This document shows, piece by piece, positions 1 to 41,189 of a stretch of 41,189 nt of DNA. Source of the stretch: a virus. The notes below the pieces were generated by a model. It was not told the origin of the DNA, searched no databases, and saw only the letters and a program-made list of their open reading frames with translations. Both the position numbers and the translations under genes were made by a program. Each line of letters opens with the position of its first letter. Position 1 is the first letter of the stretch. Location of the stretch: the IMG/VR virus record IMGVR_UViG_3300010392_000709, positions 1 through 41,189 of that record. The stretch is one strand, 5' to 3'.

Positions 1-179
1 GGGGGGTGTCTCTTAGCCATTTATGTGTTCCCATTCCTGAGCTGAGAAGAACTTTGAACAGAGAGGCACCATATTGACGTATTCTCTATATACTCTATTA
101 CTCTATATGGTAATATGGTGGACAACCTCACCCCAAAATTTGTGGGCCTACCCCTATTATGATACCCATATGCCCATTT
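1..179. other. Non-coding or unresolved left edge
   Basis: I see no convincing gene in this stretch; only reading frames of fewer than 20 codons are open on the minus strand. The part at 84-109 is very AT-rich and on the minus strand carries three ATAGAG units about 9-10 bases apart. This could be a promoter or operator region for a gene to the left, but no clear -35/-10 pair is visible. Confidence 0.3.
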
Positions 180-257
180 CTATATGCCAAAATTGTAATC
201 AGGATTTCTTTTTTCCCTCTTAGCTGCAAGCTCCTGCTTTATCTCATCCTTTTCCAT
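180..257 (-). CDS. 25-aa charged peptide
   Basis: A short frame encodes a very charged, probably helical peptide of 25 residues (MEKDEIKQELAAKREK...). It starts inside the end of the 38-aa zinc-finger gene (244-360). The reason to believe it is a strong AGGAGG ribosome site with six-base spacing before the ATG. Function is unknown. It could instead be a fortuitous frame, because 25 codons carry little coding signal. Confidence 0.4.
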   Translation of the reverse strand: MEKDEIKQELAAKREKRNPDYNFGI

Positions 258-360
258 GCTGTTCCTCCTCATCATAAGGGTGATGACAACCAGGGCACCA
301 ACCCCAACCGGAATAGATTAACTCCCCGCAAATGCGACAAACAGGATATTCTTTACTCAT
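244..360 (-). CDS. 38-aa zinc-ribbon protein
   Basis: This small protein has two Cys pairs, CRIC near residue 8 and CPGC near residue 22, the pattern of a minimal zinc ribbon, followed by an acidic tail. It overlaps the end of the upstream gene by eight bases and has a GAGG ribosome site six bases from the ATG. Such proteins usually bind zinc and often nucleic acid or a protein partner; the specific role is unknown. Confidence 0.65.
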   Translation of the reverse strand: MSKEYPVCRICGELIYSGWGWCPGCHHPYDEEEQHGKG

Positions 361-664
361 TTGCTGCCTCGATTTCCTCAGTGAGAGTTGAAGTCAACTC
401 GAGCTTGTAAGGATCAATGCCGAATTTCTCCATCAACAAGTTATGAAGATGATTGCTGCACAACCTGCAAAGAATGATAGCCCGAGGCGAACCCAGGAAA
501 TCATAGTATTCACCATAGCTACCACGAAGATAGATCCTCAGACCACCCTCAAGGTTACTGTAATGACTGCTAATAGCCTCATCATTGACACTAATCTCAG
601 GGCGCTCCTTGAAAACAGGTGGGATATGCTTCCCACAACTATCACAATACGCTACTTTACTCAT
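353..664 (-). CDS. Zinc-binding hypothetical protein
   Basis: The 103-residue protein has CDSC at residues 7-10 and CRLC about sixty residues later, so a single zinc site split by an inserted domain is likely. The middle is rich in Tyr and Gly and the C-terminus is acidic. The start is ATG 664, with an AGGAG element somewhat distant upstream. I do not recognise the family. Confidence 0.7.
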   Translation of the reverse strand: MSKVAYCDSCGKHIPPVFKERPEISVNDEAISSHYSNLEGGLRIYLRGSYGEYYDFLGSPRAIILCRLCSNHLHNLLMEKFGIDPYKLELTSTLTEEIEAANE

Positions 665-749
665 GCTATTTCACCACTCCTTGTGTTGATAAATATGCAG
701 AAAGCTGCATAACAAACCCTGGGACAGTTATTCAATCCCATAGGATAGT

Positions 750-953
750 TTAACCCCTTTTTATCTTCTCAAATGCGAGATGCCCCCAGTACCAGGCCAA
801 ATAGAAAGGCCAAAATACGGCCACCAACCATGAGTCCAACACTGCCTTATCTTGAATACTTTCGAGTGCATAGAACTTAGCAGTGGTACTCCAATACCAA
901 CGCCCCATCACAGAAGCAATGATAATGTAGGCAAAGAATAGAAATGTACTCAT
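750..953 (-). CDS. Small two-helix membrane protein
   Basis: Starting at ATG 953 the protein has 67 residues with two hydrophobic segments, one at the N-terminus (FLFFAYIIIASV) and one near the C-terminus (WLVAVFWPFYLAWYW), separated by a polar stretch, and a basic tail ending KIKRG. The ATG shares an ATGA overlap with the stop of the next gene upstream and has a GAGG site five bases away; a longer frame from 1016 lies inside that neighbour and is not credible. The pair is probably translationally coupled and may act together in the membrane. Confidence 0.7.
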   Translation of the reverse strand: MSTFLFFAYIIIASVMGRWYWSTTAKFYALESIQDKAVLDSWLVAVFWPFYLAWYWGHLAFEKIKRG

Positions 954-1165
954 ATGAGCCTCGCAACCCTCATAGCAATGCCAAGACCAATGATAATAGG
1001 CCAAAGGAAGAAGCAAACACCGGCACCAAAGTTAGCTAACTTAACTGCCGTCTGCTCAGAAATTCCCTCAACATTCTGATACATCGGAAGATTCTGCTTG
1101 TAAGTGACAATACTGGTCAGAAACCCGATAACAAAATAGATTACGATCCAGATAAATGGAATCAT
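950..1165 (-). CDS. Small two-helix membrane protein
   Basis: The 71-residue protein has an N-terminal hydrophobic segment (FIWIVIYFVIGFL) and a second one near the C-terminus (GVCFFLWPIIIGLGIAM), with a polar loop between. It is followed by another two-helix membrane protein through an ATGA overlap. Small membrane proteins of phages include holins and superinfection-exclusion factors, but nothing here singles out either role. Confidence 0.7.
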   Translation of the reverse strand: MIPFIWIVIYFVIGFLTSIVTYKQNLPMYQNVEGISEQTAVKLANFGAGVCFFLWPIIIGLGIAMRVARLI

Positions 1166-1386
1166 GCAATCACGTCCCAGCTTCTACTCGAATAAGAATA
1201 AGGCGGCATCTGCTGTGCAATCTCAAGAACTGATTGCCCAAACGCATTAATATCCTCAATGCGAATCCAGATATCTGTATCCGCTACATGAAGATATGCA
1301 TAAGAATCCCCATGCCCTGTGTAAAAATAGACATTAGGGTTACCTGTAGTGGTAACTGTATTTCCAACATCACTTGGCTTAGTCAT
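1162..1386 (-). CDS. Hypothetical protein, 74 aa
   Basis: I do not recognise this soluble protein. The start at ATG 1386 is chosen because a TGGAG element sits six bases upstream; an in-frame ATG at 1398 has none. Its stop overlaps the start of the following membrane gene by four bases. No Cys pairs or membrane segments are present. Confidence 0.6.
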   Translation of the reverse strand: MTKPSDVGNTVTTTGNPNVYFYTGHGDSYAYLHVADTDIWIRIEDINAFGQSVLEIAQQMPPYSYSSRSWDVIA

Positions 1387-1388
1387 TC

Positions 1389-1577
1389 TTATCTCCATTC
1401 AATACTAGGATGGCCATCAGAATCAACATCTTCCACCTCTGAATTAATGATCTTATCTTGATAGTCTGGGTTATGAAAGTTTTCTCTAATATCTTCCTCA
1501 CCCCAACTATCAGGCACCTCTAGTGTATCAACACGAAATGCCGCAACATCATAAATAACATCTACGAGCTTAGTCAT
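1389..1577 (-). CDS. Hypothetical acidic protein, 62 aa
   Basis: A small acidic protein (MTKLVDVIYDVAAF...) with no recognised family. It overlaps the gene upstream by four bases in an ATGA arrangement and is followed closely by the next start. Confidence 0.6.
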   Translation of the reverse strand: MTKLVDVIYDVAAFRVDTLEVPDSWGEEDIRENFHNPDYQDKIINSEVEDVDSDGHPSIEWR

Positions 1578-1777
1578 TCTTCCTCCACCTCATGAACGAA
1601 ATCACCATCAATAAGAGCAATCATGATACCATTGTAGGCAATATCAATGATCTCCGAAAGCTCATCTTCCAAACCCATATCTTTCAACAACTGCTGAGCA
1701 ATAACCCAAGCCTCCCGAGCAGTAATTTCAATATTAAGCTCATGATCCATCTTGCCCTCATCAAGTTCAAATAGCAT
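1574..1777 (-). CDS. Hypothetical acidic protein, 67 aa
   Basis: The protein is acidic and mostly helical in appearance, ending in several Glu residues. The start at 1777 has an AAGGAG ribosome site seven bases upstream, which favours it over an internal ATG at 1750. It overlaps the upstream gene by eleven bases. Function unknown. Confidence 0.65.
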   Translation of the reverse strand: MLFELDEGKMDHELNIEITAREAWVIAQQLLKDMGLEDELSEIIDIAYNGIMIALIDGDFVHEVEEE

Positions 1778-2027
1778 TTCTATTCTCCTTAATCTTGTCC
1801 AAATAGAAGTCTAAATCTTCCCAAGGCGTTACCTTAGTAAGCTTATCAAGCTCCGTTACACTCGCAAACACAGCAGGAGGAGTAATTGTAGTAATATCAG
1901 TTTCATTACCAAATGACCTCTCATGCTTCTCAAAGAAGTTGATAGCGTCAATTGCATCATTAAACGGCCCGATAATTGTGGGCTCCTCAAACTCATCTAA
2001 ATCCGTATAGTCAACGATCACATGCAT
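1767..2027 (-). CDS. Hypothetical protein, 86 aa
   Basis: The start at ATG 2027 (MHVIVDYTD...) forms a TAATG overlap with the zinc-ribbon gene upstream. The longer frame from 2108 would lie inside that gene and begins with residues that are clearly its shadow. No known domain is seen. Confidence 0.65.
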   Translation of the reverse strand: MHVIVDYTDLDEFEEPTIIGPFNDAIDAINFFEKHERSFGNETDITTITPPAVFASVTELDKLTKVTPWEDLDFYLDKIKENRNAI

Positions 2028-2209
2028 TAGTTGGCCTTCTTCCTTGTTCCAGTGTGGAAGTATCCACAAAAACGACAATGGTATGATTCGACAAATGCAG
2101 CACCACAATCCATGCGATACTGCACCATTTCCTCTGCTTCCTCTTCACTCATTTGTTTCTTCCCATGACAGGAATCAGTTTTGGTTGGCTTCCTTGTTCT
2201 TTTTTTCAT
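2027..2209 (-). CDS. Zinc-ribbon protein, 60 aa
   Basis: A basic N-terminus (KKRTRKPTK) precedes a Cys/His group in which YHCRFCGYFH near residue 43 is the clearest zinc-binding element. Comparable small proteins ending in a Cys-x2-Cys-Gly-aromatic-x-His motif are common in actinobacteriophages. An AGGTG site precedes the ATG. It probably binds nucleic acid; its function is not known. Confidence 0.65.
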   Translation of the reverse strand: MKKRTRKPTKTDSCHGKKQMSEEEAEEMVQYRMDCGAAFVESYHCRFCGYFHTGTRKKAN

Positions 2210-2925
2210 GCTGTCAACACCTGCTGACCAGCATCAAGCCACTTTCTTTCCTTAATTCTCTCCATCACCCCAGAATTTTCATCAATGAACTCAATAACAT
2301 CCTCGTTATCAAGATCAGCCATTTCAGCCCATAGCAGAGCCTCAATGACCATAGGAATATCAATGTGATCATCCCAAGGATTAAGACCAACATCATAGCA
2401 GAAACCTGCTACTTCCTCAGCCCATCCAAGTGTTCCATCTGAATAATTGCAGAACTCCATGTCAATGTATTCGACAGTTCGATAATGCTCCAATTCAGAA
2501 TGATGATCCTCATCCAACAGAGGATAAACTTCGATATCCTCCATCATATCAACAATCTCGAGGAACTCTTGTGTTAGATCCTTCTCAGTGATCAGATCAA
2601 CATCCTTAAAATCACGATCATCAATATGATGACAGTAATCGGAATCCTCCTTAACCACCCGAACAGCAATCTGATCGAGAGAACCAACAGCCCAATGCTT
2701 GATACCAATGATTTCAATATTAGGACCATATTGCTCTTGAGCAGTACCAAAGTTCTGTTCAAGTCTCATGCAAGCAACATCGAAGTTTGATTCATTGATC
2801 AAATCATCACTATTGATAGCATTCGACATGGTTAAGCCCCATGTCTCAAACATATCTTCATCCCCAAACCAACCAAAATCTGGGGGCCTTTCCAAAACCT
2901 GAAGTGCAATTTCGAGCCTATCCAT
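2206..2925 (-). CDS. Hypothetical acidic protein, 239 aa
   Basis: One of the longer genes in this part, encoding a strongly acidic soluble protein rich in Asp and Glu. I see no catalytic motif, membrane helix or signal peptide. It overlaps its neighbours on both sides by a few bases. A DNA-mimic or protein-interaction role would fit the charge but is only speculation. Confidence 0.7.
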   Translation of the reverse strand: MDRLEIALQVLERPPDFGWFGDEDMFETWGLTMSNAINSDDLINESNFDVACMRLEQNFGTAQEQYGPNIEIIGIKHWAVGSLDQIAVRVVKEDSDYCHHIDDRDFKDVDLITEKDLTQEFLEIVDMMEDIEVYPLLDEDHHSELEHYRTVEYIDMEFCNYSDGTLGWAEEVAGFCYDVGLNPWDDHIDIPMVIEALLWAEMADLDNEDVIEFIDENSGVMERIKERKWLDAGQQVLTA

Positions 2926-3103
2926 GATTCACACGTCCCATAAGGTAGATAATAACATCGGCACAATCTTCACGTTCCCAATCCGTTGCTAACTCACGCA
3001 CCTTGTAAATAAGTTCTCCACGCTCATCGTCAGTTTCAGCATTTTTGATATCATCCAAGATGTTGTCAACGTAATCAATGATAAGGGGATAGTTTTCACT
3101 CAT
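2918..3103 (-). CDS. Hypothetical acidic protein, 61 aa
   Basis: The start is set at ATG 3103 (MSENYPLII...), which overlaps the end of the DUF4259-like gene by eight bases. The longer frame from 3226 consists of residues read out of frame through that neighbour. The protein is acidic and helical-looking; function unknown. Confidence 0.6.
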   Translation of the reverse strand: MSENYPLIIDYVDNILDDIKNAETDDERGELIYKVRELATDWEREDCADVIIYLMGRVNHG

Positions 3104-3458
3104 CGAAATCACCAAACCCCGAATCTTCCAAATCCTCAAGCAAACCCTTGAGAACACCCAACTGTCGCTTAATATCATCTTCAACAGAAGAAGGACGGGA
3201 CCAAGTATTGATCCATTTAGTATCATCTGATATGATATTAAGCTCCACTATTGCAAGGCGGATATTTTTGATGTTGTAATGATCCATAACCAAGTCCTTA
3301 TTGATGCTAGTAATAAGAAGCTCAGCCGCACCCCGCTTGCAAAAGTAATCTTCATTCACAAGCCCATCATGAATCCTCTGTGTCAGAAAATCATTGACAG
3401 AAGTCATCCAATCAAGGGCATAATCATTTTCAAATGGTAATTCTCCCCAAGCACCCAT
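3096..3458 (-). CDS. DUF4259-like protein
   Basis: The N-terminus MGAWGELPFENDYALDW closely matches the signature opening of DUF4259 proteins, which begin MGAWG followed by FENDxALDW. These are small proteins of unknown function found in bacteria and phages. The C-terminal third is helical and acidic. The start is supported by a TAATG overlap with the gene upstream and a GGAGG ribosome site about eight bases before the ATG. Confidence 0.75.
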   Translation of the reverse strand: MGAWGELPFENDYALDWMTSVNDFLTQRIHDGLVNEDYFCKRGAAELLITSINKDLVMDHYNIKNIRLAIVELNIISDDTKWINTWSRPSSVEDDIKRQLGVLKGLLEDLEDSGFGDFDE

Positions 3459-3838
3459 TACAGATAACCTCCTTGGAGGCGTTCGTCAATGCTAGTGCTA
3501 TGACCATTGGAATTAGGATCAAAAAGTTGATTAACCACTCCAGCCTCAGCCATAGCTTCCATTTCTTCCTTAGTGTGGAACTGAACAACATCCTGCTTAG
3601 CAAGCTGCTGAGCAATAGATGAATACAAGGCAAGGATTTCCTCCCCGTCAGCGTTGGCAACCAATTCAGGCATTGCCATATTCAGCAGAGTAAACATATC
3701 CCCTGCGCTAATCTTAATGCTTACCTCGTTGTTCCACTTCTCCTCAGGAACAGAAAATGTTTCTGCATCCTCAGCAGGGTTGATATCCTTATTAACGAAT
3801 AGATATGCGTAAATCTTTGTGGCTAGTTTCAAAATCAC
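3458..3838 (-). CDS. Hypothetical protein, 126 aa
   Basis: This protein starts with GTG at 3838, forming a GTGA overlap with the gene upstream, and a GGAGG element lies about ten bases before it. It has no membrane segment and no motif that I recognise. The body is acidic with alternating helical segments. Confidence 0.65.
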   Translation of the reverse strand: MILKLATKIYAYLFVNKDINPAEDAETFSVPEEKWNNEVSIKISAGDMFTLLNMAMPELVANADGEEILALYSSIAQQLAKQDVVQFHTKEEMEAMAEAGVVNQLFDPNSNGHSTSIDERLQGGYL

Positions 3839-4053
3839 TTGTGTTGTACCTCCATAAATAGTGTTTTAACTGTTTCTTCCATAGCTTCCGGTGCCTTACT
3901 CACAACTTTCTCTGCATGATGGTGTGGCATTACATTTGCTATCTGCAACATGCGCCATTGTGCTTCCTGCAAGACAAGGTAAGCTAACTTCTTTGTGTAA
4001 CTGCTGTGAACCTCACAACTGTCTTTAGTCCAAGCTCTCATAAAATTAAACAT
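3835..4053 (-). CDS. Hypothetical protein, 72 aa
   Basis: The start at ATG 4053 is preferred over a TTG two codons earlier. The protein has a short His cluster (PHHHAEK) in the middle and a helical, mildly basic C-terminus. It overlaps the end of the phosphoesterase gene by eight bases. Function unknown. Confidence 0.6.
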   Translation of the reverse strand: MFNFMRAWTKDSCEVHSSYTKKLAYLVLQEAQWRMLQIANVMPHHHAEKVVSKAPEAMEETVKTLFMEVQHK

Positions 4054-4663
4054 TGTCAATCTGTCCTAACTCCTTCCTTTCATCCAGGATATCAACGATT
4101 GTATCTTCTGACACCGGGTAGTAATCCCAAGCATCAACCCCAACATGAACCATATTCCCCTGCCCACGATCAGCAGAATGAGTATGACCATGAAGAAGAA
4201 TCATCCCATTATTAACAGGACGATGATCGAGAAATCTTTCTTCCTCGTGAGAATCACCATCATAAGGGAAATGATTCATAATTGCATCATAACGGCCACC
4301 GAGTTGAATCGGAATAGAACCACTACTTACAATCTTAAACCCATTTTCCAGGTACGTCCTTTCCCACTTAAAATACTTCTCAAAATCAGAAGCCTTATTT
4401 CCGACACTTCCGACCCAAGGACGATCATGATTACCACAAATGAGAGTTTTCTTCCCATTCAACTGCTTAGCAAGAGGGAGAGTATCCTTAATCTGTCCCA
4501 TAGCAAAATCTCCAATGACAATCACAGTATCATCAGGGCTCACGACCTCATTCCAATTCTGTACGAGAAGCTTGTTCATGTTGTCAACCGAATGAAACGG
4601 GCGACGACAAAAGTTGATGATATTAACGTGACCAAAATGCTGATCACTTGTAAAAAACCTCAT
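4046..4663 (-). CDS. Calcineurin-like metallophosphoesterase (small type)
   Basis: The 205-residue protein carries the full two-metal phosphoesterase signature: D7-x-H9 (SDQHFGH), G51-D52, GNHD at 77-80, His131 (NHFPYD) and the final HGHTH at 158-162. Length and motif spacing fit single-domain bacterial and phage phosphodiesterases that hydrolyse phosphoesters of nucleotides or small nucleic acids. Substrate is unknown. The ATG forms a TAATG overlap with the upstream gene. A second, unrelated phosphoesterase is encoded at 32788-34020. Confidence 0.9.
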   Translation of the reverse strand: MRFFTSDQHFGHVNIINFCRRPFHSVDNMNKLLVQNWNEVVSPDDTVIVIGDFAMGQIKDTLPLAKQLNGKKTLICGNHDRPWVGSVGNKASDFEKYFKWERTYLENGFKIVSSGSIPIQLGGRYDAIMNHFPYDGDSHEEERFLDHRPVNNGMILLHGHTHSADRGQGNMVHVGVDAWDYYPVSEDTIVDILDERKELGQIDNV

Positions 4664-4929
4664 TACAAGTCCTTAAATGATGCGAACACTGTCGGGAAAC
4701 CCATCTCCTTAAACGAAAGATGAGTGTAATTCATTGTCTCGTGGACAAAAACGTAAGCAATTAGCAGCCCAAGAACATCATTCCAATTGTCAAACACCTT
4801 AACAACAGTAAACTCCATTCCATTGCCAATGACAAACCTATCATCAATTGGGCCATCATAAGGGTCAACATCGGGACGGTAATTGAACTTTAGCCCCTCT
4901 AGCTTATGGTTCTTAAACGGAATATTCAT
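4663..4929 (-). CDS. Hypothetical protein, 88 aa
   Basis: I do not recognise the family. Two ATG codons compete, at 4938 and 4929; a GGAG element is one or two bases from the first and about ten from the second, so the second is chosen with reservation. The protein is soluble and mixed in composition, and is coupled by TAATG to the phosphoesterase gene that follows. Confidence 0.6.
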   Translation of the reverse strand: MNIPFKNHKLEGLKFNYRPDVDPYDGPIDDRFVIGNGMEFTVVKVFDNWNDVLGLLIAYVFVHETMNYTHLSFKEMGFPTVFASFKDL

Positions 4930-4930
4930 A

Positions 4931-5092
4931 TCAATCATACTCCTGCTTCATGTATTCATCTTCGATACTTTCTAGCTCTAGCAATTGCTCCTTTGTGTAG
5001 AATGCATCATCTTCTTTAAGAACAATTTCAAGCCCTTCCTCTTCAAGAGCCTTGACAATAGCTCGACCCAGCTTATCAAATGTGGTAACCAT
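4931..5092 (-). CDS. Hypothetical acidic protein, 53 aa
   Basis: The start at ATG 5092 forms a TGATG overlap with the stop of the membrane-protein gene upstream and has an AGGAG site six bases away. A longer frame reaching 5248 exists but its first half is the shadow of that membrane gene. An ATG at 5125 (MDIDLDN...) is a weaker alternative. The protein is acidic and helical; function unknown. Confidence 0.65.
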   Translation of the reverse strand: MVTTFDKLGRAIVKALEEEGLEIVLKEDDAFYTKEQLLELESIEDEYMKQEYD

Positions 5093-5253
5093 CAGTAACT
5101 CCTCATTATCAAGATCAATATCCATGCTGCAACACAATAAATGACGATAGGAGCCCAATGGAAAGCCATACCGGCTCCCCACATAAATCCTGTTGCCATG
5201 CAGGCTATTCCATACAGCAGAATAGTCCAAAAATATGTATCTTTCCAAAACAT
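5092..5253 (-). CDS. 53-aa membrane protein
   Basis: This frame encodes a hydrophobic protein with two predicted membrane segments, one covering about residues 8-28 and the other residues 35-50 (IVIYCVAAWILILIM), with a short basic end. The ATG is preceded by AAAGGA at good spacing, and the stop overlaps the next start as TGATG. It is hidden by a longer, out-of-phase frame that joins it to the gene downstream. The role is unknown; a holin-like or exclusion function would be speculative. Confidence 0.65.
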   Translation of the reverse strand: MFWKDTYFWTILLYGIACMATGFMWGAGMAFHWAPIVIYCVAAWILILIMRSY

Positions 5254-5274
5254 TTTTTATCCTTTGTTTATGAG

Positions 5275-5358
5275 TGCCCCCGGCGGGACTCGAACCCGCA
5301 TATCGTAAATGATCGTTGATTTTAAGTCAACTGTGTATGCCAATTCCACCACGGAGGC
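5275..5358 (-). tRNA. tRNA-Leu(TAA)
   Basis: The minus strand folds as a tRNA: acceptor GCCTCCG pairs with CGGGGGC (one G-T pair), anticodon stem GTTGA/TCAAC closes a loop CTTAAAA with anticodon TAA, and the T arm GCGGG-TTCGAGT-CCCGC is perfect. The enlarged variable arm is typical of tRNA-Leu. CCA is not encoded. It reads UUA, a codon that is rare in GC-rich actinobacteria and regulated in Streptomyces through bldA. Confidence 0.93.
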
Positions 5359-5364
5359 AATTGC

Positions 5365-5565
5365 TTAGCGACCGTTTGCTGTCTTAAGCAACTCAATCAC
5401 TACATCAATGTCGAACACTGAATCCTCATCCGACATACTACCAAACGTAAATTCCTCAACGGAATCGTCCAAGAAATCTCTTGCCTGAGTAAGCAGGTTA
5501 ATTCTAAGTTGATTCTCTATCCTATCTTCCTTGGACATTTCTTGCCATTCGACTTTGAGATCCAT
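5365..5565 (-). CDS. Hypothetical acidic protein, 66 aa
   Basis: The start at ATG 5565 makes a TAATG overlap with the upstream gene; the longer frame from 5601 lies inside that gene. The protein is acidic, with no Cys pairs or membrane helices. Its stop is only six bases before tRNA-Leu(TAA), so the tRNA is probably cut from the same transcript. Confidence 0.6.
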   Translation of the reverse strand: MDLKVEWQEMSKEDRIENQLRINLLTQARDFLDDSVEEFTFGSMSDEDSVFDIDVVIELLKTANGR

Positions 5566-5843
5566 TACGCACCCATCCTTGTTTGAAAAACTGTGTACCA
5601 ATCAACGTTATCAAGATCAATATCCATATGACTGCCAAAGTCACGGAAAAATTGTTCGATCTGAGATTCGTTTCTCATCTCCTCAGTGGCCTGATAAAGA
5701 CCCTCATCATTGAGAATCCAACGCTCAACTTCTTCTGTATCCCATGAATCTTCCATTGGCTCCCTTTCTTCGTGATAGTGAACCCCAAATTGAGGCCCAC
5801 CGCAAAAACTACAAGTATTTTCTAGGTATGGTCCGTCACTCAT
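5565..5843 (-). CDS. Hypothetical protein with CxxC, 92 aa
   Basis: The N-terminus has CSFCGG followed by HYH, which could make a single zinc site; the rest is very acidic with many Asp and Glu. An AAGG element precedes ATG 5843, and the stop couples to the next gene as TAATG. Function unknown. Confidence 0.65.
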   Translation of the reverse strand: MSDGPYLENTCSFCGGPQFGVHYHEEREPMEDSWDTEEVERWILNDEGLYQATEEMRNESQIEQFFRDFGSHMDIDLDNVDWYTVFQTRMGA

Positions 5844-6064
5844 ATTAACCTTTCATATTTCTTCCCGTTAACAAGGGTATGGAATGTTGATCCAACACTT
5901 TCAGCCGCACAAATGGTGGCAAAGTCAACACGATCAACATCGAAATAACGATAAAGAGCCCCACCTTTCTCAAAAAGAGCGTCCATAATCTTCTCCTCAG
6001 GCCAATAGTCCAGCCTGTTAATAAGAGAAGAATCCTCTACCCAAAGAATTCTCTTATCACTCAT
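5840..6064 (-). CDS. Hypothetical protein, 74 aa
   Basis: The start at ATG 6064 is chosen because GGAGGG lies about five bases upstream, whereas an in-frame ATG at 6076 would sit on the other side of that element. No family is recognised. It overlaps the following gene by four bases. Confidence 0.65.
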   Translation of the reverse strand: MSDKRILWVEDSSLINRLDYWPEEKIMDALFEKGGALYRYFDVDRVDFATICAAESVGSTFHTLVNGKKYERLI

Positions 6065-6118
6065 AATACCCTCCAATTTTTGAAGTCCAATGGATAATCA
6101 GCTTGATTCATCATTTCA

Positions 6119-6319
6119 TCATCCAATCATTGCGGCGTCAATAAGTCTTATTGTTACAGCACCCTCAATAGAAGGCACATCATAAGGGGCAATAAAAGCT
6201 ATTGCATTACTAAGACCGCCCCAAACGTCCTCACCATTTAAGCTCTTATGCCAATAAAGACATGTCCCGGCCTCAGTTTTCTTACTGAGAACACTGAGTT
6301 TATTAACCATGATATTCAT
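6119..6319 (-). CDS. Hypothetical protein, 66 aa
   Basis: ATG 6319 forms a TGATG overlap with the upstream stop; GTG at 6328 and ATG at 6310 are possible alternatives. The protein is soluble with one Cys and a hydrophobic middle (AIAFIAPYDV). I do not recognise it. Confidence 0.55.
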   Translation of the reverse strand: MNIMVNKLSVLSKKTEAGTCLYWHKSLNGEDVWGGLSNAIAFIAPYDVPSIEGAVTIRLIDAAMIG

Positions 6320-6765
6320 CAGTCCCACAAACTCCCAAAGTTTTCGATAAAAAAGGCCAGAGCTTCATCAATTTCAAGCTCCTCTTCTGCAAGATCAAAA
6401 CGACTTTCGGCGTACTGATCAAACAATACTGCATTCTTACGAAGATCATCCTCCCACAATTGGAAATCAAATTCACCTATCCAACTGTTTTCACTGGAAG
6501 GCTCTTCAATCATGTAATCGCCACGACTAGGGCAACCATGCATGTTATCAGCAAGATCATGTAGAACACCAGCGATTACCTTAGCAAGATAAGTATCCCC
6601 ACTCCAAAAAGAAGTATCATCGTAACCTCTACGACCACGCTGAATGAAATACTTTATCTTCTGTGGGAATCGTCTTACATCATCAAGACCCCGACGAATT
6701 TTGTAATACAACTTTGAGTGCTTAGGATTCTCACTCAATGCCTTGAAAAGTTCTTCTGAATTCAT
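6319..6765 (-). CDS. Conserved phage protein of unknown function, 148 aa
   Basis: The central segment (SFWSGDTYLAKVIAGVLHDLAD) followed by a Gly-Cys-Pro turn resembles a protein that recurs in actinobacteriophage genomes and has no assigned function; this is from memory and not checked. The N-terminal part is basic and the C-terminus acidic. The gene directly follows tRNA-Leu(CAA) and is coupled to the next gene by TGATG. Confidence 0.7.
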   Translation of the reverse strand: MNSEELFKALSENPKHSKLYYKIRRGLDDVRRFPQKIKYFIQRGRRGYDDTSFWSGDTYLAKVIAGVLHDLADNMHGCPSRGDYMIEEPSSENSWIGEFDFQLWEDDLRKNAVLFDQYAESRFDLAEEELEIDEALAFFIENFGSLWD

Positions 6766-6779
6766 ATTTCTCCTTAGTT

Positions 6780-6865
6780 TGGTGGGCTAGATGGGAATCG
6801 AACCCATATGAGTCTCCCCGTCAGATTTTGAATCTGATGCGTATGCCTAATTCCGCCACTAACCC
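6780..6865 (-). tRNA. tRNA-Leu(CAA), CCA encoded
   Basis: On the minus strand, acceptor GGGTTAG pairs with CTAGCCC (one T-G pair), the anticodon stem TCAGA/TCTGA closes loop TTCAAAA with anticodon CAA, and the T arm ATGGG-TTCGATT-CCCAT is perfect. A moderate variable arm fits tRNA-Leu. The discriminator A is followed by an encoded CCA. It reads UUG, complementing the UUA reader at 5275-5358. Confidence 0.93.
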
Positions 6866-6887
6866 ATTATCCTATTCTATCAAAAAT

Positions 6888-7091
6888 CTACAGTTCTTCT
6901 ACCTCCGATAGTGCATGTAGACGAATCTTCAACTTCAAATCAAGCAGTCTTTCCATAAGAGGATCAAGGCGATTATTAATCCGCCAATTCCTCAGAAGCC
7001 ACCTAATATTCTCAATATCGTCAAGATCACCCCTCTGAGAAGGAATATCCAGCTTCAAAACCATTATCTCTAAATCTCGTTTAGTTCCCAT
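6888..7091 (-). CDS. Hypothetical protein, 67 aa
   Basis: The start is placed at ATG 7091 (MGTKRDLEI...), which has an AAGGA site eight bases upstream. The longer frame from 7130 lies inside the HNH gene. The protein is Leu- and Arg-rich and looks fully helical, so a small coiled coil or protein-interaction module is plausible. It lies just upstream of tRNA-Leu(CAA). Confidence 0.6.
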   Translation of the reverse strand: MGTKRDLEIMVLKLDIPSQRGDLDDIENIRWLLRNWRINNRLDPLMERLLDLKLKIRLHALSEVEEL

Positions 7092-7461
7092 TTTCTTTTC
7101 CTTCTGTAAGGTGATGATACCAAAACTCATTCGTGCCTAAATACATTAATGTTGCCTCAAACAAACTATCAGCCTGCTTAGTTTGGAAAGTCCAATGAAC
7201 CTTCCAGTGGCAAAAACCACAAAGAGGAATCAATTCACTTTCTTGCTCGTTCCCTATGTTTTCATAGGTTGTATGATGTAAATGCATAGACTTATCCTCT
7301 TCGCCACACATTCCACATTCATAGTCATAAATCGAAAAGAAAGCCCATCGCCTCTTTTTCCATGACCATGATTTGATATAGGGACGATATTTATCTGGAG
7401 TCATTCCAGTAAAGTCATCATCCCTATCCATAGGTTCTATTTCATTTCCGTAGCTCTCCAT
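7081..7461 (-). CDS. HNH endonuclease
   Basis: The protein has a CGMCG zinc knuckle, then LHHTTYENIGNE, ELIPLCGFCH and a final WKVH, which is the Cys-His-Asn-His arrangement of a canonical HNH nuclease with structural zinc. It has 126 residues and lacks an obvious separate DNA-binding domain. It sits among small unknown genes, as free-standing homing-type nucleases often do, but a packaging or restriction role cannot be excluded. Confidence 0.85.
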   Translation of the reverse strand: MESYGNEIEPMDRDDDFTGMTPDKYRPYIKSWSWKKRRWAFFSIYDYECGMCGEEDKSMHLHHTTYENIGNEQESELIPLCGFCHWKVHWTFQTKQADSLFEATLMYLGTNEFWYHHLTEGKENGN

Positions 7462-7464
7462 GAT

Positions 7465-7812
7465 TCAAACCCCGCGCTTGATATCATCCATCTTAGAACC
7501 AACAGTTCTTTTGAGCCACTGATTACGAGTATCGTCCTTGCCATAATTGACATGAACGCCCATCAGCTTTCTAGTTCTATCCTCATCGAAAGGAATGGGA
7601 CCATCAGAATTTCCAAACATCGTCCCAAAAACATTTTCCCAAATGGTAACCCGAGCCAAAAACTCACCGAAATTGCTTTCAGTAAGTTCACTCATTCCAA
7701 CACTTAAAAAGAGGCAACCAACGGCAAAAATGTAATCATCATTTTTCTCACCATCTTCCTTAAGAAAAATAGACTTATCCTCAACCTTGTTGTAATCGAC
7801 ATTTAAACTCAT
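7465..7812 (-). CDS. Hypothetical protein, 115 aa
   Basis: A soluble protein without recognisable motifs. An AAGGAG ribosome site lies about eight bases before ATG 7812, and the gene overlaps the upstream one by four bases. The middle (DYIFAVGCLFLSVGMSEL) is hydrophobic but too polar at its edges to call a membrane helix. Confidence 0.65.
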   Translation of the reverse strand: MSLNVDYNKVEDKSIFLKEDGEKNDDYIFAVGCLFLSVGMSELTESNFGEFLARVTIWENVFGTMFGNSDGPIPFDEDRTRKLMGVHVNYGKDDTRNQWLKRTVGSKMDDIKRGV

Positions 7813-8036
7813 TTGTCATTCTCCTTACGAAGCTTGTTCGAATAGAAATCATCACGCTCAACCTGATCTTGCAGATCAAGCTTGGAATAGAAAAGCCAAT
7901 GCTTCTGTTCCCTAATATCCTCTTTCGAGTTGGAAAACGTATTGCGTTGGTGAAGCGCATTTTCAAGAATTGCCTCATCATCCATAAGAACTTCAACCTC
8001 GTCCGCATAGACAATCTCATATGTTTTATCAGCCAT
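7809..8036 (-). CDS. Hypothetical protein, 75 aa
   Basis: ATG 8036 (MADKTYEIVYAD...) has a GGAGG site six bases upstream, so the longer frame from 8081, which would run through the upstream gene, is rejected. The protein is highly charged and helical, with a basic end. Function unknown. Confidence 0.65.
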   Translation of the reverse strand: MADKTYEIVYADEVEVLMDDEAILENALHQRNTFSNSKEDIREQKHWLFYSKLDLQDQVERDDFYSNKLRKENDK

Positions 8037-8355
8037 TGTATTCCTCCAAAGTAGGGCCATCAATATAATCCAAACCCTCACGATAAAAGAGAGTCGCTAC
8101 ATCACTTGGAATGTTTTCAATTCGCTTATCCCAAACAGAAACCCCACAAGCTTCCATAAACCTGTCAGGCTGGAAACGAGGGTTATCGTCCGAAAAAAGA
8201 ATGCAAAGCTTATCGCAAACACGAGTAAACTCAATACCTGCGCCAATGTCATTCTGAACACCATACCGAAGAAGATCAGCAATAGCATCATAATGACGCC
8301 TTGCAAACCATTCTTTTCTGTAAATCCTGTTACCAAGTTCAACGAGCTTATCCAT
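8029..8355 (-). CDS. Hypothetical protein, 108 aa
   Basis: The sequence begins MDKLVELGNRIYRKEWF and looks largely helical. A GGAGG element precedes ATG 8355, and the start forms a TAATG overlap with the small zinc-finger gene upstream. I recognise no family with confidence. Confidence 0.65.
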   Translation of the reverse strand: MDKLVELGNRIYRKEWFARRHYDAIADLLRYGVQNDIGAGIEFTRVCDKLCILFSDDNPRFQPDRFMEACGVSVWDKRIENIPSDVATLFYREGLDYIDGPTLEEYNG

Positions 8356-8489
8356 TAGTAATCCTCCGGGCCTTTGTTTAGTGAATTAGGTGCATCCCAA
8401 TGATAATTGCACACTGGGATTTCAATTCTTCCTTGCTCTTTGTAGTTGATTTCAGTAGCAGTCTTGTCACAATAAGCACAATAACTCAT
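8355..8489 (-). CDS. 44-aa zinc-finger protein
   Basis: The short protein begins MSYCAYCDK and has a later VCNYHW, giving a Cys-x2-Cys...Cys-x2-His arrangement suited to one zinc. It is joined by ATGA to the HTH gene upstream and by TAATG to the gene downstream, which is strong evidence that it is translated despite its length. It probably acts in a protein or nucleic-acid contact. Confidence 0.65.
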   Translation of the reverse strand: MSYCAYCDKTATEINYKEQGRIEIPVCNYHWDAPNSLNKGPEDY

Positions 8490-8641
8490 CGTCTGCCGCC
8501 ATTGGAAAGGAATCCCAATGTTTCAACTGCCCTGCGAATCTTGCTTTTACTGATTCGCATTTTTGCACTGATATCCTTAACACTCATCCAAGGACATTCA
8601 ATCCAATAAACCCAAACCTGTAGTAGAGTATTATCATTCAT
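8486..8641 (-). CDS. 51-aa helix-turn-helix protein
   Basis: Residues 19-44 (MSVKDISAKMRISKSKIRRAVETLGF) form a well-shaped helix-turn-helix: a first helix ending in Ala-Lys, a turn around Ile-Ser, and a recognition helix with Lys-Ile-Arg-Arg. The N-terminus is aromatic. It starts in a TAATG overlap with the upstream stop. A small DNA-binding regulator is likely; the target is unknown. Confidence 0.7.
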   Translation of the reverse strand: MNDNTLLQVWVYWIECPWMSVKDISAKMRISKSKIRRAVETLGFLSNGGRR

Positions 8642-8874
8642 TATCCTACACCCCTTTCAAAGATGCGAATTGAATCTCGTAAGTAACTCTCAATTAATCC
8701 ACCAGGAGCAAACTCACGATACCATGTAACAGACATTTGACTTAAGGATTCTCCACTATTTCTTGTAAGAAGTCCAGGATATTCACCATCCCAAACAATA
8801 CCAATGACAATTACTTCCTCTGCAAACTCGTCGTAAATCTTACAGATTTTTTCAAGAATTTCATTGAGTGTCAT
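8641..8874 (-). CDS. Hypothetical protein, 77 aa
   Basis: The protein has a hydrophobic strand (EEVIVIGIVWDG) and an aromatic C-terminal half, without recognised motifs. A GGAG element lies eight bases before ATG 8874. It is coupled to the helix-turn-helix gene downstream by TAATG. Confidence 0.6.
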   Translation of the reverse strand: MTLNEILEKICKIYDEFAEEVIVIGIVWDGEYPGLLTRNSGESLSQMSVTWYREFAPGGLIESYLRDSIRIFERGVG

Positions 8875-9266
8875 ATCAAATTCTCCAAGTCAACTGTCTT
8901 AGCCCTAAATAGGGCATCTGCCAAAACACCTTCAAACGGATAATCAAGTGGGGGACTCCACTCATCACTAGTAACTCTCATCAACCATGACTCATAATTG
9001 CAAGGAGCAAGTTCCTCCAAATCATCAACACCCCACCAGTCAAAAAACTCATCCAGATAATGATAACCCATAATGTCAATCGGATTATCCTTGAACAAAT
9101 TAAAAACGTGGCCTGAAATTGTGTAAATGCCAAGACCATGAACAAAGTTCATAGCACCAGCATAAACCCAACAAAAACCACGAGTGTAAACCTCATTAGT
9201 GTCAATACCTTCATAAATAACAGGCTTGATACCTCTAAAGGCTTTTTTAATTAGTGGGAGTTTCAT
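8871..9266 (-). CDS. Hypothetical protein, 131 aa
   Basis: A basic N-terminus (KLPLIKKAFRGIK) is followed by an aromatic, acidic body rich in Trp, Tyr and Phe. No catalytic motif is visible. It overlaps its neighbours by four bases on either side. Function unknown. Confidence 0.65.
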   Translation of the reverse strand: MKLPLIKKAFRGIKPVIYEGIDTNEVYTRGFCWVYAGAMNFVHGLGIYTISGHVFNLFKDNPIDIMGYHYLDEFFDWWGVDDLEELAPCNYESWLMRVTSDEWSPPLDYPFEGVLADALFRAKTVDLENLI

Positions 9267-9490
9267 ACAAGCCTGCTACAATTTACCCTACGCTCACTAA
9301 CAAAGTCGCCAGTCTCTTCATCGTAAAGACGAACAACAGCATAAGCGGGAGAATCACCATGACCGGAAACCGAAAAGTCAATTTCCTCAACAACTCCAAG
9401 GTATTTCATTCCGTTGAACCCCTTGATGAAGATATCCTCACCAATAAGTTCACTGTGATCCCTGAAATTATGGTTATGATTAAAACCCAT
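9263..9490 (-). CDS. Hypothetical protein, 75 aa
   Basis: ATG 9490 (MGFNHNHNF...) is chosen because a GGAGG site lies eight bases upstream; ATG 9496 is too close to it. The sequence suggests a small beta-barrel with repeated Val-Glu/Val-Arg strands. It overlaps the end of the gene upstream by eleven bases. Confidence 0.6.
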   Translation of the reverse strand: MGFNHNHNFRDHSELIGEDIFIKGFNGMKYLGVVEEIDFSVSGHGDSPAYAVVRLYDEETGDFVSERRVNCSRLV

Positions 9491-9659
9491 TTTCATTTCC
9501 TCCAATAAGTTGTGAACCAACAAACTTGCTGGCCCCCGCCGCCGTGCGGCGTGGCCTCATGCTATCGGCCATCCTGGCAAATAACAACCTCGCACCCCAC
9601 CAAATCAGACCCCCGAATCCCGCTCCAATTTGCTCGCGGGGGTCTAATTTGATGGACAT
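9480..9659 (-). CDS. Small basic protein with GC-rich core, 59 aa
   Basis: The open frame (MSIKLDPREQIGAG...) is Gly-, Ala- and Arg-rich and has a possible short hydrophobic helix (FGGLIWWGARLLFARM). Its core, about 9530-9645, is markedly richer in G+C than its neighbours and holds two inverted repeats. It may be a recently acquired segment, so I am less sure that the frame is real. Confidence 0.45.
   Translation of the reverse strand: MSIKLDPREQIGAGFGGLIWWGARLLFARMADSMRPRRTAAGASKFVGSQLIGGNENGF
9538..9645. repeat. GC-rich inverted repeats
   Basis: Two inverted repeats lie close together: GCCGC-CGT-GCGGC at 9538-9550, and the nine-base arms AGACCCCCG at 9607-9615 and CGGGGGTCT at 9637-9645, separated by 21 bases. 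Neither has a T-run on the minus strand, so they are not typical terminators. They contrast in composition with the surrounding AT-rich genes. Confidence 0.6.
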
Positions 9660-9661
9660 TT

Positions 9662-9868
9662 TCACTCGAATTGAACACTCTCATTTCGAGCCTTAGCCAA
9701 AAACTGACGGACACTCATTGTTGCACCGTCAATCCCATTCACAAACTGCTCGTAAGCCTCATGAGAAACATCATTTTCATGTCCCTGCATCAAGTCAAAA
9801 AGATAGTCAGCATACTGCTCACCAGCCTCAACTAAAATACCAAGTGATTCATAAAGTTCGTTATCCAT
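9662..9868 (-). CDS. Hypothetical acidic protein, 68 aa
   Basis: The protein appears wholly helical and acidic, from MDNELYESLG to a short C-terminal ESVQFE. The ribosome site AAAGGAG is well spaced before ATG 9868. No family is recognised. Confidence 0.65.
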   Translation of the reverse strand: MDNELYESLGILVEAGEQYADYLFDLMQGHENDVSHEAYEQFVNGIDGATMSVRQFLAKARNESVQFE

Positions 9869-10034
9869 TTCGCTCCTTTAGGTCTTTGATAGCTTCCCTG
9901 GCTTCAATCAAAGCCAAGACTGCTTCTGTTGAATACTTGTTACTGGGAGTCAAGGCATCTACAACCTGATAGGCCATAGTAATACCATCCAATCTTCCCT
10001 TGAAATAAGCCCTGTCAAAATCTGATTCAGGCAT
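9861..10034 (-). CDS. Hypothetical protein, 57 aa
   Basis: The start at ATG 10034 (MPESDFDRAYF...) is supported by AGGAG about seven bases upstream; a longer frame from 10070 would run through the preceding gene. Helical and charged. Function unknown. Confidence 0.6.
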   Translation of the reverse strand: MPESDFDRAYFKGRLDGITMAYQVVDALTPSNKYSTEAVLALIEAREAIKDLKERNG

Positions 10035-10545
10035 CAATAAGCTCCTGTTCTTTAAGCCACTCAATTTCATCCTTGATCATATCAGGGACGTTTTCAAGAA
10101 GCTGTTCGATTTCATCTGTAAACTCCATGAAATTGTCAACTTCCTCACGACTATCGAAGGAAGGATAACGAGGATAACCAAGATTACCACCCTGACCCTT
10201 CCAACCATAACTCTTAGCTCCCTGGAAATAAGGAGTCAACCAGCCACCTTGCCTACCATTTGAAAACACTCCCGAGTAGCCAAACTCATGAGCAATTTCA
10301 GTAGCCTGATTCCACCATTCCTCCTGAACAACATTCCAGATCATTTCAGCACCCTGCTCATCTTCAACGTCAATACCACCATCGTATTTCACGTTGATCG
10401 ACATAGCAGTCTTAGAGCCAATATCACCCCAAATGTAACCAGGATGCTCAGTTTCAAACTGATCCTGAGAATACTCATCCTCACAATCCTCGCAAATATC
10501 ATCTTGGTTCAACTCCTCATCATACCCGCAAAGGTCACAAATCAT
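10027..10545 (-). CDS. Protein with N-terminal zinc ribbon, 172 aa
   Basis: CDLC at residues 3-6 and CEDC near residue 18 form an N-terminal zinc ribbon. This is followed by a mixed domain with Gly- and aromatic-rich stretches (YSGVFSNGRQGGWL) and a helical acidic C-terminus. GGGAG precedes ATG 10545 at eight bases. The domain order suggests a nucleic-acid-binding adaptor, but the family is unknown. Confidence 0.7.
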   Translation of the reverse strand: MICDLCGYDEELNQDDICEDCEDEYSQDQFETEHPGYIWGDIGSKTAMSINVKYDGGIDVEDEQGAEMIWNVVQEEWWNQATEIAHEFGYSGVFSNGRQGGWLTPYFQGAKSYGWKGQGGNLGYPRYPSFDSREEVDNFMEFTDEIEQLLENVPDMIKDEIEWLKEQELIDA

Positions 10546-10715
10546 ACCAGATACTCCCTATCTGCAATGCGAGATTCCTCTCGCTCACGAATAATATCTT
10601 CTGCCTCATAATCTCTCATGTATTCAAATTGAGTCATAGGAGGAAGTTCCATTTCCTCGAGAAATTCTGCAAACTCCTCGTCATCATGAACTTCACTAGG
10701 ATCACCGAAAACCAT
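10542..10715 (-). CDS. Hypothetical acidic protein, 57 aa
   Basis: ATG 10715 overlaps the stop of the small membrane peptide as TAATG; the longer frame from TTG 10730 is not needed. The protein is very acidic in its first half and Glu/Arg-rich in its second, probably helical. Function unknown. Confidence 0.55.
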   Translation of the reverse strand: MVFGDPSEVHDDEEFAEFLEEMELPPMTQFEYMRDYEAEDIIREREESRIADREYLV

Positions 10716-10810
10716 TACGACACCACCCAAGCTACAATAGCGGACATAAGAATATCAATTTCTGGGATACTGGCAACATAGATCATTGCCAGTTTAAGCC
10801 TATTCATCAT
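10715..10810 (-). CDS. 31-aa hydrophobic peptide
   Basis: The frame (MMNRLKLAMIYVASIPEIDI...) is mostly hydrophobic, with an Arg/Lys N-terminus and two acidic residues in the middle, so it may lie on or partly in the membrane. AAAGGAG precedes the ATG pair, and it is linked by ATGA to the gene upstream and TAATG to the one downstream. These overlaps are the main evidence that it is real. Confidence 0.5.
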   Translation of the reverse strand: MMNRLKLAMIYVASIPEIDILMSAIVAWVVS

Positions 10811-11205
10811 ACTCCTTTCGTATGAAAATTGCGAACCTCTTGAATGAGGCTAGCGGAAGCATCACGAGTAAACTGAAGATATCTGCCATCATCTCCGCCC
10901 TCAATTGCCTCAATTTCCTTAGCAATGACATTGAACGAAAGTCCCATATCATTTAGGAAAGCAAGATACTCAAGACGACTCATATTGTCCCCGGCAAAAA
11001 ACTTATCAATGCCCTTTCCAAATGAATCACCAAACTCAAAGATGTCAACAGAGTCAAGCTTTCTTCCGGACAACTTACATCCAGCAAGCTCACAAAGAAC
11101 ACCCAAGCAACAGTAAGTATTACTGTCACTATCATAAAGAGCCCTAGTACCTTGCCAATACTTTTTAGACCGTAAAGCCCCGGTCCATTCGCTAATCGCT
11201 ACCAT
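10807..11205 (-). CDS. Conserved phage protein of unknown function, 132 aa
   Basis: The sequence WTGALRSKKYWQGTRALY followed by YCCLGVLCELAG matches, from memory, a protein that recurs in actinobacteriophages and has no assigned function. The two adjacent Cys and a third four residues later are conserved in what I recall. ATG 11205 is chosen since family members begin close to the WxxALRS motif. Confidence 0.75.
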   Translation of the reverse strand: MVAISEWTGALRSKKYWQGTRALYDSDSNTYCCLGVLCELAGCKLSGRKLDSVDIFEFGDSFGKGIDKFFAGDNMSRLEYLAFLNDMGLSFNVIAKEIEAIEGGDDGRYLQFTRDASASLIQEVRNFHTKGV

Positions 11206-11470
11206 CTTCAGCAAGCCTTTCATGCTCGTCAATATTTTTATCTACCTTACGAAATTCCGTTCCCGAGGGATTCGCAAACCATTCACCAATAGGTCCAACA
11301 TCTCCATGTTCATCGGAGTATTGAAAGACCCTTGTAAACCAATTACTTACATCGAGCCCCGTATCCCTCTCAAAGATTCTTCGTGCTTTAGCCGCTGCAT
11401 CTTTGGGACTATTTGCATTTGTAACCTCAAAAGGGATACGAAACTCAACCACATAATACTTTTCGTCCAT
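11192..11470 (-). CDS. Hypothetical protein, 92 aa
   Basis: The protein opens with beta strands (KYYVVEFRIPFEV) and a helix rich in Ala and Lys (SPKDAAAKARRIFERD), an alpha/beta arrangement. The stretch before ATG 11470 reads TAGGAGGATGA, a very strong ribosome site that also covers the stop of the tiny membrane gene. Function unknown. Confidence 0.65.
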   Translation of the reverse strand: MDEKYYVVEFRIPFEVTNANSPKDAAAKARRIFERDTGLDVSNWFTRVFQYSDEHGDVGPIGEWFANPSGTEFRKVDKNIDEHERLAEDGSD

Positions 11471-11478
11471 TCATCCTC

Positions 11479-11592
11479 CTAGAGCGATAGAAAAATTGCC
11501 AGCGGGATAAGAATCCAACCCGCAATAACCAAACCAACCAAAACCGCCAACACAGTCAGCAGTCCACCTAAAATTGTACGAATAAAAAACAT
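11479..11592 (-). CDS. 37-aa single-helix membrane protein
   Basis: The frame begins MFFIRTILGGLLTVLAVL and continues as one long hydrophobic segment of about 28 residues with a single Arg near the N-terminus. A perfect AGGAG lies five bases before the ATG. It starts seven bases after the stop of the ATPase/zincin gene, so the two are probably co-translated. Its function is unknown; as a partner that anchors or senses for the upstream protein it would be notable. Confidence 0.65.
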   Translation of the reverse strand: MFFIRTILGGLLTVLAVLVGLVIAGWILIPLAIFLSL

Positions 11593-11599
11593 CTTACTC

Positions 11600-12961
11600 C
11601 TAACGATAGTTTTCAATGATAAGACGACCAATCAGATCATCAGCAATGTGACGAAACTCTTCTTCATCATCATGCAAACCCGACTGGATATGATCATTCT
11701 CATGGATAAGAGTACCCACAAGAGCATTAAGTTTTCCAGGAGCACACAATTCGTAATTGATGAAAATACGACGATCACGAACGGCACCCCAAAGCTGTTC
11801 CTGACTTTCATCAATAGGATCAAAGAAAGAAACAACACGCTTATCAACTGTAACACCAGCACGTTCAATCATTGTTAAAGCTTCATCCAAACGTGCCTCA
11901 TCAGTTTCAGTCATCTTTCGAGTGTCAAACGTATCCTCACCCGAAAGAACATCATGAATTGTATCAACCCCGGCACGCTCTAAAGCACACTGAACCACAT
12001 AAGGAACCTGAACAGCGTGATAACCTTTAATCTTAAGCCGAGTAGCAACAAACTTTGGAACAGGATCAGAAACAGGAATTGCCTTATCACCCTCAAGATC
12101 ACTCCAAACACTAAGCCAAAGCTCTTTATGCTCTGGATACATTGAGTAACCCGAAACCTGCATCTTCTCATAGCACCTCTGATCAGCACTCAGATACTTC
12201 TCAACCAATTCAGGAGTATCGAATGCCGAAATGATATCTCCAACCTTAGCTCCAAGGACATGAGCATCACGAACTCTACGCTCCTCATTGAGAGTAATAC
12301 TATTGAATTGATAATCCCAAATCATAGGCCCAAAATCTTCCTCACAGAATTCGTGAACACGAACACCCTTATGAAAGATCAAGCCATCTGGAGAATTGCT
12401 TCTATCGAAAATCGAAGCAATACTCGTTGAGAAAACCTTTTCACGGTTGATACTGAAATACTCATCAAAATTCTCGAGCACATTCATTACTTCTGGAGGA
12501 GGATTCCAAGTTTCCTCATCACGAATGAAAACGGAAAAGATACCATCTTCATCAAGAGGTTCATCAACCAATTCCCACCACCAACGAGAACCATTCTCAA
12601 CAAACTCATCAATTGCATTTGCCAAAGCTTCACGAACAATCTGGAAGCTATCCTCCCAGGAAAGAACACCGGCTTCAGCAGTGTAAGAGGAAGGCTTACG
12701 AGTACCGTTATTGTAAACGAAGAAAACCTCCGAAATATCATCGGACTCTTCAATCTCGTAATTCATCCGATAAGCACCATCGGCATCATTTCCTGCATTC
12801 AGCCACGACCAATTCCTGCGGAGAGCAGCAATAGGAGCGAATTTTGAACCAGAACCGAATTGACCAATCGTATCCTCATTATCCCTCTTGGTTGAAATCC
12901 CCAACTTTTCGAGGAACAACCTATTTACGTCACCACTCTCATTAGCGATTCGAACGTACAT
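11600..12961 (-). CDS. GHKL-type ATPase fused to HExxH zincin domain
   Basis: The N-terminal third shows Bergerat-fold ATPase features: GQFGSGSKF at residues 33-41, close to the G2 box of Hsp90 (GQFGVGFYS), and REALANAID at 110-118, an N box with Glu111 and Asn115. The boxes occur in reverse order to Hsp90 or MutL, suggesting a permuted variant. The C-terminus has HENDH at 420-424 with acidic residues and a His about twenty residues later, as in gluzincin-type metalloproteases. Similar ATP-binding proteins are recalled from other phages, but I do not know a named function. The gene follows a repeat-rich intergenic region and precedes a tiny membrane protein. Confidence 0.7.
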   Translation of the reverse strand: MYVRIANESGDVNRLFLEKLGISTKRDNEDTIGQFGSGSKFAPIAALRRNWSWLNAGNDADGAYRMNYEIEESDDISEVFFVYNNGTRKPSSYTAEAGVLSWEDSFQIVREALANAIDEFVENGSRWWWELVDEPLDEDGIFSVFIRDEETWNPPPEVMNVLENFDEYFSINREKVFSTSIASIFDRSNSPDGLIFHKGVRVHEFCEEDFGPMIWDYQFNSITLNEERRVRDAHVLGAKVGDIISAFDTPELVEKYLSADQRCYEKMQVSGYSMYPEHKELWLSVWSDLEGDKAIPVSDPVPKFVATRLKIKGYHAVQVPYVVQCALERAGVDTIHDVLSGEDTFDTRKMTETDEARLDEALTMIERAGVTVDKRVVSFFDPIDESQEQLWGAVRDRRIFINYELCAPGKLNALVGTLIHENDHIQSGLHDDEEEFRHIADDLIGRLIIENYR

Positions 12962-13159
12962 TTTATTTTATTCCTTATGTCGGCGTCAATATTGACATTG
13001 GGCATTGACTACACTCTATCGGCTCAGGGCGGGAAAACAACGTACAGAACTGTTTATTGCTATGTTGGATCAGGAGTTGACGAAACGTTGACCGCACGTT
13101 GGCGGCAAATTGCGCCCTGCAAATTTGGAAGCAATCTGTGGCAAATTTGAATATTTCTA
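12962..13159. promoter_or_regulatory. Repeat-rich intergenic regulatory region
   Basis: This is the largest gap in the left half of the window. It holds a perfect 12-base palindrome GTCAATATTGAC at 12985-12996, right before the ribosome site of the ATPase/zincin gene; four GTTGR units at 13064, 13076, 13087 and 13098, spaced 11-12 bases; and GCAAATT units at 13105, 13119 and 13141. No gene is visible. Operator sites or a small replication-origin-like array are the likely readings; I cannot name the binding protein. Confidence 0.5.
13064..13108. repeat. Four tandem GTTG repeats with helical period
   Basis: Units starting GTTGG, GTTGAC, GTTGAC and GTTGGC begin at 13064, 13076, 13087 and 13098. 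The 11-12 base spacing places them on one face of the DNA, as expected for a cooperatively bound protein. Confidence 0.55.
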
Positions 13160-13498
13160 TTAATCCACTACTATCATCAACTCATCAATCAGAAGAGCAT
13201 CTTTGATATTTCCTCTTGCCGTGTTGTGTATTTGGTCAACCATGATTGAAGTAAATTTTGCGTCAACATAAACTACAAGACCTTCATCATTTTGCTCAAT
13301 GTAAGCATAAGGCTTACCAACCTTATGCCAATTCTGTACCATAGGGATAGGAACATTTTCGATAATATGTTCATATCCTATCGTATCATAAAAAATCAAA
13401 TGCTCATCAAGAAAAACACAACAACCTTCACCATCTCTTAAATCACAAACTGATCTATATGGCACTTTTTCCTTTAGAGCTTTAACTGTATTTTTCAT
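13160..13498 (-). CDS. Hypothetical protein, 112 aa
   Basis: ATG 13498 (MKNTVKALKEKV...) has an AGGAG site nine bases upstream and is chosen; in-frame starts at 13519 (ATG) and 13561 (GTG) are possible. The sequence alternates beta strands and loops, with Cys pairs CDLRDGEGCC that need not bind metal. Function unknown. Confidence 0.6.
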   Translation of the reverse strand: MKNTVKALKEKVPYRSVCDLRDGEGCCVFLDEHLIFYDTIGYEHIIENVPIPMVQNWHKVGKPYAYIEQNDEGLVVYVDAKFTSIMVDQIHNTARGNIKDALLIDELMIVVD

Positions 13499-13584
13499 TA
13501 TGTCAATCTCCTCTCCCATATGGGCTTCCAAAAGATTATATGGGACATTATATAAGCCCACGAAATTTCCCAGCGAAATTAATT

Positions 13585-13950
13585 TTAGCTCCCATTATAA
13601 TTTTCCGCAATTTCCCCATGCAAACCGTGAAGTAATTTTTTGTTGATCGGATGATTTTCAACCCAATTCTTACCCTCAACAAACCTAATCGACACCTGAT
13701 CACAATGAGTGAATGCTAGAATATCAGCCGCCAACTGAGAACAAAGTTCAACATCGGCCCAAGCTGTCCCTATATGAATAATGTAGGGAGTATCAGAACA
13801 ATGAGTTCCAACCCCTACGCTGAGGACTACAGCAGTATTTTCAGGCAAAGTATAGTCTCTCACTAACTCCCCGTCTATTGCAAAATCTGTTATATCATTC
13901 TCGTCAAATATGATATGATTCTTCGAATCCAAATATCCAGTTCTTGTCAT
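13585..13950 (-). CDS. Hypothetical protein, 121 aa
   Basis: A soluble alpha/beta-looking protein with no recognised motif. It is the first gene after the 150-base gap holding a perfect palindrome at 14012-14028, so it may be transcribed from its own promoter. Codon use looks like its neighbours. Confidence 0.6.
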   Translation of the reverse strand: MTRTGYLDSKNHIIFDENDITDFAIDGELVRDYTLPENTAVVLSVGVGTHCSDTPYIIHIGTAWADVELCSQLAADILAFTHCDQVSIRFVEGKNWVENHPINKKLLHGLHGEIAENYNGS

Positions 13951-14011
13951 AATATCTTGGCAACCTTTCCAAGTTACAATCGCGTTACAGTATTTCCGTC
14001 TATATTTGTGT

Positions 14012-14028
14012 TTTATACTCGGTATAAA
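14012..14028. promoter_or_regulatory. 17-base palindrome, possible operator
   Basis: TTTATAC-TCG-GTATAAA is a perfect inverted repeat with seven-base arms in an otherwise empty gap (13951-14102). One arm contains TATAAA, which could serve as a -10 element on either strand; no convincing -35 was found. An operator overlapping a promoter for the gene ending at 13585 is plausible. Confidence 0.45.
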
Positions 14029-14102
14029 GCAAACCCAAAGGGGAATAACACAAACTCAAAATTTGCCCTATTATCACTACAAGCTGTAGCGAATGCAAAT
14101 TG

Positions 14103-14411
14103 TCAGCCTCCGATGCCAGTATGAACCGCTGTGCTACCACGGCCAAGAACTTCTGTCCAAATGGTAGAGGCTTCCTCTGAGATTTGCACCGACGAATATA
14201 TTTGATGAGAAGCACCGACAAATCGAGCACCATGAGGCAACTGCGCCAAAGCATCTCTCAAAGTGGAAGTTGAGGAATCAACGTTTAGCGTTTGCGTAAC
14301 CCCTGAACCCACAACGTACTTCAAAACCCATGTGTATTTTATGTCATTTTCGAAATTGGCCTGTATCTTTTCCTCTATCTTGTTATACAATGCATTATGC
14401 TTAGTATCCAT
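14103..14411 (-). CDS. Hypothetical protein, 102 aa
   Basis: The protein looks like a small alpha/beta domain, with a helical N-terminus (NKIEEKIQANFEN) and a Ser/Thr-rich middle, and it ends in GIGG. GGAGG lies seven bases before ATG 14411. It follows a terminator, so it probably has its own promoter. No family is recognised. A competing frame at 14000-14254 overlaps it and is rejected. Confidence 0.6.
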   Translation of the reverse strand: MDTKHNALYNKIEEKIQANFENDIKYTWVLKYVVGSGVTQTLNVDSSTSTLRDALAQLPHGARFVGASHQIYSSVQISEEASTIWTEVLGRGSTAVHTGIGG

Positions 14412-14469
14412 AACTAGACCTCCATATGCCTAATTTAATATGCTCAAAAAGTAATTTGAAAATGCAAAA

Positions 14470-14493
14470 TGGGGGACCAGCCTTGGCCCCCCA
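14470..14493 (-). terminator. Rho-independent-like terminator
   Basis: On the minus strand GGGGG-G-CCA-AGGC-TGG-T-CCCCC forms a stem of nine pairs with a four-base loop, followed by ATTTTGCATTTT. It lies just after the small lipoprotein gene and before the next gene, so it would end the lipoprotein transcript. Confidence 0.7.
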
Positions 14494-14510
14494 TTCTACG
14501 ATTATAAATG

Positions 14511-14657
14511 CTATCTTGGTTCCAAGTTAACAACATTTGGATTTTCAATTGTTGCCACAGGACCTTCCTCAACTGGCATTACCCTTTGTGCGGGTATAAA
14601 TGCACAACTTGCAATGAGAAAAGCTGAAACCAAAATCGCAATTGCGACCTTAACCAC
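14511..14657 (-). CDS. 48-aa lipoprotein
   Basis: The frame opens MVKVAIAILVSAFLIASC, a short Lys-containing N-terminus, a hydrophobic core and an Ile-Ala-Ser-Cys lipobox with the Cys at residue 18. About 30 residues remain outside the membrane. It starts with GTG inside the last codons of the Rpf-domain gene and stops just before the terminator at 14470-14493, so the two lipoprotein genes form one unit. A weak ribosome site is the main doubt. Candidate roles are superinfection exclusion or a partner of the upstream lipoprotein; neither is shown. Confidence 0.6.
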   Translation of the reverse strand: MVKVAIAILVSAFLIASCAFIPAQRVMPVEEGPVATIENPNVVNLEPR

Positions 14658-15249
14658 AATTAGGCCAAGGACTTGTACCACGCTGAGCAATCAGCGCATT
14701 AGCCATTGCGTCCTGAGTAGCAGGAGAAGCATTGGCAGGATTGCCAGTACCCCCTACAGAATTCCACGTTTGCTGATCAAACTGATAAGCTCCGTAGTAT
14801 CCATTTCCAGTATTAGTGGCATAATTGCCACCTGATTCGCAAGCTCTAATGGAAGCTAGATTACCTCCACCCCCGCTAGAATACACCGGGGCAGAGCTAC
14901 CGCCACTACTATAAGTAGTAACTTGCTGTGCAGCAGCCGCCTCAGCAGCCGCAGCCGCAGCAGCGGCTCTTTCAGCTTCAATACGCTTCATTTCGTTATC
15001 ATAAACGATAAGCGCATATTCAATTACCTTAGCATCATGATAAGCTCCTGCAAATTCAATTGCAATTTCCTCTTGTCGCTCATCATAATACTTTTCATAT
15101 TGCTCCGAGATCATTTCTGCGACCTCAGCCTGACTAGCAGTAGGAATTTCCTCTACTTCGCCAACTTCGTCAGCATTAGCAATACCACATCCGGCAGCCA
15201 ATACCAAAAACGTAAAAAATCCTGCGATAAATCGTAGAATTTGAATCAC
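14650..15249 (-). CDS. Lipoprotein with C-terminal Rpf (transglycosylase-like) domain
   Basis: A signal sequence at 1-20 ends in a Leu-Ala-Ala-Gly-Cys lipobox with Cys21, so the protein is probably anchored to the outer face of the membrane. An acidic helical part follows (30-95), then an Ala-rich stretch and a Gly/Ser linker. Residues 131-199 match resuscitation-promoting-factor domains: ACESGGNY with catalytic Glu138, GAYQFDQQTW, and Cys137/Cys198 likely forming the usual disulfide. Rpf domains cleave peptidoglycan glycan strands in actinobacteria. Start is GTG 15249, very close to AAAAGGA. Cleavage at the ANA-D site by signal peptidase I is the alternative to lipid anchoring. Confidence 0.85.
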   Translation of the reverse strand: MIQILRFIAGFFTFLVLAAGCGIANADEVGEVEEIPTASQAEVAEMISEQYEKYYDERQEEIAIEFAGAYHDAKVIEYALIVYDNEMKRIEAERAAAAAAAAEAAAAQQVTTYSSGGSSAPVYSSGGGGNLASIRACESGGNYATNTGNGYYGAYQFDQQTWNSVGGTGNPANASPATQDAMANALIAQRGTSPWPNCG

Positions 15250-15330
15250 TCCTTTTAGTTTACTTACTTAATAATATGTCCGGTCAAATAAATTTGGCTG
15301 GGCACTTATCACCCTTTCTTTGTGTCTAAG

Positions 15331-15402
15331 CTGGAAGGACAGGTTTCGAACCTGTGATAAGAGATTCAGAGTCTCTCGTGTTGCCACCTACACTACCTTC
15401 CA
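15331..15402 (-). tRNA. tRNA-Gln(CTG)
   Basis: The minus strand gives acceptor TGGAAGG/CCTTCCA, D stem GTGT/ACAC, anticodon stem AGAGA/TCTCT closing CTCTGAA with anticodon CTG, and T arm ACAGG-TTCGAAA-CCTGT. The U1-A72 end pair is typical of tRNA-Gln. CCA is not encoded. Confidence 0.92.
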
Positions 15403-15446
15403 ATATGCCCCGAATTAACGGGGGAAATCTGTTTTTGAAATCGGAA

Positions 15447-15764
15447 TTACTTCTTGGTTGAAGCCTTCTTCTTGGTGCTCTGCTCAGGCTCAGGAACGAA
15501 CCCCTCAAAGTGAAGCTCAACAGTGTCCTCATCATCAGTAGAAACCTGATGAACATTAACCCCAAGACCAACAGTAGTGGCAGCGTAACGAACCTTCTGC
15601 GAAAGCGAAGAATAATTACCCTTACCCTTAAGCGGAACATCCTTGATGATCTTAGAACTCAGATCAGCAACAGCGTCAGCCAACTGCTTAGTTTCTTCCG
15701 ATGAACGTCCGCCCCTACGAGTAACAGCGGGTAGTTCCTTAGTATCTCCAATAGTTAAAGCCAT
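15447..15764 (-). CDS. Small basic-tailed protein, 105 aa
   Basis: The protein has a Gly-Arg rich early segment (RRGGRSSEETKQL), a helical middle, a strand region and a Lys-rich end (KKKASTKK), as in many DNA-binding phage proteins. TAGGAG lies six bases before ATG 15764. It is the first gene after the likely promoter at 15829-15857, ahead of tRNA-Gln. I do not recognise the family. Confidence 0.65.
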   Translation of the reverse strand: MALTIGDTKELPAVTRRGGRSSEETKQLADAVADLSSKIIKDVPLKGKGNYSSLSQKVRYAATTVGLGVNVHQVSTDDEDTVELHFEGFVPEPEQSTKKKASTKK

Positions 15765-15828
15765 TTTTATCTCCTACAGATGTTTATTGACTTAATCTGG
15801 TCGGGGGGAGTCCTCGACCGTCCCTTAT

Positions 15829-15857
15829 ATGGTAGCGGGTGACACGCCGGGTGACAA
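15829..15857 (-). promoter_or_regulatory. Sigma-70-like promoter with repeated CGGGTGACA
   Basis: On the minus strand TTGTCA and TACCAT are separated by exactly 17 bases, close to the -35/-10 consensus. On the plus strand the nine-base unit CGGGTGACA occurs at 15836-15844 and 15848-15856, twelve bases apart, covering the promoter; this could be a repressor or activator site. The element sits directly after the large terminase and before the 105-aa protein. Confidence 0.6.
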
Positions 15858-15860
15858 CCT

Positions 15861-17624
15861 CTAAACCATATTTAACCATTCTTGTACCTCATCAGGCATG
15901 ACTTCCTTGTCCTCATCCTTAAGAATCTCCTGTCGGAAATCAGGACCATCCAATTCGTCGTCAAAGCCCTCACCAGCACCCAGAATTTCAATATCAACAT
16001 CACCGTCACTAATCATGTTCTCAACACATTGAGTGGTGGCTCCCGCCACAGCATCAGCAAGGTCCTTAGAACCCTTAGTGGGGTGATCAACTTTGTTGTT
16101 GTTGAGAATCTGCAACTTAAGCAGCTCATCCTCAACAAGAATTTCATTCCAATACCCGATAAACCTCTTATCATAAATGGTAGAGGAAAGCGTGTCATAA
16201 TCCAACTTCTTGACGTTGTGCATATCAGCATTGATGCCAAGAGAGCGGAGTGACTGAATCATTTCAACAGACTGGTATTGGTCAAATGTGACCAACCCCA
16301 CGTCAAATTGTCTAGCCAAGTAAATTATCAAATCTCTGATCCGACCAAAATCAATTTCCTTGCCAGACTTAGCCTCCCAATACTTGACCAAATCCATTTT
16401 CACAATCGGTAAAGCCTCCACGCCCATGTACGTTTTAACCTCTTTCATACCGGGGGTATGAACCATAGACAAGGCCGCACGATCCTTTTTGACAGCAAGG
16501 TCAACGTGGATGAATCTTACATTATTATCAGTTCCAACGAACCAATCTTTAAAGCCCTCCTCATCCTCAGGATTCTCATCCCTCATGAAAGCTTCACGAA
16601 CAACAGCAGGCTCACGGAAATACGCATCTTCCATTTCAGGAGGCTCGCACATATAACGAGCCCTAGCCTGAACAGGGTCACGTCTTAATTCATCTTCAAA
16701 CTCTGACTTCTCTCTAGTGGGATTAACGTCCCAAGTGGAAGCTCTAACCACCCACGAAGTTTTCTCCATGTCAGTACCCTTATTGCCAAGTGTCTCATCC
16801 TCATTCCTCTGAGTATCAGGAATATCATCCATGACGCTCTTGTAACGAGACTGAATGAAGTCCCCACGGAATCTCGGGAATGACAACAGAATCGTCTTGC
16901 CAACATCAGGGAAACGAGACTGAACAGAAGCCCTCGCCATGTTGTAAATTTGAGAGGCCGAACCCTTATTTCTAACTTCATTTCCAAGTTCTGAGTCAGC
17001 TTTGAAAGCTGCAATCTCATCCAAAACGAAAACTAGAGCCTCATAACCTTCCCAGGATTCCGATTCGGAGTGACCTGAGAACATTCGGATAGGACGCTCA
17101 AAGAAGAAAATCTCCTGTGCTCTAGGCTCAAAGAGAGCCTGCTCCATGAAATATGGCGAACTCATCAAAAGCTTCTTCAACGGATCGAAGAAAACCTGCT
17201 GAGCCTGCTTAGCGTTGACAGCAACGTTCACAAGGTCAACTGTAACCTCATGGCCCTTTCCATAGTAATCAAGGGGATCACGCAAACAATGAAGCAAATA
17301 CGCAATATAGGCCATAGCAATTCTCGAGCAATGATCCTTTCCAGAACCCTTACCAAGCTGTGCTACGACCTCTTTAACGGTGTAGTCATTGTAATATTTT
17401 GTCCCTTCCTCCTGCCCCAAAAGTTGAACCATTGTTTCCGGTTTGTAAATTTGAGTGGAGTGCTTAACAATCTCAATTTGGATTTCAGAAAGCGCACGGT
17501 TACCAAGATACTTGGAGTCCGTTACGAATCTGTCAATCGGAATTGGTTCTTCAAGAATATCATCCTTAGAGAGCAAACGATCAAAATCTTCAAAGTCCAA
17601 TGCAGAGCCAAAGAAATCGCTCAT
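15861..17624 (-). CDS. terL: Terminase large subunit
   Basis: The 587-residue protein has a packaging-ATPase Walker A variant GKGSGKDH at 91-98, Walker B LVFVLDE at 198-204, and C-terminal RNase-H-like nuclease carboxylates in FIHVDLA, LVTFDQYQ and KDLADAVAG. It would pump and cut DNA at the procapsid portal. Length fits the family. The start overlaps the small subunit stop as TAATG, with GAGGTGG upstream. No portal or capsid gene follows; the next genes are a small protein and a tRNA. Confidence 0.93.
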   Translation of the reverse strand: MSDFFGSALDFEDFDRLLSKDDILEEPIPIDRFVTDSKYLGNRALSEIQIEIVKHSTQIYKPETMVQLLGQEEGTKYYNDYTVKEVVAQLGKGSGKDHCSRIAMAYIAYLLHCLRDPLDYYGKGHEVTVDLVNVAVNAKQAQQVFFDPLKKLLMSSPYFMEQALFEPRAQEIFFFERPIRMFSGHSESESWEGYEALVFVLDEIAAFKADSELGNEVRNKGSASQIYNMARASVQSRFPDVGKTILLSFPRFRGDFIQSRYKSVMDDIPDTQRNEDETLGNKGTDMEKTSWVVRASTWDVNPTREKSEFEDELRRDPVQARARYMCEPPEMEDAYFREPAVVREAFMRDENPEDEEGFKDWFVGTDNNVRFIHVDLAVKKDRAALSMVHTPGMKEVKTYMGVEALPIVKMDLVKYWEAKSGKEIDFGRIRDLIIYLARQFDVGLVTFDQYQSVEMIQSLRSLGINADMHNVKKLDYDTLSSTIYDKRFIGYWNEILVEDELLKLQILNNNKVDHPTKGSKDLADAVAGATTQCVENMISDGDVDIEILGAGEGFDDELDGPDFRQEILKDEDKEVMPDEVQEWLNMV

Positions 17625-18256
17625 TATGCGACCACCTCAGCATCCTCAAAATCAAGAGCCTCAACGACTTCCTCAGGAGAATCAAATCCCCTATCGTCAA
17701 GCATGGCAAAGGCTTCCTTCAACATATCTCTCGACATTGGTTGACAACGAGAGCAGTCAGAAACTACCTCATTGATGACCTTAGAAACCATAGCATTAAC
17801 AGTTTCCTGGCGCTGGAACCTGGCGATCATTTCTGCATCACTGGTTGTAGCGTTACCAAGAAGCTGCTTAAGCTGTGCCTTTGACTTTGCCGTATCCAAT
17901 GCCAATCTTAGAGCCTGCAATCTGCCCGTGACCATACCGTCACGAGTAGCAATCTCAACAGTCTCCCAAGATTCCTTGGATATCTCATTCAACTCCGAAT
18001 ACGCATGTATGGTGTTGATCTGAACCTTGTCCAAAAAGTAAGGGTCATCTTCAACAATAGCCTCAAGGTGGGCAAGATATTCATCTACATGCCCCGATGC
18101 CGTGCGAGGGTCAATATCAAGAGTCTCAGCAATCTCACGATTACTGTAACCCTTGATATGCAAACGCCCAGCCTCCTCAAGAAGCTCTAATTTGTCATAA
18201 GTTGGAGTGTCAACCTCTTTTGAGGTCGGCTCCACCGCTTCAAGTGTTTCATCCAT
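17624..18256 (-). CDS. terS: Terminase small subunit-like DNA-binding protein
   Basis: Residues about 25-60 hold a helix-turn-helix (GYSNREIAETLDIDPRTASG) followed by long helices, the architecture of terminase small subunits that recognise phage DNA. Its place immediately before the large subunit, with one shared base, supports the role. Alternatively it is another regulator with a resolvase-like HTH. CSRC near residue 167 is unusual for the family. Confidence 0.75.
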   Translation of the reverse strand: MDETLEAVEPTSKEVDTPTYDKLELLEEAGRLHIKGYSNREIAETLDIDPRTASGHVDEYLAHLEAIVEDDPYFLDKVQINTIHAYSELNEISKESWETVEIATRDGMVTGRLQALRLALDTAKSKAQLKQLLGNATTSDAEMIARFQRQETVNAMVSKVINEVVSDCSRCQPMSRDMLKEAFAMLDDRGFDSPEEVVEALDFEDAEVVA

Positions 18257-18291
18257 ACACCAACTATACCACTAAACAGGTAAAATAGCAA

Positions 18292-18867
18292 TCATCCGTC
18301 CTCAATTTCCAGGTCGGAACCTTTCTTTTTCTTCGCTTTTGAGCCCTTTTTCTTCGCTAAAGGTGCCTTTTTCTCTCCCTTTTGCTCCTTTTTAGCCTTC
18401 TTTTGCTCCTTTTGTATGCGTTCTATCTCGTCCTCGGAATCCTTCTGTTTCTTTTTCTTCTTCTCTTCCTTCGCTTCCTCCCTTGCCTTGGTTTCCTCCA
18501 GGGAAACGAACTTAATTTCAAACTTACGAAGCCCCTCATGCTTTTCAGCATTCATTGAGCGTATACGCTTACGGACCTTCTGATTAAGAACAGTAGGATC
18601 ATCGTCCCAATCAATCTCCTTTTCAAGAAACTGACGGAAGGAGGTCATCATACAAACCCCAACTTTGACGTTACGGGCACGATCCTCATCGGAATCAGTA
18701 CCAATACCGTACTTGGTCAGAGCCTCAACAATCTTAGCCTCACTTGTAAGTTTGGACATTTCATCAAGGAAATACTGATAAACCTGAACGGCGTGGAGGC
18801 CATCCTCAATCTCCTGGGGCTCAACCTCAGCCCCAGGCATATCCTTTTCGTCAATAATCTCAGCCAT
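18292..18867 (-). CDS. Lys-rich hypothetical protein, 191 aa
   Basis: The N-terminal two-thirds look helical and acidic; the last 60 residues are almost entirely Lys, Glu and Ala (KKKKKQKDSEDE and similar), probably an unstructured or coiled-coil tail able to bind DNA or protein. ATG 18867 is chosen with GAGG upstream; ATG 18882 five codons earlier is possible. It lies directly before the terminase genes and may serve packaging, which is an inference from position only. Confidence 0.65.
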   Translation of the reverse strand: MAEIIDEKDMPGAEVEPQEIEDGLHAVQVYQYFLDEMSKLTSEAKIVEALTKYGIGTDSDEDRARNVKVGVCMMTSFRQFLEKEIDWDDDPTVLNQKVRKRIRSMNAEKHEGLRKFEIKFVSLEETKAREEAKEEKKKKKQKDSEDEIERIQKEQKKAKKEQKGEKKAPLAKKKGSKAKKKKGSDLEIEDG

Positions 18868-19033
18868 TAGTTTCAACCTCATGAATCCTTTTTTCTAGTT
18901 CTTCACAATATGATTCAAGATCTTCAAGTGCTCCACAAATATCGTCTAGAACTGCTTGAAGTTCCTCAGCATTAACAACAGACTCCTGTATATCTTCAGT
19001 TACCATCGAAGGATCAACCATCATTTCCATCAT
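18860..19033 (-). CDS. 57-aa acidic coiled-coil protein
   Basis: The frame (MMEMMVDPSMVTEDIQ...) is acidic with heptad-like Leu/Ile spacing (LQAVLDDICGALEDLESYCEEL), suggesting a short coiled coil. It overlaps the upstream stop as ATGA, has GAGGTGGC before the ATG, and overlaps the next start at its end. These signs make it a real but unnamed gene. Confidence 0.6.
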   Translation of the reverse strand: MMEMMVDPSMVTEDIQESVVNAEELQAVLDDICGALEDLESYCEELEKRIHEVETNG

Positions 19034-20046
19034 GCCACCTCATGTCCACAAAGATCACAACGATGCTTATGATCACTGGCAAGCTCACCAGCAGCCGAAA
19101 GCAGTTGCTCACTATTACCGAATGAAACATCAACATTATGAGTGCCCACGAACATGAACAAGGCAATGATATCGTGCATGTTCTTAGGTTCACGACCACC
19201 GATGGTAGCCTGAAAGGCGGGATCAGAAAGCTGATCCACAAGAATGTTCTGTACCTTCTTGGGGATGCCCTTGTCCTTACTGATTCTACGAACTACAGTC
19301 TCGGGACGATCAACAGGTTCCTCAAGGGAATCTTGAAAACCCTTCATCATATCAGGGACATGCTTAACAGCTTCCTTAGCAAACTCCTTAGCCTGAGCTA
19401 GAACGTCACCAGGAGCTTTCTTAGCCACCCTAAGCTTTCTTGTCTGACGATCCACAATCATTCCCGTACCACCAGTCTCACGGTGAAGGAAAGACTCAAA
19501 CTTAATGGGCTTATCATCTAACCATGAATCAACATGAGAGAACCTCACGCCACCCTGAATTATTGAACCACCGAAATCATCATGAAACTCGAGCGGCATA
19601 ATAACAGCCTGCACTCGAAGCTCATCAATACCATCAAAGCCAGTTTCATATGCACCATTGACCTGATTGACGATACCCTGATAGATATCCAAAGAGGGGA
19701 TATAAGGGTAAGTTGGGTCCTTAAATGCACGAACGCCCTGGGGGCTAAGCAGAGCGGAATACATGGCATTGCCAGAGTGTGACAATAGAAAATCCATATT
19801 GAGCTTTAGAAGCTCAGGATCAATTCGATTGGCGAAAGGAATCGGAAAGTTGATGACATTGCAAAGTTGGCGGAAACTCTCATTCGTCATATGCAGTGAC
19901 TCTTCACTAACCTTACTATCCTCTGCTACAACGGCGTTAAGATGCACTTCCTGATCATCTACATTAACATTACAATCCCCAAGGACAAAGCTAACGTGTC
20001 TCGTTTCTTCATCTCTCGTTCTAAGCATTTCTTCAAAATTCTGCAC
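19030..20046 (-). CDS. DUF932-like protein
   Basis: The 338-residue protein resembles, from memory, the DUF932 family of phage and plasmid proteins: a strand-rich core, a stretch FRQLCNVINFPIPFANRI, and a helical end. The last residues RCDLCGHE add a Cys pair. Two starts compete: ATG 20052 sits directly on GGAGGT, while GTG 20046 has ideal seven-base spacing, so the latter is chosen. Function of the family is unknown; it is often found near replication and recombination genes, as here. Confidence 0.6.
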   Translation of the reverse strand: MQNFEEMLRTRDEETRHVSFVLGDCNVNVDDQEVHLNAVVAEDSKVSEESLHMTNESFRQLCNVINFPIPFANRIDPELLKLNMDFLLSHSGNAMYSALLSPQGVRAFKDPTYPYIPSLDIYQGIVNQVNGAYETGFDGIDELRVQAVIMPLEFHDDFGGSIIQGGVRFSHVDSWLDDKPIKFESFLHRETGGTGMIVDRQTRKLRVAKKAPGDVLAQAKEFAKEAVKHVPDMMKGFQDSLEEPVDRPETVVRRISKDKGIPKKVQNILVDQLSDPAFQATIGGREPKNMHDIIALFMFVGTHNVDVSFGNSEQLLSAAGELASDHKHRCDLCGHEVA

Positions 20047-20121
20047 CGACATACCTCCTGTATGTTGGCCTCAAGGCTACAGGCGGTTGGCCGGGTTTGC
20101 AACCTCCGACACATTTTATTC

Positions 20122-20418
20122 TCAAGTTCCTGGTCGCTTTAGACCTTTCCGTTGGGCTCTTATTCGCTGCTGTTGTTTGTGAAATGGGCTGGTTTGGCGT
20201 TTCGCCATCTTCTTCTTGCCCAGGTTGCCGCCGATCTTGCGGCCCTTCCCTCGGAACTTCTCGAGTTCCCACTTACATATCCAGTTGTAAATTGTCTGGT
20301 GGCTTACTTTGATGTTGTATTGTTTCAAAAGAAGCTCTTGAATATCGACCAAATTCATTCTACGCTTTACATAGTATTCCATTAAAAATGCGCGATCCTT
20401 GTAGATTTGAAATGCCAT
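20122..20418 (-). CDS. HTH DNA-binding protein with basic tail
   Basis: Residues 15-50 form a homeodomain-like helix-turn-helix (MNLVDIQELLLKQYNIKVSH, then QTIYNWICKWEL) like those of transposase and small terminase N-terminal domains. The C-terminal half is very basic (GKGRKIGGNLGKKKMAKR). ATG 20418 has a GGAGG site seven bases upstream and a TGATG overlap with the preceding gene. A transcription regulator or a DNA-recognition subunit are both possible. Confidence 0.7.
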   Translation of the reverse strand: MAFQIYKDRAFLMEYYVKRRMNLVDIQELLLKQYNIKVSHQTIYNWICKWELEKFRGKGRKIGGNLGKKKMAKRQTSPFHKQQQRIRAQRKGLKRPGT

Positions 20419-20603
20419 CACCAAACCTCCGTTCGGCCACAACTATCGCATTCAACCATATCTATAAGCTCTTTTCTTCTTGAGTCCGTCCAGAAGTCAA
20501 ATATACGCATGGCCCCTCCACATTCAGAACAATGAATTTGATTATAATACTTGTCTACATCGGGACCAACATATTGATGCCTTAGAGATTCATCAATGCC
20601 CAT
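20418..20603 (-). CDS. Zinc-ribbon protein, 61 aa
   Basis: CSECGG near residue 25 and CDSCGR near residue 52 form a classic two-knuckle zinc ribbon. AGGAG lies seven bases before the ATG. It follows the RuvC-like gene with a short overlap and precedes the HTH gene, so a DNA-related role is likely. Confidence 0.75.
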   Translation of the reverse strand: MGIDESLRHQYVGPDVDKYYNQIHCSECGGAMRIFDFWTDSRRKELIDMVECDSCGRTEVW

Positions 20604-21154
20604 TTTGCTACTCCTATACTGTCTACAATATCATCGTCATCAATATTTTTGACAACCGCGCAATCTTTCTTGAGGATACGCTTTGTTCTTTCCTTGCGTT
20701 CGAAAGCAGCTTTCTTTTTGACTTCCTTTGGGCTCATAGTCTTAGCCCATTCTTCTTTATCTGCTTTCATTACACGCTTATAACCAATAGCAGCCTTCCA
20801 TTGTAATGGCATGACAACCTCTACGTCAATTCCGTAGTCAATGCAAATAACCCAGAGTGCCCCAATTATCTGGGATAATTTGATTGTTGTCTTTGGATTT
20901 TGGATCATTACGGATTGCTCGACCGCAATCGTGTTAATAGGCCCAAATTGATCAAACAACGGTCTAATAGTTGCCGCTATGATCTTCAACTTGTCATTCA
21001 TCTCTTTAGGCTTTAGCTCAATGCGGCCAGTATGAACGAGGACCCACTCTTCGTCTTTGCGGTCCACAATTGCAAAGGCAAGCGCGTTTGAGCTCGTATC
21101 GAATCCAACGAAACGCTTGTCTTTCTTCGCACTCAATTCTTTTACTGCTTTCAT
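20582..21154 (-). CDS. ruvC: RuvC-like Holliday junction resolvase
   Basis: The RNase-H-fold acidic residues are all visible: GFDTSSN with Asp19, IAVEQS with Glu79, and NIDDDDIVDSIGVAKWAL with the C-terminal Asp pair near 175-178. Length 190 fits bacterial RuvC. It would cut four-way junctions made during phage recombination or before packaging. The ATG overlaps the preceding zinc-finger stop as TAATG, and the Cas4-like exonuclease lies just upstream. Confidence 0.88.
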   Translation of the reverse strand: MKAVKELSAKKDKRFVGFDTSSNALAFAIVDRKDEEWVLVHTGRIELKPKEMNDKLKIIAATIRPLFDQFGPINTIAVEQSVMIQNPKTTIKLSQIIGALWVICIDYGIDVEVVMPLQWKAAIGYKRVMKADKEEWAKTMSPKEVKKKAAFERKERTKRILKKDCAVVKNIDDDDIVDSIGVAKWALMNL

Positions 21155-21459
21155 TAGTCTCGCCTCGATATGTCATACATTTCCTCTACAAGATTCTTAC
21201 CAATCCCCGTTTTAACAGCCCTTGCTGTGAGCAATTTGCTCTGACATAACTCACAAATCTCCTTCTTGTTGTAACGTGAAAGGCGAGAATCACAAGTTTG
21301 GCAAATGCGATCCTCAACCTTACGGTTCTTATTAGCGTGATAATTCTCTAAAACTCGTTTGTTAGTAACTGCACGCCGGCATTCCGGCGTGCAATACTTT
21401 GCGTTGTGTGAACCCGGTTCGAATTCCTTTTTACAATTTGGGTTTTGGCATACTTTCAA
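21154..21459 (-). CDS. Double zinc-finger protein, 101 aa
   Basis: Two Cys-rich modules are seen: CQNPNC with YCTPEC, then CQTC with CELC. This is the pattern of a phage zinc-finger protein, with basic linkers that suit nucleic-acid binding. A longer frame to 21594 reads through the Cas4-like gene and is rejected; TTG 21459 just before the first Cys is my best start, though the ribosome site is unclear. Confidence 0.65.
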   Translation of the reverse strand: MKVCQNPNCKKEFEPGSHNAKYCTPECRRAVTNKRVLENYHANKNRKVEDRICQTCDSRLSRYNKKEICELCQSKLLTARAVKTGIGKNLVEEMYDISRRD

Positions 21460-22222
21460 GAGTAAGCTCAACTCCCACTGTCTTATCAACATCCCAACAA
21501 TACTCATAAGCCGAACAATTTCTGCATTTAGCAGATGACTTCTTGTACGGTCTAACCGACAACTCTCCAGCATCATGAGCAGTCTTAACTCCACGCCACC
21601 TCAGATACAACTTCTCAATGTATTCCTGATTCTTCTCAACTAGAATAGGCAAAAGCTCATTATTACTTCGATTTACATAGAGCAAAATGCCCTTCTGCCA
21701 CGGCCCACGATCCAAATAGACCTGCAACTGCCTGTAGTGCTCTGATTTCGGCTTGTGAGCCTTCTTGCGGGGCTGGAAACCGGCATCGCTGATAGACTTA
21801 ACCTCAATCGGCATCTCCTCACCCATCAGTTTTATGACGATATCGAGATAGGCGCTGATAGGAGGATCATCATGAACAAGGTGAACTTGGGAGTCCTTCA
21901 AGATCCCCATTTCCTTGAAATACTGAATAAGGCGGCCCTCAACATCATTACCATTGTCAAAGATACGTAAAATTTGCCCACTGAAATTGGGCGTCATATC
22001 AAACCCCTTGAGGCGATACCCCAAGAACCTTTGGCAATTGTTGTTGTTCGACGGAGCAAACGTATTCGACTTCTTGAATTTCTTGATGTTCTCAGACGCC
22101 TTAAGATAGGTGTCCAACTTGTTAACAAGGGACTGCTCAATGTCATTTAGATCATGCTTGGACCACTTGGCGGAAGGTTTACCCTTACCGCCAGCGGTCA
22201 TCTTTTTAGCTACTCCACTCAT
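21431..22222 (-). CDS. Cas4/RecB-family exonuclease
   Basis: PD-(D/E)XK nuclease residues appear in order: Asp127 (SAYLDIV), Glu140-Val-Lys142 (PIEVKS) and the QLQVY motif at 165-169. Four Cys, C63 and C233, C236, C242 (CRNCSAYEYC), are placed as in the iron-sulfur cluster of Cas4 and AddB. Such phage enzymes resect DNA ends for recombination. No cas genes or repeats accompany it, so a CRISPR role is not suggested. It fits with RecA and RuvC nearby. Confidence 0.88.
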   Translation of the reverse strand: MSGVAKKMTAGGKGKPSAKWSKHDLNDIEQSLVNKLDTYLKASENIKKFKKSNTFAPSNNNNCQRFLGYRLKGFDMTPNFSGQILRIFDNGNDVEGRLIQYFKEMGILKDSQVHLVHDDPPISAYLDIVIKLMGEEMPIEVKSISDAGFQPRKKAHKPKSEHYRQLQVYLDRGPWQKGILLYVNRSNNELLPILVEKNQEYIEKLYLRWRGVKTAHDAGELSVRPYKKSSAKCRNCSAYEYCWDVDKTVGVELTLESMPKPKL

Positions 22223-22557
22223 AGACTAGCCTCAACTCTCCCCAAAAGTTTCAACGTGTTAATGTTCTCCTCAAGAGCATTATACATCGTTAACAGAAGA
22301 TTTTTACGACGCTTAGTTGTCACCGTAGGCTTTTGTGTCTTGTAATACTGAGCACGAAGCCCAATCTTAGTTCGCAGGGCAGCCAACTGGTTTGCACCAT
22401 GAATGGCCCTAATCCCTGTCATAGAAGTAGGATTGTCAATGATGTTCTGAATCTTTCTCATAGCCTCAGTAAACTCATTCGCCTCCTCTTCCCCCAACGC
22501 AGCGAGAACCTCTTCAAAGGTTACCTCTGTATTGTCATCCGTGAATTCCTCAGTCAT
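22219..22557 (-). CDS. Hypothetical helical protein, 112 aa
   Basis: The protein has an acidic N-terminus and a basic helical C-terminal half (TTKRRKNLLLTMYNALEEN). AGGAG precedes ATG 22557 at four bases. It lies between two nucleases of the recombination set, to which it may belong. No family is recognised. Confidence 0.65.
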   Translation of the reverse strand: MTEEFTDDNTEVTFEEVLAALGEEEANEFTEAMRKIQNIIDNPTSMTGIRAIHGANQLAALRTKIGLRAQYYKTQKPTVTTKRRKNLLLTMYNALEENINTLKLLGRVEASL

Positions 22558-22879
22558 TTTGCTCCTCTAGCATTTTCTTATAGTCAAGGAAGTGCTCCCA
22601 ATCAATGACAGCAACCTTAACCTCATCATCCAATACGACCTTATAGACCGGATCTTTTCGACCCTCGTTCCAGGCGTCTTTCTTATGCTTCCGCCAATTC
22701 TTCGTAGTAATAGAAAAGGTTTTACTATTGTGCTTGTAATCAATCAACCAATCATCCAACACCGCATCACCTTTTCTAAATCCCCTGCCCGAGTTCGGAA
22801 CAAGAGTCGCACCGTCCATTCTGGCTTCTCTCTTTTCTTTCTCAGGCTGCTTCAAAGATAGCTCCACTTTCATCATCAA
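22550..22879 (-). CDS. PD-(D/E)XK nuclease, resolvase-like
   Basis: The short protein has SGRGFRKGDAV followed by LIDYKH, giving Gly37-Asp38 and Asp47-x-Lys49, the catalytic pattern of small PD-(D/E)XK enzymes such as Holliday-junction resolvases and phage recycling nucleases. The N-terminal part before that (KEKREARMDGATL) is needed for the fold, so I keep the start near 22879, where three ATG codons in a row compete; it overlaps the end of recA by 38 bases. Confidence 0.75.
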   Translation of the reverse strand: MMMKVELSLKQPEKEKREARMDGATLVPNSGRGFRKGDAVLDDWLIDYKHNSKTFSITTKNWRKHKKDAWNEGRKDPVYKVVLDDEVKVAVIDWEHFLDYKKMLEEQND

Positions 22880-23813
22880 ACTGCAACTTCATGTTCATCA
22901 GCTCATTTTCTAAGCCTTCCCATCCATTGTTGATCTCAACCAAATCTTTCAGCTTAGCCAACCCCTGAACCTTATCTTCGTTCCAGGTATACCAGGCTCC
23001 ACCCTTTTTGATCAGACCATTTCTGATCGCGATATCAAGGATTTCCTCTTCCTTGTCAATATGGGCATCAACAGGACTAAAGAAATAGTATCCCTGTGTT
23101 CCCGCAATGGGACCCTGCTTAGACTTCTCAACAGTCCAAGTTACCTTGCGAACAAGAACCTTGCCGTCATCATCTGTCGTATTGTCTTTGTCGGAATTAG
23201 AGGGAGTCAGCCGAATGATATTGCTTGCCATATGACGTGTATAGTTGCCCATATTTGCTTTCGGGACCCAATACATTCCCGCTGCCTGCATACTCTTTTG
23301 AGCAACCATGACAATAATGTTATTCACGTCCTGAATGAGATAGTCATTCAATCTTTGGATGAAAAGCTTCTGCGAGCGTGCCCCCAAAGCCTGCGCCTGC
23401 TTGGCCCCATCCTTCTTCTCAGCATACTCATCCTCAGGGATAATGGCGTTGATTGAATCAATGATCCAAAAATTCTTTTGCCCTTCTCTGATATGAGTCC
23501 TCATATACTCGAGAATTTCTTCCATGCGACCACTTCGGATCACCGTTCTTTCACTTTTGTCCACACCACAAGTCTCAGCCCAATTATCGTTAATCGAACC
23601 CTCAGAATCAATGATATGAACATAATAGCCCCTCGACTGCGCCTCAGCAGCAGCATAAAGAGCCATAGTAGTTTTTCCTGCCGTAGCATCTCCCCAAAGG
23701 ACATGATAACGACCGGACCAAAGCCCACCACCAAGAATGTAGTTCAATCCAAACGAAGGAGTCTTAATGATATCCTCCTGCGGGATTGATTCTCCACCTT
23801 TAATAACCAGCAT
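22842..23813 (-). CDS. recA: RecA-like recombinase
   Basis: Walker A GDATAGKT is at 41-48 and Walker B FWIIDSIN at 115-122. The later Gln-rich region (KQAQALGARSQK) fits the filament-forming loops of RecA/UvsX proteins. The 323-residue length is typical for phage recombinases. A perfect AGGAGG lies five bases before ATG 23813. It sits downstream of the polymerase gene behind its own candidate promoter and leads the nuclease genes. Confidence 0.92.
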   Translation of the reverse strand: MLVIKGGESIPQEDIIKTPSFGLNYILGGGLWSGRYHVLWGDATAGKTTMALYAAAEAQSRGYYVHIIDSEGSINDNWAETCGVDKSERTVIRSGRMEEILEYMRTHIREGQKNFWIIDSINAIIPEDEYAEKKDGAKQAQALGARSQKLFIQRLNDYLIQDVNNIIVMVAQKSMQAAGMYWVPKANMGNYTRHMASNIIRLTPSNSDKDNTTDDDGKVLVRKVTWTVEKSKQGPIAGTQGYYFFSPVDAHIDKEEEILDIAIRNGLIKKGGAWYTWNEDKVQGLAKLKDLVEINNGWEGLENELMNMKLQFDDESGAIFEAA

Positions 23814-23862
23814 AGAACCTCCTAAATTGTTCTTAATAGTTGTATTGTTATTTGATATTATT

Positions 23863-23885
23863 TAGGCCGCTTTTCGGTTATGCGG
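23863..23885. repeat. Inverted repeat in recA leader
   Basis: GGCCGC and GCGGCC flank an 11-base loop. There is no T-run on either strand, so it is not a standard terminator. It would fall in the 5' leader of the recA message if transcription starts at the -10 element at 23902-23910. Confidence 0.5.
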
Positions 23886-23901
23886 CCCTGAACCACTCTC
23901 T

Positions 23902-23910
23902 ATTGTATCA
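23902..23910 (-). promoter_or_regulatory. Extended -10 promoter before recA
   Basis: The minus strand reads TGATACAAT, an extended -10 element (TGn plus a TATAAT-like hexamer), just after the polymerase stop. No good -35 is present, as is usual for extended -10 promoters. It would drive recA and the genes after it. Confidence 0.45.
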
Positions 23911-23914
23911 CAAC

Positions 23915-26900
23915 TCAGGGGGTTCCGTGCTGATTTTCGTAATCTTCTACGGAAATCATGTTCTCCAATGCGTATCCACCACCTCTCGGCTTTGTAAGAT
24001 GAAGGAAGTACCAATCAAATGGCTTCTCAAGCAAATGCTTCTTACGGGCATAAGTCTGAGGGAACACAACGATCTTCTCAAACTTTCCTGACGCAGTTAG
24101 AACGTAAGCATTAGCCATCCAAGCACCCTTCTTCGTTTTGAAAGCTGTTGTGCTCCAAAGATAGCCAACACCCTTGTTAGGCGGACTCTGATCACGACTA
24201 GAGGTTTTCAAATCAGGATAGAATCCCATCTGTCTGAAATACTCTGGCTTGTCGAATGACAACCTTCCTTCAAGAGCATCATCATAAAACTGGACAAATT
24301 CCTCCTGTAGAACATCCTCAGGCTCACAGAAATAGTGGAGATTGGAATCCGAGACAATAGCTGTAATAGCCTGCCTCTTAGAAACCTCATCATCCACACT
24401 AGCGAACGATGAAGTAATTCCAGTAGCATCCTCAATTGTAACCCTATGCCACTTCTCCGTTTTCTTTGTTTCTCTCACAACACCCTGAACAAGCTGAGGA
24501 GCGATCTCATCCTCGTCAACGTCACCGCAATCCGTGACCATATGACTAATTTCACTGTCCTTAAGATTTACAGGATAGTTCAAAAGCTGGGCATAATACT
24601 TGTCGTGCTCGAATGAGGAACCCTCATTGATACACTCCAAGGCCCCAACCTGACGCATGGCCTCAATCATATGCTTCTTGACTTTAGTTCTCGAGGTTGT
24701 GTTCTCAAACTCCTTAAAGTCTCCAAACGGAGCCTTATCAATGATTTCATCAGCAGCCTTACTACCAACACCCATGATGTTAGCAATACCAAACTGAATC
24801 TTCTTCCCCTCCCTCATTTCAAAGAACTTACCAGATGTATTAATATCAGGTGGAACCAACTCAACCCCGATACGATCCGCCTCAAATAGAAACGTCGTAA
24901 CCTTCGTCAAATCGTTTTCGTTCTTAAGAAGAGCCCAAATGAACTCAGTAGGGTAGTTCACCTTTAGCCACGCCGTCTGATATGCCAGTAGCGCATATGC
25001 AACGGAGTGAGCCTTGTTGAACATATAAGTAGAAGCCTGCTCAATGTCATCCCATAGTTGATCTGCGGTGTCATCATCAACATGCTTCTTAACGCCATCC
25101 ATAAACGACTGCTTATATGGAAGAAACTCAGCAGCATCCTTCTTCTTCGAAATGATCTTACGGAAGCTATCAGCCTGGCCCCAGGTGAACCCTGCAAGAT
25201 CGACCAACGACTGCATCAACTGTTCCTCGAAAATCCAAGTACCATACGTGTCCTTAAGGATAGGCTCGAGAATATCATCATGATACTCTGGCGTCACTCT
25301 ACCCTCACGGCAAGCAAGATAACGAGCACCCTGCGTAGTCCAAGAACCAGGACGAATCAGAGCATTGGCAACCACAATGTCATCAAAACTCTTAATTCCC
25401 ATTTCACCAACAACATCTGTAAAGGCTGCACCCTCAGCCTGGAAAATCCCAACCGTGTTACCACCAGAAATTTCATCAAAGACGCTCAAATCAGGCTCAT
25501 CAATGTCAAGAGAAAGTTCCTCAACGTCAAGCCCATGACGTTCCTTGATTTTCTTAATGGCATCATGAATGACAGAAACCATACTAATTCCAAGGATATC
25601 CAATTTGATAAGACCAACTTCCTCAAGTTCATTCTTATCAAACGCAACAGCAGGAATACGGGTGTCCGATTGCTTGTCAGAACGTGACTCGACCGGCACA
25701 ACCTCGTCTAGCGGCCTATCAGCCACCACCACGCCCGCAGCGTGCAGCCCTGGCGAGCGAATGATCCCGTCCAATCTCTTAGCCAGAGGTACAATATTGG
25801 GGTACTTCGACATGAACTCAGGGTTGTTGAATTTGTCAATGTCCTCAAACATGCTTGTGAACCTGTTAGATTCCTTGAACGGAATAGCATAGGCTCTCGA
25901 AACATCCTTGAAAGCGGACTTACCGTGCAGCATATTGTATGCAGAAACGGATGCAACATTCTCAGCACCCCAACGCTGTGTGATGTAATCCTTAATCTCA
26001 CCACGACGCTTATCCTCAAAGTCAATATCAATATCGGGATAGTCATTACGCTCAGGGTTCATGAAACGGAAGAACAACAAACCATGCTTAATTGGATTAA
26101 GCTTGGTGATATTCATCAGATATGAAACCAAAGACGAACCAGACGAACCTCTCGCCGGTCCACGAGCAATGTTACTACGATCTGCGAACGAACAGATATC
26201 ATGTAGAATCAAAAAGTAGTCTGCAAAATCCTTGCCATTGATAACATCAAGCTCAGTTTTCAGACGCTTCTCATATTCGTACTCTCCATCAAACTCATGC
26301 TCTCGCATAGCCTGTTCACATAGAAGCTCGAGATATTCTCCCGACTCCATAGGGATACTCTGATCCTTCGTGTAGGAAGGCAAAAGGTTACCGTATGTCT
26401 TATATTCCGCTGTGCAACGCTCTGCAATCTCAGCGGAACGCTCAACAACATCAGTACCAAACCCCGCCTCGTCAAACTCATTGACAACAGTATCAGTGTC
26501 CATAATGTAAACATCAATGTCACGAAATGATATCCTACGATCAGGCCACATTTCATCCATCGCATCTACATGGTTTCCCTCCAGAGCTGCCTTCTTTGAA
26601 TGCGCCCTGGCAAATTGGATCTGCTTGTCAGTGAAACTTGAACACTGGCCTACAGTAAGGAACACTTCCTCTAGTCCCCTTTCCTTCTCTGACGGATAAT
26701 GACAATCAATCGTCCCAACAGTAGGAATACCAAAATACTCGCTCATGTCTTTGATCTTCTTGTTGACCTTTACCTGCTCAGGCATAGTCCAAGGCTGAAC
26801 TTCAAAGAAGAAGTTGTCACCAAAGATGCCGTCAAATCTCATGACAAGCTGAGCAACACGATCCTCGTCATCCTCCAAGATAGCCTGAGAGATAGCACCA

Positions 26901-27316
26901 CCCAGGCAACCCGACAGAACAATCAAACCGTCGTTAGCATTATCAAGCATGTCAAAGTCAATACGAGGCTTCCCGTAGAACCCATCAGACCACGCCTTGC
27001 GGTGAAGTCCGAACAGAGTCTTAAGACCCTGCTCATTCTCCGCCAACAGCGTAAGATGAAAACGTTCCTTCTTGCGATCCTTGGAGTCCTCATTGATATC
27101 ATCAACAAAGTAAGCTTCAACCCCAAAAATGGGCTTAACACCCTCAGCGGCAGCAGCTTTCTTGAAACGCAAGAAACCCCCCATAGAGCCATGATCAGTC
27201 ATGGCAATATGAGATTGGCTATTTTCGGATGCACGTCTAGCCATATCCTCCGGTGAGGAAAGACCATCAAGCGGAGAAAACTCGCTATGACAATGCAAGT
27301 GGGCAAAGTTAGTCAT
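23915..27316 (-). CDS. dnaE: DnaE-type DNA polymerase III alpha subunit
   Basis: The 1133-residue protein begins with a PHP domain (HLHCH with His8/His10, TDHG with Asp41/His42, Glu67, His87 and DCH at 204-206), then a polymerase-III palm with PDIDIDF at 427-433 and IKLDILG as the later Asp. Finger regions and a C-terminal OB-like segment follow (VQGVVRETKK). It is the replicative polymerase of the phage. The metal ligands of the PHP domain appear intact, unlike E. coli DnaE, so it may proofread its own synthesis. No separate DnaQ-like exonuclease is seen. Confidence 0.95.
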   Translation of the reverse strand: MTNFAHLHCHSEFSPLDGLSSPEDMARRASENSQSHIAMTDHGSMGGFLRFKKAAAAEGVKPIFGVEAYFVDDINEDSKDRKKERFHLTLLAENEQGLKTLFGLHRKAWSDGFYGKPRIDFDMLDNANDGLIVLSGCLGGAISQAILEDDEDRVAQLVMRFDGIFGDNFFFEVQPWTMPEQVKVNKKIKDMSEYFGIPTVGTIDCHYPSEKERGLEEVFLTVGQCSSFTDKQIQFARAHSKKAALEGNHVDAMDEMWPDRRISFRDIDVYIMDTDTVVNEFDEAGFGTDVVERSAEIAERCTAEYKTYGNLLPSYTKDQSIPMESGEYLELLCEQAMREHEFDGEYEYEKRLKTELDVINGKDFADYFLILHDICSFADRSNIARGPARGSSGSSLVSYLMNITKLNPIKHGLLFFRFMNPERNDYPDIDIDFEDKRRGEIKDYITQRWGAENVASVSAYNMLHGKSAFKDVSRAYAIPFKESNRFTSMFEDIDKFNNPEFMSKYPNIVPLAKRLDGIIRSPGLHAAGVVVADRPLDEVVPVESRSDKQSDTRIPAVAFDKNELEEVGLIKLDILGISMVSVIHDAIKKIKERHGLDVEELSLDIDEPDLSVFDEISGGNTVGIFQAEGAAFTDVVGEMGIKSFDDIVVANALIRPGSWTTQGARYLACREGRVTPEYHDDILEPILKDTYGTWIFEEQLMQSLVDLAGFTWGQADSFRKIISKKKDAAEFLPYKQSFMDGVKKHVDDDTADQLWDDIEQASTYMFNKAHSVAYALLAYQTAWLKVNYPTEFIWALLKNENDLTKVTTFLFEADRIGVELVPPDINTSGKFFEMREGKKIQFGIANIMGVGSKAADEIIDKAPFGDFKEFENTTSRTKVKKHMIEAMRQVGALECINEGSSFEHDKYYAQLLNYPVNLKDSEISHMVTDCGDVDEDEIAPQLVQGVVRETKKTEKWHRVTIEDATGITSSFASVDDEVSKRQAITAIVSDSNLHYFCEPEDVLQEEFVQFYDDALEGRLSFDKPEYFRQMGFYPDLKTSSRDQSPPNKGVGYLWSTTAFKTKKGAWMANAYVLTASGKFEKIVVFPQTYARKKHLLEKPFDWYFLHLTKPRGGGYALENMISVEDYENQHGTP

Positions 27317-27680
27317 CTTCTGAAACCGACTCCAAATCTCCCTTTAGCCTCTTAATCTGATCATCTGACAATGCAAAATCGCCCTCAAACGTTATGGTAC
27401 TTGGATTTGATCCCTGCAAAGTATAAGTATCACCACCTGTGGTTATCATACCGCCACTTGTTGTACCTGTTGTGTACGTCTGCCGACCCGATGTATCAAC
27501 CCAAACCGTACCAGGATTCATTGGACTTTCCGCCCTGGGAAGAGGGCTAACCTCTATTTCTGCAACAATAACTTCCTCGCCATCAACAAAAACCCTCCAA
27601 GCCCCATCTGCCTGCTGAACAAGCTGCATATGCGGAACCTCCTCTACAACTAAACCATCATCATCATGTAAACTACTCAT
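27309..27680 (-). CDS. Hypothetical protein, 123 aa
   Basis: ATG 27680 forms an ATGA overlap with the upstream stop and has TAGGATGG before it; ATG 27692 is less likely. The protein is acidic, with a Thr/Gly-rich central part (TYTTGTTSGGMITTGG) and a helical end. It overlaps the polymerase start by eight bases. Function unknown. Confidence 0.6.
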   Translation of the reverse strand: MSSLHDDDGLVVEEVPHMQLVQQADGAWRVFVDGEEVIVAEIEVSPLPRAESPMNPGTVWVDTSGRQTYTTGTTSGGMITTGGDTYTLQGSNPSTITFEGDFALSDDQIKRLKGDLESVSEDD

Positions 27681-27898
27681 TTCGCACCCCATCCTAAATC
27701 TTGTGCATTTTTCTCGTGTGTAATATCACCAAAACGCTCTCCGCAATAAAATATGTTATCAGCGGAAAGCCTCAACCTGTGCATATCAATGCTCTTTTGG
27801 GCTTCCATGCCCCACTGCATTGCATATGCTACATATGTCATAAGTTTATCCTCAACAATCTCTTCGCAAAGAAAGTGAAGAATCTCCTCGTCTGTCAT
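27677..27898 (-). CDS. Hypothetical protein, 73 aa
   Basis: ATG 27898 forms a TGATG overlap with the preceding stop; a TTG at 27925 lacks a ribosome site. The helical protein has two Cys and several His but no clear zinc pattern. Function unknown. Confidence 0.55.
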   Translation of the reverse strand: MTDEEILHFLCEEIVEDKLMTYVAYAMQWGMEAQKSIDMHRLRLSADNIFYCGERFGDITHEKNAQDLGWGAK

Positions 27899-28116
27899 CA
27901 AGTATATGTCACTTTCTCTATCCAAGGGATTCTATGCTTTTCGCCACTCATGGTGATAACCTCCTCATAATTGCTGTTGTCCTCTATGAGAAACTTATCA
28001 AATTGAACAGACTCCCCATCAATATATAAGTCCCATCTGTCCCCATCTTTAATGAGTTTGACTGTACCAACACTCTCATGATACATTCCCTTGTCATTTC
28101 TAACTACCGTTGTCAT
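27898..28116 (-). CDS. Hypothetical protein, 72 aa
   Basis: A beta-rich small protein (VGTVKLIKDGDRWDLYIDGE) without recognised family. It overlaps the end of the 57-aa gene upstream by 17 bases and is coupled to the next gene by TGATG. Confidence 0.6.
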   Translation of the reverse strand: MTTVVRNDKGMYHESVGTVKLIKDGDRWDLYIDGESVQFDKFLIEDNSNYEEVITMSGEKHRIPWIEKVTYT

Positions 28117-28273
28117 ATTTTTCCAACTTTTCTACATCAAAATTCAGCTTATCGTTATCCAATTTCTCTTTGCGCTTGGTAACGAGAAGATACTCTACGC
28201 CATCCTTGATGACGACAACATCTGTAGCATACGGCATTCCATTGTCATAAGCCATGCTTCCAGGTTTAGTCAT
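28100..28273 (-). CDS. 57-aa hypothetical protein
   Basis: The frame (MTKPGSMAYDNGMPYATDVV...) has a strand-like segment (DVVVIKDGVEYLLVTKRK) and a Lys/Glu/Asp-rich end. It lies between the hairpin at 28298-28322 and the next gene, and fills what would otherwise be an empty stretch. The ribosome site is weak. Confidence 0.55.
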   Translation of the reverse strand: MTKPGSMAYDNGMPYATDVVVIKDGVEYLLVTKRKEKLDNDKLNFDVEKLEKYDNGS

Positions 28274-28297
28274 AAATCACATCCAATACAGAACGAA

Positions 28298-28322
28298 GGG
28301 TCGGAGATAAAATCTCCGACCC
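28298..28322 (-). terminator. Perfect 11-bp hairpin, probable terminator
   Basis: GGGTCGGAGAT and ATCTCCGACCC form a perfect stem with a three-base loop. On the minus strand it is followed by TTCGTTCTGTATT, only moderately T-rich. It lies just after the putative ssDNA-binding protein, so a terminator or an RNA-stabilising end is likely. Confidence 0.6.
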
Positions 28323-28371
28323 GTCCGTCAACTTCTGGAATCAAAAAGTTCAAATCCAGAGTAATCACTTT

Positions 28372-29022
28372 TTACCAAGGCTCCTCTTTGGTGCCATCTT
28401 CCAGACCCAAATAGAACGACTCCTGCTTTTCAGGAGAAACAACCTTGTAATGCGTATTCAGATCATGCATCTCAAGTTCCGTAAGGTTCTCGGGACGATC
28501 TTCCTCTGGCAGAGCGATCAACTGATACTGAGTATCAGGACCTTTTCCTCTACGAGTGATCTGATAGGGGCGATCCAGAAGTGTACCATAAGCTTCGGCA
28601 CAATCCAGAAGTGTGCTTCCAATGTGAGCAGGAGAAAGCTTCTGATCAAGAACACGGGGCTCCCAATCGTTAACCTCGTTGTCATCCTCACGCATAGCGA
28701 TGTTCACAAGAACATGCTCCTTTGGACGCCAACCTCTATCCACACCTTCCTGGCCCTTCGTCCATGACTTGTAATCAAACTCTTCCAAGTCATCCGTAGC
28801 GACCGCACGCTTCGTCCAATCATTAGGAGACTGAACAACACGCACCAATTCCGCAGCGCCACGATCCTCATCGTAACTAGCGCCATCTTCGGCAACCTCC
28901 TGCAAGAACCAAATCTTGAAACGGTCACCATCATTCACGGAGAAGAAACGATTACCACCCGATCCTCGAGTGTTCGCATTTTCCACGCTTTTCTTTAGCT
29001 GATCTAGGGACTTAATTCCCAT
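28372..29022 (-). CDS. Putative single-stranded-DNA-binding protein
   Basis: The 216-residue protein has a helical opening (MGIKSLDQLKKSVENA), a strand-rich centre with many aromatic and basic residues (GDRFKIWFLQEV, VLVNIAMRED, YQITRRGKGPDTQYQLIAL) and a very acidic end (GTKEEPW), similar to gp32-like and other phage ssDNA-binding proteins. Its place between primase and polymerase fits. The family assignment is from general pattern and position only. AAGGAAGG precedes the ATG. Confidence 0.55.
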   Translation of the reverse strand: MGIKSLDQLKKSVENANTRGSGGNRFFSVNDGDRFKIWFLQEVAEDGASYDEDRGAAELVRVVQSPNDWTKRAVATDDLEEFDYKSWTKGQEGVDRGWRPKEHVLVNIAMREDDNEVNDWEPRVLDQKLSPAHIGSTLLDCAEAYGTLLDRPYQITRRGKGPDTQYQLIALPEEDRPENLTELEMHDLNTHYKVVSPEKQESFYLGLEDGTKEEPW

Positions 29023-29057
29023 ATCTTAACCTTCCTTTAATAAGTTAGTATACAACT

Positions 29058-29966
29058 TTACATTTGGACATTATCTAACACCCACGAAAGATGATCAACA
29101 CTATTGTCAATCGTCCATCTTATCTGATCTTCTGACATATCGCCAGGATCTTTACCTTCAAAACCATCCGGATAAATTGCCACCCGTATGTCCTTCGTCG
29201 GTGTACCTTCAAGTATAGCAGCTCGCATCACGTTTCCCGCCCTGTCGTCGTCAGAAAATACGATTATTTTCCGGAAATGCTTATTCAGCAAATCAACCTG
29301 TTGGTCCGTAACCTGTGCCCCGAGGGTAGCAACCACCCACGGATACCCAGCCTGATGCACCATAAGCGCATCTAAGCTCCCTTCAACTACCACAACCTCA
29401 TCCCACTTCTTAGCGGTTTGAATATTGAATAGTGAGGTGGCTCTTTTGAACCCCTTAGAATAACGATACTTTGGGTCCTCATCTACAATCGTTCTACCGA
29501 TCAGACCAGTCACCAAGAAATCCTCATCCCTCACAGGTAAAACGACACGACGCCTCTGCTCGGAATATCCGACCTCAAACGACCTGAGAGTAACCGCAGC
29601 ATAACCTCTATCGAGCAAATACTGGAGGCTCTTCAAATCCTCTGGATCGTCATAATCCACTTCTATACTTTCCATTGCATCCGTCCAGTCCTGTTTTTCT
29701 TCTTCCTTACCATCAAGTAACCTTAAAAGGTCATCAATGGTTACATCAATTTTTATTTCCTCCCCGCCCATTAAACGAGCGAGGGTTCTCATCCCGCCAC
29801 GTTTGGCGCAACCAGGGTTGAAACAATGCCACAACCCCGTTTTCTTGTTGATAAAAAAGGCGGGAGAGTCTTTATTATCATGAAACGGGCAATAGCAAGC
29901 TATTTCTGTTCCATGATCATGAGATATAACGACCCCATATTTACCCAATGCCTCTTTTACATCCAC
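29058..29966 (-). CDS. dnaG: DNA primase (CHC2 and Toprim)
   Basis: A CHC2 zinc finger is formed by Cys26 and His29 (CPFH) with Cys48 and Cys53 (CFNPGC). The Toprim part has Glu195 (VVVVEGSLDA) and Asp239-241 (VFSDDDRAG), the metal-binding residues that join nucleotides into RNA primers. At 302 residues it lacks the C-terminal helicase-contact domain of bacterial DnaG. It starts with GTG in a TAGTG overlap, with GGGAG upstream. Confidence 0.9.
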   Translation of the reverse strand: MDVKEALGKYGVVISHDHGTEIACYCPFHDNKDSPAFFINKKTGLWHCFNPGCAKRGGMRTLARLMGGEEIKIDVTIDDLLRLLDGKEEEKQDWTDAMESIEVDYDDPEDLKSLQYLLDRGYAAVTLRSFEVGYSEQRRRVVLPVRDEDFLVTGLIGRTIVDEDPKYRYSKGFKRATSLFNIQTAKKWDEVVVVEGSLDALMVHQAGYPWVVATLGAQVTDQQVDLLNKHFRKIIVFSDDDRAGNVMRAAILEGTPTKDIRVAIYPDGFEGKDPGDMSEDQIRWTIDNSVDHLSWVLDNVQM

Positions 29967-30385
29967 TATCTATTCTTCTCCCTCAACCTCTTTCTGCATA
30001 TTCTACATCCCCTTTTTGCACCACCAGGGTAAACATAAGTGTTTTCCTCATCAAAAGGATGACCGTAAATGCATCTTGTCTTTCTAGCATTTACGGCAGA
30101 AAAGCCTATTCCACGAAGAGTATTTTCCTTCATAGTAACAACCTCCAAATGATCAGGGTTTACACAATGGCGAACTCTGCACAAATGATCAATAACTAAG
30201 CCATCTGGAATAGCACCAACATGATACTCATAAGACCATCTATGTGCTCTTACACGGCTCTTGCCGAAGCAAAAAGTACCATAACCCGAATCGCTTAAAG
30301 CGTCTGTCCACAATAAACAAGTATCACTAGGATCATCAGGTCTTTCCACCTTTTCCCAAAATCTTTCTTCAAGTGTTTTACTCAT
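29966..30385 (-). CDS. HNH endonuclease between helicase and primase
   Basis: The protein carries the HNH core RAHRWSYEYHVGAIPDG, IDHLCRVRHCVNPDHLE and a C-terminal zinc knuckle around CIYGHPF and GCRICRK. This is the common layout of free-standing homing-type HNH nucleases of phages. It sits between helicase and primase genes, a typical homing site near essential replication genes. The stop overlaps the primase GTG. Confidence 0.9.
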   Translation of the reverse strand: MSKTLEERFWEKVERPDDPSDTCLLWTDALSDSGYGTFCFGKSRVRAHRWSYEYHVGAIPDGLVIDHLCRVRHCVNPDHLEVVTMKENTLRGIGFSAVNARKTRCIYGHPFDEENTYVYPGGAKRGCRICRKRLREKNR

Positions 30386-30388
30386 AAT

Positions 30389-31618
30389 TTACTCCATTGC
30401 ATCTAATGATTCAGTCCATTGACCTGAATCGAAATCCCAATTCAGGTAGAACGCAAATTGATTTCCACGTCGTACCTTTCTTGATATTACCTCAAAAGTT
30501 TGGGTGTCGGCCGGATGATGCACAGCTAAAACCAAATCGCTATCGTATGATAGCTGCTTTGACCAAGCAATCTCCTGTAGCTCAGGAGGGCGCTCTCCGT
30601 GACCATCAGCCATAGTAACACCACTAACGTCTAAAACAGGAACCTGATTACGGACCGCAATCTTCTTGAAATCCTTCGACAGATTCTTGACCCTCTCAAC
30701 CTCAGTGCCACCTTTTCGACCATCATCAAAAAGCTGATGGTAGTCCAGAATAACCATATCAGGTCTATACTGTTGAATCTTCCCCTGGACAAAGAACTGA
30801 TCGGCGGCGTCAACGCCCTCCGCAGTTACAATATGCATAGGGTGTTTATCATTGAACGTTTCATTCGCCCAATTCTCATAATCATCAGGAATAACGCCTC
30901 GACCGTGCATCAAATCGGAGTTGTTGAATATTGCTCCCTTATTGAGCAACGTGTCCATGCGGTACTGCTCCTGAATCTTATCCATTTCGAGCGAAATGAC
31001 AAGAGGGCTATATCCTCTTTTCCAGGCTTCAACAGCTAACAGCCTGGTGAAGTATGACTTACCAGCACCAGTCCAACCAATAACAACCACAAAATCCCCT
31101 GGCTGCCATCCACCAAAATTTTCATCAATCAGAGTCAAACCCGTGGGGATACCGAGGACTCCTTCTGCATCAGGGTTTTCAACCCTCTCCCTTAGTATGC
31201 CTGTTCTTTCACCGAAATCTACAATGTTCGCATCTGTAAAGCGACCCGAATCTCTCATGATATCAACCGACTTAGCAGAAATCAATCTGGCAACCTCAAC
31301 GGGATCTTCACCCTGCTGTAGCTTCTCAATTGATTCTCTCAAAGCCTGACGTACCATACCACTTGCATTAATAGTTCTAGCCTCTTGCACAAGGAACGAA
31401 AATGGTTCCTCTGTTGTATTCAAATGCTGAAACTCCGGAAACTTGTTCTTAAGATGGTCCTTGCTCGGAATAGCATCATGGTCCTGTTTAAATTCAAGAA
31501 TATAATGCCACATTGCCTCCGTTTGACCTTCAAAAATCAAATTCACTTCTTCTTCGACAGCGGTTTCAATATCCTTTGTCTCAATAATCTTGTTTAACAG
31601 TTTTAGCTCGTGCTTCAA
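30389..31618 (-). CDS. dnaB: DnaB-type replicative helicase
   Basis: A helical N-terminal domain (1-120) precedes a RecA-fold motor with Walker A GWTGAGKS at 181-188 and Walker B MVILDYH at 288-294, followed by VTMADGHGERPPELQEIAWSK, as in the DnaB family. It would unwind DNA 5'-3' ahead of the polymerase. The 409-residue length is slightly short for the family. It begins with TTG at 31618, preceded by AGGGAG at about five bases. Confidence 0.9.
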   Translation of the reverse strand: MKHELKLLNKIIETKDIETAVEEEVNLIFEGQTEAMWHYILEFKQDHDAIPSKDHLKNKFPEFQHLNTTEEPFSFLVQEARTINASGMVRQALRESIEKLQQGEDPVEVARLISAKSVDIMRDSGRFTDANIVDFGERTGILRERVENPDAEGVLGIPTGLTLIDENFGGWQPGDFVVVIGWTGAGKSYFTRLLAVEAWKRGYSPLVISLEMDKIQEQYRMDTLLNKGAIFNNSDLMHGRGVIPDDYENWANETFNDKHPMHIVTAEGVDAADQFFVQGKIQQYRPDMVILDYHQLFDDGRKGGTEVERVKNLSKDFKKIAVRNQVPVLDVSGVTMADGHGERPPELQEIAWSKQLSYDSDLVLAVHHPADTQTFEVISRKVRRGNQFAFYLNWDFDSGQWTESLDAME

Positions 31619-31938
31619 TTTACTCCCTTCAAGCCTTCGTGTCTTTCCTTTGTTCTTTTCATTGTTTCCCGAAAGTTGTTCACGGATTCAATCTCACGAT
31701 TCGCCTTGTCACGATATTCATTAATATTCATGGCGAAGTCAGCTATAGAAGCTGACTCCACCCTGCCACGAATATACATTACCGCAGATTTGTTTAGAAT
31801 CTTTGGGGTGTAATACTTAGTATGATGTTTAATCAAACTTCGTGCAACTGCTTTATCCCTAACAGGATCAGGAACAAATAAGACGCCTTCCGACTCGCAA
31901 GTTTTCGAAAAAACTTTAACGAATTCTTCCGGCTTCAT
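31615..31938 (-). CDS. Hypothetical protein before helicase, 107 aa
   Basis: The protein is helical and basic (DKAVARSLIKHHTKYYT, later NNFRETMKRTKERHEG). It directly precedes the helicase gene with a four-base overlap. A helicase-loader or primosome partner would fit that place and charge, but there is no motif to prove it. Confidence 0.6.
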   Translation of the reverse strand: MKPEEFVKVFSKTCESEGVLFVPDPVRDKAVARSLIKHHTKYYTPKILNKSAVMYIRGRVESASIADFAMNINEYRDKANREIESVNNFRETMKRTKERHEGLKGVN

Positions 31939-32142
31939 TTAGTCAAGTCCCCCATCTTTAAGCTGAGCGGCAACCTGATCGTCAACCTCTGTCCACAGGG
32001 CAGCCCATTCGGCCTCATCATGGATATCATCGACTACACTCGTTGCACCAGCGTCAATACGGAAAGACTCATAATTTCCCGTATTCTTTGTGGCACCAAT
32101 AGATGCCCAAATCTGCTTACCTTCTCTTTTATTGCCTGCCAT
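31939..32142 (-). CDS. Hypothetical protein, 67 aa
   Basis: The sequence begins MAGNKREGKQIWASIG and turns acidic, ending in LKDGGLD. AAGGAG lies eight bases before the ATG. No family is recognised; it adjoins the pre-helicase gene without a gap. Confidence 0.6.
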   Translation of the reverse strand: MAGNKREGKQIWASIGATKNTGNYESFRIDAGATSVVDDIHDEAEWAALWTEVDDQVAAQLKDGGLD

Positions 32143-32154
32143 TTTTATATCTCC

Positions 32155-32625
32155 TTATATTAGATTTGATTGGAATTTATCGAATTTTCGCGAAACTCTT
32201 TTGCGAATATCTTGTCGATTTAATTTTCCTGGCATATTCGTTTTCCCTGGACGACCTGGCGGTCTACGCCGCTCAAGTGCCTCCACAAGATCAAGTATAT
32301 CGTGCCTCGAATAGAGGCGCAACTTGTACGTCCCCCCTTCGTTTAGCGCAAACTGCTTAACTCTAGGAATGTGACCCTGACGCTCATATTTTCTAAGAGT
32401 GTCAGGTTTCTTGTTCACAATCTTAGCGGCATCCGAAATATTGAACAAAGGATCTAACATCCTTGGTGCAATATCGAAGGGGATAGTATCATTCTCGAAA
32501 GAATCATACTTCCTCACCACCAGTATATTTCGCTCACGCCTTATTGACAGGATCTTAATCAGGACTCCACTAGGGAGCAGATAAAACTGACCCTTCCTCA
32601 ATTTTGCGTAAAACTTTTCTTGCAC
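32155..32625 (-). CDS. MerR-like HTH DNA-binding protein
   Basis: Residues about 62-88 (FNISDAAKIVNKKPDTLRKY, then ERQGHIP) are a winged helix-turn-helix typical of MerR/excisionase proteins. A basic Arg/Pro/Gly segment (RRRPPGRPGKTN) and a basic C-terminus follow. It starts with GTG 32625. A regulator, or a DNA-bending factor like an excisionase, is likely; no integrase gene is in the window. Confidence 0.75.
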   Translation of the reverse strand: MQEKFYAKLRKGQFYLLPSGVLIKILSIRRERNILVVRKYDSFENDTIPFDIAPRMLDPLFNISDAAKIVNKKPDTLRKYERQGHIPRVKQFALNEGGTYKLRLYSRHDILDLVEALERRRPPGRPGKTNMPGKLNRQDIRKRVSRKFDKFQSNLI

Positions 32626-32797
32626 GAATAACTTCTTTCATTTTCATCTGTTGGTTTTCCCATTCCTTAACCGTTAGGTAGAATGATCTACAACATAGAA
32701 TACATTGAAGCTCTTGCCACCATTTCGAGTTTTCGTAATAACGATCTTCTTCGAAAACCCTCCCGTGGCATACTTTACAATTCAGCATTACAGACAT
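32570..32797 (-). CDS. Zinc-ribbon protein, 75 aa
   Basis: CKVC near residue 7 and CILCC near residue 32 make a zinc ribbon with an aromatic, basic connecting region. AGGTGG lies before ATG 32797. It overlaps the phosphoesterase upstream by ten bases and the MerR-like gene downstream by 56 bases, the latter an unusually long overlap that could mean the downstream start is later. Confidence 0.7.
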   Translation of the reverse strand: MSVMLNCKVCHGRVFEEDRYYENSKWWQELQCILCCRSFYLTVKEWENQQMKMKEVIRARKVLRKIEEGSVLSAP

Positions 32798-34020
32798 GGC
32801 ACCACCTGAACGTCCTGATACCCCTGTTCAGTCATCACGAAGGTCAATACTCCAGGGGGAGATTTCTCACCCTTAAGATTCAGCCACCATGTTGACTCGC
32901 TTTCCAAAGTAGGACACTGGAAATGTGTTCTTCCATCACTGTGCTCAATGAGCGAATAGTGATGGTAATGGGCCGTAATCAGAAAACTACATGCCCCCGC
33001 AATAGTGCCACCAAACGCTTGATCTTCCCACCAATCACGCTGCTTCTTCTGAGGAGAATTCCCTCCCGAAGTAACATGACCGTGTGCGAAACAAACAAGG
33101 TGACTATTTACGTCAAGAACGACATAAATTTCGTCCTCGGGGATATGCCAATTAATATGCCCGTAAGCGTCATCATTGAATGCGAACATATCAGCAACGG
33201 ACTCAATGACACCAACATCATCATTATCACCCGGCGTCGTGAACACACGATGCCCTGACTTGTTCTCTCCATGATTCCCTGGCACAGCGACAACATCGAC
33301 CTCATCGACTAGTCTTGCAACCGTTGCAATTAGGTTCCTTGCTAGCCTTCTGACAATTCGAATCTGCTGTCTCCTGTTCCACTCAACAGTATATGCCTGT
33401 GCGGCATAACTCTGTTCACAATTCTCAATTAGGTCGCCCATGAAAGCAATAACAGCTTTATTGATGGGCCTCCCAATCTTTCTTAGCTCTTTGATTCGCT
33501 TCTCAGCGTCATCAATCGCTTCCATAAACCGTTTAATTGTACCTTTTGTACCATCGCCATCAGACTTTCCAATCTGCGTATCAGCGACACAAATGACAAT
33601 CGTATCTTCACCCGGAAGGTCATTGGACTGATGTTTCTTATGTTTCTTGATTTGATCAACAAGTTCTTCATAATCCATATCCGCAGAAGCCCTGCGTGTC
33701 CTTACACTTCCTTTGTATGAATAAAGTGAGATTAACTCCCCGGTTTCCTTATCTTTCTGATTCCACTGTGAAACTTTGATAGGCTCAACAAGCTCGTATT
33801 GTTTAGGATCATATCCCCAATTTATGAGCAAATCTTCCATATCTTTTATCCCCATCGGTTTATCCGTTGGATCAAAAGTAATTTCTACAGCAGGATCGGC
33901 ACCTTCAACTTCAATACCCGGCTTATTTGCTGCCGGAATCACTATATCTCTTTTCGGCACATCTGGACTTTTATACTCTCCAGATTCAACCGTCTTTGAA
34001 ATGTTCTCGTCTTTCGACAT
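32788..34020 (-). CDS. Calcineurin-like metallophosphoesterase (large type)
   Basis: The metal-binding blocks are ADTQIGKSDG (Asp, with Gln where His is usual), FMGDLIEN, VPGNHGE, AHGHVTSGG and TAHYHHY. The first ~130 residues are an extra N-terminal region. The 410-residue size and order are reminiscent of phage phosphoesterases distantly related to Mre11/SbcD. ATG 34020 has AAGGAAGG at five bases; GTG 34026 overlaps that site. A nuclease or phosphodiesterase role in DNA metabolism is probable. Confidence 0.85.
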   Translation of the reverse strand: MSKDENISKTVESGEYKSPDVPKRDIVIPAANKPGIEVEGADPAVEITFDPTDKPMGIKDMEDLLINWGYDPKQYELVEPIKVSQWNQKDKETGELISLYSYKGSVRTRRASADMDYEELVDQIKKHKKHQSNDLPGEDTIVICVADTQIGKSDGDGTKGTIKRFMEAIDDAEKRIKELRKIGRPINKAVIAFMGDLIENCEQSYAAQAYTVEWNRRQQIRIVRRLARNLIATVARLVDEVDVVAVPGNHGENKSGHRVFTTPGDNDDVGVIESVADMFAFNDDAYGHINWHIPEDEIYVVLDVNSHLVCFAHGHVTSGGNSPQKKQRDWWEDQAFGGTIAGACSFLITAHYHHYSLIEHSDGRTHFQCPTLESESTWWLNLKGEKSPPGVLTFVMTEQGYQDVQVVPCL

Positions 34021-34073
34021 TCTCACCTTCCTTCCCTATAGGTTACAGGCTCGGGGGCGGCAAACCAACCCCG

Positions 34074-34487
34074 TCACTCGTCTTTTTTGACGAAGCGCCC
34101 TCCGATGCGCTTGCGTCCTTTTGCAGCGTCCTTCATATTCTTCCGTACCATTTGCTTATGCTCGTGTGATTTCCTCTTCCCTTCCCTGTGTAGCGTACTA
34201 TGTTCGCCAACCGTAGTCAGAAACAAGTTCTCCAAACGATTATCGAGTTTCAATTCGTTGATATGATGTACGCTTTCCCAGGGCTGTAATAAACGACCAA
34301 GATGCCCCTCCAAGACCAACCGGTGTTCGTAAACGTAACCCCGATTGTTATACTTATGGTCTTGGCGAAGCACCCTGATATAACCCTTATCATCAATATA
34401 TTTTCCTCCCGAAAAGTTAGGATTCCCCTCTCCCCGCCGGGCGTCGTTACCCCACTTTAGCTCTCTACGTCGTGATGCTAATACCAT
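34074..34487 (-). CDS. HNH endonuclease after tail genes
   Basis: The core VYEHRLVLEGHLGRLL then HHINELKLDNRLENLFL matches the HNH_3-type nuclease fold, with basic N- and C-terminal arms for DNA binding. At 137 residues it is a free-standing, homing-type enzyme inserted between tail and replication modules. Confidence 0.88.
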   Translation of the reverse strand: MVLASRRRELKWGNDARRGEGNPNFSGGKYIDDKGYIRVLRQDHKYNNRGYVYEHRLVLEGHLGRLLQPWESVHHINELKLDNRLENLFLTTVGEHSTLHREGKRKSHEHKQMVRKNMKDAAKGRKRIGGRFVKKDE

Positions 34488-34492
34488 TCAGA

Positions 34493-35041
34493 TCACGCAA
34501 TATTCTCCCCGTCACGAGGACCCAAATCCTCAACCAAAACAAACATTGGATCATTAGGCCATCCATACATAGTAAAATATCCACCACGCCCTTGCCATAT
34601 GGCAAATTGTGGCCTTATAGTATGCTCTCCCGCCGTCAATGTCCCAACTCTTACAACATCTGGCGTAGCACTTCTCAACTTTCCATGAAGTATTTGGTAT
34701 CTATACCCCCAATTTCTTTCCTCATCAAGTAAAAGCTTAGTATGCACCTCACGAACACCATCCTGTGCGGATCTAGCACCCGTCTGATGGAAGGTGCCTC
34801 TAATAAGTCTATTTTCTCCTACCGTAAAATTAAGAGTAAGAGCACTATTATAATCAACCCAATTTCTAGTAGTAAGCCCAGCCGCATTTCGACTGGCCCC
34901 ATAAAAAGCAAATCCAAGGACCCCTCGAGGTCCATTGGTATTAAGATCTTTTAAATGCTGATCATTCTCAGACATTTTAGAAAAACGATCAGCCGAAAGC
35001 GGCGTGTTGCTCGTCCAATTTACATATTCAAATTCTGCCAT
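34493..35041 (-). CDS. Small tail protein
   Basis: The N-terminus (FEYVNWTSNTPLSADRFSKM) resembles short tail-fibre proteins of actinobacteriophages that begin with a similar 'W-x-x-x-T-P-x-x-A-x-R' segment. The C-terminal part is strand-rich and ends FVLVEDLGPRDG, matching the end of the 636-aa tail protein upstream (FIVEDIGRAD). GGAGGTG precedes the ATG. Confidence 0.7.
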   Translation of the reverse strand: MAEFEYVNWTSNTPLSADRFSKMSENDQHLKDLNTNGPRGVLGFAFYGASRNAAGLTTRNWVDYNSALTLNFTVGENRLIRGTFHQTGARSAQDGVREVHTKLLLDEERNWGYRYQILHGKLRSATPDVVRVGTLTAGEHTIRPQFAIWQGRGGYFTMYGWPNDPMFVLVEDLGPRDGENIA

Positions 35042-35062
35042 TATTTTTCACCTCCCTTAAAT

Positions 35063-36973
35063 CTAACTTCTTGCATAGAGCCAATCCGTATCGGCACGGC
35101 CTATGTCCTCAACAATAAACTTCGAATTCTCCCCATCCTGCGGAAAATTTTGACACTGCAACGTTCCAGTTCCACTAATTCTTTGCATATAACACCTCGC
35201 ATCATATACACCAGTAAGATCACTAGTCCATATTCCAGTTGTGAATGGTGCCATTGATCCGCCACTAGACGGAACCTTAAATGATTTCCTCCAGCGATCA
35301 GTCGAGTTTATCTGAAAACCGATCCTAAATTGGTCGCCAGCAACAGTTCCAGCCCACACATGAGCCTCAATAGAAAATCTATAAATACGCTGATCCTCCC
35401 ATTGAACGTCACTAATAGTCTTAATGTATGTAATGCCCGTTCCAGAAGTCGGACCCGCAGTAGCCGAAATATCCTCCATACCAACAATCCCACGGGGAAG
35501 TGATCTTGTTCTCTTATCATCATCATCAATGGTAAGCTCAACATCAGCAATTCCCTGCTGAGTACCTGACGGGCCAGACCCATCATCATGCAACTGACGA
35601 GAAACTACCCGCAAGGTAGCACTCTCGGGGTTTACATTCGCTGAAAGAGTAGAATCAACAGGCCCAGCTTTAATTTCAGTAACCAACTGAGGATCGGAGG
35701 CCAGGGCAAGATCATGGAAAGGCTCTTCGCTTTCATAAAAGTTAACGCCGCCAGGATTTGAAGTTGTTCCATTAGCTCTTGGAGCCTCAATAGCATGATG
35801 ACCATTTACAGCAATATGCGGAGTCTGACCAGGAGAGTCCGTTCTCCACCCCATCCCATCAGCAAAACTAACCTGCTCAAATCTTAGAGTATCAACATAC
35901 AGTGAAGGTGTTCCTACAGAAACATCACAAATAATCTCTATCCTTGCGTAAGCCGCACCGGCTGGCGCAAGAATAAAATCTTCACTCACCATCAAAAGCC
36001 AAATGTAAGACCAGGGACCATCATCAAGAGTGTAAGCCACCGTCGTTGAAATCCATGCCTGATCGCTATCATACCAGCGAACCCTAAAAGAAACGTCATG
36101 CAGCGTACCACTGAGCGAATGAATCCAAATAGATGGATCATAATATGTTCCTTCAACAACAGGCCCCATAAACGGACCCAAAGCGGTCCAATCGGTGGAG
36201 GCCGTACCAGCAATCAGCATAGAATAAGAACCCGCCTGGGATTCAGTGGCAGATCTAGTAAAACTAGATCCCCCTGTCGTAAACGTCCAGTCATCCGGTG
36301 TATCAGCATCTTCGAAGCCACCATCAATAACCAAATCTGCTCGCTTTCCAGCAGAAATAATATTGTAAATTGATTCCGATGTGACCGTGCCCGTTTCATA
36401 AAGACTTTCTGCATTTAATGAGTTAATAGCCCAAATATAGTAGCGATATTCTGTATCGGGTAAAACATTCTCAATTCTAATTTGAGTATTCTTAGTTCTA
36501 TATCTCGTGTCAGGAATAGATTCCTGATCAGAGGGGGCAACCGCTACCTCATACTCATTAACGTCACTAACTGTAACACTCGGATAATACTCATTCCAAT
36601 AATACATCTGATGGTAATCATTAGCTTCAGGAGCCCACAAATAGGGCTCTTCCCAACTAATATCTAACCATACACGCTCATATACATCAAAATCAACTCC
36701 AGTTGAAGCTGTCGGAAATTGCGGCGGGTTGATATCATCAGCTATATATTGATCACCAATTTGCATTGTCGGTTCCGCATCAGTGTCCTCCGTTTGAACA
36801 GCGCTCATTTCACTGATCTCAGCATCTTTCAATAATTCTGCTATTTTGAACAGCTCAACAGAAGTATACTTGGAGAAATCAACTTTAGTTGAATTAGTCC
36901 CGTCATGGTTATGGCCGCCGACACGCTGATGCGCTACCGAAGTTTCCTTAATCGTTTTCTGCTTGTTATTCAC
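35063..36973 (-). CDS. Minor tail protein with FN3-like and carbohydrate-binding-like domains
   Basis: The 636-residue protein begins with a short region containing GGHNHDG at 19-25, a motif often seen at the start of tail-fibre proteins. A fibronectin-III-like domain (about 115-200, ending DTEYRYYIWAINSLNAES) and a carbohydrate-binding-like beta-sandwich (about 215-375, FEDADTPDDWTFTTGG) follow. The C-terminal domain ends FIVEDIG. It probably contacts the host surface. It starts with GTG in a TAGTG overlap with the giant tail gene. Confidence 0.8.
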   Translation of the reverse strand: MNNKQKTIKETSVAHQRVGGHNHDGTNSTKVDFSKYTSVELFKIAELLKDAEISEMSAVQTEDTDAEPTMQIGDQYIADDINPPQFPTASTGVDFDVYERVWLDISWEEPYLWAPEANDYHQMYYWNEYYPSVTVSDVNEYEVAVAPSDQESIPDTRYRTKNTQIRIENVLPDTEYRYYIWAINSLNAESLYETGTVTSESIYNIISAGKRADLVIDGGFEDADTPDDWTFTTGGSSFTRSATESQAGSYSMLIAGTASTDWTALGPFMGPVVEGTYYDPSIWIHSLSGTLHDVSFRVRWYDSDQAWISTTVAYTLDDGPWSYIWLLMVSEDFILAPAGAAYARIEIICDVSVGTPSLYVDTLRFEQVSFADGMGWRTDSPGQTPHIAVNGHHAIEAPRANGTTSNPGGVNFYESEEPFHDLALASDPQLVTEIKAGPVDSTLSANVNPESATLRVVSRQLHDDGSGPSGTQQGIADVELTIDDDDKRTRSLPRGIVGMEDISATAGPTSGTGITYIKTISDVQWEDQRIYRFSIEAHVWAGTVAGDQFRIGFQINSTDRWRKSFKVPSSGGSMAPFTTGIWTSDLTGVYDARCYMQRISGTGTLQCQNFPQDGENSKFIVEDIGRADTDWLYARS

Positions 36974-39900
36974 TAACTAACCTCTCGTAAAGTGTATTGA
37001 TCGCTCAAGCCACCATCATATGTGATGTTTTGAGCTATAATCCAAAATTCCTTATTTGTGATACTGAGCTGGTCGTAGTCCGCTACCTCTATTCTATCAC
37101 CTAGCTGGAGATATGGCACCCCCACAGTTGAAAGCTCGAGTATGGGAACAGGGTTTTTGTAGTGCTCCAAAAGGTAGGCAGCGATCTTCTCAGCCAGCTC
37201 CCTACTCTGAATAAACCTGTTGTCGATTATCAGCTCATAAACCTGATGCCTTCTAAGCGATCCCTCAATTTCACCATCTACCTCAACGACCTCATCAGAT
37301 TCACTATCTTCAATAAGTGGAACACCAGAGATTGAGAAGAAGTAATCAAGTTCAGTTATAGGATCAGTTCCCTCCAGGATCACAGTCTCACCAAAGCCAA
37401 CCGTGTCGTTTACTGACAGGATAATCTCCCCGCCGAATTCATCAAGGAACTGGTACTCAATATCAACCCAACCCTCATAAATTTGAGCCACAATGAACGG
37501 CTCCTTAACCCCGATAGCAGGCTGAGAATCGTATTCAATGAAATATTGTCTTACCTCGCGGACCTTCTGGCGAATCCCGCCAGACAATACAATGTCATCC
37601 ATGTAGAACACATCGTCAAGAACAGCGTTAGTTGACTTGACGTGAATTGTAGCATACTTAGCGTACTTAACAGGAGAAGCACTAACTGTATACTCTTTCC
37701 ACCCCGAAAGAGTTGTGGAAGAAGCAGCCCCCCATGTTGTGCCAAGATATGTTCCATTATCTTTATACCAGTTGATGCCCGCCTGCATTGATCTAGAAGC
37801 TGTTTCAGACCAAATCCAAACACTGCCGTCAATGGGCTCATTAGAAATAGGAGTAGCTTCCTCACTTGGAGGTCCTATGATATCAACCCTAGAAGTAACA
37901 TCCTCCTCATCATCAGTGATAACGACCTTCATTGAGTTCTGACCAGTATATGACTTATTGCCACTGACTGTCAGATCGCAATTATAGAAATCTCTCATCC
38001 CGTCAAGACTTCCATTTTCAAAGTCCCAAATCTTAGTACCATGATCCACAGGAATAGTTCCAAATTTGCCACGAGTTAGATCGTTGAAGTGAGTACCGTC
38101 CTTTGAACCGTACTCTATAATCTCATTATTGATCTTGAAGAACCCCGAATCTTTCCAAAGGGGTGCGTCAGTAGAGGCAACACGAACCGACTGGTCCTCG
38201 GTGGCTCCGAACGCCTCTACGAGCTTCGTAGTGACCAAAGACTCACCCGACTCTGCTCTCCAAATGCCCTGGCGACCCGAATTGATTGTAGTAATCGGAT
38301 TGACAATAACAGTGATCTTATTTGCTGTAATCTCAGCAAGGCGATTGCCTTCGATAATCTCCATGTCCCCATCGAAGCTGTGCTGTGCAACATAATATCT
38401 TGCAATGGCACCCTCAGTCAAAACTGTGCGAGGCTCGTAAACAAAATTGTCCAACTCGTCAAAATAGAAGATGCCAACATCAGCGGTAGCCCACTCAAGC
38501 ATGATATCCCAAACCGAATTGTCAATACCATACAAGTACGGATAAATGTCAACCTCAGCAGACTTCGAAGCAACATACAGGGCATTGATATTCTCCTCAT
38601 TGAGCACCTTATCATACAGTGCAATAGTTTGCAAGTGACCCTCAAGACCAACAGTTTCGCTAACAGAGTGACGACCAATGGCAATTGGAGTAGCAACATT
38701 AGTATGCGCTACATCAAATCCCGCAGCAGTAAAAGTCTGCTTAGTATCATCAATCCAAATATTGACCTCATCATTATCAGGATCGAATTGACAAGTCACA
38801 AAATGACTCTGCCCAGGTGTCAACGCAGCAGTAGTAGTATTATTCTCGTCTAGTGCTTCACCAGTATCACGTATTCTCATTCCAACATTAGCACTAGTGT
38901 TTAAATAAATATCGAACGTTTTGCTATCGGAAGCACCAGCACCATCAGCCCAAGAGGTAATTCTTTCTGCCTCGTCCGGCAAAGTATCTATCTTGACCAT
39001 AAAGGAAACTGTAAACCCAGTTCCCATCTCCACAAACGAGGCAACATCATCAACAAGAATACCTTGACCGACAGGAGATACTGGGGCGGTATAATTGATT
39101 CCAGCATCAGCAGTAGTAACAAAATCATACCCAGTAGGATCACCCCAAGTCACCTCTCCGATGTCAGTATCATCGAAGTTACGGAATCCGATCGTATAAT
39201 CATCAGGGCTAGTTTCCGGCCAGGTTAATGTTGATCCATTTAGAACAGGACTTTTCTTACCTAGCCCCGGAGTTACCATATGTGCAATACCATCGGTGGC
39301 AGTACGAGTACCTGAATCATCAGATACATAAATTTCCTCAGCATAAATCGGATCATGAGCATCAATGCCCGTAACTGGATGTGTCCACATTGAAAGAATG
39401 CCGGAACTCGCATGAGCACCGTCACCATTTAGTGTATCTATCATTCTTAAGTTTACTCTACTCATGTAGATGTTCCCACCAGTGTTATACGAAAGTCTCG
39501 TGAACAACCCCTGGTACTCTGAGGTTACAGTCATTTTATCAATATAAATATCGGCAAACCCGCCAAATGGCTGCAAAGCATCTGGATGCCCCTGCTGCTG
39601 TGTAGGGGTGTCCAGTGCATTTTCAGTGAAGGTCAAATTTTCGCAACGATAATTCTGAATGATAAGCGTCATATTATCACCGGCGTTAGAGAAGTCGATT
39701 CCTTCAGCCAGCCAGTCCCCATGAATATAAAGACCCTCAAAGTATACAGTCCCAGTAATATTCTTAAGATTCAGAGCACGACGGTCCTGCCACGTTGTTG
39801 ACACCGCCTGAGAGGGTCCATCAACCAGAATCTCACCACCAATCCAAACCAGATTTGCACAGCCCTCAATGGACAGGTCAAATGCCTGATAGATATTGGG

Positions 39901-41189
39901 CACATTAGCCGGATCAACATCTACAACGGCTGTACCGTTCACCTCAGCATAAACACGACCAATTGTATCATCCGTGCTCGACACATCCTTTCCAAATGTA
40001 AATGAAATTTCACTAGCCGCTGTGCCATCCCACGTTTGAACAAGACTAGTCATGGAAGTCCATGACACCGATGCGGGATCAGTTGAGCGTGGATCGTTTG
40101 AGTAGAACCATTCACATGTATCATCAGAGGCAGTAATCTTCTGGCGAACCCATGCGGCAACACCATCTGTCAAATATGAATTCAATTGCACAGTTGAATA
40201 CCAATAAATGCTAGTGCCACCAGATTGACGAACTCGACCACGAGGTTCACCATTCTGGATATAAAACTCAACGTCATAATCCCAACCGGCGACATAAAAG
40301 GTATCTGTCAAATCAGCCCATTCACCATAAGCAATAAGATCAAATGATCCTGTCGTAGCATTAACAGTGTTGCAGTTAGTATTAATTTCAGATCTCCACG
40401 ACTCCTGATCATTGTCAGTCGTGAACCCGCCAAACGTGGTATCAGAATGTGTCGGACTTAACCCAGACGGCGTATCTCCATCAAACCAAGTCCAATCATT
40501 CGGAGTCGGTGCATCATCAGTAAACGCCTCAGTCGGCCCAATTCCATCAATGATGTCCGGAGCATTCACCACATAGCTTGTACCTGAGTCCAAAGTAGCA
40601 GGAGTCATCGCCCCACTGGAATCAATATGCAATTCAGTATAAGAACTGTAGTCCGGACGTGCATACTTTAGGGAGTCACCAGCGCCATTGGGAATATCAA
40701 ACTGTGTAGCCGGATCAGTATAGCCAGAAAGAAGTGATGGAACACCAGGAATAATATTATCAATATCCTTAATGACACCGGCACCACGATGACCACCCAA
40801 ACTGTCAGCAAAAGTTGTTACCAAATCTGCTTCACCAGTACCATCTGTGATAGTCCAACCAGCACCATCATCAGCAGTCCCAGTAATGTTACCCAAAACA
40901 AAAGCGTCAGTGTTAGTGAAATCAACATCAGCTATAGGCTCCGGGATTGTTTCATCGACAGGATTCCCACCATCATCATCATTATCACCCGGAACATACT
41001 CACCGTTCCAGGTCTTAATTGCATAATAATCGGCAGCGGCAGGCATATCCGTAGTTGTAGCGTCAGTACCAATTGTGAAATATGAACTGCCATCATAAAG
41101 TGGGTTACCATTATAGCCCGTAACCTTGAACAGAAGAACCCAGCGTGCCCCTCCTGGCTCATCAACATCAGCATTTTCCTCTTCAGCAA
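36973..41189 (-). CDS. Giant minor tail protein / tail-tip protein, 5' end outside window
   Basis: The reading frame stays open to the window end, so the true start lies beyond 41189; the ATG at 41046 is internal. At least 1404 residues are present. In order, a concanavalin-like sandwich (about nt 40430-39920), a beta-helix-like stretch with repeated 'IYIDKMTV, IYMSRVNL' turns (about 39800-39400), a LamG-like sandwich (about 39110-38570), a hub-like part (SVWDIMLEWA, VGIFYFDE) and a carbohydrate-binding-like domain (about 38040-37560) are seen, then a conserved tail-hub end (LGDRIEVADYDQ, EFWIIAQN). It is probably both hub and receptor-binding protein. Confidence 0.85.
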   Translation of the reverse strand, partial: AEEENADVDEPGGARWVLLFKVTGYNGNPLYDGSSYFTIGTDATTTDMPAAADYYAIKTWNGEYVPGDNDDDGGNPVDETIPEPIADVDFTNTDAFVLGNITGTADDGAGWTITDGTGEADLVTTFADSLGGHRGAGVIKDIDNIIPGVPSLLSGYTDPATQFDIPNGAGDSLKYARPDYSSYTELHIDSSGAMTPATLDSGTSYVVNAPDIIDGIGPTEAFTDDAPTPNDWTWFDGDTPSGLSPTHSDTTFGGFTTDNDQESWRSEINTNCNTVNATTGSFDLIAYGEWADLTDTFYVAGWDYDVEFYIQNGEPRGRVRQSGGTSIYWYSTVQLNSYLTDGVAAWVRQKITASDDTCEWFYSNDPRSTDPASVSWTSMTSLVQTWDGTAASEISFTFGKDVSSTDDTIGRVYAEVNGTAVVDVDPANVPNIYQAFDLSIEGCANLVWIGGEILVDGPSQAVSTTWQDRRALNLKNITGTVYFEGLYIHGDWLAEGIDFSNAGDNMTLIIQNYRCENLTFTENALDTPTQQQGHPDALQPFGGFADIYIDKMTVTSEYQGLFTRLSYNTGGNIYMSRVNLRMIDTLNGDGAHASSGILSMWTHPVTGIDAHDPIYAEEIYVSDDSGTRTATDGIAHMVTPGLGKKSPVLNGSTLTWPETSPDDYTIGFRNFDDTDIGEVTWGDPTGYDFVTTADAGINYTAPVSPVGQGILVDDVASFVEMGTGFTVSFMVKIDTLPDEAERITSWADGAGASDSKTFDIYLNTSANVGMRIRDTGEALDENNTTTAALTPGQSHFVTCQFDPDNDEVNIWIDDTKQTFTAAGFDVAHTNVATPIAIGRHSVSETVGLEGHLQTIALYDKVLNEENINALYVASKSAEVDIYPYLYGIDNSVWDIMLEWATADVGIFYFDELDNFVYEPRTVLTEGAIARYYVAQHSFDGDMEIIEGNRLAEITANKITVIVNPITTINSGRQGIWRAESGESLVTTKLVEAFGATEDQSVRVASTDAPLWKDSGFFKINNEIIEYGSKDGTHFNDLTRGKFGTIPVDHGTKIWDFENGSLDGMRDFYNCDLTVSGNKSYTGQNSMKVVITDDEEDVTSRVDIIGPPSEEATPISNEPIDGSVWIWSETASRSMQAGINWYKDNGTYLGTTWGAASSTTLSGWKEYTVSASPVKYAKYATIHVKSTNAVLDDVFYMDDIVLSGGIRQKVREVRQYFIEYDSQPAIGVKEPFIVAQIYEGWVDIEYQFLDEFGGEIILSVNDTVGFGETVILEGTDPITELDYFFSISGVPLIEDSESDEVVEVDGEIEGSLRRHQVYELIIDNRFIQSRELAEKIAAYLLEHYKNPVPILELSTVGVPYLQLGDRIEVADYDQLSITNKEFWIIAQNITYDGGLSDQYTLREVS

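Follow-up and report, generated by a model that had tools for sequence, protein, structure and literature searches.

In ATPases with the Bergerat (GHKL) fold, the canonical order of the motifs is N box, G1, G2, and in Hsp90 the arginine of the LNxSR loop touches the γ-phosphate of ATP. Zincin domains of the HExxHxxxGx(H)D type are present in Wss1/WLM proteins, SprT-like proteins and the minigluzincins selecase and jannalysin. A survey of jumbo phages (PMC7824862) placed orthologues of phage T4 rIIA, which combine a GHKL domain with a variable C-terminal domain, among the counter-defence systems.

The DNA analyzed in this study (referred to as the window) is the whole stretch of 41,189 nt. Its terminase is 39% identical to the terminases of Streptomyces phages; the window is therefore probably part of an actinophage genome. 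A gene of the window (gene A) encodes a protein that resembles each of the above systems in part, and is followed by two small genes (B and C). The identified features are as follows.

12962–13159, minus strand: intergenic region upstream of gene A, with a sigma-70-like promoter match at 12960–12989 (promoter and repeat scans)
11600–12961, minus strand: gene A, 453-aa predicted permuted GHKL ATPase with Hsp90-like transducer segment and SprT/WLM-like zincin (ORF, family alignment, AlphaFold2, hhalign, PDB/Pfam)
12935–12949, minus strand: G1-like segment IANES, residues 5–9, family consensus IxNxG, with N instead of the usual D
12839–12865, minus strand: G2 box GQFGSGSKF, residues 33–41 (hhalign to Hsp90 GQFGVGF and rIIA GGFGLGSK)
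12608–12634, minus strand: N box REALANAID, residues 110–118, C-terminal to G2 (hhalign to the N boxes of Hsp90, MutL and TopoVI-B)
12278–12292, minus strand: LNEER, residues 224–228, candidate Hsp90-like LNxSR catalytic-arginine loop (hhalign to HtpG LNVSRE)
11690–11704, minus strand: HENDH, residues 420–424, predicted zinc-binding/catalytic motif (motif conservation in the clade)
11669–11671, minus strand: D431, candidate third metal ligand (HExxHxxxGxxD), invariant in 64/64 proteins
11597–11601, minus strand: AGGAG ribosome-binding site of gene B, overlapping the gene A stop codon
11479–11592, minus strand: gene B, predicted 37-aa hydrophobic membrane microprotein, 7 nt after gene A
11192–11470, minus strand: gene C, predicted 92-aa soluble α/β protein (family scan, AlphaFold2)

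The closest described relatives belong to PHROG family phrog_8203 (function unknown), which includes gp26 of Pseudomonas phage AH02 and which gene A matches over its whole length (E=7e-23). The G2–N-box order and the ExxH..D motif are common to both, but AH02 gp26 and the wider family carry EExxH, have no gene C wherever this was tested, and are located in several cases in recombination/replication regions. T4 rIIA and other phage GHKL proteins resemble gene A in their G2 and N boxes and in the variable domain that comes after the GHKL domain; they differ from it in motif order, in the absence of a zincin C-terminus and in their partners. Hsp90 (HtpG) shares the GQFGxG G2 box, the RE(L/A)xxNAxD N box and the following LNxxR segment, whereas gene A is permuted, has Asn in place of the G1 Asp, contains an added zincin and has no recognised Hsp90 dimerisation domain. 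Finally, the zincin domain of gene A is of the type found in Wss1, but it is placed behind a GHKL domain, D431 is invariant while the position of the third His of Wss1 (430) is not conserved, and the sister branch of the family has EExxH. Scans of viral contigs for T4 rIIA and HtpG returned near-copies only or none. The open-access literature searched contained no account of a permuted GHKL domain or a GHKL–zincin fusion. The component folds are known; as far as tested, it is their arrangement and the gene cassette that are new.

Gene A family and the permuted Bergerat domain

The initial annotation, made from the sequence alone, had correctly placed the 453-aa reading frame, its G2 and N boxes and HENDH; it had overlooked the IxNxG strand (residues 5–9), the LNExR motif (225–228) and the third conserved gene (11192–11470, minus strand). 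A pattern scan of viral contigs with the single gene A sequence found no relatives. An alignment of four sequences (gene A and relatives) revealed 93 relatives in viral contigs, and 80 loci were retained; only three annotated phage records contain such a gene. In a 64-protein alignment, residues I32, G33, G36, G38, G98, W102, R110, E111, N115, D118, E226, R228, E421 and D431 are invariant, and H424 is present in 63 of the 64 sequences. The conservation of the G2 box, N box and ExxH..D motif indicates that they are strongly constrained, and a chance origin of these motifs was thus ruled out. The homologues called for at the outset exist, in 80 viral loci, and the three motifs are invariant or nearly so in the 64 aligned proteins. 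The structure prediction proposed at the same time gave a confident full-length AlphaFold2 model, calculated on the family alignment (pLDDT 92.9, pTM 0.82). The window protein alone matched no family in Pfam and no defence system in PADLOC.

In this model, strand 2–8 is followed by a lid-like loop, a helix (38–48) located after GQFGSG, four strands and the N-box helix (105–123). Blocks of the family profile were aligned separately by hhalign with Hsp90, MutL, TopoVI-B and rIIA, and reversed blocks served as controls. Residues 96–152 matched the N boxes of Hsp90 (P=4e-4), MutL (3e-4), TopoVI-B (8e-4) and rIIA (5e-3), while residues 1–99 matched the G2 regions of Hsp90 (P=1.6e-3) and rIIA (6e-3), with no match to those of MutL or TopoVI-B. 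Each single match is modest (hhalign probabilities of 6–40%); for the three blocks tested in reverse, P was at least 0.08. The motifs of gene A therefore occur in the order G1-like, G2, N box. Since the N-box and G2 blocks match separately, the order is truly swapped, and the conclusion that the first domain (approximately 150 residues) is a circularly permuted Bergerat fold, as originally proposed, is well supported. A GHKL domain in canonical order was ruled out by the model and the block alignments.

Two of the three GHKL motifs are well preserved. The N box (R110-E111-x3-N115-x2-D118) is invariant and located on helix 105–123, and the G2 box has the GxxGxG pattern before a helix, with G33, G36 and G38 present in 64/64 proteins. 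The G1 motif DxGxG with its adenine-binding Asp is not present as such: position 7 is occupied by Asn in 59 and by Ser in 5 of the 64 sequences, although the strand context fits. The N-terminal IxNxG is most likely the G1 equivalent. The strand RDEETW, located after the N box, was rejected for this role: position 148 is Asp in only 2/15 HExxH members, and Asp does not figure among the residues commonly found there in the EExxH group, while the N-terminal IxNxG is conserved instead. The Asn at the position of the G1 Asp means that ATP hydrolysis by gene A is not a given, and ATP binding itself may be weak or absent.

Other, independent searches gave weak matches to ATPases of this type. They were to a viral “histidine kinase-like ATPase” model (E=3.6e-4), to a sacsin ATP-binding model (E=0.003 with AH02 gp26) and to the Pfam sacsin model, and Foldseek with the gene A model produced weak topoisomerase II and TopoVI-B matches. 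A Foldseek search of the PDB with the gene A model gave nothing at E≤1e-3, which is expected for a permuted fold, though it is not proof of one. With the PHROG profiles, only the G2 segment (residues 19–40) matched rIIA (phrog_612, E=0.0022). Membership of the T4 rIIA family, defined by a full-length match with a canonical N-terminal GHKL domain, was rejected on the basis of this restricted match and the swapped order.

The permuted domain is followed by a segment, extending to approximately residue 235, that contains the invariant E226-x-R228 (64/64). In the hhalign comparison it falls on the HtpG middle domain, where LNEER is aligned to LNVSRE (P about 0.01). A correspondence of E226/R228 to the Hsp90 LNxSR loop is suggestive only. 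Gene A was not assigned to the Hsp90 family: the resemblance is confined to the LNxxR loop (P=0.01) and there is no Pfam HSP90 match.

Zincin domain and the HExxH and EExxH branches

Comparison of the family profile with the PDB revealed similarity of the C-terminal domain to Wss1 (E=8e-4) and to MJ1213/selecase (0.003). Among the 64 members, Pfam identified SprT-like domains in nine (best E 0.0013) and WLM domains in three, and Foldseek with the gene A model found selecase (probability 0.96) and jannalysin (0.90–0.91). Each of these profile and structure matches is modest singly. They concur on the zincin domain that had been read from HENDH, and a zincin of the SprT/WLM/minigluzincin type is well supported.

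The HExxH motif itself does not extend to the whole family: it is invariant in the clade of the window (35/35), but the larger part of the family, outside this clade, has EExxH (49/49). The switch is a single, fully supported change on the tree. Members with HExxH have R437 and D441 (15/15 each), whereas those with EExxH have Q437 (48/49) and a hydrophobic residue, never an acidic one, at position 441 (49/49). In these alignments the predicted active site switches as a block (motif, 437 and 441) between the branches. D431, invariant in both, is the leading candidate for a third metal ligand. E421 and D431 are common to both branches. Since EExxH is kept so strictly, the fold can be selected without a classical HExxH; the EExxH majority of the family may be non-proteolytic.

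Genes B and C and the surrounding region

Genes A, B and C are separated by gaps of 7 and 8 nt and have good ribosome-binding sites. The hydrophobic frame and the ribosome site described at the end of gene A were confirmed, the AGGAG sequence overlapping the stop codon. A scan with gene C yielded 48 contigs, in 46 of which gene A lies no more than about 3.5 kb away, in nearly every case immediately upstream; all 46 copies are of the HExxH form. A small ORF with a transmembrane segment (TM ORF) is located between A and C in 34/46 loci and next to C in most others. It is placed after C in several other loci (L122, L125, L126, L129, L130), and just before C in L018, L019, L094 and L105, where gene A is elsewhere or was not found. 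As a control, a comparable ORF followed 9 of 200 gene ends. The tiny membrane gene is thus conserved, but it does not always follow gene A. One locus with A and C (L010) has no recognised gene B; its contig ends shortly after. The sequences of gene B diverge strongly between loci.

Gene C was detected in 8 of 10 HExxH records tested, the two misses being contigs shorter than 20 kb; 25 EExxH records all lacked it. In the collection searched, no isolated phage carried the HExxH cassette, whereas AH02, which is an isolated phage, has an EExxH relative. The recurrence of B and C with HExxH, and the absence of C from the EExxH records, indicate that both genes belong with the HExxH form. The cassette counts include near-identical contigs and reflect one evolutionary origin; they therefore show linkage, not repeated independent gains. 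Residues W44, R47, F49, Y51, G59, E63, F65 and P68 of gene C are invariant, and its AlphaFold2 model is α/β and moderately confident. Database searches with gene C gave no family match, and comparison with the PDB no fold match.

A different arrangement was observed in locus L085 (3376–6417), where the order of A and C is reversed (C first); this 20-kb contig was binned into an archaeal MAG (NZBO01000077.1) and is possibly viral or an archaeal provirus.

The repeat array reported upstream of gene A was not found: Tandem Repeats Finder and a repeat search detect none in 12962–13159. This region contains three copies of AATTTGC (13105–13147) with 14–22 nt spacing, an arrangement equalled by about 1.3% of approximate dinucleotide shuffles, and the 198 nt upstream of gene A contain four GTCAA words (equalled by 6.7% of shuffles). 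The AATTTGC copies upstream of the operon are a possible operator, weakly above chance.

HNH endonucleases and an Rpf-like transglycosylase are among the genes around the HExxH form. In the window the latter (PF06737) is encoded at 14650–15249 (minus strand), and loci L006, L007, L009, L011 and L020 have it close to gene A as well. Gene C is followed by a 141-aa ORF (10807–11232, minus strand) that matches phrog_18067 (function unknown) over 36 residues (E=3e-13) and overlaps the end of gene C if a TTG start is used. The window contains tRNA genes for Leu(taa) (5274–5358), Leu(caa) (6780–6865) and Gln(ctg) (15330–15402, minus strand), and in L013 a sequence that is tRNA-like by appearance is located right after the gene A stop codon (about 5035–5110).

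Possible functions of the cassette

Judging from its domains and partners, we give an even chance to the reading that the product of gene A is a phage protease switched by ATP and linked to the membrane, which acts, with two accessory proteins, as a takeover or counter-defence device. The permuted Bergerat domain, with its N-box helix moved behind the G1–G2 part, would bind the nucleotide, and the invariant arginine of the Hsp90-like segment could sense the γ-phosphate. Beyond a helical linker, the zincin would coordinate its metal through HExxH and probably D431. By analogy with Hsp90, MORC and MutL, nucleotide binding would shut a clamp formed by a dimer, and the protease would thereby be positioned or released. 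Gene B probably serves to anchor the complex at the membrane or to recruit it there, while gene C may be an adaptor, an inhibitor or a target recogniser. Since rIIA orthologues were grouped with counter-defence systems (PMC7824862), such a role, or one in host takeover, is plausible, and the cassette is probably a device of this kind in actinobacteriophages. A more specific version, which we hold to be somewhat short of an even chance, is a protease system in which a permuted Hsp90-like ATP clamp gates the SprT/WLM-type zincin, the microprotein serves as a membrane tether and gene C as inhibitor or adaptor, the sister EExxH scaffold being used inside DNA recombination/replication modules.

It is unlikely that gene A is instead an rIIA-like counter-defence factor with a replaceable C-terminal domain, acting at the membrane against host exclusion, whose zincin only binds or recognises a target and whose membrane link is gene B. 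The matches of the G2 box to PHROG rIIA (phrog_612) and, by hhalign, to T4 rIIA, the published placement of rIIA orthologues and the conserved microprotein agree with such a role. However, rIIA has the canonical N–G1–G2 order, no rIIB-like partner was identified, and the strictness of HExxH and D431 in the clade goes beyond the needs of mere binding.

The similarity to Wss1, the closest solved zincin, and the SprT-like and WLM matches in Pfam would also suit a DNA-side protease that strips trapped proteins off phage DNA in the manner of SprT/Wss1, with the GHKL clamp around the DNA and with B and C as modulators. The EExxH relatives have RecE-like exonucleases, RecT, DnaB-like helicases and a primase-helicase among their neighbours, and AH02 gp26 adjoins DNA-binding and Gam-like genes. 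These neighbours, however, belong to the branch that lacks the first His of the motif; it is with a membrane protein that the HExxH branch is linked, and no DNA-binding motif was identified in gene A, so that we regard this role as quite unlikely.

The strictness of EExxH, equal to that of HExxH, and the invariance of E421 and D431 in both branches could indicate a non-proteolytic chaperone or regulator, in which the zincin fold is a structural metal-binding module and the function resides in the ATPase/transducer part. We give this proposal a small probability, since HExxH is complete in its clade and co-varies with R437 and D441, and thus looks like a maintained active site. Very improbable, finally, is a module resembling toxin–antitoxin or superinfection-exclusion systems in which B, as a toxin active on membranes or an exclusion peptide, is the effector and is regulated by A and C: B is tiny, very hydrophobic and adjoins C almost everywhere, including loci from which A has moved away (L018, L019, L105), but L010 has A and C without a recognised B, and B sequences diverge strongly.

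A circularly permuted Bergerat fold shows this ancient ATP switch to be open to re-wiring. Joined to a protease, the switch would provide a new means, independent of AAA+ motors, of coupling proteolysis to ATP binding. The clean split between HExxH and EExxH, together with the co-switching residues and partner genes, constitutes a natural experiment on the role of the zincin, and provides testable hypotheses for phrog_8203, a widespread phage family.
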